In this document: piece by piece, positions 1 to 64,000 of the stretch
Layout of the letters: every line of letters starts with the position of its first letter
Position numbering within the stretch: the stretch's first letter is position 1
From: an uncultured Alphaproteobacteria bacterium
GTDB taxonomy: Bacteria; Pseudomonadota; Alphaproteobacteria; HIMB59; GCA-002718135
Length of the DNA: 64,000 bases
Reading direction: 5' to 3'
Assembly: GCA_902614085.1 (NCBI GenBank)
Contig: CACMJS010000001.1
Location: 487,127 to 551,126 of the forward strand
Notes under the pieces: model-generated
Databases searched by the model: none
What the model saw: only the letters and a program-made list of their open reading frames with translations
What the model was told of the DNA's origin: nothing
Made by a program: the position numbers and the translations under genes

Positions 1-2
1 CT

Positions 3-176
3 CCAGAGCTCATTGCAGGAAAAAATTGGAATGAACATGCTGAGAAATTTTTTGAACAAATGACATCTTTAGATGGCGTGCGTTTACCTGGACAACGAAG
101 ACATACTAATAGGCAAGATAAAGGCCCAAGACAAATTAATTCAGAGCTAATAGAAAAGATAAAGAGTCTAATCTAA
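3..176 (+). CDS. C-terminal end of Ldh-family (malate/L-lactate dehydrogenase type) oxidoreductase, partial
   Basis: The window opens inside this gene: one reading frame stays open from base 3 to a TAA at 174-176, giving the last 57 residues. The stretch GVRLPGQRRHTNR resembles the conserved C-terminal LPGERR-type motif of the Ldh/malate-L-lactate dehydrogenase family, NAD(P)H-dependent enzymes that reduce 2-oxo acids or cyclic imino acids. The catalytic part lies outside the window, so the substrate cannot be judged. A serine hydrolase starts only 7 bases downstream on the same strand, suggesting co-transcription. The family call rests on one motif. Confidence 0.55.
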   Translation, partial: PELIAGKNWNEHAEKFFEQMTSLDGVRLPGQRRHTNRQDKGPRQINSELIEKIKSLI

Positions 177-183
177 TCCATTT

Positions 184-1374
184 ATGGATAATATTAAATT
201 AGATTTTCAAAAACATATTGATGCAGGAAAATGTAATGGAGCTGAATGGATAATAAATCATAAAAATAATATTTATCATGAAGTAATTGGTTACAAAGAT
301 TTGGAATTAAAAAATAAGCTCAATAAAAATTCATATTATAGAATTTGGTCAATGACAAAGCCAATTATTGGTCTTGCAGCAATGCAATTAATTGAAAACA
401 ATTTCTTATCTCTTGATGATACTATAGATAAACATTTATCTAATTTTAAAAATTTAAAAAAACTTAGTAGTATTGAGAGTAACTTAAAAAATACAACTTC
501 TCTAGATAACAAACCTACTGTTAGACAACTTTTACAACATACAGCAGGCTTTACATATAACAGTTGCGATAATTTTTTAGCTCAAGAATATGAGGATAGA
601 AGTTTATTTCATTCTGCATCTTCAAGTTTGGAGGAAGAGATTAGTAAAATTTCTGAATTACCTCTTTTATATGAACCTGGTTCAAAATGGCATTATTCTA
701 TATCTATTGATGTTTTAGCTAGAATTATAGAAGTTGTAACAAAAGATAAAATTTTTGATGTTTTAAACGAAAATATTTTTTTACCTTTAGAAATGAATAA
801 TACAAATTTTTATATTGATGAAAATAATAATAGTCAGTTAGTTGAAACATTTGAATATAATAGTGATAAATTAAAACTAACAAATTTAAATTACGATAAA
901 AGAAAGTTAATATTATACGGGTACCCAACAAATAATAAAATTTATTCCAGAGGAGGCCATGGTTTGTTTTCTACAGCTGAAGATTATGAAAAATTTGCTA
1001 CAATGCTTATCGATGGTAAAAATAAAAATGGAAAAGAGCTTATTAATTCTCAAAGTTTAGAATTAATGCGAAATAATTCTTTAAATAAAGAGTTATTTCC
1101 AATTGAAATCACATCAATTAATACAAATAAAGATGCAGATTATGAAAATGATCTAGATGGATATGGTTGGGGCTTAGGATTTAGAGTGTTAATGAATAAT
1201 ACCTCTCAAAATAAGTTTGGTCCAGTTGGAGAATTTGGATGGTCAGGCTATGCAGCTACTTATTTTTTGGTAGATCCAAAAAATAATTTGTCAGCTGTTT
1301 TAATGATGCAAATTTTAGATGCTGATAAGAATATTAAAAAAGATTTTTACAATAATATCTTTAAAAATCTTTAA
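184..1374 (+). CDS. Serine hydrolase, beta-lactamase class C / esterase family
   Basis: A 396-residue protein with a beta-lactamase/D-Ala-D-Ala-peptidase fold. The nucleophile motif SxxK is SMTK (Ser56, Lys59), and a Tyr-Ser pair (Y171, within WHYSISIDVL) takes the place of the usual YxN catalytic tyrosine. A C-terminal GWSGYAATYF stretch sits where the third motif (HxG/KTG-like) is expected, followed by the usual FLVDPKNNL strand. There is no signal peptide, so it is probably a cytoplasmic esterase or amidase rather than a true beta-lactamase. Its stop overlaps the next start by one base (TAATG), implying translational coupling with the EamA transporter. The substrate is unknown. Confidence 0.8.
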   Translation: MDNIKLDFQKHIDAGKCNGAEWIINHKNNIYHEVIGYKDLELKNKLNKNSYYRIWSMTKPIIGLAAMQLIENNFLSLDDTIDKHLSNFKNLKKLSSIESNLKNTTSLDNKPTVRQLLQHTAGFTYNSCDNFLAQEYEDRSLFHSASSSLEEEISKISELPLLYEPGSKWHYSISIDVLARIIEVVTKDKIFDVLNENIFLPLEMNNTNFYIDENNNSQLVETFEYNSDKLKLTNLNYDKRKLILYGYPTNNKIYSRGGHGLFSTAEDYEKFATMLIDGKNKNGKELINSQSLELMRNNSLNKELFPIEITSINTNKDADYENDLDGYGWGLGFRVLMNNTSQNKFGPVGEFGWSGYAATYFLVDPKNNLSAVLMMQILDADKNIKKDFYNNIFKNL

Positions 1375-2234
1375 TGAACATGAAATCAAATCCCTATACC
1401 TATGGAATAATTTTAACTCTTTTAACTTATTTATCTTTTGGTATTTTAGATACAATTCAAAAAACAGCAGTTCAATACCACTCTGTTTTTGTATTATTAT
1501 TTGTTAAATTTACATTCTGTTTTATTTTTTCTTTTTTTATTGCAAAAAAAAATAAAGTTAAAAAATTTTATCTTTCAAATAATTACAAGATACAAATAAC
1601 TAGATGTATTTTATCTGTATGTGAATCTTGTTTTTTTGTATTGTCTTTTAGGCACTTAGCTCTAGCAGATGCTCACACTATAGGTTCTTTAGCTCCTGTT
1701 CTAGTTTTAGTTTTTTCTTATTTTATTTTAAAAGAAAAAATAAATTCAGCCACTTGGTTAGCAATTGGTGTAAGTTTTTGTGGAGTTATTCTAATCATGC
1801 GACCTGGACTAACAATATTTAATCCATATCTAATTATCCCATTGTGTGCTGCTTTTTTCTATTCACTATTTCAAATAGCAACAAGATTGAATGCTAAGTA
1901 TGATGATAATGAAACCATGTTATTCTACAATGGTCTCATAGGCGCTATTATTACATTTGTATTATCACTTTTTTTCTGGCAACCCTTACATTCATTTTCT
2001 TTTATTTTTTTTATTTTCTTAGGTATCTTTTTTTGTACTGGGTTATTTTTACAAATTAAGGCATTGAGTGTTACACCAGCAAGTATTTTAGCACCTTATA
2101 ATTATACTATAATTGTTTGGGGGATAATTTTTGGTTTATTAGTATATGGAGAAGTCCCAGATATATTTACAATCATAGGAGCAATAATTATTGTTTCATC
2201 AGGAATTTTTATATTTCGATATTCTTATAATTAG
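1374..2234 (+). CDS. EamA/DMT-family transporter
   Basis: A 286-residue, very hydrophobic protein with about ten predicted membrane segments arranged as two EamA repeats. The first half carries ADAHTIGSLAPVLVLVFSYF and an FxLKEKI loop; the second carries the matching ALSVTPASILAPYNY and VYGEVPD stretch. The DMT superfamily exports or exchanges small metabolites, often amino acids or nucleosides, across the inner membrane. The ATG overlaps the stop of the upstream serine hydrolase by one base, so the pair is likely co-translated. Substrate is unknown. Confidence 0.85.
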   Translation: MNMKSNPYTYGIILTLLTYLSFGILDTIQKTAVQYHSVFVLLFVKFTFCFIFSFFIAKKNKVKKFYLSNNYKIQITRCILSVCESCFFVLSFRHLALADAHTIGSLAPVLVLVFSYFILKEKINSATWLAIGVSFCGVILIMRPGLTIFNPYLIIPLCAAFFYSLFQIATRLNAKYDDNETMLFYNGLIGAIITFVLSLFFWQPLHSFSFIFFIFLGIFFCTGLFLQIKALSVTPASILAPYNYTIIVWGIIFGLLVYGEVPDIFTIIGAIIIVSSGIFIFRYSYN

Positions 2235-2283
2235 CTTTGATTTCTTTGTATCATTTAAAATATTAATGTTATAAATTTATACT

Positions 2284-3768
2284 ATGTTTATAGGAATAGA
2301 TCTTGGAACTTCATCAATCAAAATGATTTTAATTGATCAAAGTCAAAACATTCTTGCAACAGCTAACTCAAGTCTCACTGTACAATCTCCACAAGATGGC
2401 TTTAGTGAACAAAATCCACAAGAATGGATTGATTCTACAATGGAATGCTTGGAAGCTTTAAAGTTAAAAAAACCAAAAGAATTTTCACAAACGATTTCTA
2501 TAGGTATATCCGGTCATATGCATGGAGCTACTTTAATAGACAATAATGGAAAAGTTATTAGACCATGCATTCTTTGGAATGATACAAGATCATATCAAGA
2601 ATGTGAAGAATTTGAAAAACAAAATTTTGATGTACGATCAATCTCAGGAAATATTACTATGCCTGGTTTTACTGCACCAAAAATAAATTGGATAAAAAAT
2701 AATGAAATAGATAATTTTAAAAAGATTTTCAAAGTTTTACTGCCTAAAGATTACTTACGGTTCGTTCTTACTGGTGAATTTTTTTCGGAAATGTCAGACG
2801 CTTCTGGAACATTATGGTTAGATATTCAAAAAAGAAAATGGTCTAATCAACTTTTATCTTGTTCGTATTTAGAAGAAAAACATATGCCAGATCTAGTGGA
2901 AGGGAATGAACAGACTGGTTTTTTAAAAAAAGAATTAAAAGAGAAATTTAGTTTTAATTATAATGTAAAAGTTGTTGGAGGAGCGGGTGATAACGCAGCC
3001 GCAGCAACTGGTATGGGTATAACAAATAAAAATCAATCTTTTATATCTCTTGGCACTTCAGGGGTTTTTTTTACTCCAACTGATAATTTTTTGAGCAATA
3101 CAGGTGATGCAGTTCATTCATTTTGTCATTGTTTACCAAATAAATGGCACCTAATGTCTGTTATGTTAAGTGCAAGTAATTGTTTAGATTGGATTTGTTC
3201 CATTACCAATACTTCAATTGCTGAAACACTTAAAAATATAGATAACTTTTATAAAGATAAAAATTCAATAAAAAACTCTTCTTATTTTTTACCTTATTTA
3301 TCTGGAGAAAGAACCCCACATAATGATCCGCATATTAGAGGTTCGTTCCACTCTATAAAAACAACCACAAATTCAACAGATTTACAATATGCAGTAATTG
3401 AAGGTGTAAGTTTTGGAATACTAGATGGAGTAAATTCTATTTTGAAAGTTAATAATAACTTTGATACCATTTTTATGGTTGGAGGAGGTTCAAAAAGTTC
3501 ATTTTGGATTGAATTGCTTGCATCACTATTAAATAGAAAATTAAGTGTTTGCGAGCAAAGTGAATTTGGTGCCGCCCTTGGTGTAGCGAGATTAGCTATG
3601 TATCAGGATGACACAATTGATAATAAAGAAAATATTGTTAGTGAAATAAAAATCAGTAAAACTTATGAACCTAACAAAGATAACATAGATCTTTTATTAC
3701 AAAGGTATTCTATTTGGAAAGATTTGTATAAAAGTAACAATAAAGTTGCTGAAAATTTAAATTTTTAG
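2284..3768 (+). CDS. xylB: Xylulokinase (FGGY carbohydrate kinase)
   Basis: 494 residues, the usual length for FGGY kinases. The N-terminal phosphate-binding strand is FIGIDLGTSSIKMIL, followed by SGHMHGATLID (xylulokinases have G-Q-M-H-G here) and WNDTRS. The C-terminal half has SGERTPHNDPHIRG, typical of xylulokinase, and the nucleotide-binding GGGSKSSFW. It should phosphorylate D-xylulose, or a close ketopentose, to enter the pentose phosphate pathway in the cytoplasm. No xylose isomerase or sugar transporter is next to it; the gene stands 49 bases after the EamA transporter. Substrate specificity within FGGY kinases is only moderately certain. Confidence 0.85.
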   Translation: MFIGIDLGTSSIKMILIDQSQNILATANSSLTVQSPQDGFSEQNPQEWIDSTMECLEALKLKKPKEFSQTISIGISGHMHGATLIDNNGKVIRPCILWNDTRSYQECEEFEKQNFDVRSISGNITMPGFTAPKINWIKNNEIDNFKKIFKVLLPKDYLRFVLTGEFFSEMSDASGTLWLDIQKRKWSNQLLSCSYLEEKHMPDLVEGNEQTGFLKKELKEKFSFNYNVKVVGGAGDNAAAATGMGITNKNQSFISLGTSGVFFTPTDNFLSNTGDAVHSFCHCLPNKWHLMSVMLSASNCLDWICSITNTSIAETLKNIDNFYKDKNSIKNSSYFLPYLSGERTPHNDPHIRGSFHSIKTTTNSTDLQYAVIEGVSFGILDGVNSILKVNNNFDTIFMVGGGSKSSFWIELLASLLNRKLSVCEQSEFGAALGVARLAMYQDDTIDNKENIVSEIKISKTYEPNKDNIDLLLQRYSIWKDLYKSNNKVAENLNF

Positions 3769-3787
3769 TAAATTTTTAAAAAATTAA

Positions 3788-4351
3788 TTATTCTTTAAAT
3801 AGAAAAATATTTGCTTTTATCTTTATTTCATCTTTGAGAATTGTTGTGTTTTTCCAATTCCCAGTTCCAATATCAAAGTCATTTCTAGAAAAAGATACAT
3901 CACTTTTTACCTGAACTAACTCACTAGCTAATTTTATAACTTCAATATCAATAGGAATATTTTGACTTTTGCCCTTTATTGTTAACTCACCCATCAAATT
4001 AATTTTTTTATCTTCATATTTAAATTTGAAATTATTTGTATCAATAAGACCTAAAGGAAATTTTTTAGCATCAAAAAAAACTTCACTAAGAACTAAATCT
4101 TTATATCGTTTGTAATTTATATCTAAACTATCAATTCTAACATTTATAAGTGCCTTATTATTATTTTGATTTGATAAATCTAAAGAAACAAAACCATCAA
4201 ATTCATCAAATTTACCGATGACATTATTCGCAAACAAAACTGGAACTTCAAATTCTATGCTAGAAATGTTTTTATCAATAGTCCATAAATCGTTAGCTTC
4301 ACTCTGCATGCAATACAGAAATATAAAAAATAAACTAAATATTACTTTCAA
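3788..4351 (-). CDS. YceI-family periplasmic protein
   Basis: 187 residues with a signal peptide (about 1-19, hydrophobic core then S-E-A) and a YceI-type lipocalin-like barrel: WTIDKNISSIEFEV at the start, the GKFDEFDG turn, then LTIKGKSQNIPIDIEV and FSRNDFDIGTGNWKNTTILKDEIKI at the end. YceI proteins bind isoprenoid-like lipids in the periplasm; their physiological role is poorly defined. The start overlaps the 3' end of rnhA by 17 bases, so it is the last gene of the ispH-thrB-rnhA run. It is convergent with xylB, 19 bases away, and no clear terminator lies between them. Confidence 0.8.
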   Translation of the reverse strand: MKVIFSLFFIFLYCMQSEANDLWTIDKNISSIEFEVPVLFANNVIGKFDEFDGFVSLDLSNQNNNKALINVRIDSLDINYKRYKDLVLSEVFFDAKKFPLGLIDTNNFKFKYEDKKINLMGELTIKGKSQNIPIDIEVIKLASELVQVKSDVSFSRNDFDIGTGNWKNTTILKDEIKIKANIFLFKE

Positions 4352-4763
4352 TATATTTCCTTGCTAGTTCATCTGCTTTTTCATTGAATTCGAAACCTGC
4401 GTGTCCTTTAATCCATTTCCATGTTACATTATGTTTATTAATTAGATTATCTAATTGCATCCATAATTCTTTATTTTTCACTATTTTTTTTGTTGAAGTT
4501 TTCCATCCATTTTTTTTCCAATTTATAATCCATGATTCAATACCATCCTTTACATATTTGCTATCGGTATAAATGATTAAATCTTTTTTTATCTCAAAAT
4601 ATTCCAGTGCTTTTATTGCTGCTGTAAGTTCCATTTTATTATTTGTTGTGTTTTGATCTCCACCATTTAATAATATTTCTCTATTATTTTCTAATATTAC
4701 AACCCCCCATCCACCTATACCCGGATTCCCAGAACATGCACCGTCTGTATAAATATTAATCAT
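4335..4763 (-). CDS. rnhA: Ribonuclease HI
   Basis: 142 residues, typical of bacterial RNase HI, which cleaves the RNA strand of RNA-DNA hybrids. All catalytic carboxylates are visible: Asp7 (IYTDGACSGNPG), Glu45 (NNKMELTAAI), Asp67 (IIYTDSKYV) and Asp131 (EKADELAR), plus the assisting His121 in IKGHAG. The basic handle region WIINWKKNGWKTSTKK is present. The start overlaps the thrB stop by one base, matching the common alphaproteobacterial ispH-thrB-rnhA order and suggesting translational coupling. Confidence 0.97.
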   Translation of the reverse strand: MINIYTDGACSGNPGIGGWGVVILENNREILLNGGDQNTTNNKMELTAAIKALEYFEIKKDLIIYTDSKYVKDGIESWIINWKKNGWKTSTKKIVKNKELWMQLDNLINKHNVTWKWIKGHAGFEFNEKADELARKYIESNI

Positions 4764-5713
4764 TATTCAAAAATATCATTTTGTTGATGCCAGCTTAAAA
4801 TATTCAAATATTCGAATGGATCTTTTTTAATAACTACTGCATTAGGCGGATGAAAAATATAATCGTGCACTCTAGTACATAATATTCTAACAGCTGCAGC
4901 TCTTAATAAAATATTTAATGATTTCTTCTCAAGATCACTTAATTCTCTCAACTTTTGATATTCCTCAAGAATTATCAAGCAGTTCTCTTTGTTAAAGTTT
5001 TGTCCATTTTCACTAAAGCACCAATCATTAATAACTATGGCTAAATCGTAAATATAAAAATAATAACATGCAAAATAGAAATCTATTACTCCAGAAATTT
5101 TTTTATCTTTAAAAAAAATATTATCTCTAAACAAATCAGCATGTATGACACCACAAGGAATATTTACTGGCCAATAATTTTCTAAATAGTCTATTTCATT
5201 TTTTAACAAATACATTGTTTCATTAAACTTATTGGATTTATTCTTAAGGCACTTGTTATAAATTTCTTTCCAATCCTTTAAATCTAAACTGTTAGGTCTT
5301 TTTTCATCAAAATTTATGGTAAGATTATGTAAATTAGCAATCATCTTTCCAACCTCTCTACACATTTCCAAGTTAGGTTTTTCAATACTTTTACCTTCTA
5401 GAAAAGATATAATAACAGCTGTTTTATTTTTTATTCTTTTTAAAATTTTTCCATTTTTATCTGAGATAGCTTTTGGACATTTAAAATTATTTTTATTTAA
5501 AAAGTTTTTTAAATTTATAAAAAATGGTAATTCTTCCTCAGTTACTCTTTTTTCAAAAATTGTTAAAATATATGGTTGATTATTACAAAAAATTTTAAAA
5601 TTTGAGTTTTCTATACCATCTACTATTTCTTCGAAGTTATCTAAATTTCCAATTGAGTACTCAGAGATGAAGTTTTCAATATCTTCTTTAAGTAATTTAG
5701 TAAAGACTGCCAT
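4763..5713 (-). CDS. thrB: Homoserine kinase (APH-fold ThrB)
   Basis: 316 residues. It belongs to the aminoglycoside-phosphotransferase-like homoserine kinases used by Alphaproteobacteria, not the GHMP type of E. coli. The N-terminus MAVFTKLLKEDIENFISEY and the catalytic GVIHADLFRDNIFF loop followed by GVIDFYFA (metal-binding Asp) are characteristic. It phosphorylates L-homoserine in threonine synthesis. It lies 3 bases downstream of ispH and overlaps rnhA by one base, the standard alphaproteobacterial arrangement, which supports the substrate call. Confidence 0.93.
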   Translation of the reverse strand: MAVFTKLLKEDIENFISEYSIGNLDNFEEIVDGIENSNFKIFCNNQPYILTIFEKRVTEEELPFFINLKNFLNKNNFKCPKAISDKNGKILKRIKNKTAVIISFLEGKSIEKPNLEMCREVGKMIANLHNLTINFDEKRPNSLDLKDWKEIYNKCLKNKSNKFNETMYLLKNEIDYLENYWPVNIPCGVIHADLFRDNIFFKDKKISGVIDFYFACYYFYIYDLAIVINDWCFSENGQNFNKENCLIILEEYQKLRELSDLEKKSLNILLRAAAVRILCTRVHDYIFHPPNAVVIKKDPFEYLNILSWHQQNDIFE

Positions 5714-5716
5714 CTT

Positions 5717-6658
5717 CTATACGTTTAATTTTTGTGGTACTTTAAAAAATACATCTTCTTTTTGATAAGACCCTTCATTCACATGTATTTCAAAATTTTG
5801 TTTTAAATTATCAAGAAGTTTTTTAACAAGTACTTCTGGTGATGATGCACTTGCTGTTATTCCTATATTTTCAGATTCTTGAAATATATTTAAATTTAAG
5901 GAATCTACATCTTCTACTAAAATAGCTTTTTTTGATCCATAATTTTTTGCTACTTCAACTAATCTTAAAGAATTTGATGAGTTACTTGCACCAATTACTA
6001 AAAAATAATCACATTGATTCGCTATCTTTTTGACTGCTTCTTGTCTATTTGTTGTTGCATAACAAATATCATTTTTTTTTGGTTCTATGACATTCCTAAA
6101 ATGTAATTTTATCTCTTTTATTATATCTTTAGTATCATCTACTGATAGCGTTGTCTGAGTAACATATGCAATTTCATCATTTTGCTTAAAAGGTAATTTT
6201 TTTACATCTTCAACTTTTTCTACTAAATGAATTTTTTTATCTGTTTGCCCCATCGTTCCAATAACTTCAGGATGATTTCTATGACCAATTAAAATTACTG
6301 GCAGATTTTTTTTATCAAAATTTTCAACTTCTTTATGGATTTTACTAACAAGTGGGCATGTTGCATCATAATATACTAAATTTAAACTTAATGCTTCCTC
6401 TGGGACTGCTTTTGGAACACCGTGTGCAGAAAAGATAACCGGTCTGCTTTTATCTTCAATCTCATTCAATTCTTCTACAAAAATAGCTCCTTGTGCTTTA
6501 AGATTTTCAACAACAAATTTATTATGAACTATTTCATGGCGAACATATACTGGGGCGCCATATTTTTTTAAAGCACCATTAACCATTTCTATTGCTCTAT
6601 CTACTCCTGCACAAAATCCACGCGGTCCTGCTAGATAGATATTAAGTTTTTTCGACAT
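5717..6658 (-). CDS. ispH: 4-hydroxy-3-methylbut-2-enyl diphosphate reductase
   Basis: 313 residues. IspH performs the last step of the MEP pathway, reducing HMBPP to IPP and DMAPP with a 4Fe-4S cluster. The three cluster cysteines are visible: Cys16 (GPRGFCAGVDRAI), Cys101 (YYDATCPLVSKIH) and Cys199 (NDICYATTNRQEAV). The conserved HGVP and GHRNHPEVIGT stretches are present. It heads a minus-strand run with thrB and rnhA and is separated from the upstream atpF by 111 AT-rich bases that could hold its promoter. Together with ispE at 36948 it places isoprenoid synthesis on the non-mevalonate route. Confidence 0.97.
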   Translation of the reverse strand: MSKKLNIYLAGPRGFCAGVDRAIEMVNGALKKYGAPVYVRHEIVHNKFVVENLKAQGAIFVEELNEIEDKSRPVIFSAHGVPKAVPEEALSLNLVYYDATCPLVSKIHKEVENFDKKNLPVILIGHRNHPEVIGTMGQTDKKIHLVEKVEDVKKLPFKQNDEIAYVTQTTLSVDDTKDIIKEIKLHFRNVIEPKKNDICYATTNRQEAVKKIANQCDYFLVIGASNSSNSLRLVEVAKNYGSKKAILVEDVDSLNLNIFQESENIGITASASSPEVLVKKLLDNLKQNFEIHVNEGSYQKEDVFFKVPQKLNV

Positions 6659-6769
6659 TTAAATTTGCTAAAATTAATTTCAGTAAATTAATAATACTAT
6701 AGATTTTAAAATCTTTTAATATTAATTTATTAATATTGTACCTAAATTTTAGAATGAGTAAATTTACTC

Positions 6770-7255
6770 CTAGTTCTTTAGAACAGAGTTAAATTGGTTG
6801 ATTGATTCTTGAATTAAAGCAGATTTTTTATCCTTACTGAGATTTTGAAGCAGAATATTTTTGGTAGCCTCTATTGCAACACTTGAAATATAATTTTTTA
6901 TTGAATTATTGGTATCTCGAACTAATTGCTCAATCTTATTTTCAGCTAATATTTTTCTTTTATCAATTTGGTCAGATAATTTTGAGCTAGATATGTCTTT
7001 TAGGTCAGCAATTCTTTTTTCAGATTCAGAGTTTAGACTTTGTATTTCTTTTTCTACTTTAGCTTCTCTTTCTTTTATTTCATCTAATGCTTTTTGAGCT
7101 TCATTTTTCAAATTCTCTACTTCATCTATTTTATTTTTTATATCATTGATTTGTGCATCCAAACTAGATGCAAGAATTTTTCTTACTGGATTAAAAATAG
7201 CTGCAATAAATAAAATAAAAGATACTGCTACCCAAAATTGAGGATCAGCAAACAT
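6770..7255 (-). CDS. atpF: F0F1 ATP synthase subunit b
   Basis: 161 residues: one N-terminal membrane helix (FWVAVSFILFIAAIFNP) and a long charged, helical cytoplasmic stalk. Subunit b forms the peripheral stator linking F0 to F1. It is the last gene of the F0 operon, and its start overlaps the stop of the b' gene by one base. Assignment of this copy as b rather than b' follows from the order atpE-atpF'-atpF usual in Alphaproteobacteria; sequence alone separates the two poorly. A perfect 14-bp palindrome (6756-6769) abuts its stop codon. Confidence 0.9.
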   Translation of the reverse strand: MFADPQFWVAVSFILFIAAIFNPVRKILASSLDAQINDIKNKIDEVENLKNEAQKALDEIKEREAKVEKEIQSLNSESEKRIADLKDISSSKLSDQIDKRKILAENKIEQLVRDTNNSIKNYISSVAIEATKNILLQNLSKDKKSALIQESINQFNSVLKN

Positions 7256-7746
7256 TAATTAAAAGTACCTTTTTGTGTTTCAATAACTTTACTTAGCTCA
7301 TTGTCTGTCAATTCCATATCTGTTATTTTACCAACAGTTAGTTTTGTAATATTAGCTATTTCGTTATTGATATTTTTCATTTGATCTTCTTTACTTTTTA
7401 AAATTTCTTTTTCTGCATCAGAAACTTTTTTTTCTAGATCTTTATCAAGTGAAGAAAGTTGAGAAGAAACATTTTCTTGTAAAGAATTGATTGTTTCTTT
7501 AATTTTTTCATCTGTTTCTAGTTTGGCTTTATTTATTTGATCATTTATTTTTTTTTCAATTTCCATTGCCTGTTGTCGAAGCTCTTTTGCTGAAGATAAA
7601 CTTTCATCTATTTTATTTTGTCTTTTTTCTAATACTGAAGCTATTCTAGGAAGAGATACTCTCCATAAAAAAACAAATAGAAAAGTAAAGAATACAGCTA
7701 ACCAAAAGAGCTGTGAAACAAAAAACTCTGGATTTAATTGAGGCAT
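7255..7746 (-). CDS. atpF': F0F1 ATP synthase subunit b'
   Basis: 163 residues with an N-terminal membrane helix (FFVSQLFWLAVFFTFLFVFLW) followed by PRIASVLEKRQNKIDESL, the conserved entry into the b/b' stalk, then a long polar coiled coil. Photosynthetic bacteria and Alphaproteobacteria carry two different b-type subunits (b and b') that heterodimerise in the stator. The position directly after atpE is usual for b'. It is separated from atpE by 17 bases and overlaps the following atpF by one base. Confidence 0.9.
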   Translation of the reverse strand: MPQLNPEFFVSQLFWLAVFFTFLFVFLWRVSLPRIASVLEKRQNKIDESLSSAKELRQQAMEIEKKINDQINKAKLETDEKIKETINSLQENVSSQLSSLDKDLEKKVSDAEKEILKSKEDQMKNINNEIANITKLTVGKITDMELTDNELSKVIETQKGTFN

Positions 7747-7763
7747 TAATTAATTATTGTGAT

Positions 7764-7988
7764 CTATCCAAACAAAATAACTAACGCAATAACTAGTGCA
7801 AAAAGTGCAATTGCTTCAACTAATGCGAAACCTAACATTGTCATTGTAAAAACTTCACCTCTCGCTGCTGGATTTCTTCCAACTGCTTGAATAAAAGATG
7901 AGAAAATATTTCCAATTCCAATACCTGATCCAATAACACCGATAACGGCTAGACCCGCTCCGATTACTTTTGCTGCTTCAATTTCCAT
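7764..7988 (-). CDS. atpE: F0F1 ATP synthase subunit c
   Basis: 74 residues forming two membrane helices joined by the polar loop GRNPAARGE. The glycine-rich first helix (GSGIGIGN) is typical, and the proton-binding carboxylate is Glu58 (GFALVEAIALF). I see no added polar ligands in helix 1 that would indicate a Na+-type ring. The gene has the strongest ribosome-binding site I noticed in this block (AGGAGG 4 bases before the ATG), fitting the need to make many c subunits per complex. Confidence 0.96.
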   Translation of the reverse strand: MEIEAAKVIGAGLAVIGVIGSGIGIGNIFSSFIQAVGRNPAARGEVFTMTMLGFALVEAIALFALVIALVILFG

Positions 7989-7992
7989 AAGA

Positions 7993-7998
7993 CCTCCT
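7993..7998 (-). promoter_or_regulatory. Strong Shine-Dalgarno of atpE
   Basis: On the minus strand AGGAGG is followed by TCTT and the atpE ATG. Most starts in this window have only weak or no purine-rich leader, so a full consensus site here is notable and fits the high c-ring stoichiometry. Confidence 0.8.
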
Positions 7999-8006
7999 AT
8001 TTTAAA

Positions 8007-8741
8007 TTAATGTAAATGATAAGCATCGTTAATATATAAACACGTCAATATTGCAAACACATATGCTTGCAAAAAAGCAATTAAAATTTCTAATCCTGTT
8101 AAAGCTACAATGAAAGCTAAAGGAAAAACTCCTGTAAAAAATGGCATTGAAACAACAAAGCCCGCGAATACTTTTAGTAGTGTGTGACCAGCAAGCATGT
8201 TTGCAAATAATCTAACTGATAAACTTATAGGTCTTGATAAATAAGAAATTACCTCAATAGGAATAAGTAGCGGATGCATGTAAAATGGAACACCTGGTAT
8301 GTAAAAGAAAGTAAAAAATTTAATACCATGGTTAATAAATCCTAGAATAGTTACACCAATAAATACAACTGCTGCTAACGCAAATGTAACAATAATATGA
8401 CTCGTGAAAGTAAATTGGTATGGTATCATACCAACCATATTGCCAATTAATACAAACATGAATAAAGAGAAAACAAATGGGAAGTATCTTTTTCCATTAT
8501 CTCCAACTGTATCAGAGAGAAGCTGAGCTATAAAATTATACATCAATTCTGAAATAAGCTGCAACCTAGAAGGGATGATTGATCTTGTATTCACTGTTAA
8601 AGTTAAAAAAAGAGTGATTACTAAAACAGTAATCAGCATAGCAAAAGATGAATTTGTAAACGAAATATTATAGCCACCAAGCTCAATATTAGATATTGGA
8701 TCAATTTCAAACTGCTTTAGTGGACTGTCTTTTGCGGCCAT
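8007..8741 (-). CDS. atpB: F0F1 ATP synthase subunit a
   Basis: 244 residues with five to six membrane helices. The essential arginine of the proton half-channel lies in SLSVRLFANMLAGHTLL, followed by the late helix GLEILIAFLQAYVFAILTCLYIN, both signatures of subunit a. The N-terminal PLKQFEIDPISNIELGG stretch is typical of alphaproteobacterial AtpB. It sits between atpI and atpE in a separate F0 operon; the F1 genes (atpHAGDC) are not in the window, as usual for this class. Confidence 0.97.
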   Translation of the reverse strand: MAAKDSPLKQFEIDPISNIELGGYNISFTNSSFAMLITVLVITLFLTLTVNTRSIIPSRLQLISELMYNFIAQLLSDTVGDNGKRYFPFVFSLFMFVLIGNMVGMIPYQFTFTSHIIVTFALAAVVFIGVTILGFINHGIKFFTFFYIPGVPFYMHPLLIPIEVISYLSRPISLSVRLFANMLAGHTLLKVFAGFVVSMPFFTGVFPLAFIVALTGLEILIAFLQAYVFAILTCLYINDAYHLH

Positions 8742-8762
8742 AATTGTTATTGAATATTAAAA

Positions 8763-9050
8763 TTACCTTTGCTTTTCAATGCGACGCATTACACGATAAA
8801 CGTTCAAAAATCCAGCTAATGCCCCAAATATGAAGAAAATAATTAACCCTATTGGTTTAGTATTGAAGTAATTATCCACAATAAGCCCAATTCCAACTCC
8901 AACAACTAATGCAGCTATAATTTCTGTACTAATTTTAAAACCAAATCCAGCACCACTTTCTTTTTTTTTAATGTTAGGCTCTTTGTTTTGGTTGTCTAAA
9001 TTATCAATTTTTTTTGCTAATTCTTCTAAATTTTTATTTTTATAATTCAT
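8763..9050 (-). CDS. atpI: AtpI/Gene1-family ATP synthase assembly protein
   Basis: 95 residues: a charged N-terminal 40 residues followed by two membrane helices (IIAALVVGVGIGLIVDNYF and GLIIFFIFGALAGFLNVYRV). AtpI-type proteins help assemble the c-ring and may handle Mg2+; they precede atpB in alphaproteobacterial F0 operons, as here. The ATG overlaps the end of smc by 11 bases, so smc and the F0 genes may share a transcript. Confidence 0.88.
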   Translation of the reverse strand: MNYKNKNLEELAKKIDNLDNQNKEPNIKKKESGAGFGFKISTEIIAALVVGVGIGLIVDNYFNTKPIGLIIFFIFGALAGFLNVYRVMRRIEKQR

Positions 9051-11688
9051 TAGCAGTATCTTGCTCTTTTATTTCTATTGCTTTTTCAAGATCAACGGAG
9101 ACTAATTGTGAGACACCTTTCTCAGGCATGGTAACACCAAATAATCTATTTACTCTTGCCATTGTCATTCTATGGTGAGTTATAACCAAGAATTTTGTTG
9201 AAGAAGTTTTAGCTATTTCCTCAACTAATGAACAAAATCTATCAACATTAGTATCATCTAATGGAGCATCAACCTCATCGAGTACACAAATTGGAGCTGG
9301 GTTTGATAAAAATACAGCAAATAATAATGATAATGCGGTAAGAGCTTGCTCACCACCAGAAAGTAAATTTAAATTTTGTAGTTTTTTTCCAGGAGGACTA
9401 GCAAATATTTCTAAACCAGCTTGAAGAGGATCTGATTCATCTGTAAATTTAAGATAAGCCTTGCCACCACCAAACAATCTTGTAAATAATTTTTGAAAAT
9501 TTTCATTCACTATCCCATATGCAGCAAGTAAACGTTGTCTACCTTCTGTATTAAGTGAATCAATTGCTTCTCTTAGTTTTGCAATTGCACTTAAAAGATC
9601 ACTTTGATCTTTCTTTATCGTATTTACTTTTTCTTCTAAATCATTGGATTCTTGTTCTGCAAGAAGATTAACACCACCTAAACGTTCTTGCTCAGCAATT
9701 AGTCTTTCTAATTTTTTTTCTAAGTCATCAGTCTCTCCTAGTACTTTATTTGGATCGATTTCTCCAATATTAAAAAGTTCTTCTAGCTCTACACTCAATC
9801 TTTCTTTTACTTGAGTAGATAATAATTTAATTGCTTCATTAATTGTATTAATTTGACCTTCAGTTCTAATTCTCTCCTCTCGTAGTTCATTTAATTTAAT
9901 TTCTTCTAATTTTAATTTCTTATTGATTTCATTAGAATTTTGTTCAGTTTGACGAAGCTGCTCAGCTATTTGCTCATAAGAAGTCTTATTTTCATCAATC
10001 AGCTTTTGTATTTTTAATTTTTCACTTGATACATCTTCAGGAACGGATTGGAGATTAGATAATTCACTAATTAATGTATTTTGCCTTGAATTTAACTCCT
10101 CTATTCTTTGATTTGCTTTTGCAGAAATATCATTCCATTGTTTTTCTTCAGCACTTAATTGCTTTATTCTTCTATTTTTTAATTGCTCTAATATGGCTTT
10201 AGTAGAATTATTTTGTTTACCTTTGGATACATAGCCATCCCATCTCCAAATTTCTCCTAGTTTGCTGACTAATATTTGTCCTGGCTTTAAGGTTTTTTGA
10301 ATTTCTAAAATATTTTCCTTATTTTCTATTAATCCAACAAATTCTAATTTCTTTTTCAAATTATCCGGTGCTTTGATTAGAGAAGAAAATTTTGTAATTT
10401 CTGAGTTAAAGGAAGAATCTTCCACATCTAATTTTCTCCAAAAAATGCTTTGTTCTTCATCAATAGATGCAATTAACTCATCTGAAAAAACTGCAGCAAT
10501 TGCTTGTTCAAGACCATCTTCAAAATCTAGATAATCAATTATTGGGTTATTATTTTTTTTATTAGAAACATTTTCATTATTTTGATCATCATCATTTTGA
10601 ATAAAAAGATCACCTTGTTGTTTTAAAAGTATTGATTTTTCTTCTTGTACTCTTTCAAGATTTTGTTTTGCATCTTCAAATAAAAATTTTTCTCTATCAA
10701 TGTCATTTTTAATTTGTTCTATACGGACTTTTGTTTCGTCTACTGCAATATTCGCTCTTTCAATTTCTTTTTCTTGGTTTTCTAAACTAATAGAATATTT
10801 TTGCAGTTCAGCTGCAACCTTACTTTCTTGGAGTCTAAGGTTTGGAAGGCTTTCTTGAACTTTTTCAAATTCGACATTTATTTGTGCAACAACTTGTGTT
10901 TGGTCATTTACAACATTTGTTTCAGATTGAATTTTTTCATTAGCATCTTTTAATTTATCTTTTTCATCAATCCATTTTTTATAAAATAATCTAGCTCTTG
11001 CTTTTGTAATATCTTTTTGGATGTACTTATATCTTTCAGCTTGTTTAGATTGTTTCTTTAATATTGTTAGTTGTTCATCTTGTGCTTTTAATACATCCTT
11101 AACACGCTCTAAGTTATTTTCAGTAGCATTTAATCGTAATTCAGCTTCATGTCGTCTTGAATGTAGGCCTGTAATTCCTGCAGCTTCTTCAAGCAACGTT
11201 CTTCTTTGCTCAGGCTTAGCGGCTATAATCGCACCAACTCTACCTTGACTGACCATTGATGTTGAACGAGCCCCTGTTGCTGCATCAGCAAATAATAATT
11301 GAACATCCTTTAATCGGACTTCCTTCCCATTCACTCTATATTCTGATCCTTCACCTCGCCATATTCTTCTAGTGACTTCAATCGTGTCACTCTCATTAAA
11401 AATACTAGGGGCTTTTCTTGCTTTATTATCTAAATCTATCGTAACTTCAGCAATATCCCACGCTGGTCTATCATCTGTGCCATTAAATATAACATCATCT
11501 AATTCGCTTCCTCTCATTTGTTTAGGAGAAAGCTCACCCATAACGAACCTAAAAGCTTCAACGAGATTGGATTTTCCACATCCATTTGGCCCCACAATAC
11601 CTGTCAAACCATTTTCAATCAAAATTTCTGTTGGTTCAACAAAAGACTTAAAGCCTTTGACTTTAAGGGTCCTAAAATTAATCATCAA
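9040..11688 (-). CDS. smc: Chromosome segregation protein SMC (shortened arms)
   Basis: 882 residues. Head motifs are intact: Walker A GPNGCGKS at 33-40, signature NLLSGGEQAL and Walker B ICVLDEVDAPLDD near the C-terminus. The hinge (about 380-490) includes GQILVSKLGEIWRWDGYVSKG, a form typical of Alphaproteobacteria. SMC is the ATP-driven DNA loop extruder of condensin. Usual bacterial SMC is about 1,150-1,200 residues; here both coiled-coil arms are shorter by roughly a third while head and hinge are complete, so this is not a truncation. The gene directly abuts the dsbA-like gene and overlaps atpI. Confidence 0.93.
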   Translation of the reverse strand: MMINFRTLKVKGFKSFVEPTEILIENGLTGIVGPNGCGKSNLVEAFRFVMGELSPKQMRGSELDDVIFNGTDDRPAWDIAEVTIDLDNKARKAPSIFNESDTIEVTRRIWRGEGSEYRVNGKEVRLKDVQLLFADAATGARSTSMVSQGRVGAIIAAKPEQRRTLLEEAAGITGLHSRRHEAELRLNATENNLERVKDVLKAQDEQLTILKKQSKQAERYKYIQKDITKARARLFYKKWIDEKDKLKDANEKIQSETNVVNDQTQVVAQINVEFEKVQESLPNLRLQESKVAAELQKYSISLENQEKEIERANIAVDETKVRIEQIKNDIDREKFLFEDAKQNLERVQEEKSILLKQQGDLFIQNDDDQNNENVSNKKNNNPIIDYLDFEDGLEQAIAAVFSDELIASIDEEQSIFWRKLDVEDSSFNSEITKFSSLIKAPDNLKKKLEFVGLIENKENILEIQKTLKPGQILVSKLGEIWRWDGYVSKGKQNNSTKAILEQLKNRRIKQLSAEEKQWNDISAKANQRIEELNSRQNTLISELSNLQSVPEDVSSEKLKIQKLIDENKTSYEQIAEQLRQTEQNSNEINKKLKLEEIKLNELREERIRTEGQINTINEAIKLLSTQVKERLSVELEELFNIGEIDPNKVLGETDDLEKKLERLIAEQERLGGVNLLAEQESNDLEEKVNTIKKDQSDLLSAIAKLREAIDSLNTEGRQRLLAAYGIVNENFQKLFTRLFGGGKAYLKFTDESDPLQAGLEIFASPPGKKLQNLNLLSGGEQALTALSLLFAVFLSNPAPICVLDEVDAPLDDTNVDRFCSLVEEIAKTSSTKFLVITHHRMTMARVNRLFGVTMPEKGVSQLVSVDLEKAIEIKEQDTANEL

Positions 11689-12300
11689 CTATTGTGATAA
11701 TATTTTATCGATGATTTGTCTAAACTCTTTTATGTTTTTATTCCCGGAATAAAGTACTCCATTAATAATAAATGAAGGGGTGGAACCTATTTTATATTCT
11801 CTCTGAGCTTCCATTACACCCTCAAGTAACTGATTCTCTAATTCAACATTACTTAAACATGCATCAAAGTCCTCTTGCTGCATACCACCACTTTGCATTA
11901 TTTTGTATAACTCAGATTTTGTTTTGGAATGATCTCTGTTAACCCAATTATTTTGGAGCTTATAAAGGCCATTCATGTAATCGTACCTCACATCTTCTGG
12001 GACACATCTTAAAATCATGCTTCCAGCAAGAGCGGGATAATTAAATGGGAAATCACGAAAAATAAACTTAACTTTACCAGTATCAATAAACTCTTTTTTT
12101 AATTCTTCTAGTGTATCATTATGAAAATCTGCACAGTGACTACAAGACATTGAAGCATATTCTATAATTGTGATTGGAGCATTTTCCTCTCCAATATAAA
12201 AATCATTATCTTTAACATCTAGTATTGAGTTTTCAGCTGCTTTGGCATTAATACAAAATAGTGATAGTATGAAAGAAATAAATAAAATTTTAATTTTCAT
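11689..12300 (-). CDS. DsbA-family thiol:disulfide oxidoreductase
   Basis: 203 residues with a signal peptide (about 1-22, ending N-A-K-A-A) and a thioredoxin fold with an alpha-helical insertion. The active site is CSHC in YASMSCSHCADFHN, and the cis-proline region is IGSTPSFIINGVLY. It should act in periplasmic disulfide bond formation, or as a reductase/isomerase. It lies between dciA and smc, a conserved alphaproteobacterial position, and overlaps dciA by one base. Two further cysteines (RCVPEDV and DACLSN) are spaced like the extra pair seen in some family members. Confidence 0.88.
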   Translation of the reverse strand: MKIKILFISFILSLFCINAKAAENSILDVKDNDFYIGEENAPITIIEYASMSCSHCADFHNDTLEELKKEFIDTGKVKFIFRDFPFNYPALAGSMILRCVPEDVRYDYMNGLYKLQNNWVNRDHSKTKSELYKIMQSGGMQQEDFDACLSNVELENQLLEGVMEAQREYKIGSTPSFIINGVLYSGNKNIKEFRQIIDKILSQ

Positions 12301-12821
12301 TATTTGTCCTCAGTTGTAATTTTATTACCTAAATTTAATAGCGATTTTTTTAAATCGGAATTTTGAAATTCTTTAACGTTTTGCTTAACAAATTCTATGT
12401 CATCTTTATCTATATGTTTTTTCTTACTTTGTTTCATATGAATATATTTAGGTATGTAATTTTGATGAATTCTCAAGTCTATTATTGCTTTATAGCCAAA
12501 ATAAGTATTAATTTTTTCAATTATAGTGTCCTTAAAGTGTTGAAATTCAATGGCTGCTGCTGGGGCAACACTTACATTTAGATAATTTTTATATACTGTC
12601 TCACCTACATCGTTTTCAAAATCACGCACTCTTGAAACATTTAATGGTTCTGAATATTCTTTAAAATAACTACCAGCAATTTCCGGCCATTTTGAGTTAA
12701 TTATAAATTCTGTACGATTATATTTAGAGGAAAATTTTCTATTAACCTTCCTCAGAGTATCGCCAATAGATTGTGGAACAAATGTTCTTTTTTGCTTTAT
12801 ATTTTTTTTGTCCATATTCAT
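12300..12821 (-). CDS. DciA-like protein (DUF721 family)
   Basis: About 174 residues from the ATG at 12821 (another ATG at 12815); the frame stays open to 12896, but that longer start would overlap the divergent mutY by 42 bases and its extra N-terminus is hydrophobic and unlike the family. The conserved DUF721 core is visible: IGDTLRKVNRKF, then INSKWPEIAGSYFKEYSEPLNV, and the strand LNVSVAPAAAIEFQHFKDTIIEKINTYFGY. DciA loads or recruits the replicative helicase in bacteria lacking DnaC. It sits divergently from mutY and upstream of dsbA-like and smc, the classic alphaproteobacterial context. Confidence 0.78.
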   Translation of the reverse strand: MNMDKKNIKQKRTFVPQSIGDTLRKVNRKFSSKYNRTEFIINSKWPEIAGSYFKEYSEPLNVSRVRDFENDVGETVYKNYLNVSVAPAAAIEFQHFKDTIIEKINTYFGYKAIIDLRIHQNYIPKYIHMKQSKKKHIDKDDIEFVKQNVKEFQNSDLKKSLLNLGNKITTEDK

Positions 12822-12854
12822 AAATAATTTATAGTACCTAAATATGAAAGCAAT

Positions 12855-13904
12855 ATGTTTAAATACGAAACACAAGTAATAAAGTTTTTGCTTCAATGGT
12901 ATTCCGTGAATTCCAGAAATTTACCATGGCGGAAGAAAAATACTCTAAATTTACCTGATCCATACTTTGTGTTTGTCAGTGAGTATATGCTCCAACAAAC
13001 AACAGTAAATACTGTAAAAAATAAATTTAATGATTTTATTATAAAATGGCCTTCACTAAATAAATTAGCGCAAACTTCAGAGCCAAACATTTTAAAGTTC
13101 TGGTCCGGCCTTGGTTATTATTCAAGAGCTAGAAATTTATTAAAGTCTGCTAAAATAATTCATAAAAATTTTAAAAATAACATACCACAAACATATGATG
13201 AACTCATCCAACTTCCTGGCATTGGAGATTACACAGCAAAAGCAATTCTTGGAATAGGATTCAATCAATCAGTTATGCCACTTGATGCTAATATTGAGAG
13301 AATTTTGGTTAGGTTATATGCTATCGATAAACCAATTAATAAAGTCAAAAATAAACTTAAAGATTTGGGAAAAAAATTCATCTCAGATAAATTTTCTTCA
13401 AACTTAATTCAGTCTTTTATGGATTACGGATCAGAGATCTGTCTTCCACGAAACCCTAAATGTAATATTTGTGGAATTAATAAATTTTGCCAATCATATA
13501 AAAAGAATTTACAGCAAAAAATTCCTTTTAAACAAAAAAAGAAAAGTAATAAGCCCATAAAGTATACAAGAGCTTATGTAATTGTGAATGAAAAGAATGA
13601 AATCCTTGTGCGAAGTAGACCAAATAAAGGAATGTTGGCCTCTATGCTTGAAGTACCAAATGATGTCTGGGTTAAAAATAAAAAATTGTTAACTACTGAT
13701 CAAGACATACAAAAAATAAAAACAAAATTACAATCTAAAGGTTCATTTGAATATTCATTTAGTCATTTTGATTTAGAAACAGAAATTTTTTATGGAAATG
13801 TTAAAAAAGCAAAATTATCAAAAAGTAATTGGATAAAGAAATCATCTTATTCTAGTTCTAGAATGCCAACTGTTATGAAAAAAATAGTAGATATAGCAGT
13901 ATAA
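12855..13904 (+). CDS. mutY: A/G-specific adenine DNA glycosylase
   Basis: 349 residues. MutY removes adenine mispaired with 8-oxoguanine. Visible parts: the catalytic-helix region NLPWRKK...SEYMLQQTTVNTV, the helix-hairpin-helix LPGIGDYTAKAILGIGF with the catalytic aspartate in VMPLDANIERILVR, the 4Fe-4S loop CLPRNPKCNICGINKFC (C-x6-C-x2-C-x5-C), and a C-terminal NUDIX-like 8-oxoG recognition domain ending with FSHFDLE. The gene is divergent from dciA with only 33 bases between the chosen starts, so the two promoters must overlap. It converges on purQ with 2 bases between. Confidence 0.95.
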   Translation: MFKYETQVIKFLLQWYSVNSRNLPWRKKNTLNLPDPYFVFVSEYMLQQTTVNTVKNKFNDFIIKWPSLNKLAQTSEPNILKFWSGLGYYSRARNLLKSAKIIHKNFKNNIPQTYDELIQLPGIGDYTAKAILGIGFNQSVMPLDANIERILVRLYAIDKPINKVKNKLKDLGKKFISDKFSSNLIQSFMDYGSEICLPRNPKCNICGINKFCQSYKKNLQQKIPFKQKKKSNKPIKYTRAYVIVNEKNEILVRSRPNKGMLASMLEVPNDVWVKNKKLLTTDQDIQKIKTKLQSKGSFEYSFSHFDLETEIFYGNVKKAKLSKSNWIKKSSYSSSRMPTVMKKIVDIAV

Positions 13905-13906
13905 AT

Positions 13907-14671
13907 TTATGCAAAGAATTTTTTTGCGTTCATAAAAATTTTATACCCATCACCGAATTTTTTAGAAGTATTGTTTTGCCAATTAGGAACATGATAATGA
14001 TAAAATGCTCTTTCTGGGTGAGGCATCATTGCAAGAACATTCCCATTTTGATTTGTTAACGCAGCTATATCATCTTTAGATCCATTAGGATTAAAGGGAA
14101 ACTGACCTTTTGCTAATTTTTTATGGTTATTAATGTATTGTAAGCCAATAAGGTTATTAGCTTTGATACTTTTAAGTAGATTAATAGGTATCATGAATTG
14201 TCCTTCTTGATGGGCGACAGGCAAGTTCAAGATACTAATATTTTTTAGCCATGGTGATTTATTATTATTTACTTTTACATCAACCCATCGACACTCATAG
14301 CTCCCAGATTTATTTTCAATCATTGCAACTTCTGGATCTTTTTTATTTAGGCTTGGAACTAACCCAAGATTAATTAATATCTGGCATCCATTACAAATGC
14401 CTATAATTAATTTATCCTTTAATGAAAAATCTATTAGCTGATCATACAAATTGGTCAGAATTTTTTTCGCCATTGCATTTCCTGAACCTGTATCATCGCC
14501 ATACGAAAAACCACCAGGTATAGCGAATACTTGATAGTTATTAAGTTGTTTAGGATTTTGTATTAGATCATTAATATGAACAATTTTTCCTTCAAAGCCT
14601 ACTACTTCAAATGCATGTAGTGTTTCATTTTCACAATTTATACCATAACCTGATAAGACTAATACGTTCAT
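13907..14671 (-). CDS. purQ: FGAM synthase glutaminase subunit PurQ (long form)
   Basis: 254 residues of class I glutamine amidotransferase. The nucleophile is in GICNGCQIL and the catalytic His-Glu in MMPHPERAFYHYH; PGGFSYGDDTGSGNAMA supplies the oxyanion region. It feeds ammonia to PurL for the fourth step of purine synthesis. The usual alphaproteobacterial PurQ is about 220 residues and pairs with PurS plus short PurL; this longer form instead resembles PurQ partners of long PurL proteins seen outside the class (for example Chloroflexi and archaea, from memory). Its start overlaps the purL stop by 4 bases (ATGA), so the two are translated together. Confidence 0.92.
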   Translation of the reverse strand: MNVLVLSGYGINCENETLHAFEVVGFEGKIVHINDLIQNPKQLNNYQVFAIPGGFSYGDDTGSGNAMAKKILTNLYDQLIDFSLKDKLIIGICNGCQILINLGLVPSLNKKDPEVAMIENKSGSYECRWVDVKVNNNKSPWLKNISILNLPVAHQEGQFMIPINLLKSIKANNLIGLQYINNHKKLAKGQFPFNPNGSKDDIAALTNQNGNVLAMMPHPERAFYHYHVPNWQNNTSKKFGDGYKIFMNAKKFFA

Positions 14672-17595
14672 AACCCTTTAATATTTTGTTTGTATGACTT
14701 AGCAAAATCTGAAATTTTACTTCTAATAATTTTTTTGTTATCTTTAAACTCAACTACATCTGAGCCCGTACATTTACCAATAATTGTATAATCAGAACCT
14801 TTAAATATTTTTTTAAAATTGGCTAACTTATTTTTTTTCATGGAAACAAGAATTCTACTTGGTGTTTCAGAAAATAAAAATTGGTCAACTGAAATTTTAT
14901 TTTTTAGTTTTAAATCAATGGTTAAACCTTTCTTTGAAGCAATTGCCATCTTGGTAACTGCAATTCCAATTCCACCCAAATCTATTCCAATTGCAGAATT
15001 TATAATTCCTAGTTTATTAGCTTTTTCAAAATTTCTATATGTGTGAAGTGCATCCTTGCTATTTACAACTGGATTTTTTGATTTTTCATAACCTATAATT
15101 TTGGAATAAACACTATCCTGTAATTCATTACGGGTATTTCCTAAAACTAAAAGTATATCACCATCATCCGGTGTTATTTTTGTTAAGTGTGAAATTTTAT
15201 CTACCACCCCAATAGAAGAAATCAGCAAAGTTGGAGGTATTGAAATTTTTACTGATTTTCCAGTTTTATCAAAACCTTTAAAATCATTAAACATACTATC
15301 TTTTCCTGAAATAAATGGTGTTTGGTAAGCAACTGCATAATCATAACAAGCTTTTGCTGCTTCTTTCAATTGATATAAGCGATCAGGTTCATCGGAGCTA
15401 CACCAACAAAAGTTATCAAGAATTGCAATTTTTTTTGAGTTGGCACCACTTACAATTAAATTTTTATATGCTGTATCAATAGAGCACCCAGCCATATCAT
15501 AAGGATTTGTTTCGGCGTACTGAGGATAAGCAGCTTGAGAAAGAGCTATTGATTTTTCATCATCAAATATGGGTTTAATAGCAGTAGCACTTCCAAAAAC
15601 TCTGCCTTCGCCTTGTAATGGTTTTATAATAGAGGTAGCTTGTACTTCGTGATCATATTGTGTGGCTATAAATTCTTTTGATACAATATTTGGACTAGAG
15701 AGAAGTTTATGTAATTTATCAATTAAGGAACTTTTTTTAATTATTTTTTTCTTTTCTTTTTTAATTTTTGGAAAAGATGTTTTTAAATTTAATTTTGGAT
15801 AACCTTCATGAAGAAATTCCATATCTAAATTGAGAATTTCAGTTTTATTATATTTTACTATAGCTTTTTGTTTTTTAATAAACTTACCAATTATTGTTGC
15901 TTCTACACCTCTTGCATTAAATCTCTTTATAACTTTTTTTACGTTCGCTGGAGGTACTGCTAGTGTCATTCTTTCTTGCGATTCAGAAACCCAAATCTCC
16001 CAAGGATATAATCCATTATATTTGAGAGGAACTTTTTCAAGATTAACTATAAAACCACCACTCTCTTTTGCCATTTCTCCAATTGATGATGATAATCCTC
16101 CAGCTCCATTATCTGTTATGCTCGAGTAAAGATTTTCATCACGCAATTCTCTAATGATGACATCAGACATTTTCTTTTGTGTTATAGGATCTCCAATTTG
16201 TACTGCAGAAACTGGACTATTAGGATCTAATTCCTCTGATGAAAATGTTGCACCGTGAATACCATCCTTTCCTACTCTGCCTCCAGCCATTAGTATGATA
16301 TCCCCTGGATTAGCTTTCTTCTTATGTGATAATTTTCCCTTAATTTTTTTCGGAATAATCCCAACTGTTCCACAAAATACAAGGGGCTTTCCTGCAAACC
16401 GGTCATCAAAATATACATTACCTTGAGGAGTAGGAATACCCGAACAATTTCCCCCAACTCTAACACCACTTATAATACCCTTCGCAATGAAATTTGCTGG
16501 AAGCATTGGATCCTTATTTTTTTGACGATACAATTGATATTTCTTATTTGGGTCTGCTAAATAATATGCATACGTATTCGCTATAGGTTTTGCTCCTTTC
16601 CCAAATCCAAGACAATCCCTATTAACACCAACAATTCCAGTGATTGCACCACCAAATGGATCTAAGGCTGAAGGTGTATTATGTGTTTCAACTTTATGAC
16701 AAATAATCCAATCTTTATTAAATTCTATTCCACCGGCATTATCAGTAAAAAGAGAAACACAAAAATTATCTTTTCTTAATTGAATAATTTTTTCAGTAGC
16801 GCCTTTAATATATTTTTTAAATATACCTTCTTGAATATCATCAATTTTAGCTGAAAATATTTTGTGTTTACAGTGCTCGGACCACGTCTGAGCTAATGTT
16901 TCAATTTCTACATCTGTTGGTTTACGTTTTATAGTGGAAAAATAATTTCTTATGGTTTTTAAAGATTCTAGATCTAAGCCAAGTGTTCCTCTTCTAGATT
17001 TATCATTTTCTTCAATACCAAGTTTACCAATGAGGCTGAGATTATAATCAGAAATATCTAAATTAATTTCTTTTTTAATATATTTTTTTTTCGGTAATTT
17101 TACCTTTTCTATTTTGAACTGATTTTTTTTAAAATTATTTAAATATTGTTTAAATGGATAAATCTTAATAGTTTGAATTAAGGGATTTGCTTCATTTTTA
17201 GATATTTTGGTAATATCTTCTTTTCTTCCTTTTATTAAAATAATTTTTGTTGAACCAAGTTCAAAGCTTTTAAAACTACTTTTTAGATTATCTTTGATTA
17301 TTTCTTTTACAGTTGTAGCTATATTATCAGTTACACCTGGTAAAAATTTTATTTCTACAACCCAGTTGAAATTACAATAACTAGATAAAACCTTATTTAC
17401 ATTTTTTTTTGTTAATATTGTTTGAGAAACGTCATTTGAAATAAGTTTACTTATTTTAGTAAACTTTTGATCATCAAGATTTCTCGAAAAGAAATATCCA
17501 TCTATAATTTTGATAGATTTATTATTGTGTTCTTTTTGTAGTGAACTTTCTTTCCCTGTCTTCTCAATGGAGAGAATTTGAATTGTATTTGTCAT
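14668..17595 (-). CDS. purL: FGAM synthase PurL, long form with PurS-like N-terminus
   Basis: 975 residues. The core has the FGAM synthase hallmarks: the EHCKHK stretch (TWSEHCKHKIFSAKI), the ATP/Mg site KVETHNTPSALDPFGGA, and a second AIRS-like half with SGKDSMFND and DLGGIGIAV. About 170 extra N-terminal residues contain VVEIKFLPGVTDNIA, which looks like the PGV motif of PurS, so PurS appears fused. There is no glutaminase domain; that is PurQ, overlapping by 4 bases. Short PurL plus separate PurS is usual in Alphaproteobacteria, so this is an atypical form. The gene is divergent from purM over a 73-base region. Confidence 0.93.
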   Translation of the reverse strand: MTNTIQILSIEKTGKESSLQKEHNNKSIKIIDGYFFSRNLDDQKFTKISKLISNDVSQTILTKKNVNKVLSSYCNFNWVVEIKFLPGVTDNIATTVKEIIKDNLKSSFKSFELGSTKIILIKGRKEDITKISKNEANPLIQTIKIYPFKQYLNNFKKNQFKIEKVKLPKKKYIKKEINLDISDYNLSLIGKLGIEENDKSRRGTLGLDLESLKTIRNYFSTIKRKPTDVEIETLAQTWSEHCKHKIFSAKIDDIQEGIFKKYIKGATEKIIQLRKDNFCVSLFTDNAGGIEFNKDWIICHKVETHNTPSALDPFGGAITGIVGVNRDCLGFGKGAKPIANTYAYYLADPNKKYQLYRQKNKDPMLPANFIAKGIISGVRVGGNCSGIPTPQGNVYFDDRFAGKPLVFCGTVGIIPKKIKGKLSHKKKANPGDIILMAGGRVGKDGIHGATFSSEELDPNSPVSAVQIGDPITQKKMSDVIIRELRDENLYSSITDNGAGGLSSSIGEMAKESGGFIVNLEKVPLKYNGLYPWEIWVSESQERMTLAVPPANVKKVIKRFNARGVEATIIGKFIKKQKAIVKYNKTEILNLDMEFLHEGYPKLNLKTSFPKIKKEKKKIIKKSSLIDKLHKLLSSPNIVSKEFIATQYDHEVQATSIIKPLQGEGRVFGSATAIKPIFDDEKSIALSQAAYPQYAETNPYDMAGCSIDTAYKNLIVSGANSKKIAILDNFCWCSSDEPDRLYQLKEAAKACYDYAVAYQTPFISGKDSMFNDFKGFDKTGKSVKISIPPTLLISSIGVVDKISHLTKITPDDGDILLVLGNTRNELQDSVYSKIIGYEKSKNPVVNSKDALHTYRNFEKANKLGIINSAIGIDLGGIGIAVTKMAIASKKGLTIDLKLKNKISVDQFLFSETPSRILVSMKKNKLANFKKIFKGSDYTIIGKCTGSDVVEFKDNKKIIRSKISDFAKSYKQNIKGL

Positions 17596-17602
17596 TATGA
17601 GT

Positions 17603-17652
17603 ACGAATCAACTTAATTTACTATATTAATAGTTTACTCGTTAACGATTCGT
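17603..17652. promoter_or_regulatory. Divergent purL/purM control region with a spaced inverted repeat
   Basis: The 73 bases between the two ATGs must hold both promoters. They contain ACGAATC (17603-17609) and its exact reverse complement GATTCGT (17646-17652), 36 bases apart. Two 7-bp arms around a divergent promoter could be an operator, but a chance match is quite possible in such a search space. No riboswitch-like structure is visible. Confidence 0.3.
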
Positions 17653-17668
17653 TTAAAACTAATTAAAT

Positions 17669-18703
17669 ATGACAACATATAAAGAAGCAGGTGTTGATAT
17701 AGAAAATACAGATGCCCTTGTTGAAGATATTTCTGAGCTAAGCAAATCAACAGACAGAAACGGAAATTTTGATAAAATTGGCGGATTTGGTGGTATTTTT
17801 GATCTTAAAAATTGTGGATATGAAGATCCTTTATTGGTTTCTGGTACAGATGGCATAGGGACAAAAATATTACTAGGGATTGAAACTGACATTTTAGATG
17901 GTTTGGGTCATGATCTTGTTGGTATGTGCCTTAATGATATTCTTTGCCATGGGGCAGAGCCATTATTTTTTTTAGATTACTATGCTTCTTCTAAGATTGA
18001 TAAAAATTCTTTTTTAAAAATTATGAAAAGCATCACTGAAGCTTGTAAGATAAATAATTGTTCTCTTATTGGTGGTGAAACAGCAGAGATGCCTGGGCTT
18101 TATAAAAAAGACGATTTTGATTTTGCTGGATTTTGTGTTGGTGCAGTAGAGAGAAAAAAAATTCTACCTAAAAGAGATGCAATGAAAGAAGATGATCTTC
18201 TATATGGGATTAGATCTTCTGGCTTTCATTCAAATGGATATTCTCTCATTCGAAAAGTTTTAAAAGATAAAAATATAGATCTACATAAAGAAACAGAATT
18301 TAAATCATCTTATGAAACAAATGCAGCAGCCTTAATGGCTCCAACAAAATTATATTTTCCTTTTTTAAAAAAAATTTTAACAAGAAATCTTATCAATGGT
18401 ATTTCTCATATAACAGGCGGAGGTATTATTGGTAATGCACCAAGAATGCTATCTGAAAATTTATCAGCAAGGATTGATAAAAAATTTATTTGTGATGAAG
18501 AAATTTTTCAATGGTTTCAAAGTTTAGCTAACATTTCAGACGAAGAAATGTTGAAGACCTTTAATTGTGGATTAGGTTTGATAATGACTATTTCAAAAAA
18601 TAATTACAAAGAATTTGAACAATTAATAAAAGATGAAAATTTAGATATTTTTGAAATTGGGAAAATAGAAGTTAACAAATCATCAAGGTGCACAATTAGT
18701 TGA
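17669..18703 (+). CDS. purM: Phosphoribosylformylglycinamidine cyclo-ligase (AIR synthase)
   Basis: 344 residues, usual PurM length. The N-terminus YKEAGVDIENTDALVEDI and GGFGGIFDL are diagnostic; the nucleotide/metal site SGTDGIGTKILL and GGETAEMPGLY follow, with the late ITGGGIIGNAPRML loop. PurM closes the imidazole ring by converting FGAM to AIR. It opens the plus-strand purMNFDC run and overlaps purN by 4 bases. Confidence 0.97.
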   Translation: MTTYKEAGVDIENTDALVEDISELSKSTDRNGNFDKIGGFGGIFDLKNCGYEDPLLVSGTDGIGTKILLGIETDILDGLGHDLVGMCLNDILCHGAEPLFFLDYYASSKIDKNSFLKIMKSITEACKINNCSLIGGETAEMPGLYKKDDFDFAGFCVGAVERKKILPKRDAMKEDDLLYGIRSSGFHSNGYSLIRKVLKDKNIDLHKETEFKSSYETNAAALMAPTKLYFPFLKKILTRNLINGISHITGGGIIGNAPRMLSENLSARIDKKFICDEEIFQWFQSLANISDEEMLKTFNCGLGLIMTISKNNYKEFEQLIKDENLDIFEIGKIEVNKSSRCTIS

Positions 18704-19269
18704 AAAAATTACAAGTTGCTATTTTCATATCGGGAAGAGGTTCCAATTTAGAATCACTAATAAAATCATCATTGAAAAAACAAAGTTTAGTAGAGGTTCA
18801 ATTAGTAGTCTCTAATAACTCCAAAGCAAAAGGTTTAACTATTGCCAAAAAAAATAAAATTCCATTCATACATTTTATTGCAAGAAAAAATTTCGAAAAC
18901 AAAGTTATGAAGTATCTAAAAAATATAGATATCATTTGTTTGGCTGGTTTTATGCAAGTTTTAGACTCAAAATTTGTAAGGCAGTGGCGATCGCGATTAA
19001 TCAATATTCATCCATCTTATCTTCCAGCTTTCAAAGGCTTAAATGCTCAGGATCAGGCCATAAATGCTAAAGCAAGCTATTCTGGATGTAGTGTTCATTA
19101 CGTTAGCGCTAAAATTGACTCTGGAAAGATTATATTGCAAAAAAAAGTAAAGATTTTGAAGAAAGATAATACCGAATCACTCTCAAAGAAAATATTGATA
19201 GAAGAGCATAAGGTTTATCCAAGAGCATTACAGATGGTTGCAAAAACACTTTTAACAAGACAACAGTAA
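18700..19269 (+). CDS. purN: Phosphoribosylglycinamide formyltransferase
   Basis: 189 residues, with a TTG start overlapping the purM stop (TTGA), so translation is coupled. Folate-dependent GAR transformylase motifs are present: VAIFISGRGSNLESLIKS (phosphate binding), the catalytic region INIHPSYLPAFKGLNAQDQAI containing the essential Asn and His, and the matching aspartate in AKIDSGKIILQKKV. It converts GAR to FGAR with 10-formyl-THF. The context between purM and purF fits. Confidence 0.95.
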   Translation: MKKLQVAIFISGRGSNLESLIKSSLKKQSLVEVQLVVSNNSKAKGLTIAKKNKIPFIHFIARKNFENKVMKYLKNIDIICLAGFMQVLDSKFVRQWRSRLINIHPSYLPAFKGLNAQDQAINAKASYSGCSVHYVSAKIDSGKIILQKKVKILKKDNTESLSKKILIEEHKVYPRALQMVAKTLLTRQQ

Positions 19270-19270
19270 G

Positions 19271-20758
19271 ATGAAAAATCGACAAAATTTCTTAAAAAAA
19301 TTCGAGTTAAGGCAATCTCATGTTCCCAGATTTAATGAGGAGTGTGGTGTTTTTGGAATAAGTGGAACTAAAGATGCTGCAGCCTTAACAGCACTTGGTT
19401 TGCATGCGTTGCAACATCGTGGTCAAGAAGGTTGTGGAATTGTAAGTTATGATGGCAACTCCTATCATTCAGAAAGAAAATTTGGATTGGTTGGCGATAA
19501 TTTTACAAAGAAACACTCATTAGATAAGTTAAAGGGAAAAATAGCGATAGGACATAATCGCTATTCAACAACGGGCGGTGAAACAATAAGGAATATACAA
19601 CCTTTTTATGCTGACCTTCATGGTGGAGCTATTAGTATTGCTCATAATGGTAATTTAACTAATGCACTACTTTTAAGAGAGCAAATGGTACGTGAAGGTG
19701 CAATATTTCAAACAACATCAGATACCGAAACAATTGTTCAACTTGTAGCTCGTTCAAAAAAGAAAGATATTTTAAATAAAATTATTGATGCTTTAATGCA
19801 AATTCAAGGTGGTTATGCTCTATCAATTATTGCTAATGGTACGTTGATTGGTGCAAGAGATCCATTAGGTATTCGACCACTTGTTTTAGGTAAATTTAAA
19901 AATGCATTTATCCTTGCCTCTGAAACTTGCGCGCTAGACATTATAGGTGCAAAATTTATCCGTGAAATTGAAAATGGAGAAGTTGTAGTTATAAAAGATA
20001 ATAAAGTTGAAAGTAGAAGACCTTTTCCAAAAAAACAAATCAAACCATGTGTATTTGAATATATTTATTTTTCGCGGCCAGATAGTATTTTAAAAAATAA
20101 AACCGCCTATGAATATAGAAAAAATTTAGGTACATACTTAGCAAAAGAAACCGATATAAAACCTGATGTAGTCGTACCAGTTCCAGACTCAGGTGTTCCT
20201 GCTGCGCTTGGTTTTAGTCAAGAGTCTGGTATTCCTTTTGAGTTAGGATTAATACGAAACCATTATGTGGGGAGGACATTTATTGAGCCAACTCAGCAAA
20301 TTAGAAGTTTAGGTGTAAAGTTAAAACTAAATCCTAACCAAAGTTCTATTAAAAAAAAGAAAGTTGTTTTAATTGACGACTCATTGGTTCGAGGAACAAC
20401 ATCCACTAAGATAATAAAAATGCTTTATGATTTTGGCGCAAAAGAAGTCCATATGCGTATTGCTTCACCTGCAATTAAATATCCTGATTTTTATGGAGTT
20501 GATACTCCGACCCAAGAAGAATTATTAGCTGCAAACAAAAATTTAGAGGAAATGTGTAAATATATTGGAGCTAAATCATTAAAATTTTTATCATTAGATG
20601 GTCTGTATCAAGCTCTTGGTTATGATGAGAGAGATAATGATAATCCTCAATTTACTGATCATTATTTTACAGGAGAGTATCCAGTCAGACCTTTAGATTA
20701 CTTGAATGACGAAAGCTTAAAAAAACTTTCATTCTTAAGTCTTGCTTCAAATAATTAA
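19271..20758 (+). CDS. purF: Amidophosphoribosyltransferase
   Basis: 495 residues. PurF commits PRPP to purine synthesis by making phosphoribosylamine from glutamine. A propeptide of 24 residues precedes the N-terminal nucleophile Cys25 (FNEECGVFGI), which must be exposed by cleavage. The glutaminase half shows HRGQEGCGI and IGHNRYSTTGG; the phosphoribosyltransferase half has VVLIDDSLVRGTTS, the PRPP loop. The gene starts 1 base after the purN stop. The cysteine-rich Fe-S ligands of the Bacillus-type enzyme are not obvious to me. Confidence 0.96.
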   Translation: MKNRQNFLKKFELRQSHVPRFNEECGVFGISGTKDAAALTALGLHALQHRGQEGCGIVSYDGNSYHSERKFGLVGDNFTKKHSLDKLKGKIAIGHNRYSTTGGETIRNIQPFYADLHGGAISIAHNGNLTNALLLREQMVREGAIFQTTSDTETIVQLVARSKKKDILNKIIDALMQIQGGYALSIIANGTLIGARDPLGIRPLVLGKFKNAFILASETCALDIIGAKFIREIENGEVVVIKDNKVESRRPFPKKQIKPCVFEYIYFSRPDSILKNKTAYEYRKNLGTYLAKETDIKPDVVVPVPDSGVPAALGFSQESGIPFELGLIRNHYVGRTFIEPTQQIRSLGVKLKLNPNQSSIKKKKVVLIDDSLVRGTTSTKIIKMLYDFGAKEVHMRIASPAIKYPDFYGVDTPTQEELLAANKNLEEMCKYIGAKSLKFLSLDGLYQALGYDERDNDNPQFTDHYFTGEYPVRPLDYLNDESLKKLSFLSLASNN

Positions 20759-20778
20759 TTTATGAATTATTTTTTTTC

Positions 20779-22056
20779 ATGAACGTTCTTGTCATTGGTA
20801 ATGGTGGAAGAGAGCACGCATTATGTTATGGCATAAAACAATCTCCTAATTGTTCTAATTTATATTGTATTCCTGGAAGTGATAGTATCAGTGAGATTGC
20901 TTCTTCAATTCTCACAGATGTTGATGATCATGATGCTATTCTTCAATTTTGTCTAGAAAATAAAATTGATCTTGTGGTGATAGGTCCAGAACTACCTTTA
21001 ACTAAAGGATTATCCAACCTTTTAATGAACAATGCTATATTAGTTTTTGGTCCTGATCAAATGGGAGCTGAACTAGAAAAATCAAAAAAGTTTACAAAAG
21101 ATATTTGTAAAAATTTAAATATTGCAACAGCTGCCTATGACGTATTTGACAACTATGATGATGCCTTCATTTTTTGTCAAAACCAATCCTATCCTCTTGT
21201 TATTAAAGCTGATGGTTTAGCAGCAGGAAAAGGAGTTATTATTTGTCAAACAATGAAAGATGCAAAAGATGCACTGATTAAATGTTTTAAAGATAATTCT
21301 TTTGGTGATGCTGGTTCAGTTGTTGTTATTGAAGAATTTTTAGTTGGTGAAGAGGTAAGTTTATTTTCACTTGTTGATAAAAATGGATTTGTGTTGCCAC
21401 TTACAACAGCACAAGATCATAAAAAAATCTTGGAAGGAGAAAAAGGGTTAAACACTGGTGGTATGGGAGCCTACACACCTGTTCCTTCTATTTCATCAAA
21501 TAAAATGAATGAATTATCCAACACATTTGTTGAGCCTATCGTTCAACATCTTGCTAAACAAGGCATCAAGTATCAAGGAATGTTTTATGCAGGATTAATT
21601 CTAACAGATAAGGGTCCAAATTTACTTGAAATTAATGTTCGTTTCGGCGATCCGGAAACACAAGCAATTATTCCATTATTAGAAACAGATTTATTAGAAC
21701 TCCTTCATGCATCAGCGATAGGCACCTTAAATGAAATAAAAAAAATTAAGTGGAAAAATGATTACGCTATGACAGTAGTAATGGCTGCTCATGGTTATCC
21801 TGAAGATTATAAAAAATTAACACCAATTAATAATTTGGAAAATCTTAATTTAACAACAGATGACTATCTATTTCATGCAGGAACAATCCTTAAAGAAAAC
21901 AAATGGCTCTCTAATGGAGGGCGCGTATTAAATATCTCTAATACGGGTAAAGACTTAAAAACTATTAGAGAAAATATTCACAATATAATCAATCAAATTA
22001 ATTGGGATGAGGGATATTATCGAAAAGATATTGGTTGGAGATATATTGATGAGTAA
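20779..22056 (+). CDS. purD: Phosphoribosylamine-glycine ligase
   Basis: 425 residues, full length. PurD joins phosphoribosylamine and glycine using ATP. The N-terminus MNVLVIGNGGREHALCYGI is diagnostic, followed by the ATP-grasp core: VIKADGLAAGKGVIIC, EEFLVGEEVSLFSLVD, TGGMGAYTPVP, and the metal-binding EINVRFGDPETQ. It lies 20 bases after purF and overlaps the likely purC start by 8 bases. Confidence 0.97.
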   Translation: MNVLVIGNGGREHALCYGIKQSPNCSNLYCIPGSDSISEIASSILTDVDDHDAILQFCLENKIDLVVIGPELPLTKGLSNLLMNNAILVFGPDQMGAELEKSKKFTKDICKNLNIATAAYDVFDNYDDAFIFCQNQSYPLVIKADGLAAGKGVIICQTMKDAKDALIKCFKDNSFGDAGSVVVIEEFLVGEEVSLFSLVDKNGFVLPLTTAQDHKKILEGEKGLNTGGMGAYTPVPSISSNKMNELSNTFVEPIVQHLAKQGIKYQGMFYAGLILTDKGPNLLEINVRFGDPETQAIIPLLETDLLELLHASAIGTLNEIKKIKWKNDYAMTVVMAAHGYPEDYKKLTPINNLENLNLTTDDYLFHAGTILKENKWLSNGGRVLNISNTGKDLKTIRENIHNIINQINWDEGYYRKDIGWRYIDE

Positions 22057-22951
22057 TTCTTTTTTAGTTGAAGGAAAAACAAAAATTATTGAGAAAACAA
22101 ATGATCAAAATATCATTCGAATTGTAACAAAAGATTTTTTAACAGGTGGTGATGCAGCGAAGAAAGAGGAAATTAAAGATATTGGAATTCAAAAGACAAA
22201 ACAAACAAGTAATGTGTTTAGTATGCTAACGAATGCAGGTATTGCAACATCATTTATTGAACAAGATTCGCCAAATAGTCTTTTAAGTCATAAGTGTAAT
22301 ATGCTTCCTTTGGAATTTGTAGTTAGACGTTATGCTTGGGGAAGTTATTTAAGTAGAAACACTCAATTTCCAAAAGATAAAAGTAATCCTCATCAATTTA
22401 AAAACTTAGTTTGGGAAATATTTCATAAACAAGCCGTTGTTCTCCCTCCGCATGTTTCAGAACCTGTGCAAATGGATGAGAGTGAAGCCAGAAGACAATT
22501 TTTGAAAGATGGAAAATGGGAAGAGGGTGTATTTACAGATCCATTTGTAAAAACTGGAGAAGAATGGGAGTTATTTTCAGCCAAACAACCTGTTACAAGC
22601 AAAAGCTTAATGAAAACCAAAAAATTATTGTCTGATCAAGAATTAGAAATAGCTATTAATGGAATTATTCTTCCAAGTTTCGAGCTTATAGAAGACAAAT
22701 GGAAAACTATTGAGACAATTGATGGTCCTATACATTTAGTCGATATTAAGTTTGAGCTTGGTTTTAAAGTATCGGATAACTCGTTAGTTCTATCTGATGT
22801 TGTTGATAATGATAGTTGGCGAATATGGCCTGGCGGAGATCCCAATAAACAATTAGATAAACAATCTTTTCGTGAAGGAGAAGATTTAGTAAATGTTGCT
22901 AATAAATATCAACTGGTAACACAACTAACTGATCAATTTAATTTAAGTTAA
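22049..22951 (+). CDS. purC: SAICAR synthetase (phosphoribosylaminoimidazole-succinocarboxamide synthase)
   Basis: 300 residues from the ATG at 22049, overlapping purD by 8 bases; the frame can be read from 22007 but that would put 14 residues fully inside purD. Family motifs: LVEGKTKIIEK at the start, LEFVVRRYAWGSYL (substrate binding), LVDIKFELGF and LSDVVDNDSWRIW. PurC joins CAIR and aspartate. Most alphaproteobacterial PurC are nearer 240-260 residues; this one carries an insertion around 110-190 (HKQAVVLPPHVSEPVQMDE region), so it belongs to a longer subtype. Confidence 0.93.
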   Translation: MSNSFLVEGKTKIIEKTNDQNIIRIVTKDFLTGGDAAKKEEIKDIGIQKTKQTSNVFSMLTNAGIATSFIEQDSPNSLLSHKCNMLPLEFVVRRYAWGSYLSRNTQFPKDKSNPHQFKNLVWEIFHKQAVVLPPHVSEPVQMDESEARRQFLKDGKWEEGVFTDPFVKTGEEWELFSAKQPVTSKSLMKTKKLLSDQELEIAINGIILPSFELIEDKWKTIETIDGPIHLVDIKFELGFKVSDNSLVLSDVVDNDSWRIWPGGDPNKQLDKQSFREGEDLVNVANKYQLVTQLTDQFNLS

Positions 22952-22953
22952 AA

Positions 22954-23997
22954 TTATTTTTCAATAATCGTTATATGACCCATTTTTCTTTTATGTTTAA
23001 TTTCTTTTTTTAAATAGTCATAAAAAAATTCATTATTCTTAAATGTTTTGTTTCGATACGGTGTAATATCATCACCAATTAAATTAATCATTTTGGCATT
23101 ATACAATTTTTTTGTCTCAATTTTTTCTAAGCCACATACTGCTCGTACATGATTTTCAAATTGACTAATATTATGAGAGTTCATTGTCAGATGTCCAGAA
23201 TTATGAACACGAGGGGCAATTTCGTTAGCATATAAATTATCATCAGTATCAATAAAAAATTCTACACATAACGTTCCAATATAATCTAGTTTTTCTACAA
23301 TGTGTTTTGCCCACTCTATTGATTTTATTCGTATGTCATCAGAGATATTACTTGGTATTGTTGAATATTTTAAAATTTGTTCTTCATGAACATTCTCAAT
23401 AGGATCATAGATCTCATAGCTATTTTGATCATAACGAGTAATGACGACTGAAATTTCTTTTTTAAGATGAATGAGTTTTTCTAAAATATATTCTTTTGTA
23501 AAATCAATCTCTTTCGTAATATTATCTACAGTGTTTAATTTATACTGACCTTTACCATCGTATCCTAACGTTGTTGTTTTTAACAAACCAGGAAGCAAGT
23601 CTACATTTTCACTCAAATCCTTTTCATTTTTGACAGTTACATATTTTGTTGTAGTTATATTATTATCATTGAGAAATTTTTTTTCTGTTTCTCGGTGTTG
23701 AATGAGTTGATTAATTTCAGGTTTTGGTAAAACTTTTTTCTTTTCATTAATTTTTTTTAATATTGCGAAGGGAATATTTTCAAATTCATATGTAACAAGA
23801 TCAACTGCATTAATAAAATTATTTATCGTTGTATCATCATCATACTGACCAAAAATAAATTTAGATGCAAAGTGTTTCCCGGGTGCATCAGGATCATCAC
23901 TTAATATGACGGTTTGTATATCTATTTTTTTTGCAGCATCTGCTAAAAGACTTCCTAATTGTCCACCACCGATAATGCCAAGTGTGGGTGTAATCAT
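22954..23997 (-). CDS. purK: N5-carboxyaminoimidazole ribonucleotide synthase
   Basis: 347 residues of ATP-grasp fold. The opening GIIGGGQLGSLLADAAKK and YEFENIPFAIL are diagnostic for PurK; TLGYDGKGQYKL and YANEIAPRVHNSGHLTM are the ATP and product sites. PurK makes N5-CAIR from AIR, bicarbonate and ATP, then PurE rearranges it. It lies 3 bases downstream of purE on the minus strand and converges with purC, 2 bases apart. Confidence 0.95.
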   Translation of the reverse strand: MITPTLGIIGGGQLGSLLADAAKKIDIQTVILSDDPDAPGKHFASKFIFGQYDDDTTINNFINAVDLVTYEFENIPFAILKKINEKKKVLPKPEINQLIQHRETEKKFLNDNNITTTKYVTVKNEKDLSENVDLLPGLLKTTTLGYDGKGQYKLNTVDNITKEIDFTKEYILEKLIHLKKEISVVITRYDQNSYEIYDPIENVHEEQILKYSTIPSNISDDIRIKSIEWAKHIVEKLDYIGTLCVEFFIDTDDNLYANEIAPRVHNSGHLTMNSHNISQFENHVRAVCGLEKIETKKLYNAKMINLIGDDITPYRNKTFKNNEFFYDYLKKEIKHKRKMGHITIIEK

Positions 23998-24000
23998 GAC

Positions 24001-24492
24001 TTATGGTTTTTGTTTAACAGCTTTTGATTGTTTACTTCGATAATTTTTTAGATTTTTCTTAATGTCTTTATTCGTAAGAGCAATAATGGAAGCTGCATAT
24101 AAACCTGCATTCATAGCGCCGTCCTCACCGATTGCTACACTGCCAACAGGAATACCTTTTGGCATTTGTACTATTGATAATAAACTATCCAATCCCTTTA
24201 ATTTACGACTTTCTACAGGTACGCCGATTACAGGTATAGTTGTTAATGACGCAATCATTCCTGGTAAATGTGCAGAGCCTCCAGCACCAGCAATAATGAC
24301 AGAAATATTATTATCTTCCGCCGATTTGGCAAATTTAAACATTCTCTCTGGTGTGCGGTGTGCAGAAACAATTTTAGTTTCAAACTTAACTTTCAGTAAT
24401 TTTAAAATTTTTTCACAATTTTTCATGGTAGCATAATCAGACTTACTACCCATCACAATTGCTACTTTATGTTTTGTTGATGCTGAAACCAT
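24001..24492 (-). CDS. purE: N5-CAIR mutase (class I PurE)
   Basis: 163 residues. Class I PurE motifs: [17 protein letters not shown], the catalytic histidine region [29 protein letters not shown], and [19 protein letters not shown]. It converts N5-CAIR to CAIR, consistent with a PurK partner next door. Its ATG is 42 bases after the guaB stop, so guaB-purE-purK may be one transcript. Confidence 0.96.
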
Positions 24493-24534
24493 TTTTATTT
24501 TATTGTATCAATTCAATGATGATTCGATACATTA

Positions 24535-25650
24535 TTACATAATGACATCGTGGACATTACTTTCACGGGCTCCTGCTTTTGAAATAAAGACAAATTTACA
24601 GTTGCCCTGCATTTTCTTAATCGTTTTATGCCCAGTGTAACCCATCGAAGATCGTAAGCCACCAACAAGTTGATAGGCTACATCTTCTATTTTACCTTTA
24701 TATGGAACCATCCCTTCCACACCTTCTGCCACTAATTTTTTTGCGTTCTTGGTTTCTTCTTGGGAGTATCGATCAAAAGACCCTTTTTGCATTGCTCCTA
24801 CAGAACCCATACCTCTATAGGATTTAAATTTTTTACCTTTAATCGTTAATAATTTCCCTGGAGACTCTTCAGTGCCAGCAAATAAAGAGCCTATCATGCA
24901 AGCACTTGCACCACCTGCTATAGCTTTTGCAATATCACCTGATGTTTTTATTCCTCCATCTGCAATTACTGGAATTTTAAATTTTTTGGCAACTTGAAAT
25001 GTATCCATCACAGCGGAGAGTTGAGGAATACCAACACCAGTTACAACTCTTGTAGTACAAATTGATCCTGGTCCAATACCTATTTTGATAGCATCAACAC
25101 CAGCACTAATTAAATCTGATGCAGCTTTTTTTGTTGCAATGTTTCCAACTATAAGAGGGGTTTTTTTTAAAACTTTTTTTGCTTTTTCAATAAACTGTAA
25201 AGTTGTTTTTGTATGTGCATGAGCAACATCAATAAAGACTATATCAACACCAACTTTTAATAATTCTAATAGTCGTAAGTAAGCATTATTTTCAACTCCG
25301 ATTGCAGCACCTACTGCAATTTGTTTGTTAGAATTAATTACAGCGTTTTGAAATTTTTTAACGTTAACTTTAAAACTATGAACTTTTTTGACTTCACTTG
25401 CTTGTTTACCAATTGGCATATTACGGTGAATAACACCAAGACCACCATTAAGTGCTAGATTAATAGCCATTTTATTTTCTGTCACGGTATCCATAGCAGC
25501 AGAGAGTATGGGAATATGTAATTTGACTTTTCCAATCGTAATGGATGTATCTACATCTTTTGGTTTTATCTCCGAATACGCTGGTGAGAGCAGAACATCA
25601 TCAAAAGTAACGGAATAATTAGTATTTATCTGGTAGGCCATTTCCAACAA
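24535..25650 (-). CDS. guaB: IMP dehydrogenase lacking the CBS (Bateman) module
   Basis: 371 residues; an internal ATG (codon 4) is an equally good start. The catalytic barrel is intact: [21 protein letters not shown], the IMP-binding cysteine loop [40 protein letters not shown], the flap dyad DRY and [11 protein letters not shown]. The roughly 120-residue CBS pair normally inserted after VHRNM...EV is replaced by a linker of about 20 residues. GMP reductase also lacks CBS domains, but the DRY flap and FAGTEESPG mark this as IMPDH. It makes XMP, the first committed step to GMP. The MVPY position is usually RVPY. Confidence 0.9.
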
Positions 25651-25713
25651 TATTTATTTTGTTTCGATTTGTAAAATAAATAGTTCAAATAATACTTTTT
25701 GAACCCCTAGGTC

Positions 25714-26193
25714 TTAAATTTTATATTCGAAGTTCTGTGTTGTAGGGTTAATCTTAATTAATCTTGCGCCATTTCGAATATGATAGTGTGTAGCAACAGG
25801 AGTTAAAGGTGAAATGGTAATGATACTTTCAAACTGCTCTTTTGATTTGATATATTTTTGTAGCTCTTTCATAATTTTTTTTCCTGCCCCTTTTTTAAAA
25901 GACCATAACGTATAGGCAATTGGTATGGTTGCTTGATCTTCCTCAACACTCATTAAATCCATTTCTTTAATGGTTGCTGGTATTTCATTAGTAAAGGCAA
26001 AGCAGGCAATACCCTCGATATCATCCTTATATTTAAGCCCAAAAATTTTTCTTCCTTTTGATGTACGAAAGTCATTATCGAGTTCTGGGCGTACTGGATC
26101 GTCTGATGGATTAACACCATCTAATTCTACTAGTTCCGTTTTTTTAATCCAACTAAAGAAATCAAACTCGTATTTGTATCTGCCAATTTTCAT
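25714..26193 (-). CDS. Uncharacterised protein with GNAT-like C-terminal half
   Basis: 159 residues, no signal peptide or membrane segment. The C-terminal half reads like an acetyltransferase: a strand (IPIAYTLW), a glycine-containing loop (KKGAGKKIMKELQKYI) where GNAT enzymes bind acyl-CoA, then ITISPLTPVATHYHIRNGARLI, resembling the late helix-strand of GNAT proteins. The N-terminal half (WIKKTELVELDG, RPELDNDFRTSKGRKIFGL) is unfamiliar. I do not recognise a named family. It is divergent from the MATE gene and lies 63 bases upstream of guaB on the same strand. Confidence 0.55.
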   Translation of the reverse strand: MKIGRYKYEFDFFSWIKKTELVELDGVNPSDDPVRPELDNDFRTSKGRKIFGLKYKDDIEGIACFAFTNEIPATIKEMDLMSVEEDQATIPIAYTLWSFKKGAGKKIMKELQKYIKSKEQFESIITISPLTPVATHYHIRNGARLIKINPTTQNFEYKI

Positions 26194-26213
26194 TTAAAGT
26201 ATGTAATGCTTTA

Positions 26214-26286
26214 TAAGATTTGATAAATAAAGATAGTGAATATTTTAATAAGAAAAGTAGCCTTAATTACTTATTATCAAATTTTA
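26214..26286. promoter_or_regulatory. Divergent intergenic region with a long imperfect inverted repeat
   Basis: Between the GNAT-like gene and the MATE gene, TAAGATTTGATAA (26214-26226) and TTATCAAATTTTA (26274-26286) are reverse complements at 12 of 13 positions, 47 bases apart. The arms flank the middle of a 120-base divergent promoter region, where a dimeric regulator or looping operator could act. In AT-rich DNA a chance origin cannot be excluded. Confidence 0.35.
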
Positions 26287-26313
26287 CTAATATAAATTCT
26301 TGCTAAACTAAAA

Positions 26314-27630
26314 ATGTCATCGAAATCATCTATTCAAAATATTTTCAAATTATCTATCCCTATTTTCTTTGCAAATTTAGTTATTCCTTTTGTGGCTATT
26401 GTTGATACGGGCTTAATGGGCAATCTTGATAACGCTAGTTACCTGGTTGCGACTAGTATTGCGGCAAGTGTCTTTTCCATTCTTTTTGGCAGTTTTGGTT
26501 TTTTACGATCAGGTACGGTTGGAATGATCGCACAAGCAGATGGATCAAAAGATTATGAAGAAATCGTAAATATTTTTTTACGTAATATTGCTTTTGTTAT
26601 TATTATTTCCCTCCTATTAGTTATTCTTCAAACATACATATATGATATTTCCTTATCTATTTTTGAGTTATCGCAAGAGACGAAACTATATTTTAAAGAT
26701 TATTTTACCTTTCGTATTTACTCCTCTTTTGGCGAGCTTACGATTTTTGTGATCACAGGACTGTTTATTGGTTTACAAAAAACAAAAACATCTAGCCTTA
26801 TTGTCGGGTTTTATTCTATTGCCAATATAATTTTAAGTTTAGTTTTTGTTTTATATTTTAATTTAAATGTTTTAGGTGTTGCCTTAGGCACACTCATAGC
26901 TTCAACGCTGACAACAATTATCTTTTTAGTCTTTACATTCTATGACTTAAGCAAGATGACTAAATTAGAATTTAATTCAAAAAAAATTTTTAATCTTAGT
27001 AAAGTAAAAAATATTTTTAATATTAATCTTAATATATTTATCCGGTCTCTTCTTCTTGCTTTTGCCTTTTTATATTTTACCTATCTTGGTAATTCTATCA
27101 GTGAAGAAACAGTAGCGGCAAATACCATTTTGCTAAATTTTATAATGTTATCAGCTTATGTTCTTGATGCTTATGCATTCTCTACAGAGGGTATTGTTGG
27201 CTATTCTATTGGATCAAAAAATAAACAATTATTACGAGATGTCATAAAAAATTCCTTTATCTTAAGTACAGCAACTGGCTTAGTAATATGTGTAATCTTT
27301 TTCTTTAGTAAAAATTATTTCATCATTACGATGACAGATTTACCTGATATTCGAGAGATTAGTTTTTCATTCTCCTACTGGGTAATCATTATTCCTTTTG
27401 CAGCTTCTTTTTGTTTTCAATTTGATGGTATCTTTGTTGGCGCTTCGCAAACAACAGAACTTCGAAATGCCATGATCGTCTCTGTCGCCATCTATATCGT
27501 TGTCTCTTTCTTTTTAATAGCAAGTTTTGGCAATACAGGATTATGGCTATCTCTTTGCCTTTTCTTTATTGCAAGAGCACTTACTTTATTTTTCTATATG
27601 CCTAGAATTTATGCCCGTATCCAAGAATAA
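26314..27630 (+). CDS. MATE-family multidrug/cation antiporter
   Basis: 438 residues with about twelve membrane helices in two MATE repeats. The first repeat has IPIFFANLVIPFVAIVDTGLMGNL and FGFLRSGTVGMIAQADG; the second repeats the pattern with VLDAYAFSTEGIVGYSIGSKN. MATE proteins (DinF/NorM type) export cationic drugs or metabolites with Na+ or H+ influx. The protein resembles the DinF branch by its TxG/AQA motif spacing, which is a weak assignment. It stands alone, divergent from the GNAT-like gene, and a hairpin at 27677-27702 lies between it and the autotransporter. Confidence 0.9.
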   Translation: MSSKSSIQNIFKLSIPIFFANLVIPFVAIVDTGLMGNLDNASYLVATSIAASVFSILFGSFGFLRSGTVGMIAQADGSKDYEEIVNIFLRNIAFVIIISLLLVILQTYIYDISLSIFELSQETKLYFKDYFTFRIYSSFGELTIFVITGLFIGLQKTKTSSLIVGFYSIANIILSLVFVLYFNLNVLGVALGTLIASTLTTIIFLVFTFYDLSKMTKLEFNSKKIFNLSKVKNIFNINLNIFIRSLLLAFAFLYFTYLGNSISEETVAANTILLNFIMLSAYVLDAYAFSTEGIVGYSIGSKNKQLLRDVIKNSFILSTATGLVICVIFFFSKNYFIITMTDLPDIREISFSFSYWVIIIPFAASFCFQFDGIFVGASQTTELRNAMIVSVAIYIVVSFFLIASFGNTGLWLSLCLFFIARALTLFFYMPRIYARIQE

Positions 27631-27676
27631 ATCTATTAAATTTAAAAAAAATAATTAAAAAGACATACAATTACAC

Positions 27677-27702
27677 AAATAGGTCGGCCACTAGCCCTAT
27701 TT
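27677..27702 (+). other. Hairpin between the MATE and autotransporter genes
   Basis: AAATAGG pairs with CCTATTT (7 bp), and the inside can add a short GC helix. No U-tract follows on either strand, so it is not a standard intrinsic terminator. It may be part of the autotransporter 5' untranslated region or simply chance. Confidence 0.35.
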
Positions 27703-27738
27703 CAAAATAAAAAAGGCCAAAGTTACAAAAAGTTTTTT

Positions 27739-30204
27739 ATGTTTGTAAGCTTGATCAAAATAAATAAATACTTAATTTACCTTTTCCTATTTTTATTTTT
27801 CAATTCTATTTTTATTAGCTCTCTTAAAGCAGCAGATACAACAAAAGGAGTCAAATTAGATAATGATGATCTCACAGATGCTTTTACTGGACGACTGCTT
27901 AGAAGTATAACTTTTAATAATGATGGTACTAAAATGTTTGTAAGTGGAATTCTGAATGATCGCATAGTTCAATATGACTTATCAACTGGTTATGATCTAT
28001 CCACAATCTCTGAAGGAGATCAGCTTTTAGGAAGTGACAATACTAAAATAGCCAATCCTTATTCTTTACGATTTAATAACGATGGCACCAAAATGTTTTT
28101 TATTGTAGGTGTTTCTTCAACCATAAGAGAATTTTCTCTAGGTACAGCCTTTGACATTACAACAGCAAGTGCTGATGACAGCAGTGATACTGTTGATGCT
28201 TCATTATCAGATGGTACCTCAAGTGGCTTCGCGTTCAATCAAGATGGTACCAAATTGTTTGCTGCAGATAATTTAAACAATCAGATTGATGAATACAGTT
28301 TATCAACTGGTTTTGATTTAAATACGATCAATTATGTTCAAAGTATTGATATTTCAGCTGAAACTGAAGATGCACGATCAGTGATATTTAACCCTGATGG
28401 AACGACAATGTTTATTTTGGAGAAAGAAGAAGTACATGAATACGTCTTAACAACTGGGTATGATATTACGACTGCTGAATTCGCTGATAAGATTTTAGAC
28501 TCAGCTGGACACAACGTAGGAGGTCAACATCCTTGGGGTATAGAATTAAATAGGTGTAGTAGTTGTGATGGAAAAAAATTATTTATTGCTGTTAATGATG
28601 AGATAATAGTAGAATATTTATTACCTGCTGCCTATAATTTAACAACACCAACTCTAAGCTCTTCAGTGCCAGCAGATAATGCTACGGGTGTTTTAATAAA
28701 TGCTAATATAGTCTTAAACTTTAGTGAATCGATGGATGTAGAAAGTGGTAATATAGAAATTTATAAAACATCTGATAACTCTCTTGTTGAAACAATTGAT
28801 GTCACGAGTAGTCAAGTCACTGGTACTGGAACAACCGCGATAACAATTAATCCTAGTTCAGATTTTGAGTATAATGTTGAATATTATGTATTAATTGATG
28901 CTACAGCTTTTGATGACGGAAGTGATGCTTCTTATGCTGGTATAACGTCAACAACGGCTTTAAGTTTTACTGTTAGCGATGATAGGTTGGATCCCACAAC
29001 AATCAAAGATGTTATAGGCTCCATAGATGCGCAAAGTGAATTAGCAAAAAACTATATTAGTCAGTCTATTGATACTGTCTCAAATCGTTTACGATTTTTA
29101 AGACAAAATAGATTAAGTGATTCTTTATCGAGCCAAGGTTTACAATTAGATATTGGTAATACCATTCTTGCCTCATTAGCAAATGATAATATAGAAAAAA
29201 ATGCAAATTCCATCATGCCAGATAATTGGTCTGCATGGACATCTGGGTCAGCTTATGTATCAAAAATTGGTGATAGCATAAATTCATCAAAACAAGAAAC
29301 TGAAGGTCAAGCAGTGGCATTAGGGTTTGATAAAAAATTAAGCGATAGTGATTTTCTTGGTTTTGCTATTCAGTATGGTCAAAGCGATACGGATATTGGA
29401 ACAAATGGAACAAGTGTTGATAGTGAAAATATAAATTTCTCGGTTTACCGAACAAGGCCACTTGATAATAATAATTTTATAGAAACATTGTTAGGCATAG
29501 GGTTAATAGAAAGTGATTTGAAAAGAGTCCATAATTCTAGTGTATTAACTGGCTCCAGGGATGGAACACAAATATTTGGTTCATTCAACTATGGTAAAAC
29601 AATTGATCGCGGTGATTTTAATATAACACCAATTGGACGTCTTGATTTAGGTTATACTAAACTTGATGACTATAAGGAGACTGGAATAAATGCTTTGTAT
29701 TATGCAAGTCAGACAATAGAGAGTGGATTAGCCTCATTTGGTTTTGAAGTTAGCGATAATATTCAGTTTAATGAAAATAAATTTCAACCATTTGGATCTC
29801 TTAAAGTTATTACCGATTTTAGTAACAAATCTGATGCCAAGATCAATTATGTAACAGACACTTCAACAATTTATACTTATACGCAAGAAGCTAATTCAGA
29901 TCATTTAATCAGCTCTATGATTGGTTTAACATTTATTGCTGGAGATTATTTAAATATTAACTCTAGTTATAGTAGGGTTCAAGGTAACAGGAGTGAACGT
30001 AGAGACACTATAGACTTTGCTATTAACTTTATATCAAATCGTGAGACACAATACAGCCTGTCATTAGCTGGTGATGAAAATGCAGAGGCTAAACTTGGTA
30101 TATCAAAAAATATACATGGTTTTAATTTAGGATTTAATGCCAGTGAGTCTTTTAGCGCTAAACCAAATCAAGAGGCGGAATTAATGCTGACTTACAATTT
30201 TTAG
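27739..30204 (+). CDS. Autotransporter: beta-propeller-like repeats, SbsA Ig-like domain, C-terminal barrel
   Basis: 821 residues. Signal peptide about 1-31. Residues 40-300 hold five repeats of the pattern F-N-x-D-G-T-K-M-F...I-x-x-Y-x-L-S-T-G-Y-D-L-T-T, centred near 62, 115, 169, 219 and 277, likely blades of a beta-propeller. Residues about 303-412 (SSSVPADNATGVLINANIVL...FSESMD) match a bacterial Ig-like SbsA domain. A helical linker follows, then from about 496 (WSAWTSGSAYVSKIGD) a 12-strand-type autotransporter barrel ending in a terminal Phe (LMLTYNF), the outer-membrane sorting signal. The protein should display its propeller at the cell surface, for adhesion or substrate binding. No protease or lipase motif seen. 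Confidence 0.85.
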   Translation: MFVSLIKINKYLIYLFLFLFFNSIFISSLKAADTTKGVKLDNDDLTDAFTGRLLRSITFNNDGTKMFVSGILNDRIVQYDLSTGYDLSTISEGDQLLGSDNTKIANPYSLRFNNDGTKMFFIVGVSSTIREFSLGTAFDITTASADDSSDTVDASLSDGTSSGFAFNQDGTKLFAADNLNNQIDEYSLSTGFDLNTINYVQSIDISAETEDARSVIFNPDGTTMFILEKEEVHEYVLTTGYDITTAEFADKILDSAGHNVGGQHPWGIELNRCSSCDGKKLFIAVNDEIIVEYLLPAAYNLTTPTLSSSVPADNATGVLINANIVLNFSESMDVESGNIEIYKTSDNSLVETIDVTSSQVTGTGTTAITINPSSDFEYNVEYYVLIDATAFDDGSDASYAGITSTTALSFTVSDDRLDPTTIKDVIGSIDAQSELAKNYISQSIDTVSNRLRFLRQNRLSDSLSSQGLQLDIGNTILASLANDNIEKNANSIMPDNWSAWTSGSAYVSKIGDSINSSKQETEGQAVALGFDKKLSDSDFLGFAIQYGQSDTDIGTNGTSVDSENINFSVYRTRPLDNNNFIETLLGIGLIESDLKRVHNSSVLTGSRDGTQIFGSFNYGKTIDRGDFNITPIGRLDLGYTKLDDYKETGINALYYASQTIESGLASFGFEVSDNIQFNENKFQPFGSLKVITDFSNKSDAKINYVTDTSTIYTYTQEANSDHLISSMIGLTFIAGDYLNINSSYSRVQGNRSERRDTIDFAINFISNRETQYSLSLAGDENAEAKLGISKNIHGFNLGFNASESFSAKPNQEAELMLTYNF

Positions 30205-30234
30205 AAATACTAAATGCATATTCCTTATAATTAA

Positions 30235-30600
30235 TTATTTTTTAATTTTTTCCCATTCTGCCATACCGCCAGTAATATTCTTAACATTTTTAATGCCCAT
30301 ATCCTGCATTGTTTTAGTGGCTAAAGTTCCTTGCCCACCGACACCACAAAATACAACATATTCTTTATCTGGGTTATTTTTAAAAAATTCATTTTCTAAA
30401 GGACTACCCTCGGCTAAATAAAATTCAAGAAAAGCCTTGTCCAAATGCATTGCATTTCCAATAGTTTCTTTTTCAAAACTCTCTTTATCTCTAACATCAA
30501 TAAATTGCACATTTGGATCATTAAGTTTTTCTTTCGCTTCTTCTGCAGTTATATTTTCAATTTCATTTTTAACACTCATTAAGTCTTCAAATTTTTTCAT
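30235..30600 (-). CDS. Rhodanese-like sulfurtransferase domain protein
   Basis: 121 residues, single rhodanese domain. The opening ITAEEAKEKLNDPNVQFIDVRDKESFEKE and the active-site loop VVFCGVGGQGTLATKTM with catalytic Cys, followed by GIKNVKNITGGMAEWEK, fit the family. Single-domain rhodaneses carry persulfide sulfur in the cytoplasm; the physiological acceptor is unknown. GGACT precedes the ATG as a moderate ribosome-binding site. It follows ccrM on the same strand by 83 bases and converges with the autotransporter gene. Confidence 0.9.
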   Translation of the reverse strand: MKKFEDLMSVKNEIENITAEEAKEKLNDPNVQFIDVRDKESFEKETIGNAMHLDKAFLEFYLAEGSPLENEFFKNNPDKEYVVFCGVGGQGTLATKTMQDMGIKNVKNITGGMAEWEKIKK

Positions 30601-30683
30601 AATAGTCCTTTTATTTAATAAGCAGTTTTGTTTTGAATAATAAAATTAACAGAAAACTTAATAGTTTAAAATGAAAATTTTTT

Positions 30684-31754
30684 TTAATTCAATTTATCTT
30701 TACGGTAATTAGATCGTATTTCATCTAACAGAATTGATTTTGACTTATCTTTTACATGCCAAAAATCCCAGCCATTACAACTTGGCAGTCCTTGTATTTT
30801 TGCTCCCATTTGATGAATAGAGCCTGTTAAATCTTTAATTTTAAGTGTTCCATCAATACTAACTGTTGCTTTAAAGCGTTCTTTTTTATCTGTTAATACG
30901 GCACCTGGTGGAATAATTCCTTGCTCGACTAATTCACCAAAAGGTACTTTTGGTAATTCTTTTCTGCTCTTTGCAATAGTGACAACTTCTTCTTTCAATA
31001 CTTTTGTATTCTTTAATCGTCCTTTTGAAAGTTTAACGTAATCTTTATCTTTTTCTATGCCAATAAAGTTACGTTGTAATTTTTTTGCAACAACAGCTGT
31101 TGTCCCACTTCCTGAAAATGGATCAAGAACAAGATCACCTTTGTTTGTCGATGCTAATAGAATTCGGTAGAGTAGAGCTTCAGGTTTTTGTGTTGGGTGT
31201 GATCGTTGATTGTTACCTTTACGTAATCTTTCTTTCCCAGAACAAATAGGAATATACCAGTCACTCCGCATTTGTTTTCCTTCATTTAGTTCTTTGAGGT
31301 TTTGATAGTTAAATGTGTATTTTGCTTCTCTTGACGTTGTGCACCATAAAAGTGTTTCATGAGCATTTGTGAAACGTGTGCCACGAAAATTTGGCATAGG
31401 ATTTGTTTTATGCCAAATAATATCATTTAAAATCCACAGACCTTCATCTTGTATTGTAGAGCCTACACGTAAAATATTATGATAACTTCCTATCACCCAA
31501 AGTGCTCCACCTTTTTTTAAAACACGTTTACATTCACTAAGCCATGCATTGGTAAATTGATCATATTCTTTATACGTACTAAATTTATCCCAATCTTGTG
31601 TAACTGCTTCGACTGTTGTTTGATCAGGTCTGTATAAAGTATCCTTTAATTGAAGATTATAGGGCGGATCAGCAAAAATAAGATCAACCGAATGATCTTT
31701 TAATTTTTTCATTTCCTTGATGGAATCACCCAAAATAATTTGATTTTTCTTCAT
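30684..31754 (-). CDS. ccrM: Cell-cycle regulated DNA adenine methyltransferase CcrM (GANTC)
   Basis: 356 residues, beta-class N6-adenine methyltransferase. The catalytic DPPY (29-32) precedes the AdoMet-binding [16 protein letters not shown], as in CcrM/HinfI enzymes. The roughly 90-residue C-terminal extension ([20 protein letters not shown]...[10 protein letters not shown]-like strand, then [18 protein letters not shown]) is the CcrM-specific DNA-recognition domain. CcrM methylates GANTC once per cycle and controls transcription of cell-cycle genes in Alphaproteobacteria. It lies downstream of rnhB, a conserved neighbourhood, but separated by a small-RNA candidate. Three GANTC sites lie in the 66 bases upstream of the ATG. 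Confidence 0.95.
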
Positions 31755-31766
31755 AATTGATAAAAA

Positions 31767-31820
31767 GAATCTTTAAGCAGATATGGAATCAGGTCAATTG
31801 AGTTATCAACAGGGGGAATC
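31767..31820 (-). promoter_or_regulatory. Cluster of three GANTC sites upstream of ccrM
   Basis: GAATC (GATTC on the coding strand) occurs at 31767-31771, 31786-31790 and 31816-31820, all within 66 bases of the ccrM ATG. At about 30% GC one GANTC is expected per roughly 360 bases, so three here is a marked excess. In Caulobacter, GANTC methylation in the ccrM leader represses its own transcription; the same autoregulation is inferred here. I do not see a convincing full CtrA site (TTAA-N7-TTAA). Confidence 0.6.
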
Positions 31821-31858
31821 TTTAGGTAGGGATAACCTTAAAATTTGGCCAAAAAAAT

Positions 31859-31881
31859 AAAAAAAGGGGTCCGTAGACCCC
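31859..31881 (-). terminator. Intrinsic terminator of the small RNA
   Basis: On the minus strand GGGGTC-TACG-GACCCC forms a 6-bp GC-rich stem with a UNCG-type tetraloop, followed directly by a run of T broken by one A (seven T, A, seven T). It is the clearest intrinsic terminator in the window. It ends the small-RNA candidate and would also stop rnhB read-through before ccrM. Confidence 0.88.
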
Positions 31882-31948
31882 TGGAATAGTTCATCAAATG
31901 GGAGGAATGATGAAACGTAATATCTATTTAGTGTTTGTCGCATCTTTT
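31859..31948 (-). ncRNA. Candidate small RNA resembling the alphaproteobacterial alpha-r8 (suhB/MmgR) family
   Basis: Two hairpins in about 90 nt. The first is a perfect 7-bp stem TTCATCA/TGATGAA (31908-31914 with 31890-31896) exposing the loop TTCCTCCCATT, an anti-Shine-Dalgarno-like CCUCC. The second is the intrinsic terminator ending in U-rich sequence. The alpha-r8 family (Rfam suhB; MmgR in Sinorhizobium) is built the same way, with a single-stranded UUUCCUCCCU and a terminator hairpin. A -10-like TATTAT lies at 31955-31960; no convincing -35, so the 5' end is approximate. Such RNAs usually act in trans on ribosome-binding sites. Family membership is from memory of the motif. Confidence 0.62.
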
Positions 31949-32006
31949 TGAAGCATAATAAAATAATATTTGGTATGCATTCTTTGCATGGATAAATTTG
32001 GATAAT

Positions 32007-32621
32007 TTATTTTTTTAATAACGATTTAATTGGTTCAAATGATTTTCGGTGAAATTGAGTTACACCGTGTTTGTGTATTGCATCAATATGTTTTTTAGTT
32101 CCATAACCTGCATTTTTTTTCCAATCATAAAATATAAACTTGCTATCAAGTATACTCATCAGTCGATCACGGTGAACTTTTGCAATAATAGATGCACTTG
32201 CAATCGATAAAGATTTTTTATCTCCGCCTATTATAGATTTTTCATTTTGATAATTTAATGAAAAGTTTCCATCAATAATAAGATGTGGATTTTCAAAATT
32301 AAATTTATTTATTACTCTTTTCATCGATAATTTTGTAGCTTCCAAAATATTAATTTCATCTATTTCTTCGACACTTGCGTAGCCTAAGTAATATTGAAGT
32401 TTTCTTTCTTTTTGTAATTTTTTAAAAAATAGAAATAATCTTTCTCTTTGTTTTGCTGTATGTTTCTTTGAATCAGTTATGGGTATTTCAGATTCTAAAT
32501 CATCATAATTAGAAAAATAACATCCACAACTTACCACAGGGCCTGCCAATGGACCTCTGCCAACTTCATCTAAACCAATTACAGGTCCATCAATTGATTT
32601 TTCTATAGAAAAATCAGTCAC
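32007..32621 (-). CDS. rnhB: Ribonuclease HII
   Basis: 204 residues. RNase HII motifs: the GLDEVGRGPLAGPVVSCGC strand with the DEVGRG signature (two catalytic acids), LIIDGNF (third Asp), and GGDKKSLSIASASIIAKVHRDRLM, ending with the GYGTKKHIDAI-HG turn. It removes ribonucleotides from DNA-RNA hybrids. The start overlaps moaB by one base. Adjacent to ccrM across the small-RNA region, as in other Alphaproteobacteria. Confidence 0.96.
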   Translation of the reverse strand: MTDFSIEKSIDGPVIGLDEVGRGPLAGPVVSCGCYFSNYDDLESEIPITDSKKHTAKQRERLFLFFKKLQKERKLQYYLGYASVEEIDEINILEATKLSMKRVINKFNFENPHLIIDGNFSLNYQNEKSIIGGDKKSLSIASASIIAKVHRDRLMSILDSKFIFYDWKKNAGYGTKKHIDAIHKHGVTQFHRKSFEPIKSLLKK

Positions 32622-33148
32622 TACTTTTCATTTAATCTTGGCATGATTTCAACAAAATTACATGGCTTATGTCTAATGTCTAACTGATATTGTAAAATTT
32701 CATCCCAACCATCTTTACATGCACCTGTTGATCCTGGTAAACAAAAAACATACGTACTATTTATTAAGGCTGCAACTGCTCGTGATTGTATTGCCGATGT
32801 ACCAATTTTTTCAAAACTAACTTGGCGAAATAATTCCCCAAATCCATCAATATGTTTACTAGCAATAGCATTTACAGCTTCTGGTGTTGTATCTCTTCCT
32901 GTGAGTCCAGTCCCACCAGTTGTAATAATGCAATCAATCTCTTTTTCTTTTGACATTGTATCTAAGGTATCTTTTATTTGAGAAACATCATCTGGGATAA
33001 TTGTCCGTTTAATCATTGTATGGCCAGCATCAGTAATTCGCTTTTCTAATGTATCACCAGATGTATCGTTTCCTTTAGTTCTTGAATCTGAAATTGTAAC
33101 AACAGCAATATTTATGGGAACAAAATCTAGAGAAGTATCAATTGGCAT
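32621..33148 (-). CDS. moaB: MoaB-type molybdopterin adenylyltransferase-like protein
   Basis: 175 residues with the MoCF-biosynthesis fold: AVVTISDSRTKGNDTSGDTL at the start, the molybdopterin-binding TTGGTGLTGRDTTPEAV, and a late FCLPGSTGACKDGW. MoaB/Mog proteins adenylate molybdopterin. No other molybdenum-cofactor gene is in the window. It lies in a run lytic transglycosylase - moaB - rnhB with 6- and minus-1-base spacing, likely an operon of convenience. Confidence 0.9.
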   Translation of the reverse strand: MPIDTSLDFVPINIAVVTISDSRTKGNDTSGDTLEKRITDAGHTMIKRTIIPDDVSQIKDTLDTMSKEKEIDCIITTGGTGLTGRDTTPEAVNAIASKHIDGFGELFRQVSFEKIGTSAIQSRAVAALINSTYVFCLPGSTGACKDGWDEILQYQLDIRHKPCNFVEIMPRLNEK

Positions 33149-33154
33149 AACCTA

Positions 33155-34900
33155 TTAATAAAGTGGATCATTTCCATTTGCTAGCATTTTTAGGGAACGC
33201 ATTTCTTTATTGTTTTTATTTTGGTAAATCCAATATTTTGTTAAGATCTTTTCTATGAACCACCTTGTTTCTCTTGATGGAATACTTTCCATAAAAAAGA
33301 GTGAGTCTTCCATATAATTTGTTTCATTTTTCCATTTCTGTAAATTGCCAGGACCACCATTATAAGCTGCTGCGAGAAATATAAGATTTCTTGAAACCTG
33401 CTCTAGATCAAGAAGATACGTTAAATATTCTTGCCCAACCTCTAAATTTATCTCTGGATTTTTAAGAATATTACTATTGCTTTGTTTAACGTCTTTACTT
33501 GTCGTAATAAATTTTGCTGTTGAAGGTAACACTTGCATTAACCCTATGGCACCATCTTTACTTTTTGCCTTTATGTTGAACATAGATTCCTGATGCATGA
33601 AAGCGTGAAGTAATTCTTTTTCTAATTTGAAACCATCTCGTGGCTTCCAAACACTGGTAGGGTAATAAAGGTAGGTAGGAACATCCATACCAAAATTTTC
33701 TAACTTATTGACAATTTTTAATTGAGTATAGGCAAGGTCAAAATTTTCAGCAATTTGAATAGACTCCTTTGCTATCTCTCTATTTAAAATAGAATTGATA
33801 TGAACAATTTCCTTTTCTAATTCATCCGCAAAACCAACCTGGATCAGTGTCTGTATCCTTTTTCCTGCTGGTATATTTAAAATAGTACTATTGTTTTTAT
33901 TAAGATCAGTATGCTCTACCCATTCAATTTTTTTATCTACCCCTAAAATTTCTAGTGCAAGCATACCATAAAAACTATTCGGATTATTTGATGCTCTTTT
34001 TAACCAAAAATTAATATCATCATAGCGACCTAGTTTTGCATATGATCTAGCTGTCCAAAAACTTCCTGACGTTTGATGCCATGCATCATCTTTTAAGCTA
34101 ATGGAAAAAAGAGAAAAATATTTTGCAGCATCTTCATATTTTTCTAGTCTCCAAGAACATAGACCAGCCGTCCAAGCTGCATAAGGAACATATTTTGCAG
34201 AATTAACAAGAGCCTCAGAAGCATATTTGATTGCTAAGTCATTTTTATTTGCTAAGAAATACCCTTTGGCGATTAATTCCTTTTGTTGGTCTATCTCAAC
34301 TTGATCTAATAATAAGTCTACATCTCTTTGATTTAATAATTGTAGTGCCCCAGTTGGCCAACCTTTGTTTACTCTAGATTTAATACCATTAATTAATTTT
34401 CTTTTTTCAGCTCTCTGGTTGTTAGATAGTTTTTTTTGACTTTTATATTTACTTTTCTTTTTACTAATTACCTGTTCTGATTCTATCCCTATAGGAGCGC
34501 CAGGTTTAGTTGGACTTTTATAACCTGCCGGCATTCTTCGAATAGCTAATTTATAAATTTGTTTAGCTTGGGGGTGGTCATTATATTTTTTGAGCCAATA
34601 ATATAATTCTAAATACTTTGATCGATAACAATTTGGATGTAAAAACTTTTGAGCATAAATGTGTCCTAGTAAAGATTTATTTTTAATTTTTAAAATAAAA
34701 TTGTTTGCACTTTTCCATTTGCATTTTTCTTGAAACTTGTATGCTTGTTGATAATTATATACATCCTCATCGCTTAGAACCTTTGATGAGAATATATTAT
34801 CGTATTTTTCGACTATATCCTGTTGGTACGCGTAGATTTGTTTTGAATAAATTACAAAGAATATAAAAAAACAAAAAATTGAAAATTTTTTATGATACAT
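33155..34900 (-). CDS. Soluble-type lytic murein transglycosylase (SLT family)
   Basis: 581 residues with an N-terminal signal/anchor sequence (about 1-24). A long alpha-helical superhelix (30-400, many degenerate helical repeats) precedes a C-terminal SLT domain: catalytic Glu in LLHAFMHQESMFN, SKDGAIGLMQVLPSTA, and LAAAYNGGPGNLQKW. It cleaves peptidoglycan with formation of 1,6-anhydro-MurNAc in the periplasm. It overlaps the uracil-DNA glycosylase gene by 11 bases and lies 6 bases before moaB. Confidence 0.92.
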   Translation of the reverse strand: MYHKKFSIFCFFIFFVIYSKQIYAYQQDIVEKYDNIFSSKVLSDEDVYNYQQAYKFQEKCKWKSANNFILKIKNKSLLGHIYAQKFLHPNCYRSKYLELYYWLKKYNDHPQAKQIYKLAIRRMPAGYKSPTKPGAPIGIESEQVISKKKSKYKSQKKLSNNQRAEKRKLINGIKSRVNKGWPTGALQLLNQRDVDLLLDQVEIDQQKELIAKGYFLANKNDLAIKYASEALVNSAKYVPYAAWTAGLCSWRLEKYEDAAKYFSLFSISLKDDAWHQTSGSFWTARSYAKLGRYDDINFWLKRASNNPNSFYGMLALEILGVDKKIEWVEHTDLNKNNSTILNIPAGKRIQTLIQVGFADELEKEIVHINSILNREIAKESIQIAENFDLAYTQLKIVNKLENFGMDVPTYLYYPTSVWKPRDGFKLEKELLHAFMHQESMFNIKAKSKDGAIGLMQVLPSTAKFITTSKDVKQSNSNILKNPEINLEVGQEYLTYLLDLEQVSRNLIFLAAAYNGGPGNLQKWKNETNYMEDSLFFMESIPSRETRWFIEKILTKYWIYQNKNNKEMRSLKMLANGNDPLY

Positions 34901-35600
34901 TTTTTAATTTTTCTTGTAGCATTTGTAAATCTTCCCAAGAATGTTTTTTATACTGAGGAGATCGAAGTAAAAAAGCAGGGTGATAGGAAGCTATTGTAGG
35001 AATTGATTCATCTAAATTAAGTGATTTGTATTCATGCCATTTACCTCTGAGTTTTCCAAGCGCTAGAGGTGTTGATAAAATAGCTTTTGCTGCAACACCT
35101 CCTAATAGGAAGATAAATTTTGGTTTAATAATATCAATTTGTCTTTGTAAAAATGGCAAAAATTCTAAAATTTCTTCATCATTTGGGGTCCTATTATCAG
35201 GCGGGCGCCAATTAACAACATTAGTAATATAGACGTCTTCTCTTTGTAAGTTAATTGCTAAAAGCATTTTATTTAAAAGTTGCCCAGCTCTACCAACAAA
35301 TGGAATACCTTGCTGATCTTCATCTCTTCCAGGAGCTTCACCAATTAACATAACTTTTGCATTTAAGTTTCCATCATAGACTACTAAATTTTTTGCAGTT
35401 TTTTGAAGATTAGATTTGTGATCTTTAAGGTCCTTAATCACATCATCAATTTTCATTTTTTTATCCCCAGTATTTATATTGGGATTAGACAATTCAGATT
35501 TTTTCTCATTTTCAAACCAGTTTCTTGGAGAATCTTGAAGAAAATAGTTTACTCCAGAATTAACTATGAATTCTAAATTTTTTTTATTTGATTGATTCAT
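34890..35600 (-). CDS. Family-4-like uracil-DNA glycosylase without cysteines
   Basis: 236 residues. Uracil-DNA glycosylase family 4 motifs: VMLIGEAPGRDEDQQGIPFVGRAGQLLNKML (motif 1), ITNVVNWRPPDNRTP, and the late SYHPAFLLRSP (motif 2, catalytic His). Classical family-4 enzymes bind a 4Fe-4S cluster through four cysteines, but this protein has no cysteine at all, so the cluster must be absent; for example the usual NVVKCRPP is NVVNWRPP. It removes uracil from DNA in base excision repair. About 70 N-terminal residues before motif 1 are poorly conserved. Divergent from the TPR gene. Confidence 0.85.
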   Translation of the reverse strand: MNQSNKKNLEFIVNSGVNYFLQDSPRNWFENEKKSELSNPNINTGDKKMKIDDVIKDLKDHKSNLQKTAKNLVVYDGNLNAKVMLIGEAPGRDEDQQGIPFVGRAGQLLNKMLLAINLQREDVYITNVVNWRPPDNRTPNDEEILEFLPFLQRQIDIIKPKFIFLLGGVAAKAILSTPLALGKLRGKWHEYKSLNLDESIPTIASYHPAFLLRSPQYKKHSWEDLQMLQEKLKNVS

Positions 35601-35647
35601 GCAAAATTACAATTATCTATTCATAGTGTAACTCTAGTATATTTAAA

Positions 35648-36955
35648 ATGATTAATTTGATTAAAAAACTATTTTTTATTTCTCTGCTTATCGCCTTAAA
35701 TAATAGTGTTTTTGCAACAAGCAGCTCAACCTTTTTAATCTCACAACTTGCCTTTAAAAACTATGACTATCCTGCAACATTATTGAATTTTAATGCCGAT
35801 AAAATAAAACTATCTCAAGACCAACTTCTTGATAAAGCAATAGCAGCAATAATTACCGAAGATATTAATTTAGCCAAAGATATTGCCAATAAAATTTTAG
35901 AAAAAAACAAAAATAATCAAGAGGCATATATAATTAAAATTTCATCCTTATTTTTAGATAAAAAATTTAATCAGATAAAAGAATTACGAGACAAATTAGA
36001 CAAACCAAATGAATTACTAGATTTTATCTTTTTTACAAATAATAGCCTTAAAGATGGTAGTACTATTAGTCGTGCACTTGTTGAAATTGTGGCATCATCT
36101 TTTTCTAACAATGAGCAAAGACGCTTAAATTATAATTTTTTATTATTTTATACTTCTCTTGCTAAATTAATTGACCCAAAAAACGAAAGAGCGATAATTA
36201 TTAAAGCTGAGTTATTTGATCAAGTTGGCCAATTCGAAGTGGCAAGAGATATTTTTGAAAAAATAAGTAAACAAAGTCCATATTATTTAGATGCGCAAAG
36301 TAGTTTAGCAATTAATTATTTATATAATAGTTCGTATGAAGATGCTGAAAATAAGATTTTATCTATTCTACAAAATAACAATAATAACTATGCTCTTAAA
36401 AAAATTCTTGGCGATTTTTATCGGTATAATAAAAAATATGATTTAGCTCTATCAATATATAATCAGATGATTAAAGAAAACCGCGGTGACATTTGGAATA
36501 TATTTTATATGAGAGGTATATGTTTTGAGCAATTAGGTGATTGGGATTTAGCAGAAAAAGATTTTTTAAAATCACTTGAAATAAAACCTGATAGCCCAAA
36601 TGTTTTGAATTATTTAGCTTATGGTTGGGTTGAAAGAGAAATGAAATTAGATCGTTCTTTGCAAATGTTAGAAGAAGCATATGAAGCTAACCCTGAAAGT
36701 TTTTATATTATTGACAGTCTTGCTTGGGCACATTTTAAAAAAAATAATCTTTCAGAAGCTGCTCGTTTAATGGAAATGGTAATAGATATTGCGCCAGGTG
36801 AAGCAATATCTCTAGACCACCTTGGAGATATTTATTATGCTATGAATAGAAAAAGAGAAGCTATTCATTTCTGGCAACAAGCGCTAGAATTAGCTGAACC
36901 TGATGATGAAATTGAAGAAAATGTTAAAATTAAATTAGAAAAATTTAATGGATAA
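35648..36955 (+). CDS. TPR-repeat protein, exported
   Basis: 435 residues with a signal peptide (about 1-23, ending V-F-A-T). From about 60 on it is built of helical pairs; the clearest TPR units are near the C-terminus, for example GDWDLAEKDFLKSLEIKPDSPNVLNYLAY and AISLDHLGDIYYAMNRKREAIHFWQQALEL. It is probably a periplasmic or outer-membrane scaffold. The position immediately before ispE, overlapping it by 8 bases, is conserved in Alphaproteobacteria. The specific function is unknown. Confidence 0.85.
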   Translation: MINLIKKLFFISLLIALNNSVFATSSSTFLISQLAFKNYDYPATLLNFNADKIKLSQDQLLDKAIAAIITEDINLAKDIANKILEKNKNNQEAYIIKISSLFLDKKFNQIKELRDKLDKPNELLDFIFFTNNSLKDGSTISRALVEIVASSFSNNEQRRLNYNFLLFYTSLAKLIDPKNERAIIIKAELFDQVGQFEVARDIFEKISKQSPYYLDAQSSLAINYLYNSSYEDAENKILSILQNNNNNYALKKILGDFYRYNKKYDLALSIYNQMIKENRGDIWNIFYMRGICFEQLGDWDLAEKDFLKSLEIKPDSPNVLNYLAYGWVEREMKLDRSLQMLEEAYEANPESFYIIDSLAWAHFKKNNLSEAARLMEMVIDIAPGEAISLDHLGDIYYAMNRKREAIHFWQQALELAEPDDEIEENVKIKLEKFNG

Positions 36956-37781
36956 TAGTATTACTGAGAAGTCACCTGCAAAAATAAATTTATTTCTTAA
37001 AATTTTGAATCGAAGAGAAGATAATTATCACAATATTAGAACAGGAATAACCAGTATTAATTTATGTGATGAAATAGAGGTAAAGCCAAGCAATCAATTC
37101 AATGTTGAATACAGGGGTGCATTTGCTCCAGAAAATAATAAATTTGATGATTGTATTATAAAAAAAATATTTAGTTTTTTGAATATTTCGCCTCCAAACA
37201 TTTCGTTTTCGATTACCAAAAACTTTCCCTATCAAGCGGGATTAGGCTCTGCATCTTCAAATGCAGCAACGGTAATAAAGATCCTAGAAAATCTAGAAAT
37301 TATAAATAAAAAAAATATTTTTGACTATACAGATTTAGGTTCTGATATTCCTTTCTTTCTTAATCAACACGATAGTTTAGTAAGAGGAAGAGGGGACTTA
37401 ATTTCAAATATTGTTTTTCCAAAATATTTTTTCTTAATAACAAAACCAAATTTTAATTGCTCCACAAAAAAAATGTACGACACATTTATTCCTGCTGATT
37501 TTGATTATAATATTGAAGAAGATATTGAAGAAATTAACGATGACGATAATGGGAATGATTTTGAAAAAGTAATTAAAAAACTCGAGCCTGGTTTTAATTC
37601 AATTTATAATAAGATGGATAATTTAGAGGATACTATTTTTACAAGACTAACAGGTAGTGGATCATGTATTTTTTCAGTTTTTGAAAATAAACTTTCAGCT
37701 GAAAAAGCAAAAAATTCTTTTCTTAAAACTTATCCAAATTTATGGGCAGCAGTTGCTGAAAATAATAATATAAAATTATAA
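36948..37781 (+). CDS. ispE: 4-diphosphocytidyl-2-C-methyl-D-erythritol kinase
   Basis: 277 residues of GHMP kinase fold. SPAKINLFLKILNRREDNYHNI is the diagnostic N-terminus, QAGLGSASSNAATVI is the ATP-binding motif 2, and FTRLTGSGSCIFSVF is motif 3. IspE phosphorylates CDP-ME in the MEP isoprenoid pathway, matching ispH at 5717. An acidic insertion (NIEEDIEEINDDDNGNDFEK, about residues 186-205) is unusual. The 3' end overlaps the convergent RraA-like gene by 6 bases. Confidence 0.94.
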   Translation: MDNSITEKSPAKINLFLKILNRREDNYHNIRTGITSINLCDEIEVKPSNQFNVEYRGAFAPENNKFDDCIIKKIFSFLNISPPNISFSITKNFPYQAGLGSASSNAATVIKILENLEIINKKNIFDYTDLGSDIPFFLNQHDSLVRGRGDLISNIVFPKYFFLITKPNFNCSTKKMYDTFIPADFDYNIEEDIEEINDDDNGNDFEKVIKKLEPGFNSIYNKMDNLEDTIFTRLTGSGSCIFSVFENKLSAEKAKNSFLKTYPNLWAAVAENNNIKL

Positions 37782-38432
37782 AATTTTATGTTTTTCAAAT
37801 ACAGCAGTTAAACTATCACCTTTTTTTAATTCATCTCTAACAGTATTTTCACTGCTTACTTTTTCTAGAGCTTTTTTTATAACTTCATCAATAACTTTAG
37901 ATGGCACAACAACAACACCATCATTATCGCCAAATACTAAATCTCCACTTTCAATATAGACATTTGCTATTTCACCTGGCACATCTGCCATCATCATTTT
38001 ACCTCTAAATTTTGTATCAACAGGATTAGTACCTTTTGCAAAAACTGGAAAACCAATTTCATTAATCATTTTTGTATCGCGAACACAGCCATCTGTTAAA
38101 CAACCTGCTGATTTTAAATAAGTTGCTCGAGTTGATAATAATTCTCCCCATGGAGCGATCTTTTCATTTCCGTGACAACATAAAACAGCAATTTCATTTT
38201 CTTTTAAACTATCAATCAATGCTATTTCATGTTCGTAAACATTTGTATTTTCATCATCATGATAAATAGGCATATACAAACCAACTCTCGCAAGCCCACA
38301 TATAATTACATCTGGTTTTATTGATTTGATACCAGGTGTTAATGTTTGTTTATGATAACCCAAACTATCTAATGTATCAGCTAATACAGCTGAATAAAGT
38401 TTCGTTTTATATTCTTCAAAATTAAGAGTCAT
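37776..38432 (-). CDS. RraA-like aldolase/decarboxylase family protein
   Basis: 218 residues. The RraA/HMG-aldolase core is visible: SAVLADTLDSLGY at the N-terminus, APWGELLSTRATYLKSAGCLTDGCVRDTKMI (the G-x20-R-D motif that binds metal and pyruvate), and VESGDLVFGDNDGVVVVP-like strand (IESGDLVFGDNDG). Members are class II pyruvate aldolases for 4-hydroxy-4-methyl-2-oxoglutarate or oxaloacetate decarboxylases; some only inhibit RNase E. With all active-site residues kept and catabolic neighbours, an aldolase role is more likely. Convergent with ispE with a 6-base overlap; divergent from the Gfo/Idh gene. Confidence 0.82.
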   Translation of the reverse strand: MTLNFEEYKTKLYSAVLADTLDSLGYHKQTLTPGIKSIKPDVIICGLARVGLYMPIYHDDENTNVYEHEIALIDSLKENEIAVLCCHGNEKIAPWGELLSTRATYLKSAGCLTDGCVRDTKMINEIGFPVFAKGTNPVDTKFRGKMMMADVPGEIANVYIESGDLVFGDNDGVVVVPSKVIDEVIKKALEKVSSENTVRDELKKGDSLTAVFEKHKIL

Positions 38433-38519
38433 TTTTTTTGAATTTATTTATATTATCAATTTACTTATTCATATAACATCATACTATTATAAAGTGGTCA
38501 AGTTAGTTTTATAGAAATA

Positions 38520-39524
38520 ATGATTTATAATATTTTAATAATTGGAGCAGGTGGAATTGGAAAAAGACATATTAAAGGTTATTTGGGAACTAGCAGAGCC
38601 AAAATTTCTATTGTTGAACCAGATGTTAACAAACAAAAAAACTTAAATAGTGAATTTGAAATTCAACATACATTTAGTTCTCTTGATGAAGTTAATCAAA
38701 AATTTGATCTAGCAATAATATGTTCACCAGCTAATTGGCATCTAGAACATATGCAGTTTTGTATAAAAAATAATCTATCATTTATGGTAGAAAAACCTCT
38801 TTCTACAAAAATTGATGGTTTAGAAAACATTATAGAGGAGGTCAGAGAAAAAAAATTATTTGTTCGTGTAGGATATACAAGAAGAAATAGCTTAGTCTCC
38901 AGAGCCTTAAAAGATCAAATTTTGAATAATAAAATTGGGGACGTTAAATTAGCTTATATTAATTCTTCTCAAGAGTTTCCTAGATATAGGCCAGATTATC
39001 AAACTATTTATTATGCAAAAGAAGAAACTGGAGGAGGCGCCATACTCGATGCTTCTACTCATATGATTGATCAATTAATTTGGATATTAGGTATTCCTGA
39101 AGAAGTAAGCTGTATGTACGATAGATTAGTATTAGAGGGAACAGAAACAGAGGACACTTGTCTTATTAATATAAGATTTTCTAATGGATGTTTAGCCAAT
39201 ATAACCGTTAATCAATTTCAGAAACCAAATATTAATACATATGAGTTTGTTGGCACTAGAGGTAATATAAAACTTGATCATTCTACTTTAATGTTTGCTG
39301 ATGATGATAGCGGTGTTTGGAAAGATCAAAAAGATTATATGAAAGGCCAAGATCCAATGGAAGTACATCAAAATAATTTTCTTTTACAGGCAAACAGATT
39401 TTTGGATGGTTATGAAGGTAAGGATTGTGACTTAGCAACTTTAGAAGAAGCTTATTTAAATTTAAAAGTTGTATTAGCTGCGAAATTATCTTGGAAAGAA
39501 AAAAAAATAATTAAAATTAGTTAA
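38520..39524 (+). CDS. Gfo/Idh/MocA-family oxidoreductase
   Basis: 334 residues. N-terminal Rossmann fold ILIIGAGGIGKRHIKGY, then the SPANWHLEHM and VEKPLST motif (catalytic EKP lysine), and GGGAILDASTHMIDQLIWILG carrying the catalytic His region. These NAD(P)-dependent enzymes oxidise sugars, inositols or sugar acids. It begins a plus-strand run with 1-13-base spacing to an SDR and a second Gfo/Idh member. Related enzymes act on sialic-acid derivatives (2,7-anhydro-Neu5Ac oxidoreductases), which would fit the nan genes further on, but this is only a suggestion. Confidence 0.87.
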   Translation: MIYNILIIGAGGIGKRHIKGYLGTSRAKISIVEPDVNKQKNLNSEFEIQHTFSSLDEVNQKFDLAIICSPANWHLEHMQFCIKNNLSFMVEKPLSTKIDGLENIIEEVREKKLFVRVGYTRRNSLVSRALKDQILNNKIGDVKLAYINSSQEFPRYRPDYQTIYYAKEETGGGAILDASTHMIDQLIWILGIPEEVSCMYDRLVLEGTETEDTCLINIRFSNGCLANITVNQFQKPNINTYEFVGTRGNIKLDHSTLMFADDDSGVWKDQKDYMKGQDPMEVHQNNFLLQANRFLDGYEGKDCDLATLEEAYLNLKVVLAAKLSWKEKKIIKIS

Positions 39525-39525
39525 G

Positions 39526-40305
39526 ATGATTAGTTTAAAAAATAAAAATATTTTTATTGCTGGAGGTAGTGGCTATCTTGGTTCAGTTTTATGTGAAGAA
39601 ATATTGAAACTAGACGGAAATTTATTTTTAGCTGATCAAGACATCAAAAGGTCTGAATTAGTAATAAAAAAATTACAAAAAAAATATCCCAAGAGTAAAA
39701 TTATTTTTTCTCACTTAAATATGATTGATCCTAAATCTATTTCTAAAAATATTAAATTAGCTTATCAAAAATTTAAATACATAGATGGATTAGTTAATGC
39801 AACATTTGGATCAACTTCTGAAAAACTATCTAAATTAACTGCAGAAAAATTTAACAAAGCTAATCAAATTAATTTAACAGGCTCTTTTTTGCTTATGAGA
39901 GGTGTGGCAAATAAAATGAAAAAAGGCGGAAGTATCGTAATGTTTGCTTCAATGTATGGATTAGTATCGCCAAAAATGGAAATGTATCCAAATAATATTA
40001 ATCCTAATCCTGTAGAATATGGTGCTGGAAAAGCTGGTTTAAATCAAATGGTAAAATATTTTTCTTCATATTATGGTAAAAATAATATTCGTATCAATGC
40101 AATTGTTCCTGGTCCTTTTCCAAACATAAATAAGGCTGCAAACAATAATAATAAATTTTTGAGTAATTTAAAAAATTCTACAATGTTAAAACGTTTCGGC
40201 AAACCTATCGAAACCGCAAAACCAACAATTTTTCTTTTATCTGATGCATCAAGTTATATGACAGGTCATTCACTTATAGTTGATGGTGGTTGGACAGCGT
40301 GGTAA
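39526..40305 (+). CDS. Short-chain dehydrogenase/reductase (SDR)
   Basis: 259 residues, classical SDR: NAD-binding FIAGGSGYLGSVLCEEIL, active-site serine near MFASMYGLVS, the catalytic YxxxK as YGAGK, and a C-terminal SSYMTGHSLIVDGGWTAW. The N-terminal NAG-type motif reads GLVNATFGS rather than NNAG, so it is somewhat divergent. It lies one base after the first Gfo/Idh gene, suggesting the two act in sequence on a sugar-like substrate. Substrate unknown. Confidence 0.88.
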   Translation: MISLKNKNIFIAGGSGYLGSVLCEEILKLDGNLFLADQDIKRSELVIKKLQKKYPKSKIIFSHLNMIDPKSISKNIKLAYQKFKYIDGLVNATFGSTSEKLSKLTAEKFNKANQINLTGSFLLMRGVANKMKKGGSIVMFASMYGLVSPKMEMYPNNINPNPVEYGAGKAGLNQMVKYFSSYYGKNNIRINAIVPGPFPNINKAANNNNKFLSNLKNSTMLKRFGKPIETAKPTIFLLSDASSYMTGHSLIVDGGWTAW

Positions 40306-40318
40306 GTGATATTTAATA

Positions 40319-41278
40319 ATGACTCAATTTCCCATAGAAAATAAAAAAATCAAATTAGCAATGCTAGGAATGACGGAAGGAAATGGACATCCTTACTCAT
40401 GGAGCATAATTATTAATGGTAGATATAATGCAGAAGCTTTAGCAAAATGTCCTTATGCAGCAATTATTGATTACATTTCAAAGCAACCAAAAAATACCTT
40501 AGGTATAAAAGATGTAGAAGTTTCACATGTATGGACAGATAATCCTGATGATGCAAAGCTTGTCGCTGAAGTTGCAGAAATTGAAAATATTGTTGAAGAT
40601 CCAAAAGATGTGATTGGACAAGTCGATGCAGTTTTAGTTGCAACTGATATTGGTTCAGAGCATGTTGAGAGGTGTAAACCATTCGTTGAGGCAAATGTAC
40701 CAATCTTTGTTGATAAACCATTATGCGATAATTTTACTGATCTAAAAATTTTTCAGCAGTGGATTGATGAGGGAAAGCCCATAATTAGTTCTTCTGCAAT
40801 GCGATATTGTAAAGAGTATGAGCCATACCATCAATCAACTTACGAACTAGGTGATTTAAGATACATTAATGTCACTATGGCAAAAAGTTGGGAGAAATAT
40901 GGGATACACGCTTTAGAAACATTATATCCAATTGTTGGTCCAGGCTTTACTTCAATACAAAATCTAGGAGATAAGAATAGAAACATCGTTCATCTACAAC
41001 ATACAAAAGGAGTTGATATAAATATCGCAAATGTCCAAGATATGCTCGGAGGTTTCGGTCTTGTTTCTTTAGTTGGAACTAAAAGTGGAATACAAATAAA
41101 ATCAAATGATACTTTTTATGCATTTAAAAAACAATTAGAGTCATACGTTCATTATTTACGAACAGGTATAAAACCAGTTCCATGGGAGGAAACTAAAGAA
41201 TTAATGCAACTTGTTGCTGCTGGTATAAAGAGTAGAGAAGAAGGTGGAATTAAAATTAATTTAAGTGAGGTTAATTAG
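40319..41278 (+). CDS. Gfo/Idh/MocA-like oxidoreductase, divergent
   Basis: 319 residues. The dinucleotide-binding loop is altered (AMLGMTEGNGHPYSWSIIING, no GxGxxG), but the rest follows the family: VDAVLVATDIGSEHVERCKPF, then FVDKPLCDN as the EKP-type motif with a lysine, and a C-terminal substrate domain with WEETKELMQLVAAGIKSREEGG. It directly abuts the next SDR gene. An unusual cofactor loop suggests a distinct subgroup, so activity as a dehydrogenase is likely but not proven. Its neighbours suggest a step in a sugar-acid or hydroxy-acid pathway. Confidence 0.75.
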   Translation: MTQFPIENKKIKLAMLGMTEGNGHPYSWSIIINGRYNAEALAKCPYAAIIDYISKQPKNTLGIKDVEVSHVWTDNPDDAKLVAEVAEIENIVEDPKDVIGQVDAVLVATDIGSEHVERCKPFVEANVPIFVDKPLCDNFTDLKIFQQWIDEGKPIISSSAMRYCKEYEPYHQSTYELGDLRYINVTMAKSWEKYGIHALETLYPIVGPGFTSIQNLGDKNRNIVHLQHTKGVDINIANVQDMLGGFGLVSLVGTKSGIQIKSNDTFYAFKKQLESYVHYLRTGIKPVPWEETKELMQLVAAGIKSREEGGIKINLSEVN

Positions 41279-42070
41279 ATGAATGTTTTAGAAAGTTTTT
41301 CTCTAAAAGGTAAAGTTGCACTTGTTACTGGAGGAGCTGGACTTTACGGGAGACAAATAGTGGAAGCGTTAGCTGAAGCTGGAGCAGATACATATATAGC
41401 TTCACGAAATATTGAAAGTTTACAACAAGTAGCAGAAGAAGAAACAAAACGAGGTTATAAAGTTACTGCATTACAATTAGATTTATCTCAGGATGATTCA
41501 ATCGAAAAGCTATATAATGACATTATTCAGAAAAGTGGAAAATGTGATGTCTTGATTAATAATGCAGTCTCTAGAGAGCATGGCAGTCTTGGTTGGGACA
41601 ATACTCTAGATGACTTTGATAAAAGTTTAAGAATAAATGCATCAGCATTATTTAAAATTACAAATATGTTTTCTGAAGGAATGAAAAAAAATAAATCTGG
41701 ATCCATAATAAATATTGGATCAATGATGGGTACTGTTGGTGTGGAAAATGGCAATTATGAAGGTACAGATTTCAAACCTGCTACTTCTCCTTTATATTTT
41801 TATGAAAAGGGAGGTATGCATAATTTTACAAGATGGGCAGCAAGTATGTTAGGTCCTTTTAATATTCGAGTTAATTGTTTAGCTCCAGGTGGATTTAAAG
41901 TTCCTTCTCATCCAGACAGATTTGTTGAAAATTATAGTAAAAGAACTCAGCTAGGACGAATGGCTAATAGTACTGATTTAAAAGGCCCAATAATTTTTTT
42001 AGCATCGGACTCTTCAGCTTATTTGACAGGAACAATTATTGCTGTTGATGGTGGATATACTGCAAAATAA
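41279..42070 (+). CDS. Short-chain dehydrogenase/reductase (SDR)
   Basis: 263 residues, classical SDR: VALVTGGAGLYGRQIVEALAEAG, DVLINNAVSRE, active-site serine in IINIGSMMG, YxxxK as YFYEK, and AYLTGTIIAVDGGYTAK at the end. A long loop between Ser and Tyr (GVENGNYEGTDFKPATSPL) is larger than usual. It starts immediately after the second Gfo/Idh gene. It probably oxidises a secondary alcohol of a sugar acid or polyol; substrate unknown. Confidence 0.9.
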   Translation: MNVLESFSLKGKVALVTGGAGLYGRQIVEALAEAGADTYIASRNIESLQQVAEEETKRGYKVTALQLDLSQDDSIEKLYNDIIQKSGKCDVLINNAVSREHGSLGWDNTLDDFDKSLRINASALFKITNMFSEGMKKNKSGSIINIGSMMGTVGVENGNYEGTDFKPATSPLYFYEKGGMHNFTRWAASMLGPFNIRVNCLAPGGFKVPSHPDRFVENYSKRTQLGRMANSTDLKGPIIFLASDSSAYLTGTIIAVDGGYTAK

Positions 42071-42085
42071 CAAAGGATAAACAAT

Positions 42086-42910
42086 ATGACTAAATATGAT
42101 GAAACAAAAACAAATAATGGAACAAAACCATTTAACACTTTTCGTAAGAGTAGAGTAAAAAGAACGACTAGTGCAGGGAAAGTTGCAACAATATTAAAAT
42201 GCAACACAGTTGATATTAAAGTAGCAGAAATTTTTGCCTTAGCACAACCAGATGCCATATGGCTTTGTATGGAACATGGATCACTCGACTATAATCAAGC
42301 TGAAAATCAGAGTAACGCTGCAAAGATATATGATGTTGACTCTCTTCTTCGTGTTAATAGAGGTAGCTACAGTAATTATATTAGAGGTTTAGAAGTTGAT
42401 TGTACGGGATTAATTATACCTCAAATAAAAAGTTTAGCAGATGCGAAAGAGATTGAGGAGTTTACAAAATTTCCTCCTATAGGCAAAAGAGGAGTTGATG
42501 GTGGAAACAATGATGGAAAATACACGAAGCTTGATATGGCAGAGTATATTAAACAAGCTAATCAAGAAAGATTAGTAATCTATCAGATTGAAACACCTGA
42601 AGTTATTAATGATGTTGAAGCGATTGCTGAAATGGAAGGCGTAGATGCACTATTTTTTGGACCTGGAGATTATTCTCTTTCATTAGGTGTTCCAGGTCAA
42701 ATGGATCATCCTGATGTTGTCAGTGCAAGAAAAAAAGTTGCAGAAGTAGCAAGAAAAAATAATAAAATTGCAGCTACTCCAGGTGGACCAGGCGTAGCAA
42801 AAAATTATATTGATATGGGATACAATCTACTTAATATTGGTGCTGATGTAGTTGCATTAGCCGATTATGCAGAAAATTTAGTTAGCCAGTTTGAAGAAAT
42901 TAATTCCTAA
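42086..42910 (+). CDS. HpcH/HpaI-family aldolase (class II pyruvate/2-oxo acid aldolase)
   Basis: 274 residues. The barrel shows DAIWLCMEHGSLDY (catalytic His is in the E-H-G stretch), GLIIPQIKSLADAKEIEEFTKFPPIGKRG, the metal-binding VIYQIETPEVINDVEAIAEM and DALFFGPGDYSLSLGVPGQ. HpaI-type aldolases cleave 2-oxo-3-deoxy or 4-hydroxy-2-oxo acids into pyruvate plus aldehyde. It lies 15 bases after an SDR and overlaps the D-serine-dehydratase-like gene by one base, so the operon probably oxidises and then splits a carbon chain. Confidence 0.88.
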   Translation: MTKYDETKTNNGTKPFNTFRKSRVKRTTSAGKVATILKCNTVDIKVAEIFALAQPDAIWLCMEHGSLDYNQAENQSNAAKIYDVDSLLRVNRGSYSNYIRGLEVDCTGLIIPQIKSLADAKEIEEFTKFPPIGKRGVDGGNNDGKYTKLDMAEYIKQANQERLVIYQIETPEVINDVEAIAEMEGVDALFFGPGDYSLSLGVPGQMDHPDVVSARKKVAEVARKNNKIAATPGGPGVAKNYIDMGYNLLNIGADVVALADYAENLVSQFEEINS

Positions 42911-44190
42911 TGGATTTAAGTGAAGTTCAAAATACTATTTTAGATAGACGTACTAAAGGAATTCCAGGTTCAAGTGAACCATTTCCATTAAAAGAGCTTA
43001 GAAATAAAAAATGGAATATTTTGAAGGAAGATATGCCAATGCCATTAATGGTATTAAAACAAAAAAACTATCTTCATAACTTAAAAACTTTTTCAAATTA
43101 TTTAGAAAAACACAATCTAGATATTGCTCCTCATGGTAAAACTACTATGGCCCCTCAGATTTTTTCTGAGCAAATAAAACATGGCGCATGGGGCATCACC
43201 GCTGGTGCCATTAATCAAATTCAAGTTATGTTTGATTTTGGTATTAATAAAGTTTTACTTGCTAATCAACTTTTAGGTAAATCACATCTAGAAACAATAG
43301 CATCATATATTAATCAAAATAAAAATTTTTCTTTTTATTGTTTTGTTGATTCTATTGAGCAGTTTTTAAATATTAAAAAAAATCTTGGAGATCAAAATTT
43401 AACCAATCCAATAAATTTATTGCCTGAAATAGGTGCAGAAAATGGAAGAACAGGTATACGCAAAAAAGAAGATTTTTTAAAACTCGTTAATATAATCGGA
43501 GAGGACACATCAAAGAATTTTACTTTTGCAGGTATATCCTCTTATGAGGGCATAGCAGCTGTAGCTATGAAAGGTTCAAATGCTGTGCATGATTTTTGTT
43601 CAAAGATTGAGGATATTATTAATGATATTCCTTCAAATTATTACTCTCATCTAAATGAATTATTAATTACTGCGGGTGGATCAACTCATTTTGATATTGT
43701 GGGGGAAAGATTTTCAAAAATTAAACTCAGTGTGCCTATTAAAGTATTATTAAGAAGTGGATGTTATATTACACATGATCATGGACCTTACCTTGATGCA
43801 CTTGAAACAGCTAAAAGTGATTCCAATAGACAATGGGATCAATCTCTACAACCAGCTCTCGAAATTTGGTCGTATGTACAATCAATTCCTGAAAATAATC
43901 TTGCCTTTCTAACTATGGGAAAACGAGATGCTCCCTATGACTCAGGTTTACCAAAACCTATAAAAAGATTTAGACCTGGTGAAGGTTTCTTAGATATTGG
44001 TGAAGCAGAAATATTTAGCACAAATGATCAGCATGCCTTTGTTAAACTTACTGATAATCATCAATGGCAGGTAGGGGATATGATTTGTTCTGGTATTTCA
44101 CATCCATGCACAGCATTTGATAAATGGAAGTTTATTCCAGTTGTTGATGATGACTATAATGTTCTTGATGGGATATTAACTTATTTTTGA
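42910..44190 (+). CDS. D-serine dehydratase / D-threonine aldolase-like PLP enzyme
   Basis: 426 residues. Fold-type III PLP barrel (alanine racemase-like) with the PLP lysine in IAPHGKTTMAP, the sequence PEIGAENGRTGIRK, and a C-terminal metal-binding domain with DQHAF and SGISHPCTAFDKW (His and Cys ligands), as in DSD1/D-threonine aldolase enzymes. Such enzymes deaminate D-serine-like or cleave D-3-hydroxy amino acids, depending on Zn or Mn. A RidA protein, which clears reactive enamines released by these dehydratases, converges from the next base (44191), supporting a deaminase role. Confidence 0.85.
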   Translation: MDLSEVQNTILDRRTKGIPGSSEPFPLKELRNKKWNILKEDMPMPLMVLKQKNYLHNLKTFSNYLEKHNLDIAPHGKTTMAPQIFSEQIKHGAWGITAGAINQIQVMFDFGINKVLLANQLLGKSHLETIASYINQNKNFSFYCFVDSIEQFLNIKKNLGDQNLTNPINLLPEIGAENGRTGIRKKEDFLKLVNIIGEDTSKNFTFAGISSYEGIAAVAMKGSNAVHDFCSKIEDIINDIPSNYYSHLNELLITAGGSTHFDIVGERFSKIKLSVPIKVLLRSGCYITHDHGPYLDALETAKSDSNRQWDQSLQPALEIWSYVQSIPENNLAFLTMGKRDAPYDSGLPKPIKRFRPGEGFLDIGEAEIFSTNDQHAFVKLTDNHQWQVGDMICSGISHPCTAFDKWKFIPVVDDDYNVLDGILTYF

Positions 44191-44580
44191 TTATCCTTCT
44201 TGTCTAGTATTTGGCGCATAAGCAACACAATCAAGCTCAAATTTTAAGAAAGTAGGTAACACTTTTACAATTGTACTTCTTGTTGGTAGTGGATCTCTAA
44301 AATATTCAGGATAAATTTTATTATATTCTTTTAAATCTTTTTGATCAGCTACGTAGCCTTTTACATTAATAACATGATCCAAGGTCAGACCTGCTTCTTT
44401 TAAAATAACTTCTAGATTTTCAATTGAACGTCTCATTTCTTCTTCAAATGTACCTTCAATGACTGAACCATTTTCTCGATCAACGGAAGCTTGCCCTGAA
44501 ACATATACAAAGTCACCTGCTTTAATTGCGGGGCTAAATGGTAAAACTGATTTTGCACCTGTAGTTATTATTTTGATCAT
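44191..44580 (-). CDS. RidA-family enamine/imine deaminase
   Basis: 129 residues from the ATG at 44580, preceded by AGGAGA with 4 bases spacing; a longer in-frame start (44625) adds 15 residues unlike the family. RidA core: GAKSVLPFSPAIKAGDFVYVSGQ, the catalytic arginine region PTRSTIVKVLP, and the final FKFELDCVAYAP strand (Glu of the active site). RidA hydrolyses 2-aminoacrylate-type intermediates made by PLP enzymes. It follows the SDR gene by 23 bases and faces the PLP enzyme tail to tail. Confidence 0.9.
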   Translation of the reverse strand: MIKIITTGAKSVLPFSPAIKAGDFVYVSGQASVDRENGSVIEGTFEEEMRRSIENLEVILKEAGLTLDHVINVKGYVADQKDLKEYNKIYPEYFRDPLPTRSTIVKVLPTFLKFELDCVAYAPNTRQEG

Positions 44581-44584
44581 ATTC

Positions 44585-44590
44585 TCTCCT
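44585..44590 (-). promoter_or_regulatory. Shine-Dalgarno deciding the RidA start
   Basis: On the minus strand AGGAGA then GAAT then the ATG of MIKIITTG. This site makes the 44580 start much more credible than the longer start at 44625, which would also overlap the SDR gene by 22 bases. Confidence 0.75.
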
Positions 44591-44603
44591 ATTAAAATTT
44601 TTA

Positions 44604-45368
44604 TTATAAAAGTGACTCGTCCCAATTTAATTGATTAGCTAAAATTCCACCATCAACATATAACATTTGTCCTGTAATATATTTTGCTTCTTCAGATGCT
44701 AAAAAAACAGCTGCTCCACCAATATCAGATGGCTCACCAATTCTTCCAAGTGGAATTTGCGAACTAATTACTTGTTTATTATTTCCTTTATTTAAACCTG
44801 CGCTAGTCAGAGGAGTTTCGAGTATACCTGGACCAATACCATTAACACGAATGTTCTTTGATGCTAAACTAACTGCCATTGATTTAACCATCATAAGAAC
44901 TGCTCCTTTGGAAGTATCATACATGACACTATTCTTTTCTGCAGCTAACGAGTTAGATGAACCAATACAAATAATACTACTATTATTTTGATCACTTGAA
45001 ATTTGTTTTACAAATTCTTTGGATGTAAACATATAACCTCTTACATTTAGATTAAATGTTTTATCAAATTTTTCTTCATTGATATTTTCAAAATCAGTAT
45101 CTTGAAAAGTACCAGCATTATTTATAAGAGTATCTATTTTTCCAAGTTTAGTATTTGCCTCTTCAATTAGTTTTTTATTTCCATCAATTGTTGATAGATC
45201 TGATTGCACAAAATAACATTCAGTCAATTTTTTGAGCTGATTTAAAGCGCCATTATCTTTTTCGTGAGAATTTATTACAATTTTTGCACCTTTTTTAGCG
45301 AATGCCTCTGCAATTCCAAATCCTATACCATGCGTAGATCCAGTTATACATACACATTGGTCTTTCAT
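44604..45368 (-). CDS. Short-chain dehydrogenase/reductase (SDR)
   Basis: 254 residues, classical SDR: VCITGSTHGIGFGIAEAFAKKG (TGxxxGxG), DTLINNAGTF, serine in IICIGSSNS, YxxxK as YDTSK, and AKYITGQMLYVDGG. It resembles glucose 1-dehydrogenase and 3-oxoacyl reductase-like enzymes; the substrate cannot be read. A GGGGA leader precedes the ATG. It is divergent from the NagA-like gene and followed by RidA. Confidence 0.92.
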   Translation of the reverse strand: MKDQCVCITGSTHGIGFGIAEAFAKKGAKIVINSHEKDNGALNQLKKLTECYFVQSDLSTIDGNKKLIEEANTKLGKIDTLINNAGTFQDTDFENINEEKFDKTFNLNVRGYMFTSKEFVKQISSDQNNSSIICIGSSNSLAAEKNSVMYDTSKGAVLMMVKSMAVSLASKNIRVNGIGPGILETPLTSAGLNKGNNKQVISSQIPLGRIGEPSDIGGAAVFLASEEAKYITGQMLYVDGGILANQLNWDESLL

Positions 45369-45438
45369 CTTATTTCCCCTAGTTCTTGTTTTTTCACTAT
45401 AGTTGTTTTAGGTTTTACCTTAATATTAAATTAAATAT

Positions 45439-46617
45439 ATGCAACACAAACAAAGATTTACAAATGTTACTTTGGTAACTCCTTACAGCGAAGTAGACAA
45501 AGATCTGCTAATAGAAGGAGATAAGATTGTTGATATATTAAATCCTTCTGAAAATATTTCAGATGATTGGAAAATAATTGACGGCAACAATCATTATATT
45601 TTTCCAGGAATGATCGATGTTTTGCAACATGGTTTTTTAAATTATTTGTATGGTCATGCGGAAGAAAATTGTGCAGTTGATAATTCAAAATTATTGCCTT
45701 CAGTAGGAGTGACAGGTTTTTTACCATCGACGCCATGCTTACCACCTGACAAAACTAAAATTTTATTAAATGCATTATCAAATGATATTGATAAAGCTAA
45801 AGAGGGAGCACGTGTTTTAGGAATTCATTCAGAAGGACCTTGTTTTGCATTACCTGGTGCACATGATCCTAAAAATCTCCGTAATCCCTCTGTACCTTTA
45901 GCAGAAGAATTATTGGATGCATGTCAGGGCAAATTAAAAGCTCTTACATTAGCACCAGAAATGAATGGCTCAGAAGAATTTATCAAAAGACTTAAAGAAG
46001 AAAAAATTTCGATTCATTTAGGTCACAGTGGAGCAAACCCAATTGATGTACCTAAATTTGCTGATTGGGGTGTTGATGCTGTAACACACATGTATGATGC
46101 GCTTCCAACTTACCCACCAGATGACACTGGTGTTCATGTTTTGTCTTTAACTGATGCTTTGATTGCTGAGTCAAGAATTGCTCTAGGAGTTATATGTGAT
46201 GGTATTCATGTTCATCCTCAACTAGTTGAATTGTTATCTCATTTACCAACAGACAGAGTATTTTTAGAAACAGACTCTGTTAAGGGGGCTGGCTCTCCCG
46301 TTCCTGTTAAGTTTGAATTTTTTCCTGGTAGGTGGTGTACAGTAGAGAAAGGAAAGGCATCTACTTATAATGGTTTATTAGCTGGATCATCATTAACATC
46401 TATTGAAGCATTGCAAAATTATTACAAGTTTTCTAAAAAAACTTTATCCCAAGTTGCTATTGCTGCAAGTTTAGTACCAGCAAGAGTTATAGGTTTAGAT
46501 AATATTATGGGAAGCATTGAAAAAAATAAATTAGCTGATTTTATTCTTTTACAAAAAGATAACTTGGAGATTAGTGAAACCTATATTGCTGGAAAATCTG
46601 TATTTAAAAGTGAATAA
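45439..46617 (+). CDS. nagA: N-acetylglucosamine-6-phosphate deacetylase-like amidohydrolase
   Basis: 392 residues of amidohydrolase fold. It has the single-metal layout of E. coli-type NagA: PGMIDVLQHG (no HxH pair), the metal glutamate in GIHSEGPCFALPGAHD, metal histidines in HLGHSGAN and VTHMYDAL, and the catalytic aspartate in FLETDSVKG. A C-terminal ARVIGLDNIMGSIEKNKLADFILL closes the barrel. NagA turns GlcNAc-6-P into GlcN-6-P, the step after NanE. The FLETDSVKG stretch differs from the usual V-S-D-A form, so another N-acyl amino sugar is possible. It begins a run with two small related proteins and an Asp-box protein. Confidence 0.72.
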   Translation: MQHKQRFTNVTLVTPYSEVDKDLLIEGDKIVDILNPSENISDDWKIIDGNNHYIFPGMIDVLQHGFLNYLYGHAEENCAVDNSKLLPSVGVTGFLPSTPCLPPDKTKILLNALSNDIDKAKEGARVLGIHSEGPCFALPGAHDPKNLRNPSVPLAEELLDACQGKLKALTLAPEMNGSEEFIKRLKEEKISIHLGHSGANPIDVPKFADWGVDAVTHMYDALPTYPPDDTGVHVLSLTDALIAESRIALGVICDGIHVHPQLVELLSHLPTDRVFLETDSVKGAGSPVPVKFEFFPGRWCTVEKGKASTYNGLLAGSSLTSIEALQNYYKFSKKTLSQVAIAASLVPARVIGLDNIMGSIEKNKLADFILLQKDNLEISETYIAGKSVFKSE

Positions 46618-47074
46618 AAATAATTTAGATCAAAAACTTCGTTACAACGATGGTGGCAACGTCCACATGGATTTTCATGGTGCTACAAATACAACTATTG
46701 AGTTTATCATTAATAAATATGGTATCGATACCATGAATGATATTTTCAAAAAAGTTGGTAATCATGTTTATAAAGACATCAAAGATCATATTAAAAAAGG
46801 GAATATCAAAATGTTAGCTAAACATTGGCAACATTTTTTTGATCGGGAAAATGCTGATTATAATATTTCCATTAATGATGAAGAAATTATTTTAACGGTT
46901 AATCGTTGTACAGCATATGAACATGTAAGAAAGTTGGTTGGAAATGTTTCACCAAACTTTTGTGATCAAACTATTAAAACAAATGAAGCTTTGGCTGAGG
47001 ATACTCCATATGAAATAAAAACTGAAATATTAGGAGAAGCTGCATGTAGACAAACTATAAGGAAAAGAACATGA
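46610..47074 (+). CDS. Small protein resembling L-2-amino-thiazoline-4-carboxylate hydrolase family, copy 1
   Basis: 154 residues from a GTG that overlaps the nagA stop by 8 bases; a longer ATG start at 46574 would overlap nagA by 44 and is less likely, and an ATG at 46667 is also possible. No membrane segment. Pattern: N-terminal helices, ISINDEEIILTVNRCTAYEHVRK, VSPNFCDQ, then DTPYEIKTEILGEAACRQTIRK. The three conserved cysteines and the two-strand layout parallel copy 2 and recall the ATC-hydrolase-like fold (PF14196), which includes many uncharacterised members. Function unknown. Confidence 0.6.
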   Translation: MNKNNLDQKLRYNDGGNVHMDFHGATNTTIEFIINKYGIDTMNDIFKKVGNHVYKDIKDHIKKGNIKMLAKHWQHFFDRENADYNISINDEEIILTVNRCTAYEHVRKLVGNVSPNFCDQTIKTNEALAEDTPYEIKTEILGEAACRQTIRKRT

Positions 47075-47556
47075 TACCTAGTGATCATTTCACCCGTTTC
47101 TATAACGAAGTTTTTAAGTTTCTCGAAGATCAAGGAGAAGAGCATCTTGAAGCTTACTGGTTGGAAATCAGTAAAAACCAAGAAAAACACACTTTAGAAT
47201 TATTCAAAGAAAAAGGTTTGAAGGGGATGTATGAATATTGGGATCATATTAGAATTGAAGAAAACTGTGATATGGATTTAAAATTAGATGATGAAAAATT
47301 AGAATTAAGAATGAATGTTTGTCCAAGTCTTAGTAAAGTTTTGGATAATGATGCAGAGCCTATGAAAAGATATTGCGATCATTGTGCTGGTTGGATAGGC
47401 CCAATTATTGATAAAGTAGATCACCATCTTGTTTATGATGTAATTGATCGTAATAAACCTCAATGCGTAGTTAAAATTTTTAAAGATAAAGAAAAAGCAA
47501 TTGAAGAAGAAAAAAATGCCAAACTTTTAATGGGATGGCCTAACAATAAAAAATAA
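47071..47556 (+). CDS. Small protein resembling L-2-amino-thiazoline-4-carboxylate hydrolase family, copy 2
   Basis: 161 residues. It overlaps copy 1 by 4 bases (ATGA) and looks like a diverged paralogue: LELFKEKGLKGMYEYWDHIR matches the L-x-x-H-W-x-H-x-F helix of copy 1, LKLDDEKLELRMNVCPSL matches its DEEIILTVNRC strand, then RYCDHCAGW and a final KPQCVVKIF cysteine. The cysteine set could bind metal or serve as nucleophile. Tight coupling implies the two may form a heterodimer. An Asp-box protein starts 12 bases later. The family call is tentative. Confidence 0.6.
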   Translation: MIPSDHFTRFYNEVFKFLEDQGEEHLEAYWLEISKNQEKHTLELFKEKGLKGMYEYWDHIRIEENCDMDLKLDDEKLELRMNVCPSLSKVLDNDAEPMKRYCDHCAGWIGPIIDKVDHHLVYDVIDRNKPQCVVKIFKDKEKAIEEEKNAKLLMGWPNNKK

Positions 47557-47567
47557 AATTTCATTAA

Positions 47568-48686
47568 ATGCAAATAGAGTCTTCTGGCATCTTGTGTTCT
47601 GCAAAAATTAATTCTAATAAAGCGTGCTATACTTTTTCATCATTTGTTTCTCTTAAGAACGGATCTATTCTTGCTACTGCAAGAGGGGGAAATAATAAAG
47701 ATTCTGAATTTGAGGGAATAGAGTTTTTTCGATCAGACGATGAAGGTGAGAATTGGTCAGAATCTTGGGAGCCTTTTAAAAATGTAGAAATAGATAATCT
47801 TAAAGGTAGTCTCAAACTTTGTTATTTAACTGAAATTTCTGATTCTCATATTATTGCATCATTATTATGGATTGATAGATCTTCTATTCCCGGAAAAGAA
47901 TTATTTAATGCTGACACCGAGGGTTGTCTTCCAATGAAAATTCTACTTGCAGATTCTTATGATAATGGGAATACATGGTCAAAACTTAGAAAAGTTCAGC
48001 TACCTAACGACATTGGTCCACCAAGTCTCACTAATCCTATCATGAAATTACCAAATGGAAAATTAATCATGAGTATTGAAAATAATAAAGATTATTATGA
48101 TCAATCAAAATGGTATCAAAAAAATGTTTTCATATGTTCTTCTGATAATGGAATAACATGGTCTAAACCTTATTTAGCAGCAGGAGATGAAACTGGAAGA
48201 ATTTTTAATTGGGATTTAAGATGCGGTGTAAATAAGAACGGAACCATAACTTCTTTTGCATGGACATATGATTCACTAAAAAAAAATTTCCTTAATATTC
48301 ATCAAAGAATAAGCAATGATGAAGGTAGAACATGGTCTCAGCCTAAGGATTTAAATATTTCTGATCAACCTTCTCATCCTGCATTATTAAATGATGGTAA
48401 GATAGTCCTGGCATGGGTTGATAGATTTAACAATCAAAGCATAAAAGTAAGAGCATCAGATGATCTCAATGCTTCTTTTGATAAAATTTCTGAAATAACA
48501 ATTTTTAATCAAAAAAAAATTAAGCAAAATAGTAAAGAATTAGGAGGGTTATTAGCTGACATGAATATATGGAGTTTTGGATTGCCCTATGCGGATGTTT
48601 TACAGAGTGGGAAAGTTTTAGTTTTTTATTATGCAGGTAATGATAAAAAAATGGATCTACATTGGACTCGTATAAAAATTAACTAA
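47568..48686 (+). CDS. Asp-box (BNR) sialidase-like protein, cytoplasmic
   Basis: 372 residues with four Asp-box turns (S-x-D-x-G-x-x-W): RSDDEGENWS, DSYDNGNTWS, SSDNGITWS and SNDEGRTWS, diagnostic of the sialidase/BNR six-blade propeller. No signal peptide or membrane segment is present, so it should be cytoplasmic and act on small imported glycosides. The N-terminal SLKNGSILATARGG is where sialidases have the first catalytic arginine motif, so an arginine is present, but I cannot confirm the full arginine triad. It converges with the MFS gene, 4 bases away. A sialidase role is supported by the nan genes in the same island. Confidence 0.8.
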   Translation: MQIESSGILCSAKINSNKACYTFSSFVSLKNGSILATARGGNNKDSEFEGIEFFRSDDEGENWSESWEPFKNVEIDNLKGSLKLCYLTEISDSHIIASLLWIDRSSIPGKELFNADTEGCLPMKILLADSYDNGNTWSKLRKVQLPNDIGPPSLTNPIMKLPNGKLIMSIENNKDYYDQSKWYQKNVFICSSDNGITWSKPYLAAGDETGRIFNWDLRCGVNKNGTITSFAWTYDSLKKNFLNIHQRISNDEGRTWSQPKDLNISDQPSHPALLNDGKIVLAWVDRFNNQSIKVRASDDLNASFDKISEITIFNQKKIKQNSKELGGLLADMNIWSFGLPYADVLQSGKVLVFYYAGNDKKMDLHWTRIKIN

Positions 48687-48690
48687 TTTT

Positions 48691-50016
48691 TTAAGGAATT
48701 TGTTTTCTATAATATATTAATTGTCTTAAAAATGTTCTAACACCCATAGCTCCTTCTTCTTTAATTAAGATAAAGGTATTCATAGAAATTAATGTGATAA
48801 TTGCACAAATAACAAATAATACTTCATAGCTTCCTAGTAATTTTCCAAAAAAAATAATTTCATTATTGTCTAACCAAACAACTAAATAGCCTGCTAATAC
48901 AGTTGTTACTCCTGCTGTTATTCCATCTAAGCTATATGCAAGCGACATAAATGACTCTTTATTATTACTTGGTACATAGTTTAACATAAAAATATAACCT
49001 ATTGATGCGCTCCCCCACATCAAGAAACCAAATAGAAAGAAAATTGCTCCAATTAAATAGCTTAAGTAGGGAGTAGCAGAATTTATAAAAGGTAATGTAA
49101 GTAAAAGGATAATTTGTAAACTTTGGAATACTACCCTTATTCCTCTACAACCATAACTATCTGTAACTCTTCCAATTACTAATCCACTACAAGTACCACC
49201 AATGAGCACAAGTGTAGATGCAAAAATTAATTCACCACTTGGAATATTCATTCTAATTTTAAAATATAAAGTTAAGAATATAGCTAGTATAGTTATTACT
49301 AAAAATTGCGTACCTGATGAAATCAAAAATAAATTATAATTTTTATCTTTTGTAGCTAATATCAAATTTTTTAAGTAACCTTGATTATTATCTCGTTTTT
49401 GCTTTTTTTCTCCACCTTGAAGTTTTAAAAGTAATAAGGCTGATATTAATCCTACAATTATGGATATAAAAAAAACAAGATAAAATCTTTCTAAACCTTC
49501 TCTACTATCTAGCCAAATCTTAATTCCATATGAAGCAATAAGAGCAAAAGGGGCACATACAATACCATTAATACCAATGACTCTTCCTCGAACATCTCGA
49601 GGAATAAATTCCTGCATCCATGGAATAAATGCAGCTTCAGATAGTGAACGTAAGATTGAAAACATGAGCATAGCAAAAAATAACAAGTAGAAAACGATTG
49701 TTAAGTTGTCTTGATAAAAAGGAACTATTAGAAAAATTAATAAAAAAATATATCTGCTAAACAAAGTCCAAATAGATAAAATTTTACTTCCAAAATACAG
49801 AGTTAATGGAATACTTATTAAAGCTAATGATTGGCAAAAAGCCATAAGGCTTCCTAAAATACCAATTCTATCTGCATCTAGTCCTAATTCTACAGAGTAT
49901 AGTGTTAAAGGGGCAGCAACTGTTCCTATGACCGCACACATTTGAAGTGCTGTTGATAAATGATAGTAATTTATTACTTTCATTTTTTCTTTTTCATTAG
50001 ATATTAGATTGAACAT
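48691..50016 (-). CDS. Major facilitator superfamily transporter
   Basis: 441 residues, twelve membrane helices. MFS features: the loop after helix 2 region (SLALISIPLTLYFGSKIL), the conserved RSLSEAAFIPWMQEFIPRDVRGRVIGINGI cytoplasmic stretch, and an extra MGVRTF tail. It follows the second Asp-box gene by 8 bases in a PanB-like - PanB-like - Asp-box - MFS run, and may import the glycoside that the cytoplasmic Asp-box proteins cleave, or export a product. An ATG at codon 12 is an alternative start. Confidence 0.88.
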   Translation of the reverse strand: MFNLISNEKEKMKVINYYHLSTALQMCAVIGTVAAPLTLYSVELGLDADRIGILGSLMAFCQSLALISIPLTLYFGSKILSIWTLFSRYIFLLIFLIVPFYQDNLTIVFYLLFFAMLMFSILRSLSEAAFIPWMQEFIPRDVRGRVIGINGIVCAPFALIASYGIKIWLDSREGLERFYLVFFISIIVGLISALLLLKLQGGEKKQKRDNNQGYLKNLILATKDKNYNLFLISSGTQFLVITILAIFLTLYFKIRMNIPSGELIFASTLVLIGGTCSGLVIGRVTDSYGCRGIRVVFQSLQIILLLTLPFINSATPYLSYLIGAIFFLFGFLMWGSASIGYIFMLNYVPSNNKESFMSLAYSLDGITAGVTTVLAGYLVVWLDNNEIIFFGKLLGSYEVLFVICAIITLISMNTFILIKEEGAMGVRTFLRQLIYYRKQIP

Positions 50017-50024
50017 GACGGTTA

Positions 50025-51104
50025 TTAGATATTTACGATGTAGGTTTTAATAATATGCTGGTTATCCTGAATACACCAAAAACAAATTAGCATTTCACTA
50101 TTATTTAAAAGAAGTAAAGATGGTTGACCAAACTTCAGAGAACCAAACTGTTTACTTATATCAGTATCATCACTTGATAAACCATCTTTTGAAAACAAAT
50201 TAATTTCATCTAAAATTGAAAATTTATTATCTTTAATATCAACTTTTCTCAGAATTAAACCTGTTGGGTTTTCTCTGTGACAATGAATGGTAAAAATTAT
50301 ATCATCTTTATAAAACATTATATTAGACGCTTGTCCTCTAATTTTAGTATCAATTATAGTATTAAATGTTTTTCCTTCATCATCAGAAATTACAACATGG
50401 TTGCTAAGATTTTTTTTATTTTTATTGTCATAAGCCCAAAAAATAACAATAATTTTGCTATCAGTTTCACACAATCGACATTCCCAAGTTGAAACATGTC
50501 CTTCTTTGGATTTATAAAATTCCGATAATTTATTCCAATTTTCTCCTTCGTCATCACTATAAATTATCCATCCTGAATGATCTGACTCTTTTAAATGGAA
50601 AGGTGGTGCTGCTCCTAATATTCTACCTGATTGTAATTGAATACATGGCCCTGATATTTCAAGTGGTGTTTCATTGACGTTAAAATTTTTTGGCATGGAC
50701 CAATTTTCACCATTATCGTTAGAAATACTTATTTTATTATTGAGAGGTAGTATTTCAAATGTATTAGGATTAACAATTGGTGTTAAACTATCTGGTCTTA
50801 CAAAAGCATAACCTATTGCTAGTAGTTTATTATTTTGTAACAATAGTGGTTTAAGAGATTCTGATTCTTCCTTATTTTTATATATATGATTATGTAAAGG
50901 TTTTGGCTTAGACCAACTTCTTCCATCATCAAAACTTTTTGAAACATATGTTCTTTGATCAGCAGAATCAAATGCTTGACCAATAGTAAATAATGCAAGT
51001 AAGGAATTGTCTTGTAATTTTACAATACCTGGAAAAATACCTTGTTTACTAACCAGTAAAGGTTCAGGATTTTCGTATAGAATGATCTCATCAATTATCC
51101 TCAT
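50025..51104 (-). CDS. Asp-box (BNR) sialidase-like protein, cytoplasmic, second copy
   Basis: 359 residues with Asp-box repeats SKSFDDGRSWS, SNDNGENWS, YSDDEGENWN and SDDEGKTFN. There is no signal peptide. It opens with MRIIDEIILYENPEPLLVSKQGIFPGIVKL, common in a BNR subfamily whose members are clustered with sugar-acid genes. It is distinct from the plus-strand Asp-box protein, to which it is only distantly similar. It abuts the PanB-like gene (no gap) and precedes the MFS gene, so the minus-strand operon has its own hydrolase and transporter. Confidence 0.78.
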   Translation of the reverse strand: MRIIDEIILYENPEPLLVSKQGIFPGIVKLQDNSLLALFTIGQAFDSADQRTYVSKSFDDGRSWSKPKPLHNHIYKNKEESESLKPLLLQNNKLLAIGYAFVRPDSLTPIVNPNTFEILPLNNKISISNDNGENWSMPKNFNVNETPLEISGPCIQLQSGRILGAAPPFHLKESDHSGWIIYSDDEGENWNKLSEFYKSKEGHVSTWECRLCETDSKIIVIFWAYDNKNKKNLSNHVVISDDEGKTFNTIIDTKIRGQASNIMFYKDDIIFTIHCHRENPTGLILRKVDIKDNKFSILDEINLFSKDGLSSDDTDISKQFGSLKFGQPSLLLLNNSEMLICFWCIQDNQHIIKTYIVNI

Positions 51105-51950
51105 TTACAGCTTTTTTATTAATTTCTTAAATTTTTCTAACTCTTTTTTTTCTGCAAAGATAACATTATTTTTTGATGGGAATTTTTTACTAACAACATC
51201 ATTTTGGTATTCTTTAAAAGCCTGTATTCTATCTTTTTGTAATTTTTCAAATGTCATATTAAAATCTTTATATTTTTTTGCATGTCGTGGTGTTGCAGTA
51301 GAATTAAAGTGATAACCCAAAATATCTTCACCAAACAAAAATTGGATATCTGCATACCTGCCTGAGCCTATTGAAATGGTAAGAGCTTTAGTTTCTTTTG
51401 TTATTTCTTTTAAAATATCCTCAGGTACACATTCTACCTCTATAGCCCACGCACCAATTTTTTCTAATTCTTTTATATCATGATAAACTTTAATGGCTTC
51501 TGCTGAATTTTTACCTACTGGTTTCACACCTCCAGTCCAAGTAGATTTCATAGGTACAAAACCTACGTGTCCTTGAAAAGGGATATTAAACTCACTTAAA
51601 TATTTTATAAAATTTATATTCCAAGAATTGGTGTGTATCGAGTCTACACCGACTTCTAGTAATTCAAATACCTTCTTCATCATACTTTCTTTGGAAGCAT
51701 GTTCAGTATATTTTATTCCACACGTTAAAAATGTATTGGGTGCTGCGTCACGTATTTCTTTTAACTTATCCACCCCACAAATAATCATATCTATACCAGC
51801 AGCTTCTGCAGCTGCAGCTTCTTCAGGAGATACAACATTTATCTGTGTTAATTTTTTCTTACCTTTTAAATTTATTAAATCTTTAACGGTATAGTTTCTA
51901 TAACCAGCTTGATGTGCAAGAGAGTAAACTTTTTTATATTTATTTTTCAT
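51105..51950 (-). CDS. PanB-fold protein of unknown function, copy B
   Basis: 281 residues matching the ketopantoate hydroxymethyltransferase barrel along its length: LTQINVVSPEEAAAAEAAGIDMI, FQGHVGFVP (PanB has GHLGLTP), AIEVECVPEDILKEIT (PanB VLECVP-E) and ISIGSGRYADIQFLFGEDILGY. However, the PanB metal ligands in GDS and the ADLPF stretch and the catalytic lysine of KIEGG are replaced (CGV, CGIKY, HTNSW). So it is a divergent member, probably using another small aldehyde or acid substrate. It pairs with copy A 2 bases upstream and abuts the Asp-box gene. Not a true pantothenate enzyme. Confidence 0.75.
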   Translation of the reverse strand: MKNKYKKVYSLAHQAGYRNYTVKDLINLKGKKKLTQINVVSPEEAAAAEAAGIDMIICGVDKLKEIRDAAPNTFLTCGIKYTEHASKESMMKKVFELLEVGVDSIHTNSWNINFIKYLSEFNIPFQGHVGFVPMKSTWTGGVKPVGKNSAEAIKVYHDIKELEKIGAWAIEVECVPEDILKEITKETKALTISIGSGRYADIQFLFGEDILGYHFNSTATPRHAKKYKDFNMTFEKLQKDRIQAFKEYQNDVVSKKFPSKNNVIFAEKKELEKFKKLIKKL

Positions 51951-51952
51951 AA

Positions 51953-52795
51953 TTAATGTTGTTGTAGAAACTTTCTAAATTTATTTAATTCTATTTTTTC
52001 AATTGAAATAGTATGTTTTTTTGTTGGAAATTTATTTTTTTGAACTTCTATTCTATACTTTTTGAAAGCATCAATTCTTTCTTTTTGAATATCACTTAAT
52101 ATTTTATCGAAATTTTTATATTTTTTTGCATGTCTTGGAAAAGTTATTTTACTCTGACCTAAAATATCTTCTGCAAATAAAAATTGAGCATCCGCAGCTA
52201 TTCCAGAACCAATTGAAATAGTAACAAGTGATGTGTGCTTTGTAATAACTTCTAAAACATTTTCTGGAACAAGTTCAACTTCTATCCCCCATGCACCAGT
52301 TTTCTCAATATCCTTTATATCTTTAAATAATTCTGCAGCTTCATTTGCTGTCTTTCCAAAAGATCTAATCCCACCTATCCATGTCGTTCTTCTTGGAATA
52401 AATCCAACATGACTTTGAAAGGGAATTCTAAATTTACTTAAATGTGACATCCATTCAAGATTCCAATTTTGACACATTAGTGAATCTGCGCCAGCTTCAA
52501 TTATTTCAAATGCTTTTTTTGTTGCTTCTCTTTTTGACGGGTTCTCAATAAAAGGTATACCAACAGTCATAAAAGTTTTTGAAGCTGCTTTTCTAATATT
52601 TGGAAAATCTTTTCCTGGTCCAGTTAATAATAAATCTATTCCTGCTTCTTCTGCCGCGGCTGCTTCTTCAACTGTGGTAACTCTTACTTGTGTTAGTTTT
52701 TCTTTACCTTTTAAATTTATTAGATCTCTAACCGTATAATTTCTATATCCCAGATCATTGTTTATAGAAAAAACTCTTTTATATTTTTTTTTCAT
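51953..52795 (-). CDS. PanB-fold protein of unknown function, copy A
   Basis: 280 residues, roughly half identical to copy B: both begin with NYTVKDLINLKGK-like RNYTVRDLINLKGKEKLTQ and share HVGFIPRRTTW, GAWGIEVELVPENVLEVIT and ISIGSGIAADAQFLFAEDILG. As in copy B, the metal-binding GDS, ADLPF and KIEGG positions of PanB are not kept (TGP, VGIPF, MCQNW). Tandem duplication followed by divergence suggests a heteromeric enzyme or two related substrates. It starts the minus-strand operon, divergent from the first PhyH gene across 96 bases. Confidence 0.75.
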   Translation of the reverse strand: MKKKYKRVFSINNDLGYRNYTVRDLINLKGKEKLTQVRVTTVEEAAAAEEAGIDLLLTGPGKDFPNIRKAASKTFMTVGIPFIENPSKREATKKAFEIIEAGADSLMCQNWNLEWMSHLSKFRIPFQSHVGFIPRRTTWIGGIRSFGKTANEAAELFKDIKDIEKTGAWGIEVELVPENVLEVITKHTSLVTISIGSGIAADAQFLFAEDILGQSKITFPRHAKKYKNFDKILSDIQKERIDAFKKYRIEVQKNKFPTKKHTISIEKIELNKFRKFLQQH

Positions 52796-52891
52796 TCTCT
52801 TATTATTTATAATTTAATTAAGAAAATATGGTAAATAATTAATTTTTACTAGCTATCTTTTTAATTTCAGTTACCATAATTTTATTAAATT

Positions 52892-53656
52892 ATGACAACT
52901 TTCAATAATCAAGATCTTCAATCTAAATTTGACGAAAATGGTTATATTGCAATAAACCCATTATTTTCTATTGATAAAATTGAAGAGATTAAAATTGAAT
53001 TATCAAGATATATAAAAGATGTTTCACCTAATGTACCTGATCATCATATTTTTTATGAAAATAAAGATGATAAAACTACTATAAAACAACTTCAGCAAAT
53101 GTTTACATACGATGACTATTTTAAAAAATTAATAGAAAATTCCCCCATTAGAGAAGTTGCAGAGATAGTATTACGAGAAAAAGCTGAACCAAAAAATTTA
53201 CAATTTTTTAATAAACCACCGGGGATTGGAAAGCCAACACCACCTCATCAAGATGGTTATTACTTTATGTTAAAAAAACACAATGCAGTAACTTGTTGGC
53301 TAGCTCTTGAAAAAGTGGATGAAGAAAATGGATGTATTCATTATGTTAAAGGTTCTCATAAATTAGAATATAGGCCACATGGAAGATCAAATGTTTTAGG
53401 TTTTTCTCAGGGTATAACTGATTTTGGAAATAATGATGATAAAAAAAATACCGTTTCGTTTCCTGGTGAACCAGGTACATTTTTAATCCATAACGCCAAA
53501 ACAATTCATTGGGCTGAAGGCAACAAATCTAAAACAAGAACTAGAAAAGCCTTAGGTTTTATTTATTATGGAGAAAGTGCAGAAATCAATCAAGAAGCTC
53601 ATGATGCTTATCAAGAAAAACTGAGAATAGAAATGAAGGAAAAAAATTTAATATGA
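52892..53656 (+). CDS. Phytanoyl-CoA dioxygenase (PhyH)-family 2-oxoglutarate/Fe(II) oxygenase, copy 1
   Basis: 254 residues. The Fe(II) site is HxD in TPPHQDGYYFML and a distal His in NAKTIHWAEGNKS; the 2-oxoglutarate arginine is in KSKTRTRKALGF. The N-terminus FDENGYIAINPLFSIDKIEEI is typical of PhyH oxygenases, and NGCIHYVKGSHK is the conserved strand. These enzymes hydroxylate small acids, amines or phosphonates. It overlaps copy 2 by 4 bases and is followed by an aminotransferase, aldolase and M81 enzyme. Confidence 0.9.
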   Translation: MTTFNNQDLQSKFDENGYIAINPLFSIDKIEEIKIELSRYIKDVSPNVPDHHIFYENKDDKTTIKQLQQMFTYDDYFKKLIENSPIREVAEIVLREKAEPKNLQFFNKPPGIGKPTPPHQDGYYFMLKKHNAVTCWLALEKVDEENGCIHYVKGSHKLEYRPHGRSNVLGFSQGITDFGNNDDKKNTVSFPGEPGTFLIHNAKTIHWAEGNKSKTRTRKALGFIYYGESAEINQEAHDAYQEKLRIEMKEKNLI

Positions 53657-54432
53657 ATTTTAATACAAATATTCCTGATTTAAGTGATTTAAAAAAAATC
53701 TATGATGAAAATGGATACAACCACATACCAGAACTTTTTTCGAAGTCAGATATGGAGCTTATAAACAAAGAGTTTGATAGATATATTAAAGACTGTGTTC
53801 CTAAAATGAAAGAAGGTGAAGTGTATTATGTTGATAAAACAAATAAAGATACCCTAATGCAAATGCAAAAGTTAGAAGAATACGATGATTTCTTTCATGA
53901 TTTATTTCACAATAGTAAAATAAAAGAATTAGCTGCCAACGCTTTAGGCGAGGAAGTTATACCTAGAGCAATGGAGTATTTTAATAAACCTCCTGGTAAA
54001 AGTAATCCAACCCCACCTCATCAAGATGGCTATTATTTTAATTTAGATAATGATAAGGCTGTTACTGGCTGGCTTGCTCTTGAAGATGTTGATGATGAAA
54101 ATGGATGTATCAATTATGTTAAAGGTTCACATAAATATGAAGGGTACAGACCACATGGTAAATCAGAAATTTTAGGTTTTTCAAAAGGGGTTACTGATTT
54201 TGGTACTGAAGAAGACAAAAAAAATACGGTAAAGTTCGAAGGTAAGGCCGGAATGTTTTTAATGCATCACGCAAAAATTATACATTTTGCTGATCCTAAT
54301 AAATCTAAAACTCGATCACGAAGAGCTTTTGGTTTTGTTTATCATGGTGTTTCTGCAAAACATGACAAACAGAAAGAAAAAATGGAACAGGAACAATTAA
54401 AAGCAGAGTTAAAATCAAAAAACAAATTATAA
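53653..54432 (+). CDS. Phytanoyl-CoA dioxygenase (PhyH)-family 2-oxoglutarate/Fe(II) oxygenase, copy 2
   Basis: 259 residues and clearly paralogous to copy 1, with the same PTPPHQDGYYF Fe-site motif, NGCINYVKGSHK, HHAKIIHFADPNKSKTRSRRAFGF (distal His and 2-oxoglutarate Arg), all intact. Both copies look active, so they may hydroxylate different positions or form a heterodimer. It overlaps copy 1 by 4 bases and lies 1 base before the class IV aminotransferase. Confidence 0.9.
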   Translation: MNFNTNIPDLSDLKKIYDENGYNHIPELFSKSDMELINKEFDRYIKDCVPKMKEGEVYYVDKTNKDTLMQMQKLEEYDDFFHDLFHNSKIKELAANALGEEVIPRAMEYFNKPPGKSNPTPPHQDGYYFNLDNDKAVTGWLALEDVDDENGCINYVKGSHKYEGYRPHGKSEILGFSKGVTDFGTEEDKKNTVKFEGKAGMFLMHHAKIIHFADPNKSKTRSRRAFGFVYHGVSAKHDKQKEKMEQEQLKAELKSKNKL

Positions 54433-54433
54433 A

Positions 54434-55354
54434 ATGAATAATAGAAAAGTTTATATTTCTGGTGAGATTGTGCCAGAAGCAGACGCTAAAATTTCAATAT
54501 TTGATAGTGCTGTGCTTCTAGGTGATACTGTAACTGAATCTACTAGAACATTTAATTACAAACCATTCAAACTAGATGATCACTTGGAAAGGTTATATAA
54601 ATCATTTAAATTAACACGTATTGATCCTCAAATGACAATAGAGGAAATGAAAAAAGTTAGCCTTGATTTATTAGAAATTAATAAAGATCAATATAAGGGC
54701 AATGAGGACTGCTGGCTTGTACATAATATTTCTCGTGGACATTCAATAACTGGAGGCAACCCAGCTTTGCAAGTCTCTAAGCCAACTGTTATGATTTACA
54801 CTCAACCTATGAATCTTGTTTTATGGGCTCCTTTTTATACTAAAGGCTGTCATGCAGTAACTCCTCCGACTCGAATGGTACCCTCACAATCTTTAGATGC
54901 TAGAATCAAAAACAGAAGTCGTCTTTTTTACACCTTAGCAGAAATTGAAGCAAAATTAGTTGACCCTGAGGCTCAAAGTGTCATTCTTGATATTCATGGA
55001 AATGTAGCAGAGAATAAAGGTGGAAATATATTTATGATAAAAGATGGAAAGTTAATTACACCAACAACTGCTAATTGTTTGGAGGGACTTACAAGGAATT
55101 CAACTATGGAAATAGCCAGATCTTTGGATATAGAAGTGATTGAAGCAGTAATTCAATCTTATGATCTAGCTACTGCAGATGAAATGTTTATTACTAGTAC
55201 GCCATATTCAATAATGCCTGCAACAAAATTTAATGGAATGCCAATCGCTGATGGAAATGTTGGCCCAATAACTAAAAAGTTAATTCAAGGATGGAGTGAC
55301 AGAGTAGGCGTCGATATCGTTAAGCAAGCTGAAGAGCAATTACATAAACATTAA
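54434..55354 (+). CDS. Class IV (branched-chain/D-amino acid type) aminotransferase
   Basis: 306 residues of fold-type IV PLP aminotransferase. ISIFDSAVLLGDTVTESTRTF is the N-terminal domain start; the PLP lysine is probably the K of RIKNRSRLFY; GNVAENKGGNIFMIKDGKLITP and LEGLTRNSTMEIA are typical. The family covers BCAT, D-amino acid transaminase and aminodeoxychorismate lyase. Its place between PhyH oxygenases and a DapA-like aldolase suggests transamination of a hydroxylated amino acid, rather than general valine/leucine synthesis. Confidence 0.87.
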   Translation: MNNRKVYISGEIVPEADAKISIFDSAVLLGDTVTESTRTFNYKPFKLDDHLERLYKSFKLTRIDPQMTIEEMKKVSLDLLEINKDQYKGNEDCWLVHNISRGHSITGGNPALQVSKPTVMIYTQPMNLVLWAPFYTKGCHAVTPPTRMVPSQSLDARIKNRSRLFYTLAEIEAKLVDPEAQSVILDIHGNVAENKGGNIFMIKDGKLITPTTANCLEGLTRNSTMEIARSLDIEVIEAVIQSYDLATADEMFITSTPYSIMPATKFNGMPIADGNVGPITKKLIQGWSDRVGVDIVKQAEEQLHKH

Positions 55355-55355
55355 A

Positions 55356-56273
55356 ATGAAAACACTAGAGAAACCAAATGGAATTTGGGGAACTATTCTT
55401 TTACCAATTAATAATAATCAAATTGACTGGGTTGCATTTGAAGAACAAATTCATATTTTATGTGACTCAAAAGTTTCTGGTATTTATACTAATGGTACCG
55501 CTGCAGAATGTCATAATCAAACAGAACAAGAATTTGATAAATTATCGGAAATAGTTTCAACTATTGCACTTAAAAAAAAGAAAAAGTTTCAACTTGGTTT
55601 AAGTCACACTAATCCAAGAATCTGCCAAGAAAGAGCAAAGCGAATGGTAAGTTTAAAACCAAATGGATTTCAAATTACTTTACCAGATTGGTGGCCTCCA
55701 ACTTTTAATGAGTCAAAGAATTTTATTTTAGGAATGCAAGAGGTGGTTGAGGATATTTATATGATTTTATATAATCCTCCTCATGCAAAAGTCCTGCTTT
55801 CTCTTGAAGAGATTAGTTTATTAAAACAATCGGTTCAAAATCTTGTAGGAATTAAATGTGCAGGGGGAGATGAGCAATGGTACTCACAAAGAAGAGATAA
55901 ATTAGATGATTTCTCGGTATTTGTGCCTGGACATACAGTTGTATATGGAAAACCTTTAGGAGCAAATGGATCCTATTCTAATGTTGCATGTTTAAGCCCA
56001 AATGGCGCTGTTAAAATTTGGGATTTAATCGAGAAAGATTATGAAAAAGCAAAAGAACTAGAAGCAAAAGTCTTAAATTTTATGAAACAATATATTTTGC
56101 CCTTTGCTACAAAACTATCAAACACTGGTTTAGATAAATTACTTGCTTCTGTTGGTGGATGGGGGCCAGTATCTGAAAAAGTTCTCTGGCCTTATGACGG
56201 AGCAACTGAAGAAGATGTCAAAAAAATAAAAATACATGCAAATAATGAATTAGAAGAAATACTAAATGTCTAA
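55356..56273 (+). CDS. DapA/NanA-family aldolase
   Basis: 305 residues. Barrel with IYTNGTAAECHNQTEQEFDKL (the GT-x-E loop binding the 2-oxo acid carboxylate), catalytic tyrosine in MILYNPPHAKV and Schiff-base lysine in LVGIKCAGGDEQW. It belongs to the same superfamily as the true nanA at 60665 but is distant from it and lacks the NanA motif PPFYYNF. It should add or remove pyruvate from a hydroxylated 2-oxo acid. One base after the aminotransferase and overlapping the M81 gene by 8 bases. Confidence 0.85.
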   Translation: MKTLEKPNGIWGTILLPINNNQIDWVAFEEQIHILCDSKVSGIYTNGTAAECHNQTEQEFDKLSEIVSTIALKKKKKFQLGLSHTNPRICQERAKRMVSLKPNGFQITLPDWWPPTFNESKNFILGMQEVVEDIYMILYNPPHAKVLLSLEEISLLKQSVQNLVGIKCAGGDEQWYSQRRDKLDDFSVFVPGHTVVYGKPLGANGSYSNVACLSPNGAVKIWDLIEKDYEKAKELEAKVLNFMKQYILPFATKLSNTGLDKLLASVGGWGPVSEKVLWPYDGATEEDVKKIKIHANNELEEILNV

Positions 56274-57753
56274 AAATATTTTTCTCTCAGGTATATATCA
56301 TGAAACACATACATTTTTAGGCGAGCCAACTACTATAAAAGATTTTATCATTTTACATGATCAAGAAATAATTAAAGAAAACACTGGTAATGGATCTCCA
56401 ACAGATGGTTTTATAGAATATGCTTCTCATCAAAATTGGAATATTATTCCAGGCATTCAAATGTCAGCCAGACCTTCAGGCACAGTTGATGAAGAGTCAG
56501 AAAATTATTTTAAAAAAAATTTCTTTGAAAAATTAAAAGTTTCTTGTCACAATATAGACGCTATATTTTTAGTTTTGCATGGCGCGATGGTAAGTACAAA
56601 CCATGATGATTTTGAGGGAGATTTTCTCAAAGAAATTCAAAGTTTTTTATCGAAAGAAAATATTTCTATTCCGATCGTTGCAGTTTTAGATTTACATGCC
56701 AATGTTTCAGAAAATATGATCAAGTATAGTACATGTGTCTATGCATATAGAAAAAATCCTCACAGTGATTCTAGAGAAACAGCAGTAAAAGCTGCATCAA
56801 TTTTAAATGATCTTTTTATTAATCCTAACGTTGAACAAATACATTTAGACACAAATTATATTTTACCTCCAACTGGTGTTGGAACAGCAAGTGATCCAAT
56901 GAAAACAATTTTAGAGGAAGCATTAAAGATAGAGGAGAAAGATCCAAAAATCATATGTATTAATGTTATGGCAGGGTATTCATATGCAGATATCCCAGAA
57001 TGTGGTTTTAGTATCAATTGTTGTACCAGAGGAAAAATTAGTCAGGCGAAAAAATACCTTGATAATTTAGTCAATATACTTGAAACAAAAATTAAAGATG
57101 GTTACCCAAAAGAAAATTCTTTAGATGAAGCTTTAAAAGTAATTGATAATATTCCAGAAATTAAAAAACCAATATTATTAATTGAACCAGCTGATAATAT
57201 TGGTGGTGGAACACCAGGAGATGCCACTGATTTATTAGACCGCTTGTTAAAAACCAATCATAAAGACATTGTTGCAATTATAAACGACCCTGAAGCTGTA
57301 GAAGTTTGTCATAAAGCTCAAATACATAACGAAATTAAATTACATATTGGTGCAAAATTTGATACGTTTCATGGCAAACCTATTTTTATTAAAGCAAATT
57401 TAGAAAGAATTTCTGATGGAACATTTGAACTTGAAAATAAACAATCCCATTTAGCTTCAATGATGGGAACAAAAATTAATATGGGTCCTTCAGCTGTCTT
57501 AAAAAATGATCAATTAACGTTACTATTAACTTCAAACAAAACACCACCAATGGATTTAGGTCAACTAACCTCACAAGGCATTAATCCAAGAGATGCAAAA
57601 TTAATAATAATAAAGGCAGCGGTGTCTCATAAAGATGCATATGACCCAATTGCTTCTCAGAGTTTCTATATTGATAGCCAAGGTCTTTGTACAAGCAATT
57701 TAAAAAGATTACCTTTTAAAAAAATTGGGAATAAAATTATTTCTTTAGATTAG
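56266..57753 (+). CDS. M81-family metallohydrolase (MlrC-like)
   Basis: 495 residues, full-length M81/MlrC-type: opening FLSGIYHETHTFLGEP (metal-binding His-Glu-Thr), LHGAMVSTNHDDFEGDF, VLDLHANVSENMI, and RKNPHSDSRETA. The C-terminal domain follows with LIEPADNIGGGTPGDATDLL. MlrC cleaves linearised microcystin, but most members act on other amide bonds and are found with ABC transporters and catabolic enzymes. It is probably cytoplasmic (no signal peptide). Its 3' end overlaps the convergent class III aminotransferase by 4 bases. Confidence 0.88.
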   Translation: MSKNIFLSGIYHETHTFLGEPTTIKDFIILHDQEIIKENTGNGSPTDGFIEYASHQNWNIIPGIQMSARPSGTVDEESENYFKKNFFEKLKVSCHNIDAIFLVLHGAMVSTNHDDFEGDFLKEIQSFLSKENISIPIVAVLDLHANVSENMIKYSTCVYAYRKNPHSDSRETAVKAASILNDLFINPNVEQIHLDTNYILPPTGVGTASDPMKTILEEALKIEEKDPKIICINVMAGYSYADIPECGFSINCCTRGKISQAKKYLDNLVNILETKIKDGYPKENSLDEALKVIDNIPEIKKPILLIEPADNIGGGTPGDATDLLDRLLKTNHKDIVAIINDPEAVEVCHKAQIHNEIKLHIGAKFDTFHGKPIFIKANLERISDGTFELENKQSHLASMMGTKINMGPSAVLKNDQLTLLLTSNKTPPMDLGQLTSQGINPRDAKLIIIKAAVSHKDAYDPIASQSFYIDSQGLCTSNLKRLPFKKIGNKIISLD

Positions 57754-59051
57754 TTTAGTCTTTTAAAACCATTGTGTGCAATTGGACCTTCTAATAAATC
57801 CATAATGTCTCTTCCATCTTCACACTCTTTGATTGTTTTAAAGATAGGGCGTATATTTTCAATGTAACCGTCAATGATATCTTTAGTGTGAGCAGTACAA
57901 ACATAGACTGAAGTCGCAGCAAGATAACCCTTTTTAAGCATTTCTTGAGTAATAAATGTTTTATATGCTAACGCTTTTTCACTTTTAAATGAAAATGTTG
58001 TCAGTGCTGCTAAACCACTAATAGTAATTGGCAGATCAAATTCTTTTGACAACTTCATCCACTCGCTATTTACGTATTCACCATTTTTTGTAATTTGTTC
58101 CCATGATTTTTCTTTTTCCATAACTTTTAGTGTTGCCACTCCAGCTGTAGATCCAATTCTTTCAGTCCAAAAAGTACTACTTATAAAAGATTTTTCTGCT
58201 GTTTGCATAACCTCTCTTTTACCTAAAACAGCTGTTACTGCGTAACCATTACCTAGAGCCTTTCCAAACATTGCTACATCAGGTTCAACATTATAAAGTT
58301 TATGCAGACCTCCATAATTTTTTCGGAAACCAGATGTGCATTCATCAAAAACTAAAACAATATTATTATCATTGGCTAACTTTCTCACTCGATGTAAAAA
58401 ATCATTTTCAGGCTCTTTGTTTCGAAAAACTTCCATTTTAATAACACCTATATTTTTTGTTTTGACTAAATTATCTAGTTTATCAAAATTATTGTATTCA
58501 AATGGATATACACTTCCTTTAAGATTTTGTGGGACTCCATATGGATCTAAACCTGGTAATAGATGACCATCCAAACCTTTAGAGTCAGATAAATTAGATG
58601 CCAAATACCAATCGTGCCATCCATGATATCCGCAAAAGGCCACGTTATCTCTTCCAGATGCCGCTCTAGCAAGACGTATTGCAACAGAATTTGCTTCACC
58701 ACCAGATCTTGCAAATCTTGCCATATCAGCCCAAGGGTGTAACTCAACCAATCGTTCTGTAAGCTCAACTTCCTCAGGCGCATTGAGAGAAGACATATTT
58801 CCATTTCCTACTATTTCTTTTACAGCTTCATCAACTTCTGGATGACTATAGCCAAGTGAATTAGTACCTGGCGTCATTAATGTATCAATATATTTATTTC
58901 CATCTAGGTCCCATACTTCACAACCTTTAGTTTTGCTAAAATAAGCTGGCCAATGTTCTGGTAAAAACATTTCAGGTCTTTTTGATAGAAGCATGTTACC
59001 ACCAGCAACTAGCTGTTTGGCTTTTGAATATAATTTTTGTCCTTTACCCAT
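57750..59051 (-). CDS. Class III aminotransferase (glutamate-1-semialdehyde aminomutase-like)
   Basis: 433 residues of fold-type I. VWDLDGNKYIDTLMTPGTNSLGYSHPEV opens the PLP domain, FARSGGEANSVAIRLARAASGR binds phosphate, VFDECTSGF carries the PLP aspartate and MFGKALGNGY the catalytic lysine. The family resembles GSAM but includes many sugar or amino-sugar transaminases. It lies 50 bases after nanK in the nan operon, so it may act on an amino sugar or sialic-acid-related compound; that is inference. Confidence 0.85.
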   Translation of the reverse strand: MGKGQKLYSKAKQLVAGGNMLLSKRPEMFLPEHWPAYFSKTKGCEVWDLDGNKYIDTLMTPGTNSLGYSHPEVDEAVKEIVGNGNMSSLNAPEEVELTERLVELHPWADMARFARSGGEANSVAIRLARAASGRDNVAFCGYHGWHDWYLASNLSDSKGLDGHLLPGLDPYGVPQNLKGSVYPFEYNNFDKLDNLVKTKNIGVIKMEVFRNKEPENDFLHRVRKLANDNNIVLVFDECTSGFRKNYGGLHKLYNVEPDVAMFGKALGNGYAVTAVLGKREVMQTAEKSFISSTFWTERIGSTAGVATLKVMEKEKSWEQITKNGEYVNSEWMKLSKEFDLPITISGLAALTTFSFKSEKALAYKTFITQEMLKKGYLAATSVYVCTAHTKDIIDGYIENIRPIFKTIKECEDGRDIMDLLEGPIAHNGFKRLN

Positions 59052-59101
59052 ATAATTAACCTATGCAATTTTCATTAAAAGCACAATCAGTTTCTCATCA
59101 A

Positions 59102-59983
59102 TTATAACAAAGCTCCAATTTTTGCAGCTTTTACGCCAAGAGATGACTTTACTATTTTTACATGAAATAAGTTAGGTTCTCTTTTTAAGTTTTCTTTGAC
59201 AAGTTCTACATAACCTTTTGCCATTCCAATACTTCCACCAAGAATAATTATGTCAATATCAAATATAGCTTTTAAATTTCCACATAATTCGGAGATTGAT
59301 TTAGCAGATAACTCTATTATTTTATTAGCCCACTTTTTATTATTCAAACTATAATTAAAAATTTCTTTCGCAGAAACATTTCTATATCCTTTTTGTTTAG
59401 CCATTTTTCTCATAGCTTTACCAGAAGCAACACTTTCAAATGTTCCAATTCTTCCACTACCACACCTTTTATTTCCTAATGTTGTTGTTGTAAAACCTAA
59501 ATGCCCAGCTAAACCATTTTCAGAAAGTAAAGGTTTACCATTTAAAACTATGCCTACTCCAATGCCACTTGAAATAGTTATATAACCAACACGTTTAAAT
59601 TTATAACCTTTACCATAAATAGCTTCGCCAAAAGCTGCAGCAGTCGCATCATTGATTATAGTAGTTGGAGCATTAAATTTTTTTTCTATAAGTTTTTTTA
59701 GGGGTATTTTAAAAATTCCTGAATTTTCTCTATTTACTGAATACCAGTTTCCATGTTGATCAACTCTACCTGTAATTGCTATGCCTATTTTCTTAAATTT
59801 TAATTTATTCATTTTTTCAATATTATTCACAATTTGTTGTAAGTAATTTTTACCACCTTTTTTAATTGAAGTAGGTTCAGTAATAGTTTTTTTAAATTTT
59901 CCTTTAATAATTTCTGATATCGATATTTTTGTGGCTCCAAAATCAATAGCAATGCCTGATTTAGTAAAACTTTTCTTATTCAT
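59102..59983 (-). CDS. nanK: ROK-family kinase, probable N-acetylmannosamine kinase
   Basis: 293 residues. The ROK phosphate-1 loop is GIAIDFGATKISISEI; the sugar-binding segment TIINDATAAAFGEAIYG carries the catalytic Asp; ITISSGIGVGIVLNG and IILGGSIGMAKGY are the later ATP loops. The zinc motif is degenerate (GHLGFTTTTLGNKRCGSGRIGTFES): only one of three usual cysteines is kept. Assigned NanK because it lies in nanA-nanE-nanK order and overlaps nanE by 8 bases. The reaction is ManNAc to ManNAc-6-P, in the cytoplasm. Confidence 0.82.
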   Translation of the reverse strand: MNKKSFTKSGIAIDFGATKISISEIIKGKFKKTITEPTSIKKGGKNYLQQIVNNIEKMNKLKFKKIGIAITGRVDQHGNWYSVNRENSGIFKIPLKKLIEKKFNAPTTIINDATAAAFGEAIYGKGYKFKRVGYITISSGIGVGIVLNGKPLLSENGLAGHLGFTTTTLGNKRCGSGRIGTFESVASGKAMRKMAKQKGYRNVSAKEIFNYSLNNKKWANKIIELSAKSISELCGNLKAIFDIDIIILGGSIGMAKGYVELVKENLKREPNLFHVKIVKSSLGVKAAKIGALL

Positions 59984-60656
59984 TTTTTATTTTAATTTCT
60001 TTTACAAACCAACTTGTAATATTATCAATACGTGTAATTGCACTCCCTACAGTAACTGCATCTGCTCCTGCTACTATAGCTTTCTTAGCTAAAACTGGAG
60101 AATTATAACGACCTTCTGCCATAACAAAACTATCAAGTTTCTTGAATTGTTTAACTAAATTTAAATCTGGCTTATCAGTATCTTTAACTTTTTTACCAAC
60201 ATAACCAGCAAGTGTAGTTCCAATTATATCTGCGCCTTCCAATATTGCATTTTTGGCATCATCTAAGTTTGAACAGTCAGCCATTGCAAGACGATTAGAA
60301 TTTTTAATTTTTGAAACTATTTCTATTGTAGAAAAAGGCCTTTTCCTTTTAGTAGCATCATAAGCAATTATATCAGCACCACTTTTAATAATTTTTTCTA
60401 CATCACTCAAAAGTGGTGTAATTCGCACTTTATAGTTTTTTAAATCATTTTTTATAATTCCAATAACTGGAAGAGAGATGTTTTTTTTTACTTCACGAAT
60501 ATTTTTTGCACCTTCTATTCTAACTCCACTACAACCTCCAAGTATTGCAGTTTTAGCCATTGAAATTATAATTTTAGTATCATCCTGAGGACTTCCCTCG
60601 TTAGGTTGACATGAAACAATTATCTTATTTTTTAATTTTTTTAAAATACTATGCAC
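59976..60656 (-). CDS. nanE: N-acetylmannosamine-6-phosphate 2-epimerase
   Basis: 226 residues. A near textbook NanE: IIVSCQPNEGSPQDDTK, GVRIEGAKNIREVKK, VIGIIKNDLKNYKVRITPLLSDVEKI (catalytic lysine in I-I-K-x-D), ADIIAYDATKRKRP, MADCSNLDDAKNAILEGADIIGTTLAGY, VMAEGRYNSPVLAKKAI and VTVGSAITRIDNIT. It converts ManNAc-6-P to GlcNAc-6-P. It is 8 bases after nanA and overlaps nanK by 8 bases, which is strong context for sialic acid catabolism. Confidence 0.96.
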   Translation of the reverse strand: MHSILKKLKNKIIVSCQPNEGSPQDDTKIIISMAKTAILGGCSGVRIEGAKNIREVKKNISLPVIGIIKNDLKNYKVRITPLLSDVEKIIKSGADIIAYDATKRKRPFSTIEIVSKIKNSNRLAMADCSNLDDAKNAILEGADIIGTTLAGYVGKKVKDTDKPDLNLVKQFKKLDSFVMAEGRYNSPVLAKKAIVAGADAVTVGSAITRIDNITSWFVKEIKIKNE

Positions 60657-60664
60657 TTTATAAT

Positions 60665-61594
60665 TTATAAAGTTTCAAGAAATTTAATCCCTGAAAGATC
60701 ATATTCTGAACATAAAACTCTCAGATCTTTTTTAATTTCTTTCTCAATTTCATTATCAATAAAACTAGTAAATGGTTTTCTCACGTAACCAGAATCTATT
60801 CCCATCCAATTTAATCCCATTTTAATAAATGAGTAACCTGATTTTTTAACAGCATACAAAATTATAATATTTGCTTTTATTTGAAGTTTCTTTGCTTCAG
60901 CAATATTACCATTTTTTATATTTTCATATATTTGAACAAATATTTCAGGCATTAAATTATAAAAAGATCCAATTAAACCATCAGCACCTGAAATTAAACC
61001 TGATATAGCCATTTGGTCCATACCATTATAAATTTTAAAATAATTACCAATTTCTTTTTTTATTACTTCAAAATTGAAGTGAGTAGCTGCAGTATATTTA
61101 ACACCTTTTATATTTTCAATTGCAGCAAGTTTTTTTAATGTATCAATATCCATCAAATTAGCTCGTTCAATGTTATAAATAATTATTGGTAAATCAGTTG
61201 ATTTAGCAATATCACTATAATAATTAAAAATTTCCTCATTAGTAAAGTTGTAATAAAAAGGAGGTAGTGCTGATAATCCGTCGACACCCGCTTTTGTTGC
61301 ATATTCTGCTAAATCAGTTGTTATTTTTGTACCTATAGAGCCTATATGTGCAATTACGGGAACTCTGCCATTCACTTCTTCAACAATTATATCGATAACT
61401 TTTTTCTTTTCTTCTGGAGACATTAGAAAAGTTTCTCCTGTACTTCCAGTTACATACAAGCCATTTACTTTTTCATTTATTGAATGATTAATTATATTTC
61501 TTAAACCTTCTTTGTTGATACTTTCATCTTTGTTAAAAGATGTAATCATTGCAGGCATTACACCATTTAGATCATTTGATTGAAATTTAGGCAT
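60665..61594 (-). CDS. nanA: N-acetylneuraminate lyase
   Basis: 309 residues of the NanA/DapA superfamily. The sialic-acid lyase signature motifs are present: GLYVTGSTGETFLMSPEEKK, ALPPFYYNFTNEEIF (NanA-type PPFYY), catalytic tyrosine in PIIIYNIERANLM and Schiff-base lysine in GVKYTAATHFNF, then YNGMDQMAISGLISGADGLIGSFYN. It splits Neu5Ac into ManNAc and pyruvate. The gene abuts the oppF-like gene and precedes nanE, forming a transporter-nan operon. Confidence 0.93.
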   Translation of the reverse strand: MPKFQSNDLNGVMPAMITSFNKDESINKEGLRNIINHSINEKVNGLYVTGSTGETFLMSPEEKKKVIDIIVEEVNGRVPVIAHIGSIGTKITTDLAEYATKAGVDGLSALPPFYYNFTNEEIFNYYSDIAKSTDLPIIIYNIERANLMDIDTLKKLAAIENIKGVKYTAATHFNFEVIKKEIGNYFKIYNGMDQMAISGLISGADGLIGSFYNLMPEIFVQIYENIKNGNIAEAKKLQIKANIIILYAVKKSGYSFIKMGLNWMGIDSGYVRKPFTSFIDNEIEKEIKKDLRVLCSEYDLSGIKFLETL

Positions 61595-62602
61595 TTAACT
61601 CCTTTCAGGTAAATCTATTAAATGACAAGATGCATAGTGATCTTTACCGCTTGTAGAATATTTTTTTAATTTTGGAACTTCAGTTTTACATATATCTTTT
61701 GCTTTAGGACATCTAGGATGAAATGGACATCCTGTAGGTGGATTAACAGGACTTGGAACATCACCTTCTAAAACAATTCTTTCTGTTTTTTTATCTAAAT
61801 CTGCAACTGGAATTGCTGAAATTAAAGCCTCCGAATATGGATGCAGCGTATTATTATAAAGATCTTCAGAATCACAAAGTTCAACAATTCTACCTAGATA
61901 CATTACAGCAATTCTATCACACAGGTATTCAGTAACACTCAAATCGTGAGTAATAAAAAGGTAAGTGAGGTTTTTATCTTTTTTAAGTTGCATTAATAAT
62001 TGCAATACTTGTGCTTGTATTGATACATCTAGAGCACTTACAGCTTCATCACAAACTATTAGTTCTGGCTCTAAACATAACGCTCTTACAATACCTATAC
62101 GTTGTCTTTGGCCACCTGAAAATTCGTGAGGATAACGATCCATATATTCTCTTCTCATGTTAACTGCTTCAAGAAGATCTCCTATAATTTTTCTTCTTTC
62201 TTCTTTTGATTTAACTCCAAATTTTTTTAAAGGATCTTGCAGCGAGCCAAATATTGTAAATGAAGGATTTAGTGAAGAGTGAGGGTCCTGGAATACAATT
62301 TGAAGTTTTTTTCGAAAAGGATCCATATCTTTTTTCTCTAATGATGTTAATTCAGTCTCTTCATCCTCCTTTGATACAAATGTAACTTCACCATCAGTAG
62401 GCTCCACTAATCTCAATATAGCTTTTCCTAATGTAGTTTTACCACATCCACTTTCACCAGCTAATCCTAGAACCTCTCCACGGTAAATATCAAGATCAAC
62501 ACCATCAACAGCCATAACGTGACCCACAACTCTATTAAAGACACCTGCTTGAACCGGAAAGTGCACTTTTACATTACGTAATTTAAGAATTTCTTTTTTC
62601 AT
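61595..62602 (-). CDS. Peptide-type ABC importer ATPase, OppF/DppF-like
   Basis: 335 residues from the ATG at 62602 (a TTG 12 bases upstream is also in frame). Walker A GESGCGKTTLGK, signature FSGGQRQRIGI, Walker B LIVCDEAVSALDVS and the C-terminal CPFHPRCPKAKDIC cysteine box of Opp/Dpp ATPases are all visible. Members of this family energise import of peptides, but also sialic acid (SatABCD of Haemophilus ducreyi is of this type). It overlaps the OppD-like gene by 20 bases and abuts nanA, so sialic acid is the best guess for its substrate. Confidence 0.92.
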   Translation of the reverse strand: MKKEILKLRNVKVHFPVQAGVFNRVVGHVMAVDGVDLDIYRGEVLGLAGESGCGKTTLGKAILRLVEPTDGEVTFVSKEDEETELTSLEKKDMDPFRKKLQIVFQDPHSSLNPSFTIFGSLQDPLKKFGVKSKEERRKIIGDLLEAVNMRREYMDRYPHEFSGGQRQRIGIVRALCLEPELIVCDEAVSALDVSIQAQVLQLLMQLKKDKNLTYLFITHDLSVTEYLCDRIAVMYLGRIVELCDSEDLYNNTLHPYSEALISAIPVADLDKKTERIVLEGDVPSPVNPPTGCPFHPRCPKAKDICKTEVPKLKKYSTSGKDHYASCHLIDLPERS

Positions 62603-63611
62603 TATATTTTTCAAAAAATTGTTCGTATTTGTGACATCTTATTTGGTGCGTATCATTAATTTGTGTAATTTCTGGCATAATATCACAACTTTCAGTTTGC
62701 CAATTACAACGCGGTGCGAATTGACATCCAACTGGTCTATTGTACGGATCAGGAGTTGATCCTTTAATTGGATTAATATCTTGGTTCTTTCCTCTACCTA
62801 GCACTGGCACAGATTCAAGTAATGCTTTTGTATATGGATGTGTAGGGCGTCTCAAAACATCATCAGCTGTTCCTGCTTCTACTATATTTCCCATATACAT
62901 AACTGCAACATTATCTGCTAATTCAGCAACAACTCCCATATCGTGCGTAATTAGAATTATTGCTGTGTCATTTTCTTTCTTAAGTTTTTCCATTAGTTCA
63001 AATATTTGAGCTTGAATTGTAACATCAAGAGCAGTTGTTGGTTCATCAGCAATTAATATTTTAGGATTGCATGCCATAGCCATTGCTATCATTGCTCTTT
63101 GTCTCATTCCCCCAGAATAACTATGTGGGTATTCATCAACTCTTTTTTCTGGGAGAGGTATTCCCATGTCACTGAGAAGAGAAATACATTTTTCTCTAAT
63201 TTGTTTTTTATTAAGATTGGTGTGATACTTAAGATTTTCACTTATTTGAAAACCAACAGTGTATACGGGATTTAGTGCTGTCATTGGATCTTGAAAGATC
63301 ATTGCAATATCTGACCCTCTAATTTCCCGCATCTCTTTTCCATTTTTTTCTAATTTCTCAATGTTGATTATTTTATTATCCTTCCGAAATTTAATTTCAC
63401 CTTCCTCAATGCGCGATAAAGTTGGAAGTAGTTGCATAATTGTTGCGGCTGTAACACTTTTTCCACACCCACTTTCACCAACAATACAGAGTGTTTTCCC
63501 TTTCTCAACATCAAAGGAAACTCCGTTAACTGCTTTGTTACATCTATTATTAGTATAAAAAAATGTTTTTAAATCTCTAACAGATAAGGCTATATTATCT
63601 TTATCATCCAT
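62583..63611 (-). CDS. Peptide-type ABC importer ATPase, OppD/DppD-like
   Basis: 342 residues. Walker A GESGCGKSVTAAT, signature YSGGMRQRAMIA, Walker B ILIADEPTTALDVT, Q-loop FQDPMTALNPVYTVG and the C-terminal GCQFAPRCNWQTESC cysteine box, with a VPVLGRGKNQDINPIKG stretch typical of OppD. It pairs with the OppF-like ATPase as a heterodimer. The start is 2 bases after the permease gene, so permease, D and F are one operon with nanAEK. Confidence 0.93.
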   Translation of the reverse strand: MDDKDNIALSVRDLKTFFYTNNRCNKAVNGVSFDVEKGKTLCIVGESGCGKSVTAATIMQLLPTLSRIEEGEIKFRKDNKIINIEKLEKNGKEMREIRGSDIAMIFQDPMTALNPVYTVGFQISENLKYHTNLNKKQIREKCISLLSDMGIPLPEKRVDEYPHSYSGGMRQRAMIAMAMACNPKILIADEPTTALDVTIQAQIFELMEKLKKENDTAIILITHDMGVVAELADNVAVMYMGNIVEAGTADDVLRRPTHPYTKALLESVPVLGRGKNQDINPIKGSTPDPYNRPVGCQFAPRCNWQTESCDIMPEITQINDTHQIRCHKYEQFFEKYNEKRNS

Positions 63612-63613
63612 AA

Positions 63614-64000
63614 TTAACCTTGTTGTGATGGATCTGTTGAATCACGTAGACCATCTCCAATGAAATTAACACAAAGAACAAAAACTGAAATTACAATTCC
63701 AACGGGACCCCACATCCACCAATAATTTTGTAAAATTAAAATATCTTGTGCAACATTTAATATATTGCCCCATGTCGGTATATTAAGAGGGACACCCAAT
63801 CCAAGAAAACTTAAACCAGCTTCTGTTAAAATAAACATTGCCGTTGAAAGAGTAATATTAACCATAATAGGACTTAATGCATTTGGAAGCATATGTTTGT
63901 AGCAAATAGTAAAAGTAGATAAGCCAAAACTTCTAAGAGCCTGAACGTACTCTTCTTCTCTTAAAGATAACATTCTTGCTCTAGCAAGCCTATACATACC
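63614..64000 (-). CDS. Peptide-type ABC importer permease, OppC/DppC-like, partial
   Basis: The gene runs off the window edge: the frame is open to base 64000 on the minus strand and only the last 129 codons or so are present. The EAA loop (EEYVQALRSFGLSTFTICYKHMLPNALSPI) that contacts the ATPases is present, followed by three membrane helices and the ending FIGDGLRDSTDPSQQG, typical of OppC/DppC. The substrate-binding protein and partner permease are expected beyond the edge. Confidence 0.92.
   Translation of the reverse strand, partial: GMYRLARARMLSLREEEYVQALRSFGLSTFTICYKHMLPNALSPIMVNITLSTAMFILTEAGLSFLGLGVPLNIPTWGNILNVAQDILILQNYWWMWGPVGIVISVFVLCVNFIGDGLRDSTDPSQQG

Follow-up and report, generated by a model that had tools for sequence, protein, structure and literature searches.

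A predicted small RNA with an anti-Shine-Dalgarno hairpin loop between rnhB and ccrM in an uncultured alphaproteobacterium

Introduction

The cuckoo or CcsR RNAs are anti-Shine-Dalgarno (anti-SD) RNAs of Alphaproteobacteria. CcsR copies form arrays that are co-transcribed with a DUF1127 gene (PMC10253847). AbcR1 and AbcR2 (alpha-r15) exert anti-SD control over the binding proteins of ABC transporters (PMC7143759), and the alpha-r14 RNA NfeR1 (SmelC397), which is Hfq-independent and has three anti-SD loops and a nitrogen-linked promoter, represses the mRNAs of substrate-binding proteins (SBPs) (PMC10746234). In the alpha-r8 RNAs a weak hairpin is followed by a single-stranded UUUCCUCCCU, and there is a terminator; these RNAs usually lie beside the FGase gene and act with Hfq, and one of them, SisA, represses uptake genes (PMC12559287).

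Here we examine a locus in a 64,000-nucleotide stretch of DNA (the window, meaning the whole stretch analyzed) from an uncultured alphaproteobacterium, which a preliminary description had read as a small RNA of the alpha-r8 (suhB/MmgR) family. We take the order concerned to be AEGEAN-169/HIMB59 (PMC10308909).

Results

The flanking genes, rnhB (32007-32621) and ccrM (30684-31754), are both on the minus strand and were identified by sequence and conserved neighborhood, not by family search. Between them, and on the same strand, the perfect 7-bp stem with an anti-SD loop that had been proposed is confirmed at 31914-31890: arms TTCATCA (31914-31908) and TGATGAA (31896-31890) form seven perfect pairs around TTCCTCCCATT (31907-31897). 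In the transcript this loop would read UUCCUCCCAUU, with the anti-SD core UCCUCCC, and the loop core is invariant in the aligned RNA loci. The strong GC-rich terminator was likewise correctly described; its stem, AGGGGTC-TACG-GACCCCT, runs from 31882 to 31865 on the minus strand and is followed by a T run. The predicted small RNA (31858-31946, minus strand, ~85-89 nt) starts near 31946-31944 and ends in this T run, forming a conserved block with its own promoter and terminator that is detected by both covariance models described below (R1 and R2).

Several measures set this locus apart. The folding energy of a 93-nt stretch is -22.2 kcal/mol, compared with -12.5 for shuffled sequences (z -3.9; 1 of 200 shuffles was as good). 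Four terminator-like sites occur in 2.1 kb, versus 0.6 expected, and the one belonging to the RNA has the most G-C pairs. Scans of the source genome covered 1.21 of its 1.65 Mb, read in pieces; within this 1.21 Mb the RNA is the only intergenic case of a CCTCC hairpin loop directly 5' of a strong terminator. A further candidate, TTTCCTCCCA at 41183, was rejected as lying inside a coding gene. As far as sequence can tell, the preliminary description was right in seeing a small RNA gene that carries an anti-SD loop and ends in a terminator of its own, and we regard the existence of such a gene here as highly probable. With an independent gene, a promoter, a terminator and an accessible anti-SD element all present by sequence, it would belong to the functional class of anti-SD trans-acting small RNAs.

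A blastn search with 103 nt of the locus identified homologs in 23 genomes of the genus, including its own (78-100% identity, E 1e-13 to 1e-49), and model R1 was built from these. R1 matched in 80 of the ~102 genomes of the genus; R2 adds two more (G035 and G062), for a total of 82. The genus genomes are mostly incomplete; in G024, which has no match, a contig end falls inside the RNA. The homologous contigs in named records come from single-cell genomes (isolates AG-...) of uncultured Alphaproteobacteria. In a search of 162 genomes of the order, R1 had no match in any of the six other genera, and searches with R1, R2 and a combined model together restrict the RNA to one genus of the seven. 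Class-wide, the combined model gave three weak matches outside the genus, all of them terminators only, and the weak R1 matches elsewhere in the source genome (L032-L035) were set aside as being without the anti-SD loop. The order's second family is represented by a complete genome of 1,410,127 bases (G037), presumably that of HIMB59, in which the RNA is absent by both R1 and R2. A scan of 1.2 Mb of HIMB59 did turn up, at ~520044, an intergenic hairpin with CTCCTCC in its loop (AACCTGCC-ACTCCTCCTCCG-GGCAGGTT) and a T run, possibly an unrelated anti-SD RNA.

Thirteen weaker R1 matches fell at another locus, between genes whose sequences we read as those for a PlsC-like acyltransferase (plsC) and ETF-QO. 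At this site a sister clade has palindrome, promoter, anti-SD hairpin and terminator all present, and the sibling RNA has UUUUUCCUCCCAAUU as its loop, an AU-rich stem of different sequence, and its own terminator. Model R2, built from the sister-clade RNAs alone, finds the ccrM-type RNA in the source genome at 49.7 bits, so each model detects the other form. No genome carrying both RNA loci was found; nine sibling genomes with full-length ccrM have a short rnhB-ccrM gap without the RNA, and in the source genome the ETF-QO site is a gap of ~47 nt without the RNA. In G062 (L127), a copy of the sibling RNA that seems to have decayed (TTTTCCCTCTAAATTAATA, with a broken terminator) lies between the ETF-QO and acyltransferase genes.

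Because the sister clade has the unit elsewhere and an RNA-free rnhB-ccrM gap, the RNA is best regarded as a gene unit rather than a 3' UTR or leader. The notion that it is not trans-acting, being simply the end of the rnhB transcript with a terminator that insulates ccrM, draws on its place between two co-directional genes, where the terminator would stop read-through. This notion is very improbable: a promoter motif of its own is present, and the sister-clade unit stands between a divergent plsC and a convergent ETF-QO gene while rnhB-ccrM there lacks it. For the same reason, the position next to ccrM, which the preliminary description located correctly, is the whole of the link between RNA and methyltransferase gene. 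Separately, the ccrM leader contains three GANTC sites (31767-31771, 31786-31790 and 31816-31820), a TTGACC -35-like box (31797-31792) and a DnaA-box-like TTATCAACA (31803-31811). Other genera retain similar elements, with the GANTC sites and TTATCAACA also found in HIMB59, which suggests methylation feedback on ccrM.

Between the ccrM-type and sibling forms, stem sequences differ with pairing kept, and the loop core CCUCCCA is kept as well. In an alignment of 43 sequences, compensatory changes affect 9 of 14 pairs, 96% of cells pair, and both-side changes number 72 cells as against ≤13 in slid controls; because the sequences were aligned by fitting them to the model, and most of the changes fall between two or three clades, the covariation represents few independent events. 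Little covariation is visible among the 23 close homologs alone. The two forms probably share a common ancestor, a view that rests partly on their shared loop and terminator. Very probably, the anti-SD loop is the working part of the RNA.

One feature has no role in that account, and counts against it. A conserved unpaired 5' segment, CAAAAAGATGCGACAAACACTA (31929-31950, minus strand), overlaps the predicted start and is nearly invariant in the 23 homologs, after which a variable spacer follows. A coding role was rejected: the ATG of the segment falls inside the probable -10 box, and conservation extends to third codon positions. The RNA might instead work mainly by way of this segment (CAAAAAGAUGCGACAAA), which would act on a protein or on different targets, the CCUCC loop being auxiliary or protein-binding; in the main clade, conservation of the segment comes close to that of the loop. 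We consider this quite improbable, since the sibling RNA, which does not share CAAAAAGATGCGACAAACACTA, and divergent copies at the ccrM locus keep the loop but not the segment, and a complement of ≥11 nt near an ORF start was found at one site only, 47 nt upstream, in the 1.21 Mb of the genome that were read.

Upstream of the RNA, a palindrome, ATGCA-AAGAA-TGCAT (31975-31989, minus strand), covers the -35 region and is a probable regulator site. It is followed after 17 nt by a probable -10 box, TATGCT (31952-31957, minus strand), that is conserved in the alignments; the corresponding box of the sibling RNA is TATACT/CATACT. Of 76 distinct RNA loci, 62 of them ccrM-type and 14 sibling, 73 have exact ATGCA-N5-TGCAT. 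The centers come in some two dozen versions, and the spacing to the -10 box, which reads TATGCT, TATACT or a near variant, is constant. In 1.21 Mb of the source genome the exact palindrome is found four times, three of them intergenic, and one-mismatch sites number 84, of which two are intergenic.

Besides the RNA, the intergenic copies precede an ammonium transporter gene and a 58-aa ORF. The transporter (amtB, PF00909) has ATGCA-TTTTT-TGCAT in its upstream region (L234:661-945, equivalent to G000 C1:460661-460944), together with two tandem glutamine riboswitches (RF01739, 63.6 and 59.1 bits). From this arrangement we infer that the RNA and the transporter may be under a shared, putative regulator, perhaps a nitrogen-responsive one. 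Nitrogen-linked control of the RNA is a tentative proposal, somewhat less probable than not; a known nitrogen gene follows only one of the further exact palindromes. The third copy (G000 C1:31181-31443, L212) lies 17 nt before TATACT, upstream of the ORF, which is unannotated (MINVFNFFNKVYEDLSDKNYNY...). In HIMB59 the same palindrome occurs at 1024294, ~50 nt upstream of a gene for a substrate-binding protein whose SD is AGGAGGG, though that genome is without the RNA.

Membership in alpha-r8 did not hold up. An Infernal search with RF00519 gave no match in the window or the source genome, and none at E 10 in a 281-base slice; across the order, 0 of 162 genomes exceeded the gathering cut-off (41 bits), whereas a Caulobacter control matched. 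Sub-threshold RF00519 matches in the order were discarded, none having the CCTCCC core at the match, as were the Rfam matches obtained across the locus with E as high as 10, which were chance matches only. FGase (N-formylglutamate amidohydrolase, PF05013) had no match in the source genome and did match in the Caulobacter control. Hfq (PF17209) was found neither in the source genome nor in any of the 162 genomes of the order, 20 of which are ≥90% complete, while five control genomes matched. With its motif in a hairpin loop as well, the RNA is not recognizable from its sequence as an alpha-r8 RNA.

A divergent true member of that family (suhB/MmgR/SisA), missed by covariance models through AT-rich drift and Hfq loss, is a distinctly unlikely alternative. 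Size and terminator would fit, the core AUUCCUCCCA agrees with the alpha-r8 motif in 8 of 10 letters (9 of 10 for the sibling RNA), and alpha-r8 is reported from all Alphaproteobacteria except Rickettsiales (PMC12559287). Against this, in addition to the silence of RF00519 and the lack of any FGase or Hfq gene found, the motif sits in a hairpin loop instead of a single-stranded stretch, and the RNA is confined to one genus of seven.

GGAGG at SD distance precedes 41 of 1,231 ORFs in the 1.21 Mb, with ORF starts taken from a simple caller that favors SDs. By Pfam, 19 of these 41 genes encode SBPs. Such SDs mark 19 of 22 SBP-like genes compared with 22 of 1,209 other ORFs (p ~1e-27), a contrast to be read knowing that the seeds for the SBP set had in part been picked for their SD and that ≥4 more binding proteins without GGAGG were found, making it ~19/26. 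SBPs without GGAGG include ZnuA, PBP_like_2, Bmp, an iron-type SBP_bac_8, and SBP_bac_5 or similar. Among the GGAGG genes, GGAGGAA is present on 17 of the 19 for SBPs versus 2 of the 22 others; extension to GGGAGG is seen at only 5 of the 19 SBP sites. SBP genes rank best among predicted targets, and the top predicted duplexes include SBPs at C1:748297, C2:135747, C1:410569, C1:422718 and C2:129459, along with a PhyH gene.

The preliminary description had named atpE and ridA as examples of targets. atpE (AGGAGGUCUUA) falls outside the 45 top-ranked predictions; since SBPs account for so many of the GGAGG genes, transporters are likelier targets than this pair. That transporter genes are the main targets seems to us somewhat more probable than otherwise. 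The RNA could instead be a general anti-SD mimic or sponge for many SD-containing RNAs or other small RNAs, tuning overall translation with no defined transporter set. Its core is complementary to any GGAGG, and the 22 non-SBP genes carry that motif, but the concentration of GGAGGAA sites on SBPs makes this reading unlikely.

HIMB59, without the RNA, has the same SD bias, with GGAGG on 17 of 21 SBPs; strong SDs on SBPs therefore do not require the RNA, which would exploit them, and, given this similarity, targeting by the RNA is put forward as a proposal. An A before GGAGG is commoner in HIMB59 (15 of 17, versus 6 of 19 in the source genome, p 0.0008), the two genomes show no significant difference in the pairing energies of their SBPs (p 0.18), and a test of SD-flank coevolution against HIMB59 revealed no gain of complementarity. 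Given the similar bias and the lack of a significant energy difference, the SDs have not demonstrably evolved for the RNA.

Discussion

We consider it probable that this locus encodes a stand-alone, trans-acting, Hfq-independent anti-SD RNA that represses genes with strong SDs, a reading that builds on the gene unit, its conservation, stem covariation, relocation, the absence of a recognizable Hfq and the distribution of SD sites. An RNA of ~85 nt would be transcribed from its own sigma-70-like promoter (palindrome over the -35 region, N17, TATGCT) and end at its own terminator. A stable hairpin would keep UUCCUCCC open in the loop, mimicking the anti-Shine-Dalgarno tail of 16S rRNA, and the loop would pair with strong SDs (GGAGGAA, at best GGGAGGAAU) 4-8 nt before start codons. 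Pairing, which would have to proceed without Hfq, would block ribosome binding, and mRNA decay would likely follow. Because few genes carry such SDs and about half of the carriers encode periplasmic SBPs, the RNA would serve as a dimmer for nutrient uptake. A nitrogen-responsive regulator may act at the palindrome, which is also present before the ammonium transporter with its glutamine riboswitches.

Regulation is thought to be sparse in streamlined marine bacteria, and Hfq is the usual partner of base-pairing small RNAs; the best-studied RNAs resembling this one depend on it. If the proposal is true, the scarcity of strong SDs would be a targeting rule that provides economical control of nutrient uptake as a set. 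It would supply a candidate regulator for AEGEAN-169/HIMB59, a common small-genome ocean lineage with almost no experimental data on regulation. A broader picture is conceivable, if doubtful: a genus-wide, Hfq-independent, nitrogen-linked hairpin RNA, under joint control with the ammonium transporter through a putative palindrome-binding protein, that sets the levels of most SBPs and whose gene changed loci as a unit within the genus.

Among described families, alpha-r8 (MmgR in Sinorhizobium, SisA-D in Caulobacter; RF00519 suhB) resembles the RNA in length (~77-90 nt), in having one UUCCUCCC anti-SD element and in its Rho-independent terminator. The present RNA differs in being genus-restricted, in having no covariance-model match, and in presenting AUUCCUCCCA (8 of 10 letters) in the loop of a stable hairpin in place of the single-stranded 10-nt UUUCCUCCCU; the FGase neighbor of most species and the association with Hfq have no counterpart here, neither gene having been found. 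The alpha-r15 AbcR RNAs have three stem-loops, two anti-SD motifs, Hfq binding and tandem copies beside lsrB, a combination not seen at this locus, and in place of cuckoo/CcsR arrays there is a single copy between rnhB and ccrM. NfeR1 similarly places its anti-SD motif in hairpin loops on variable stems (PMC10746234), although it has three hairpins, each with CCUCCUCCC, compared with one anti-SD hairpin with UUCCUCCC and no Rfam match here. By this comparison, alpha-r14 NfeR1 is the nearest in mode of action, not in plan, and the RNA would be a further case, perhaps an independent one, of the logic seen in AbcR, NfeR1 and SisA.
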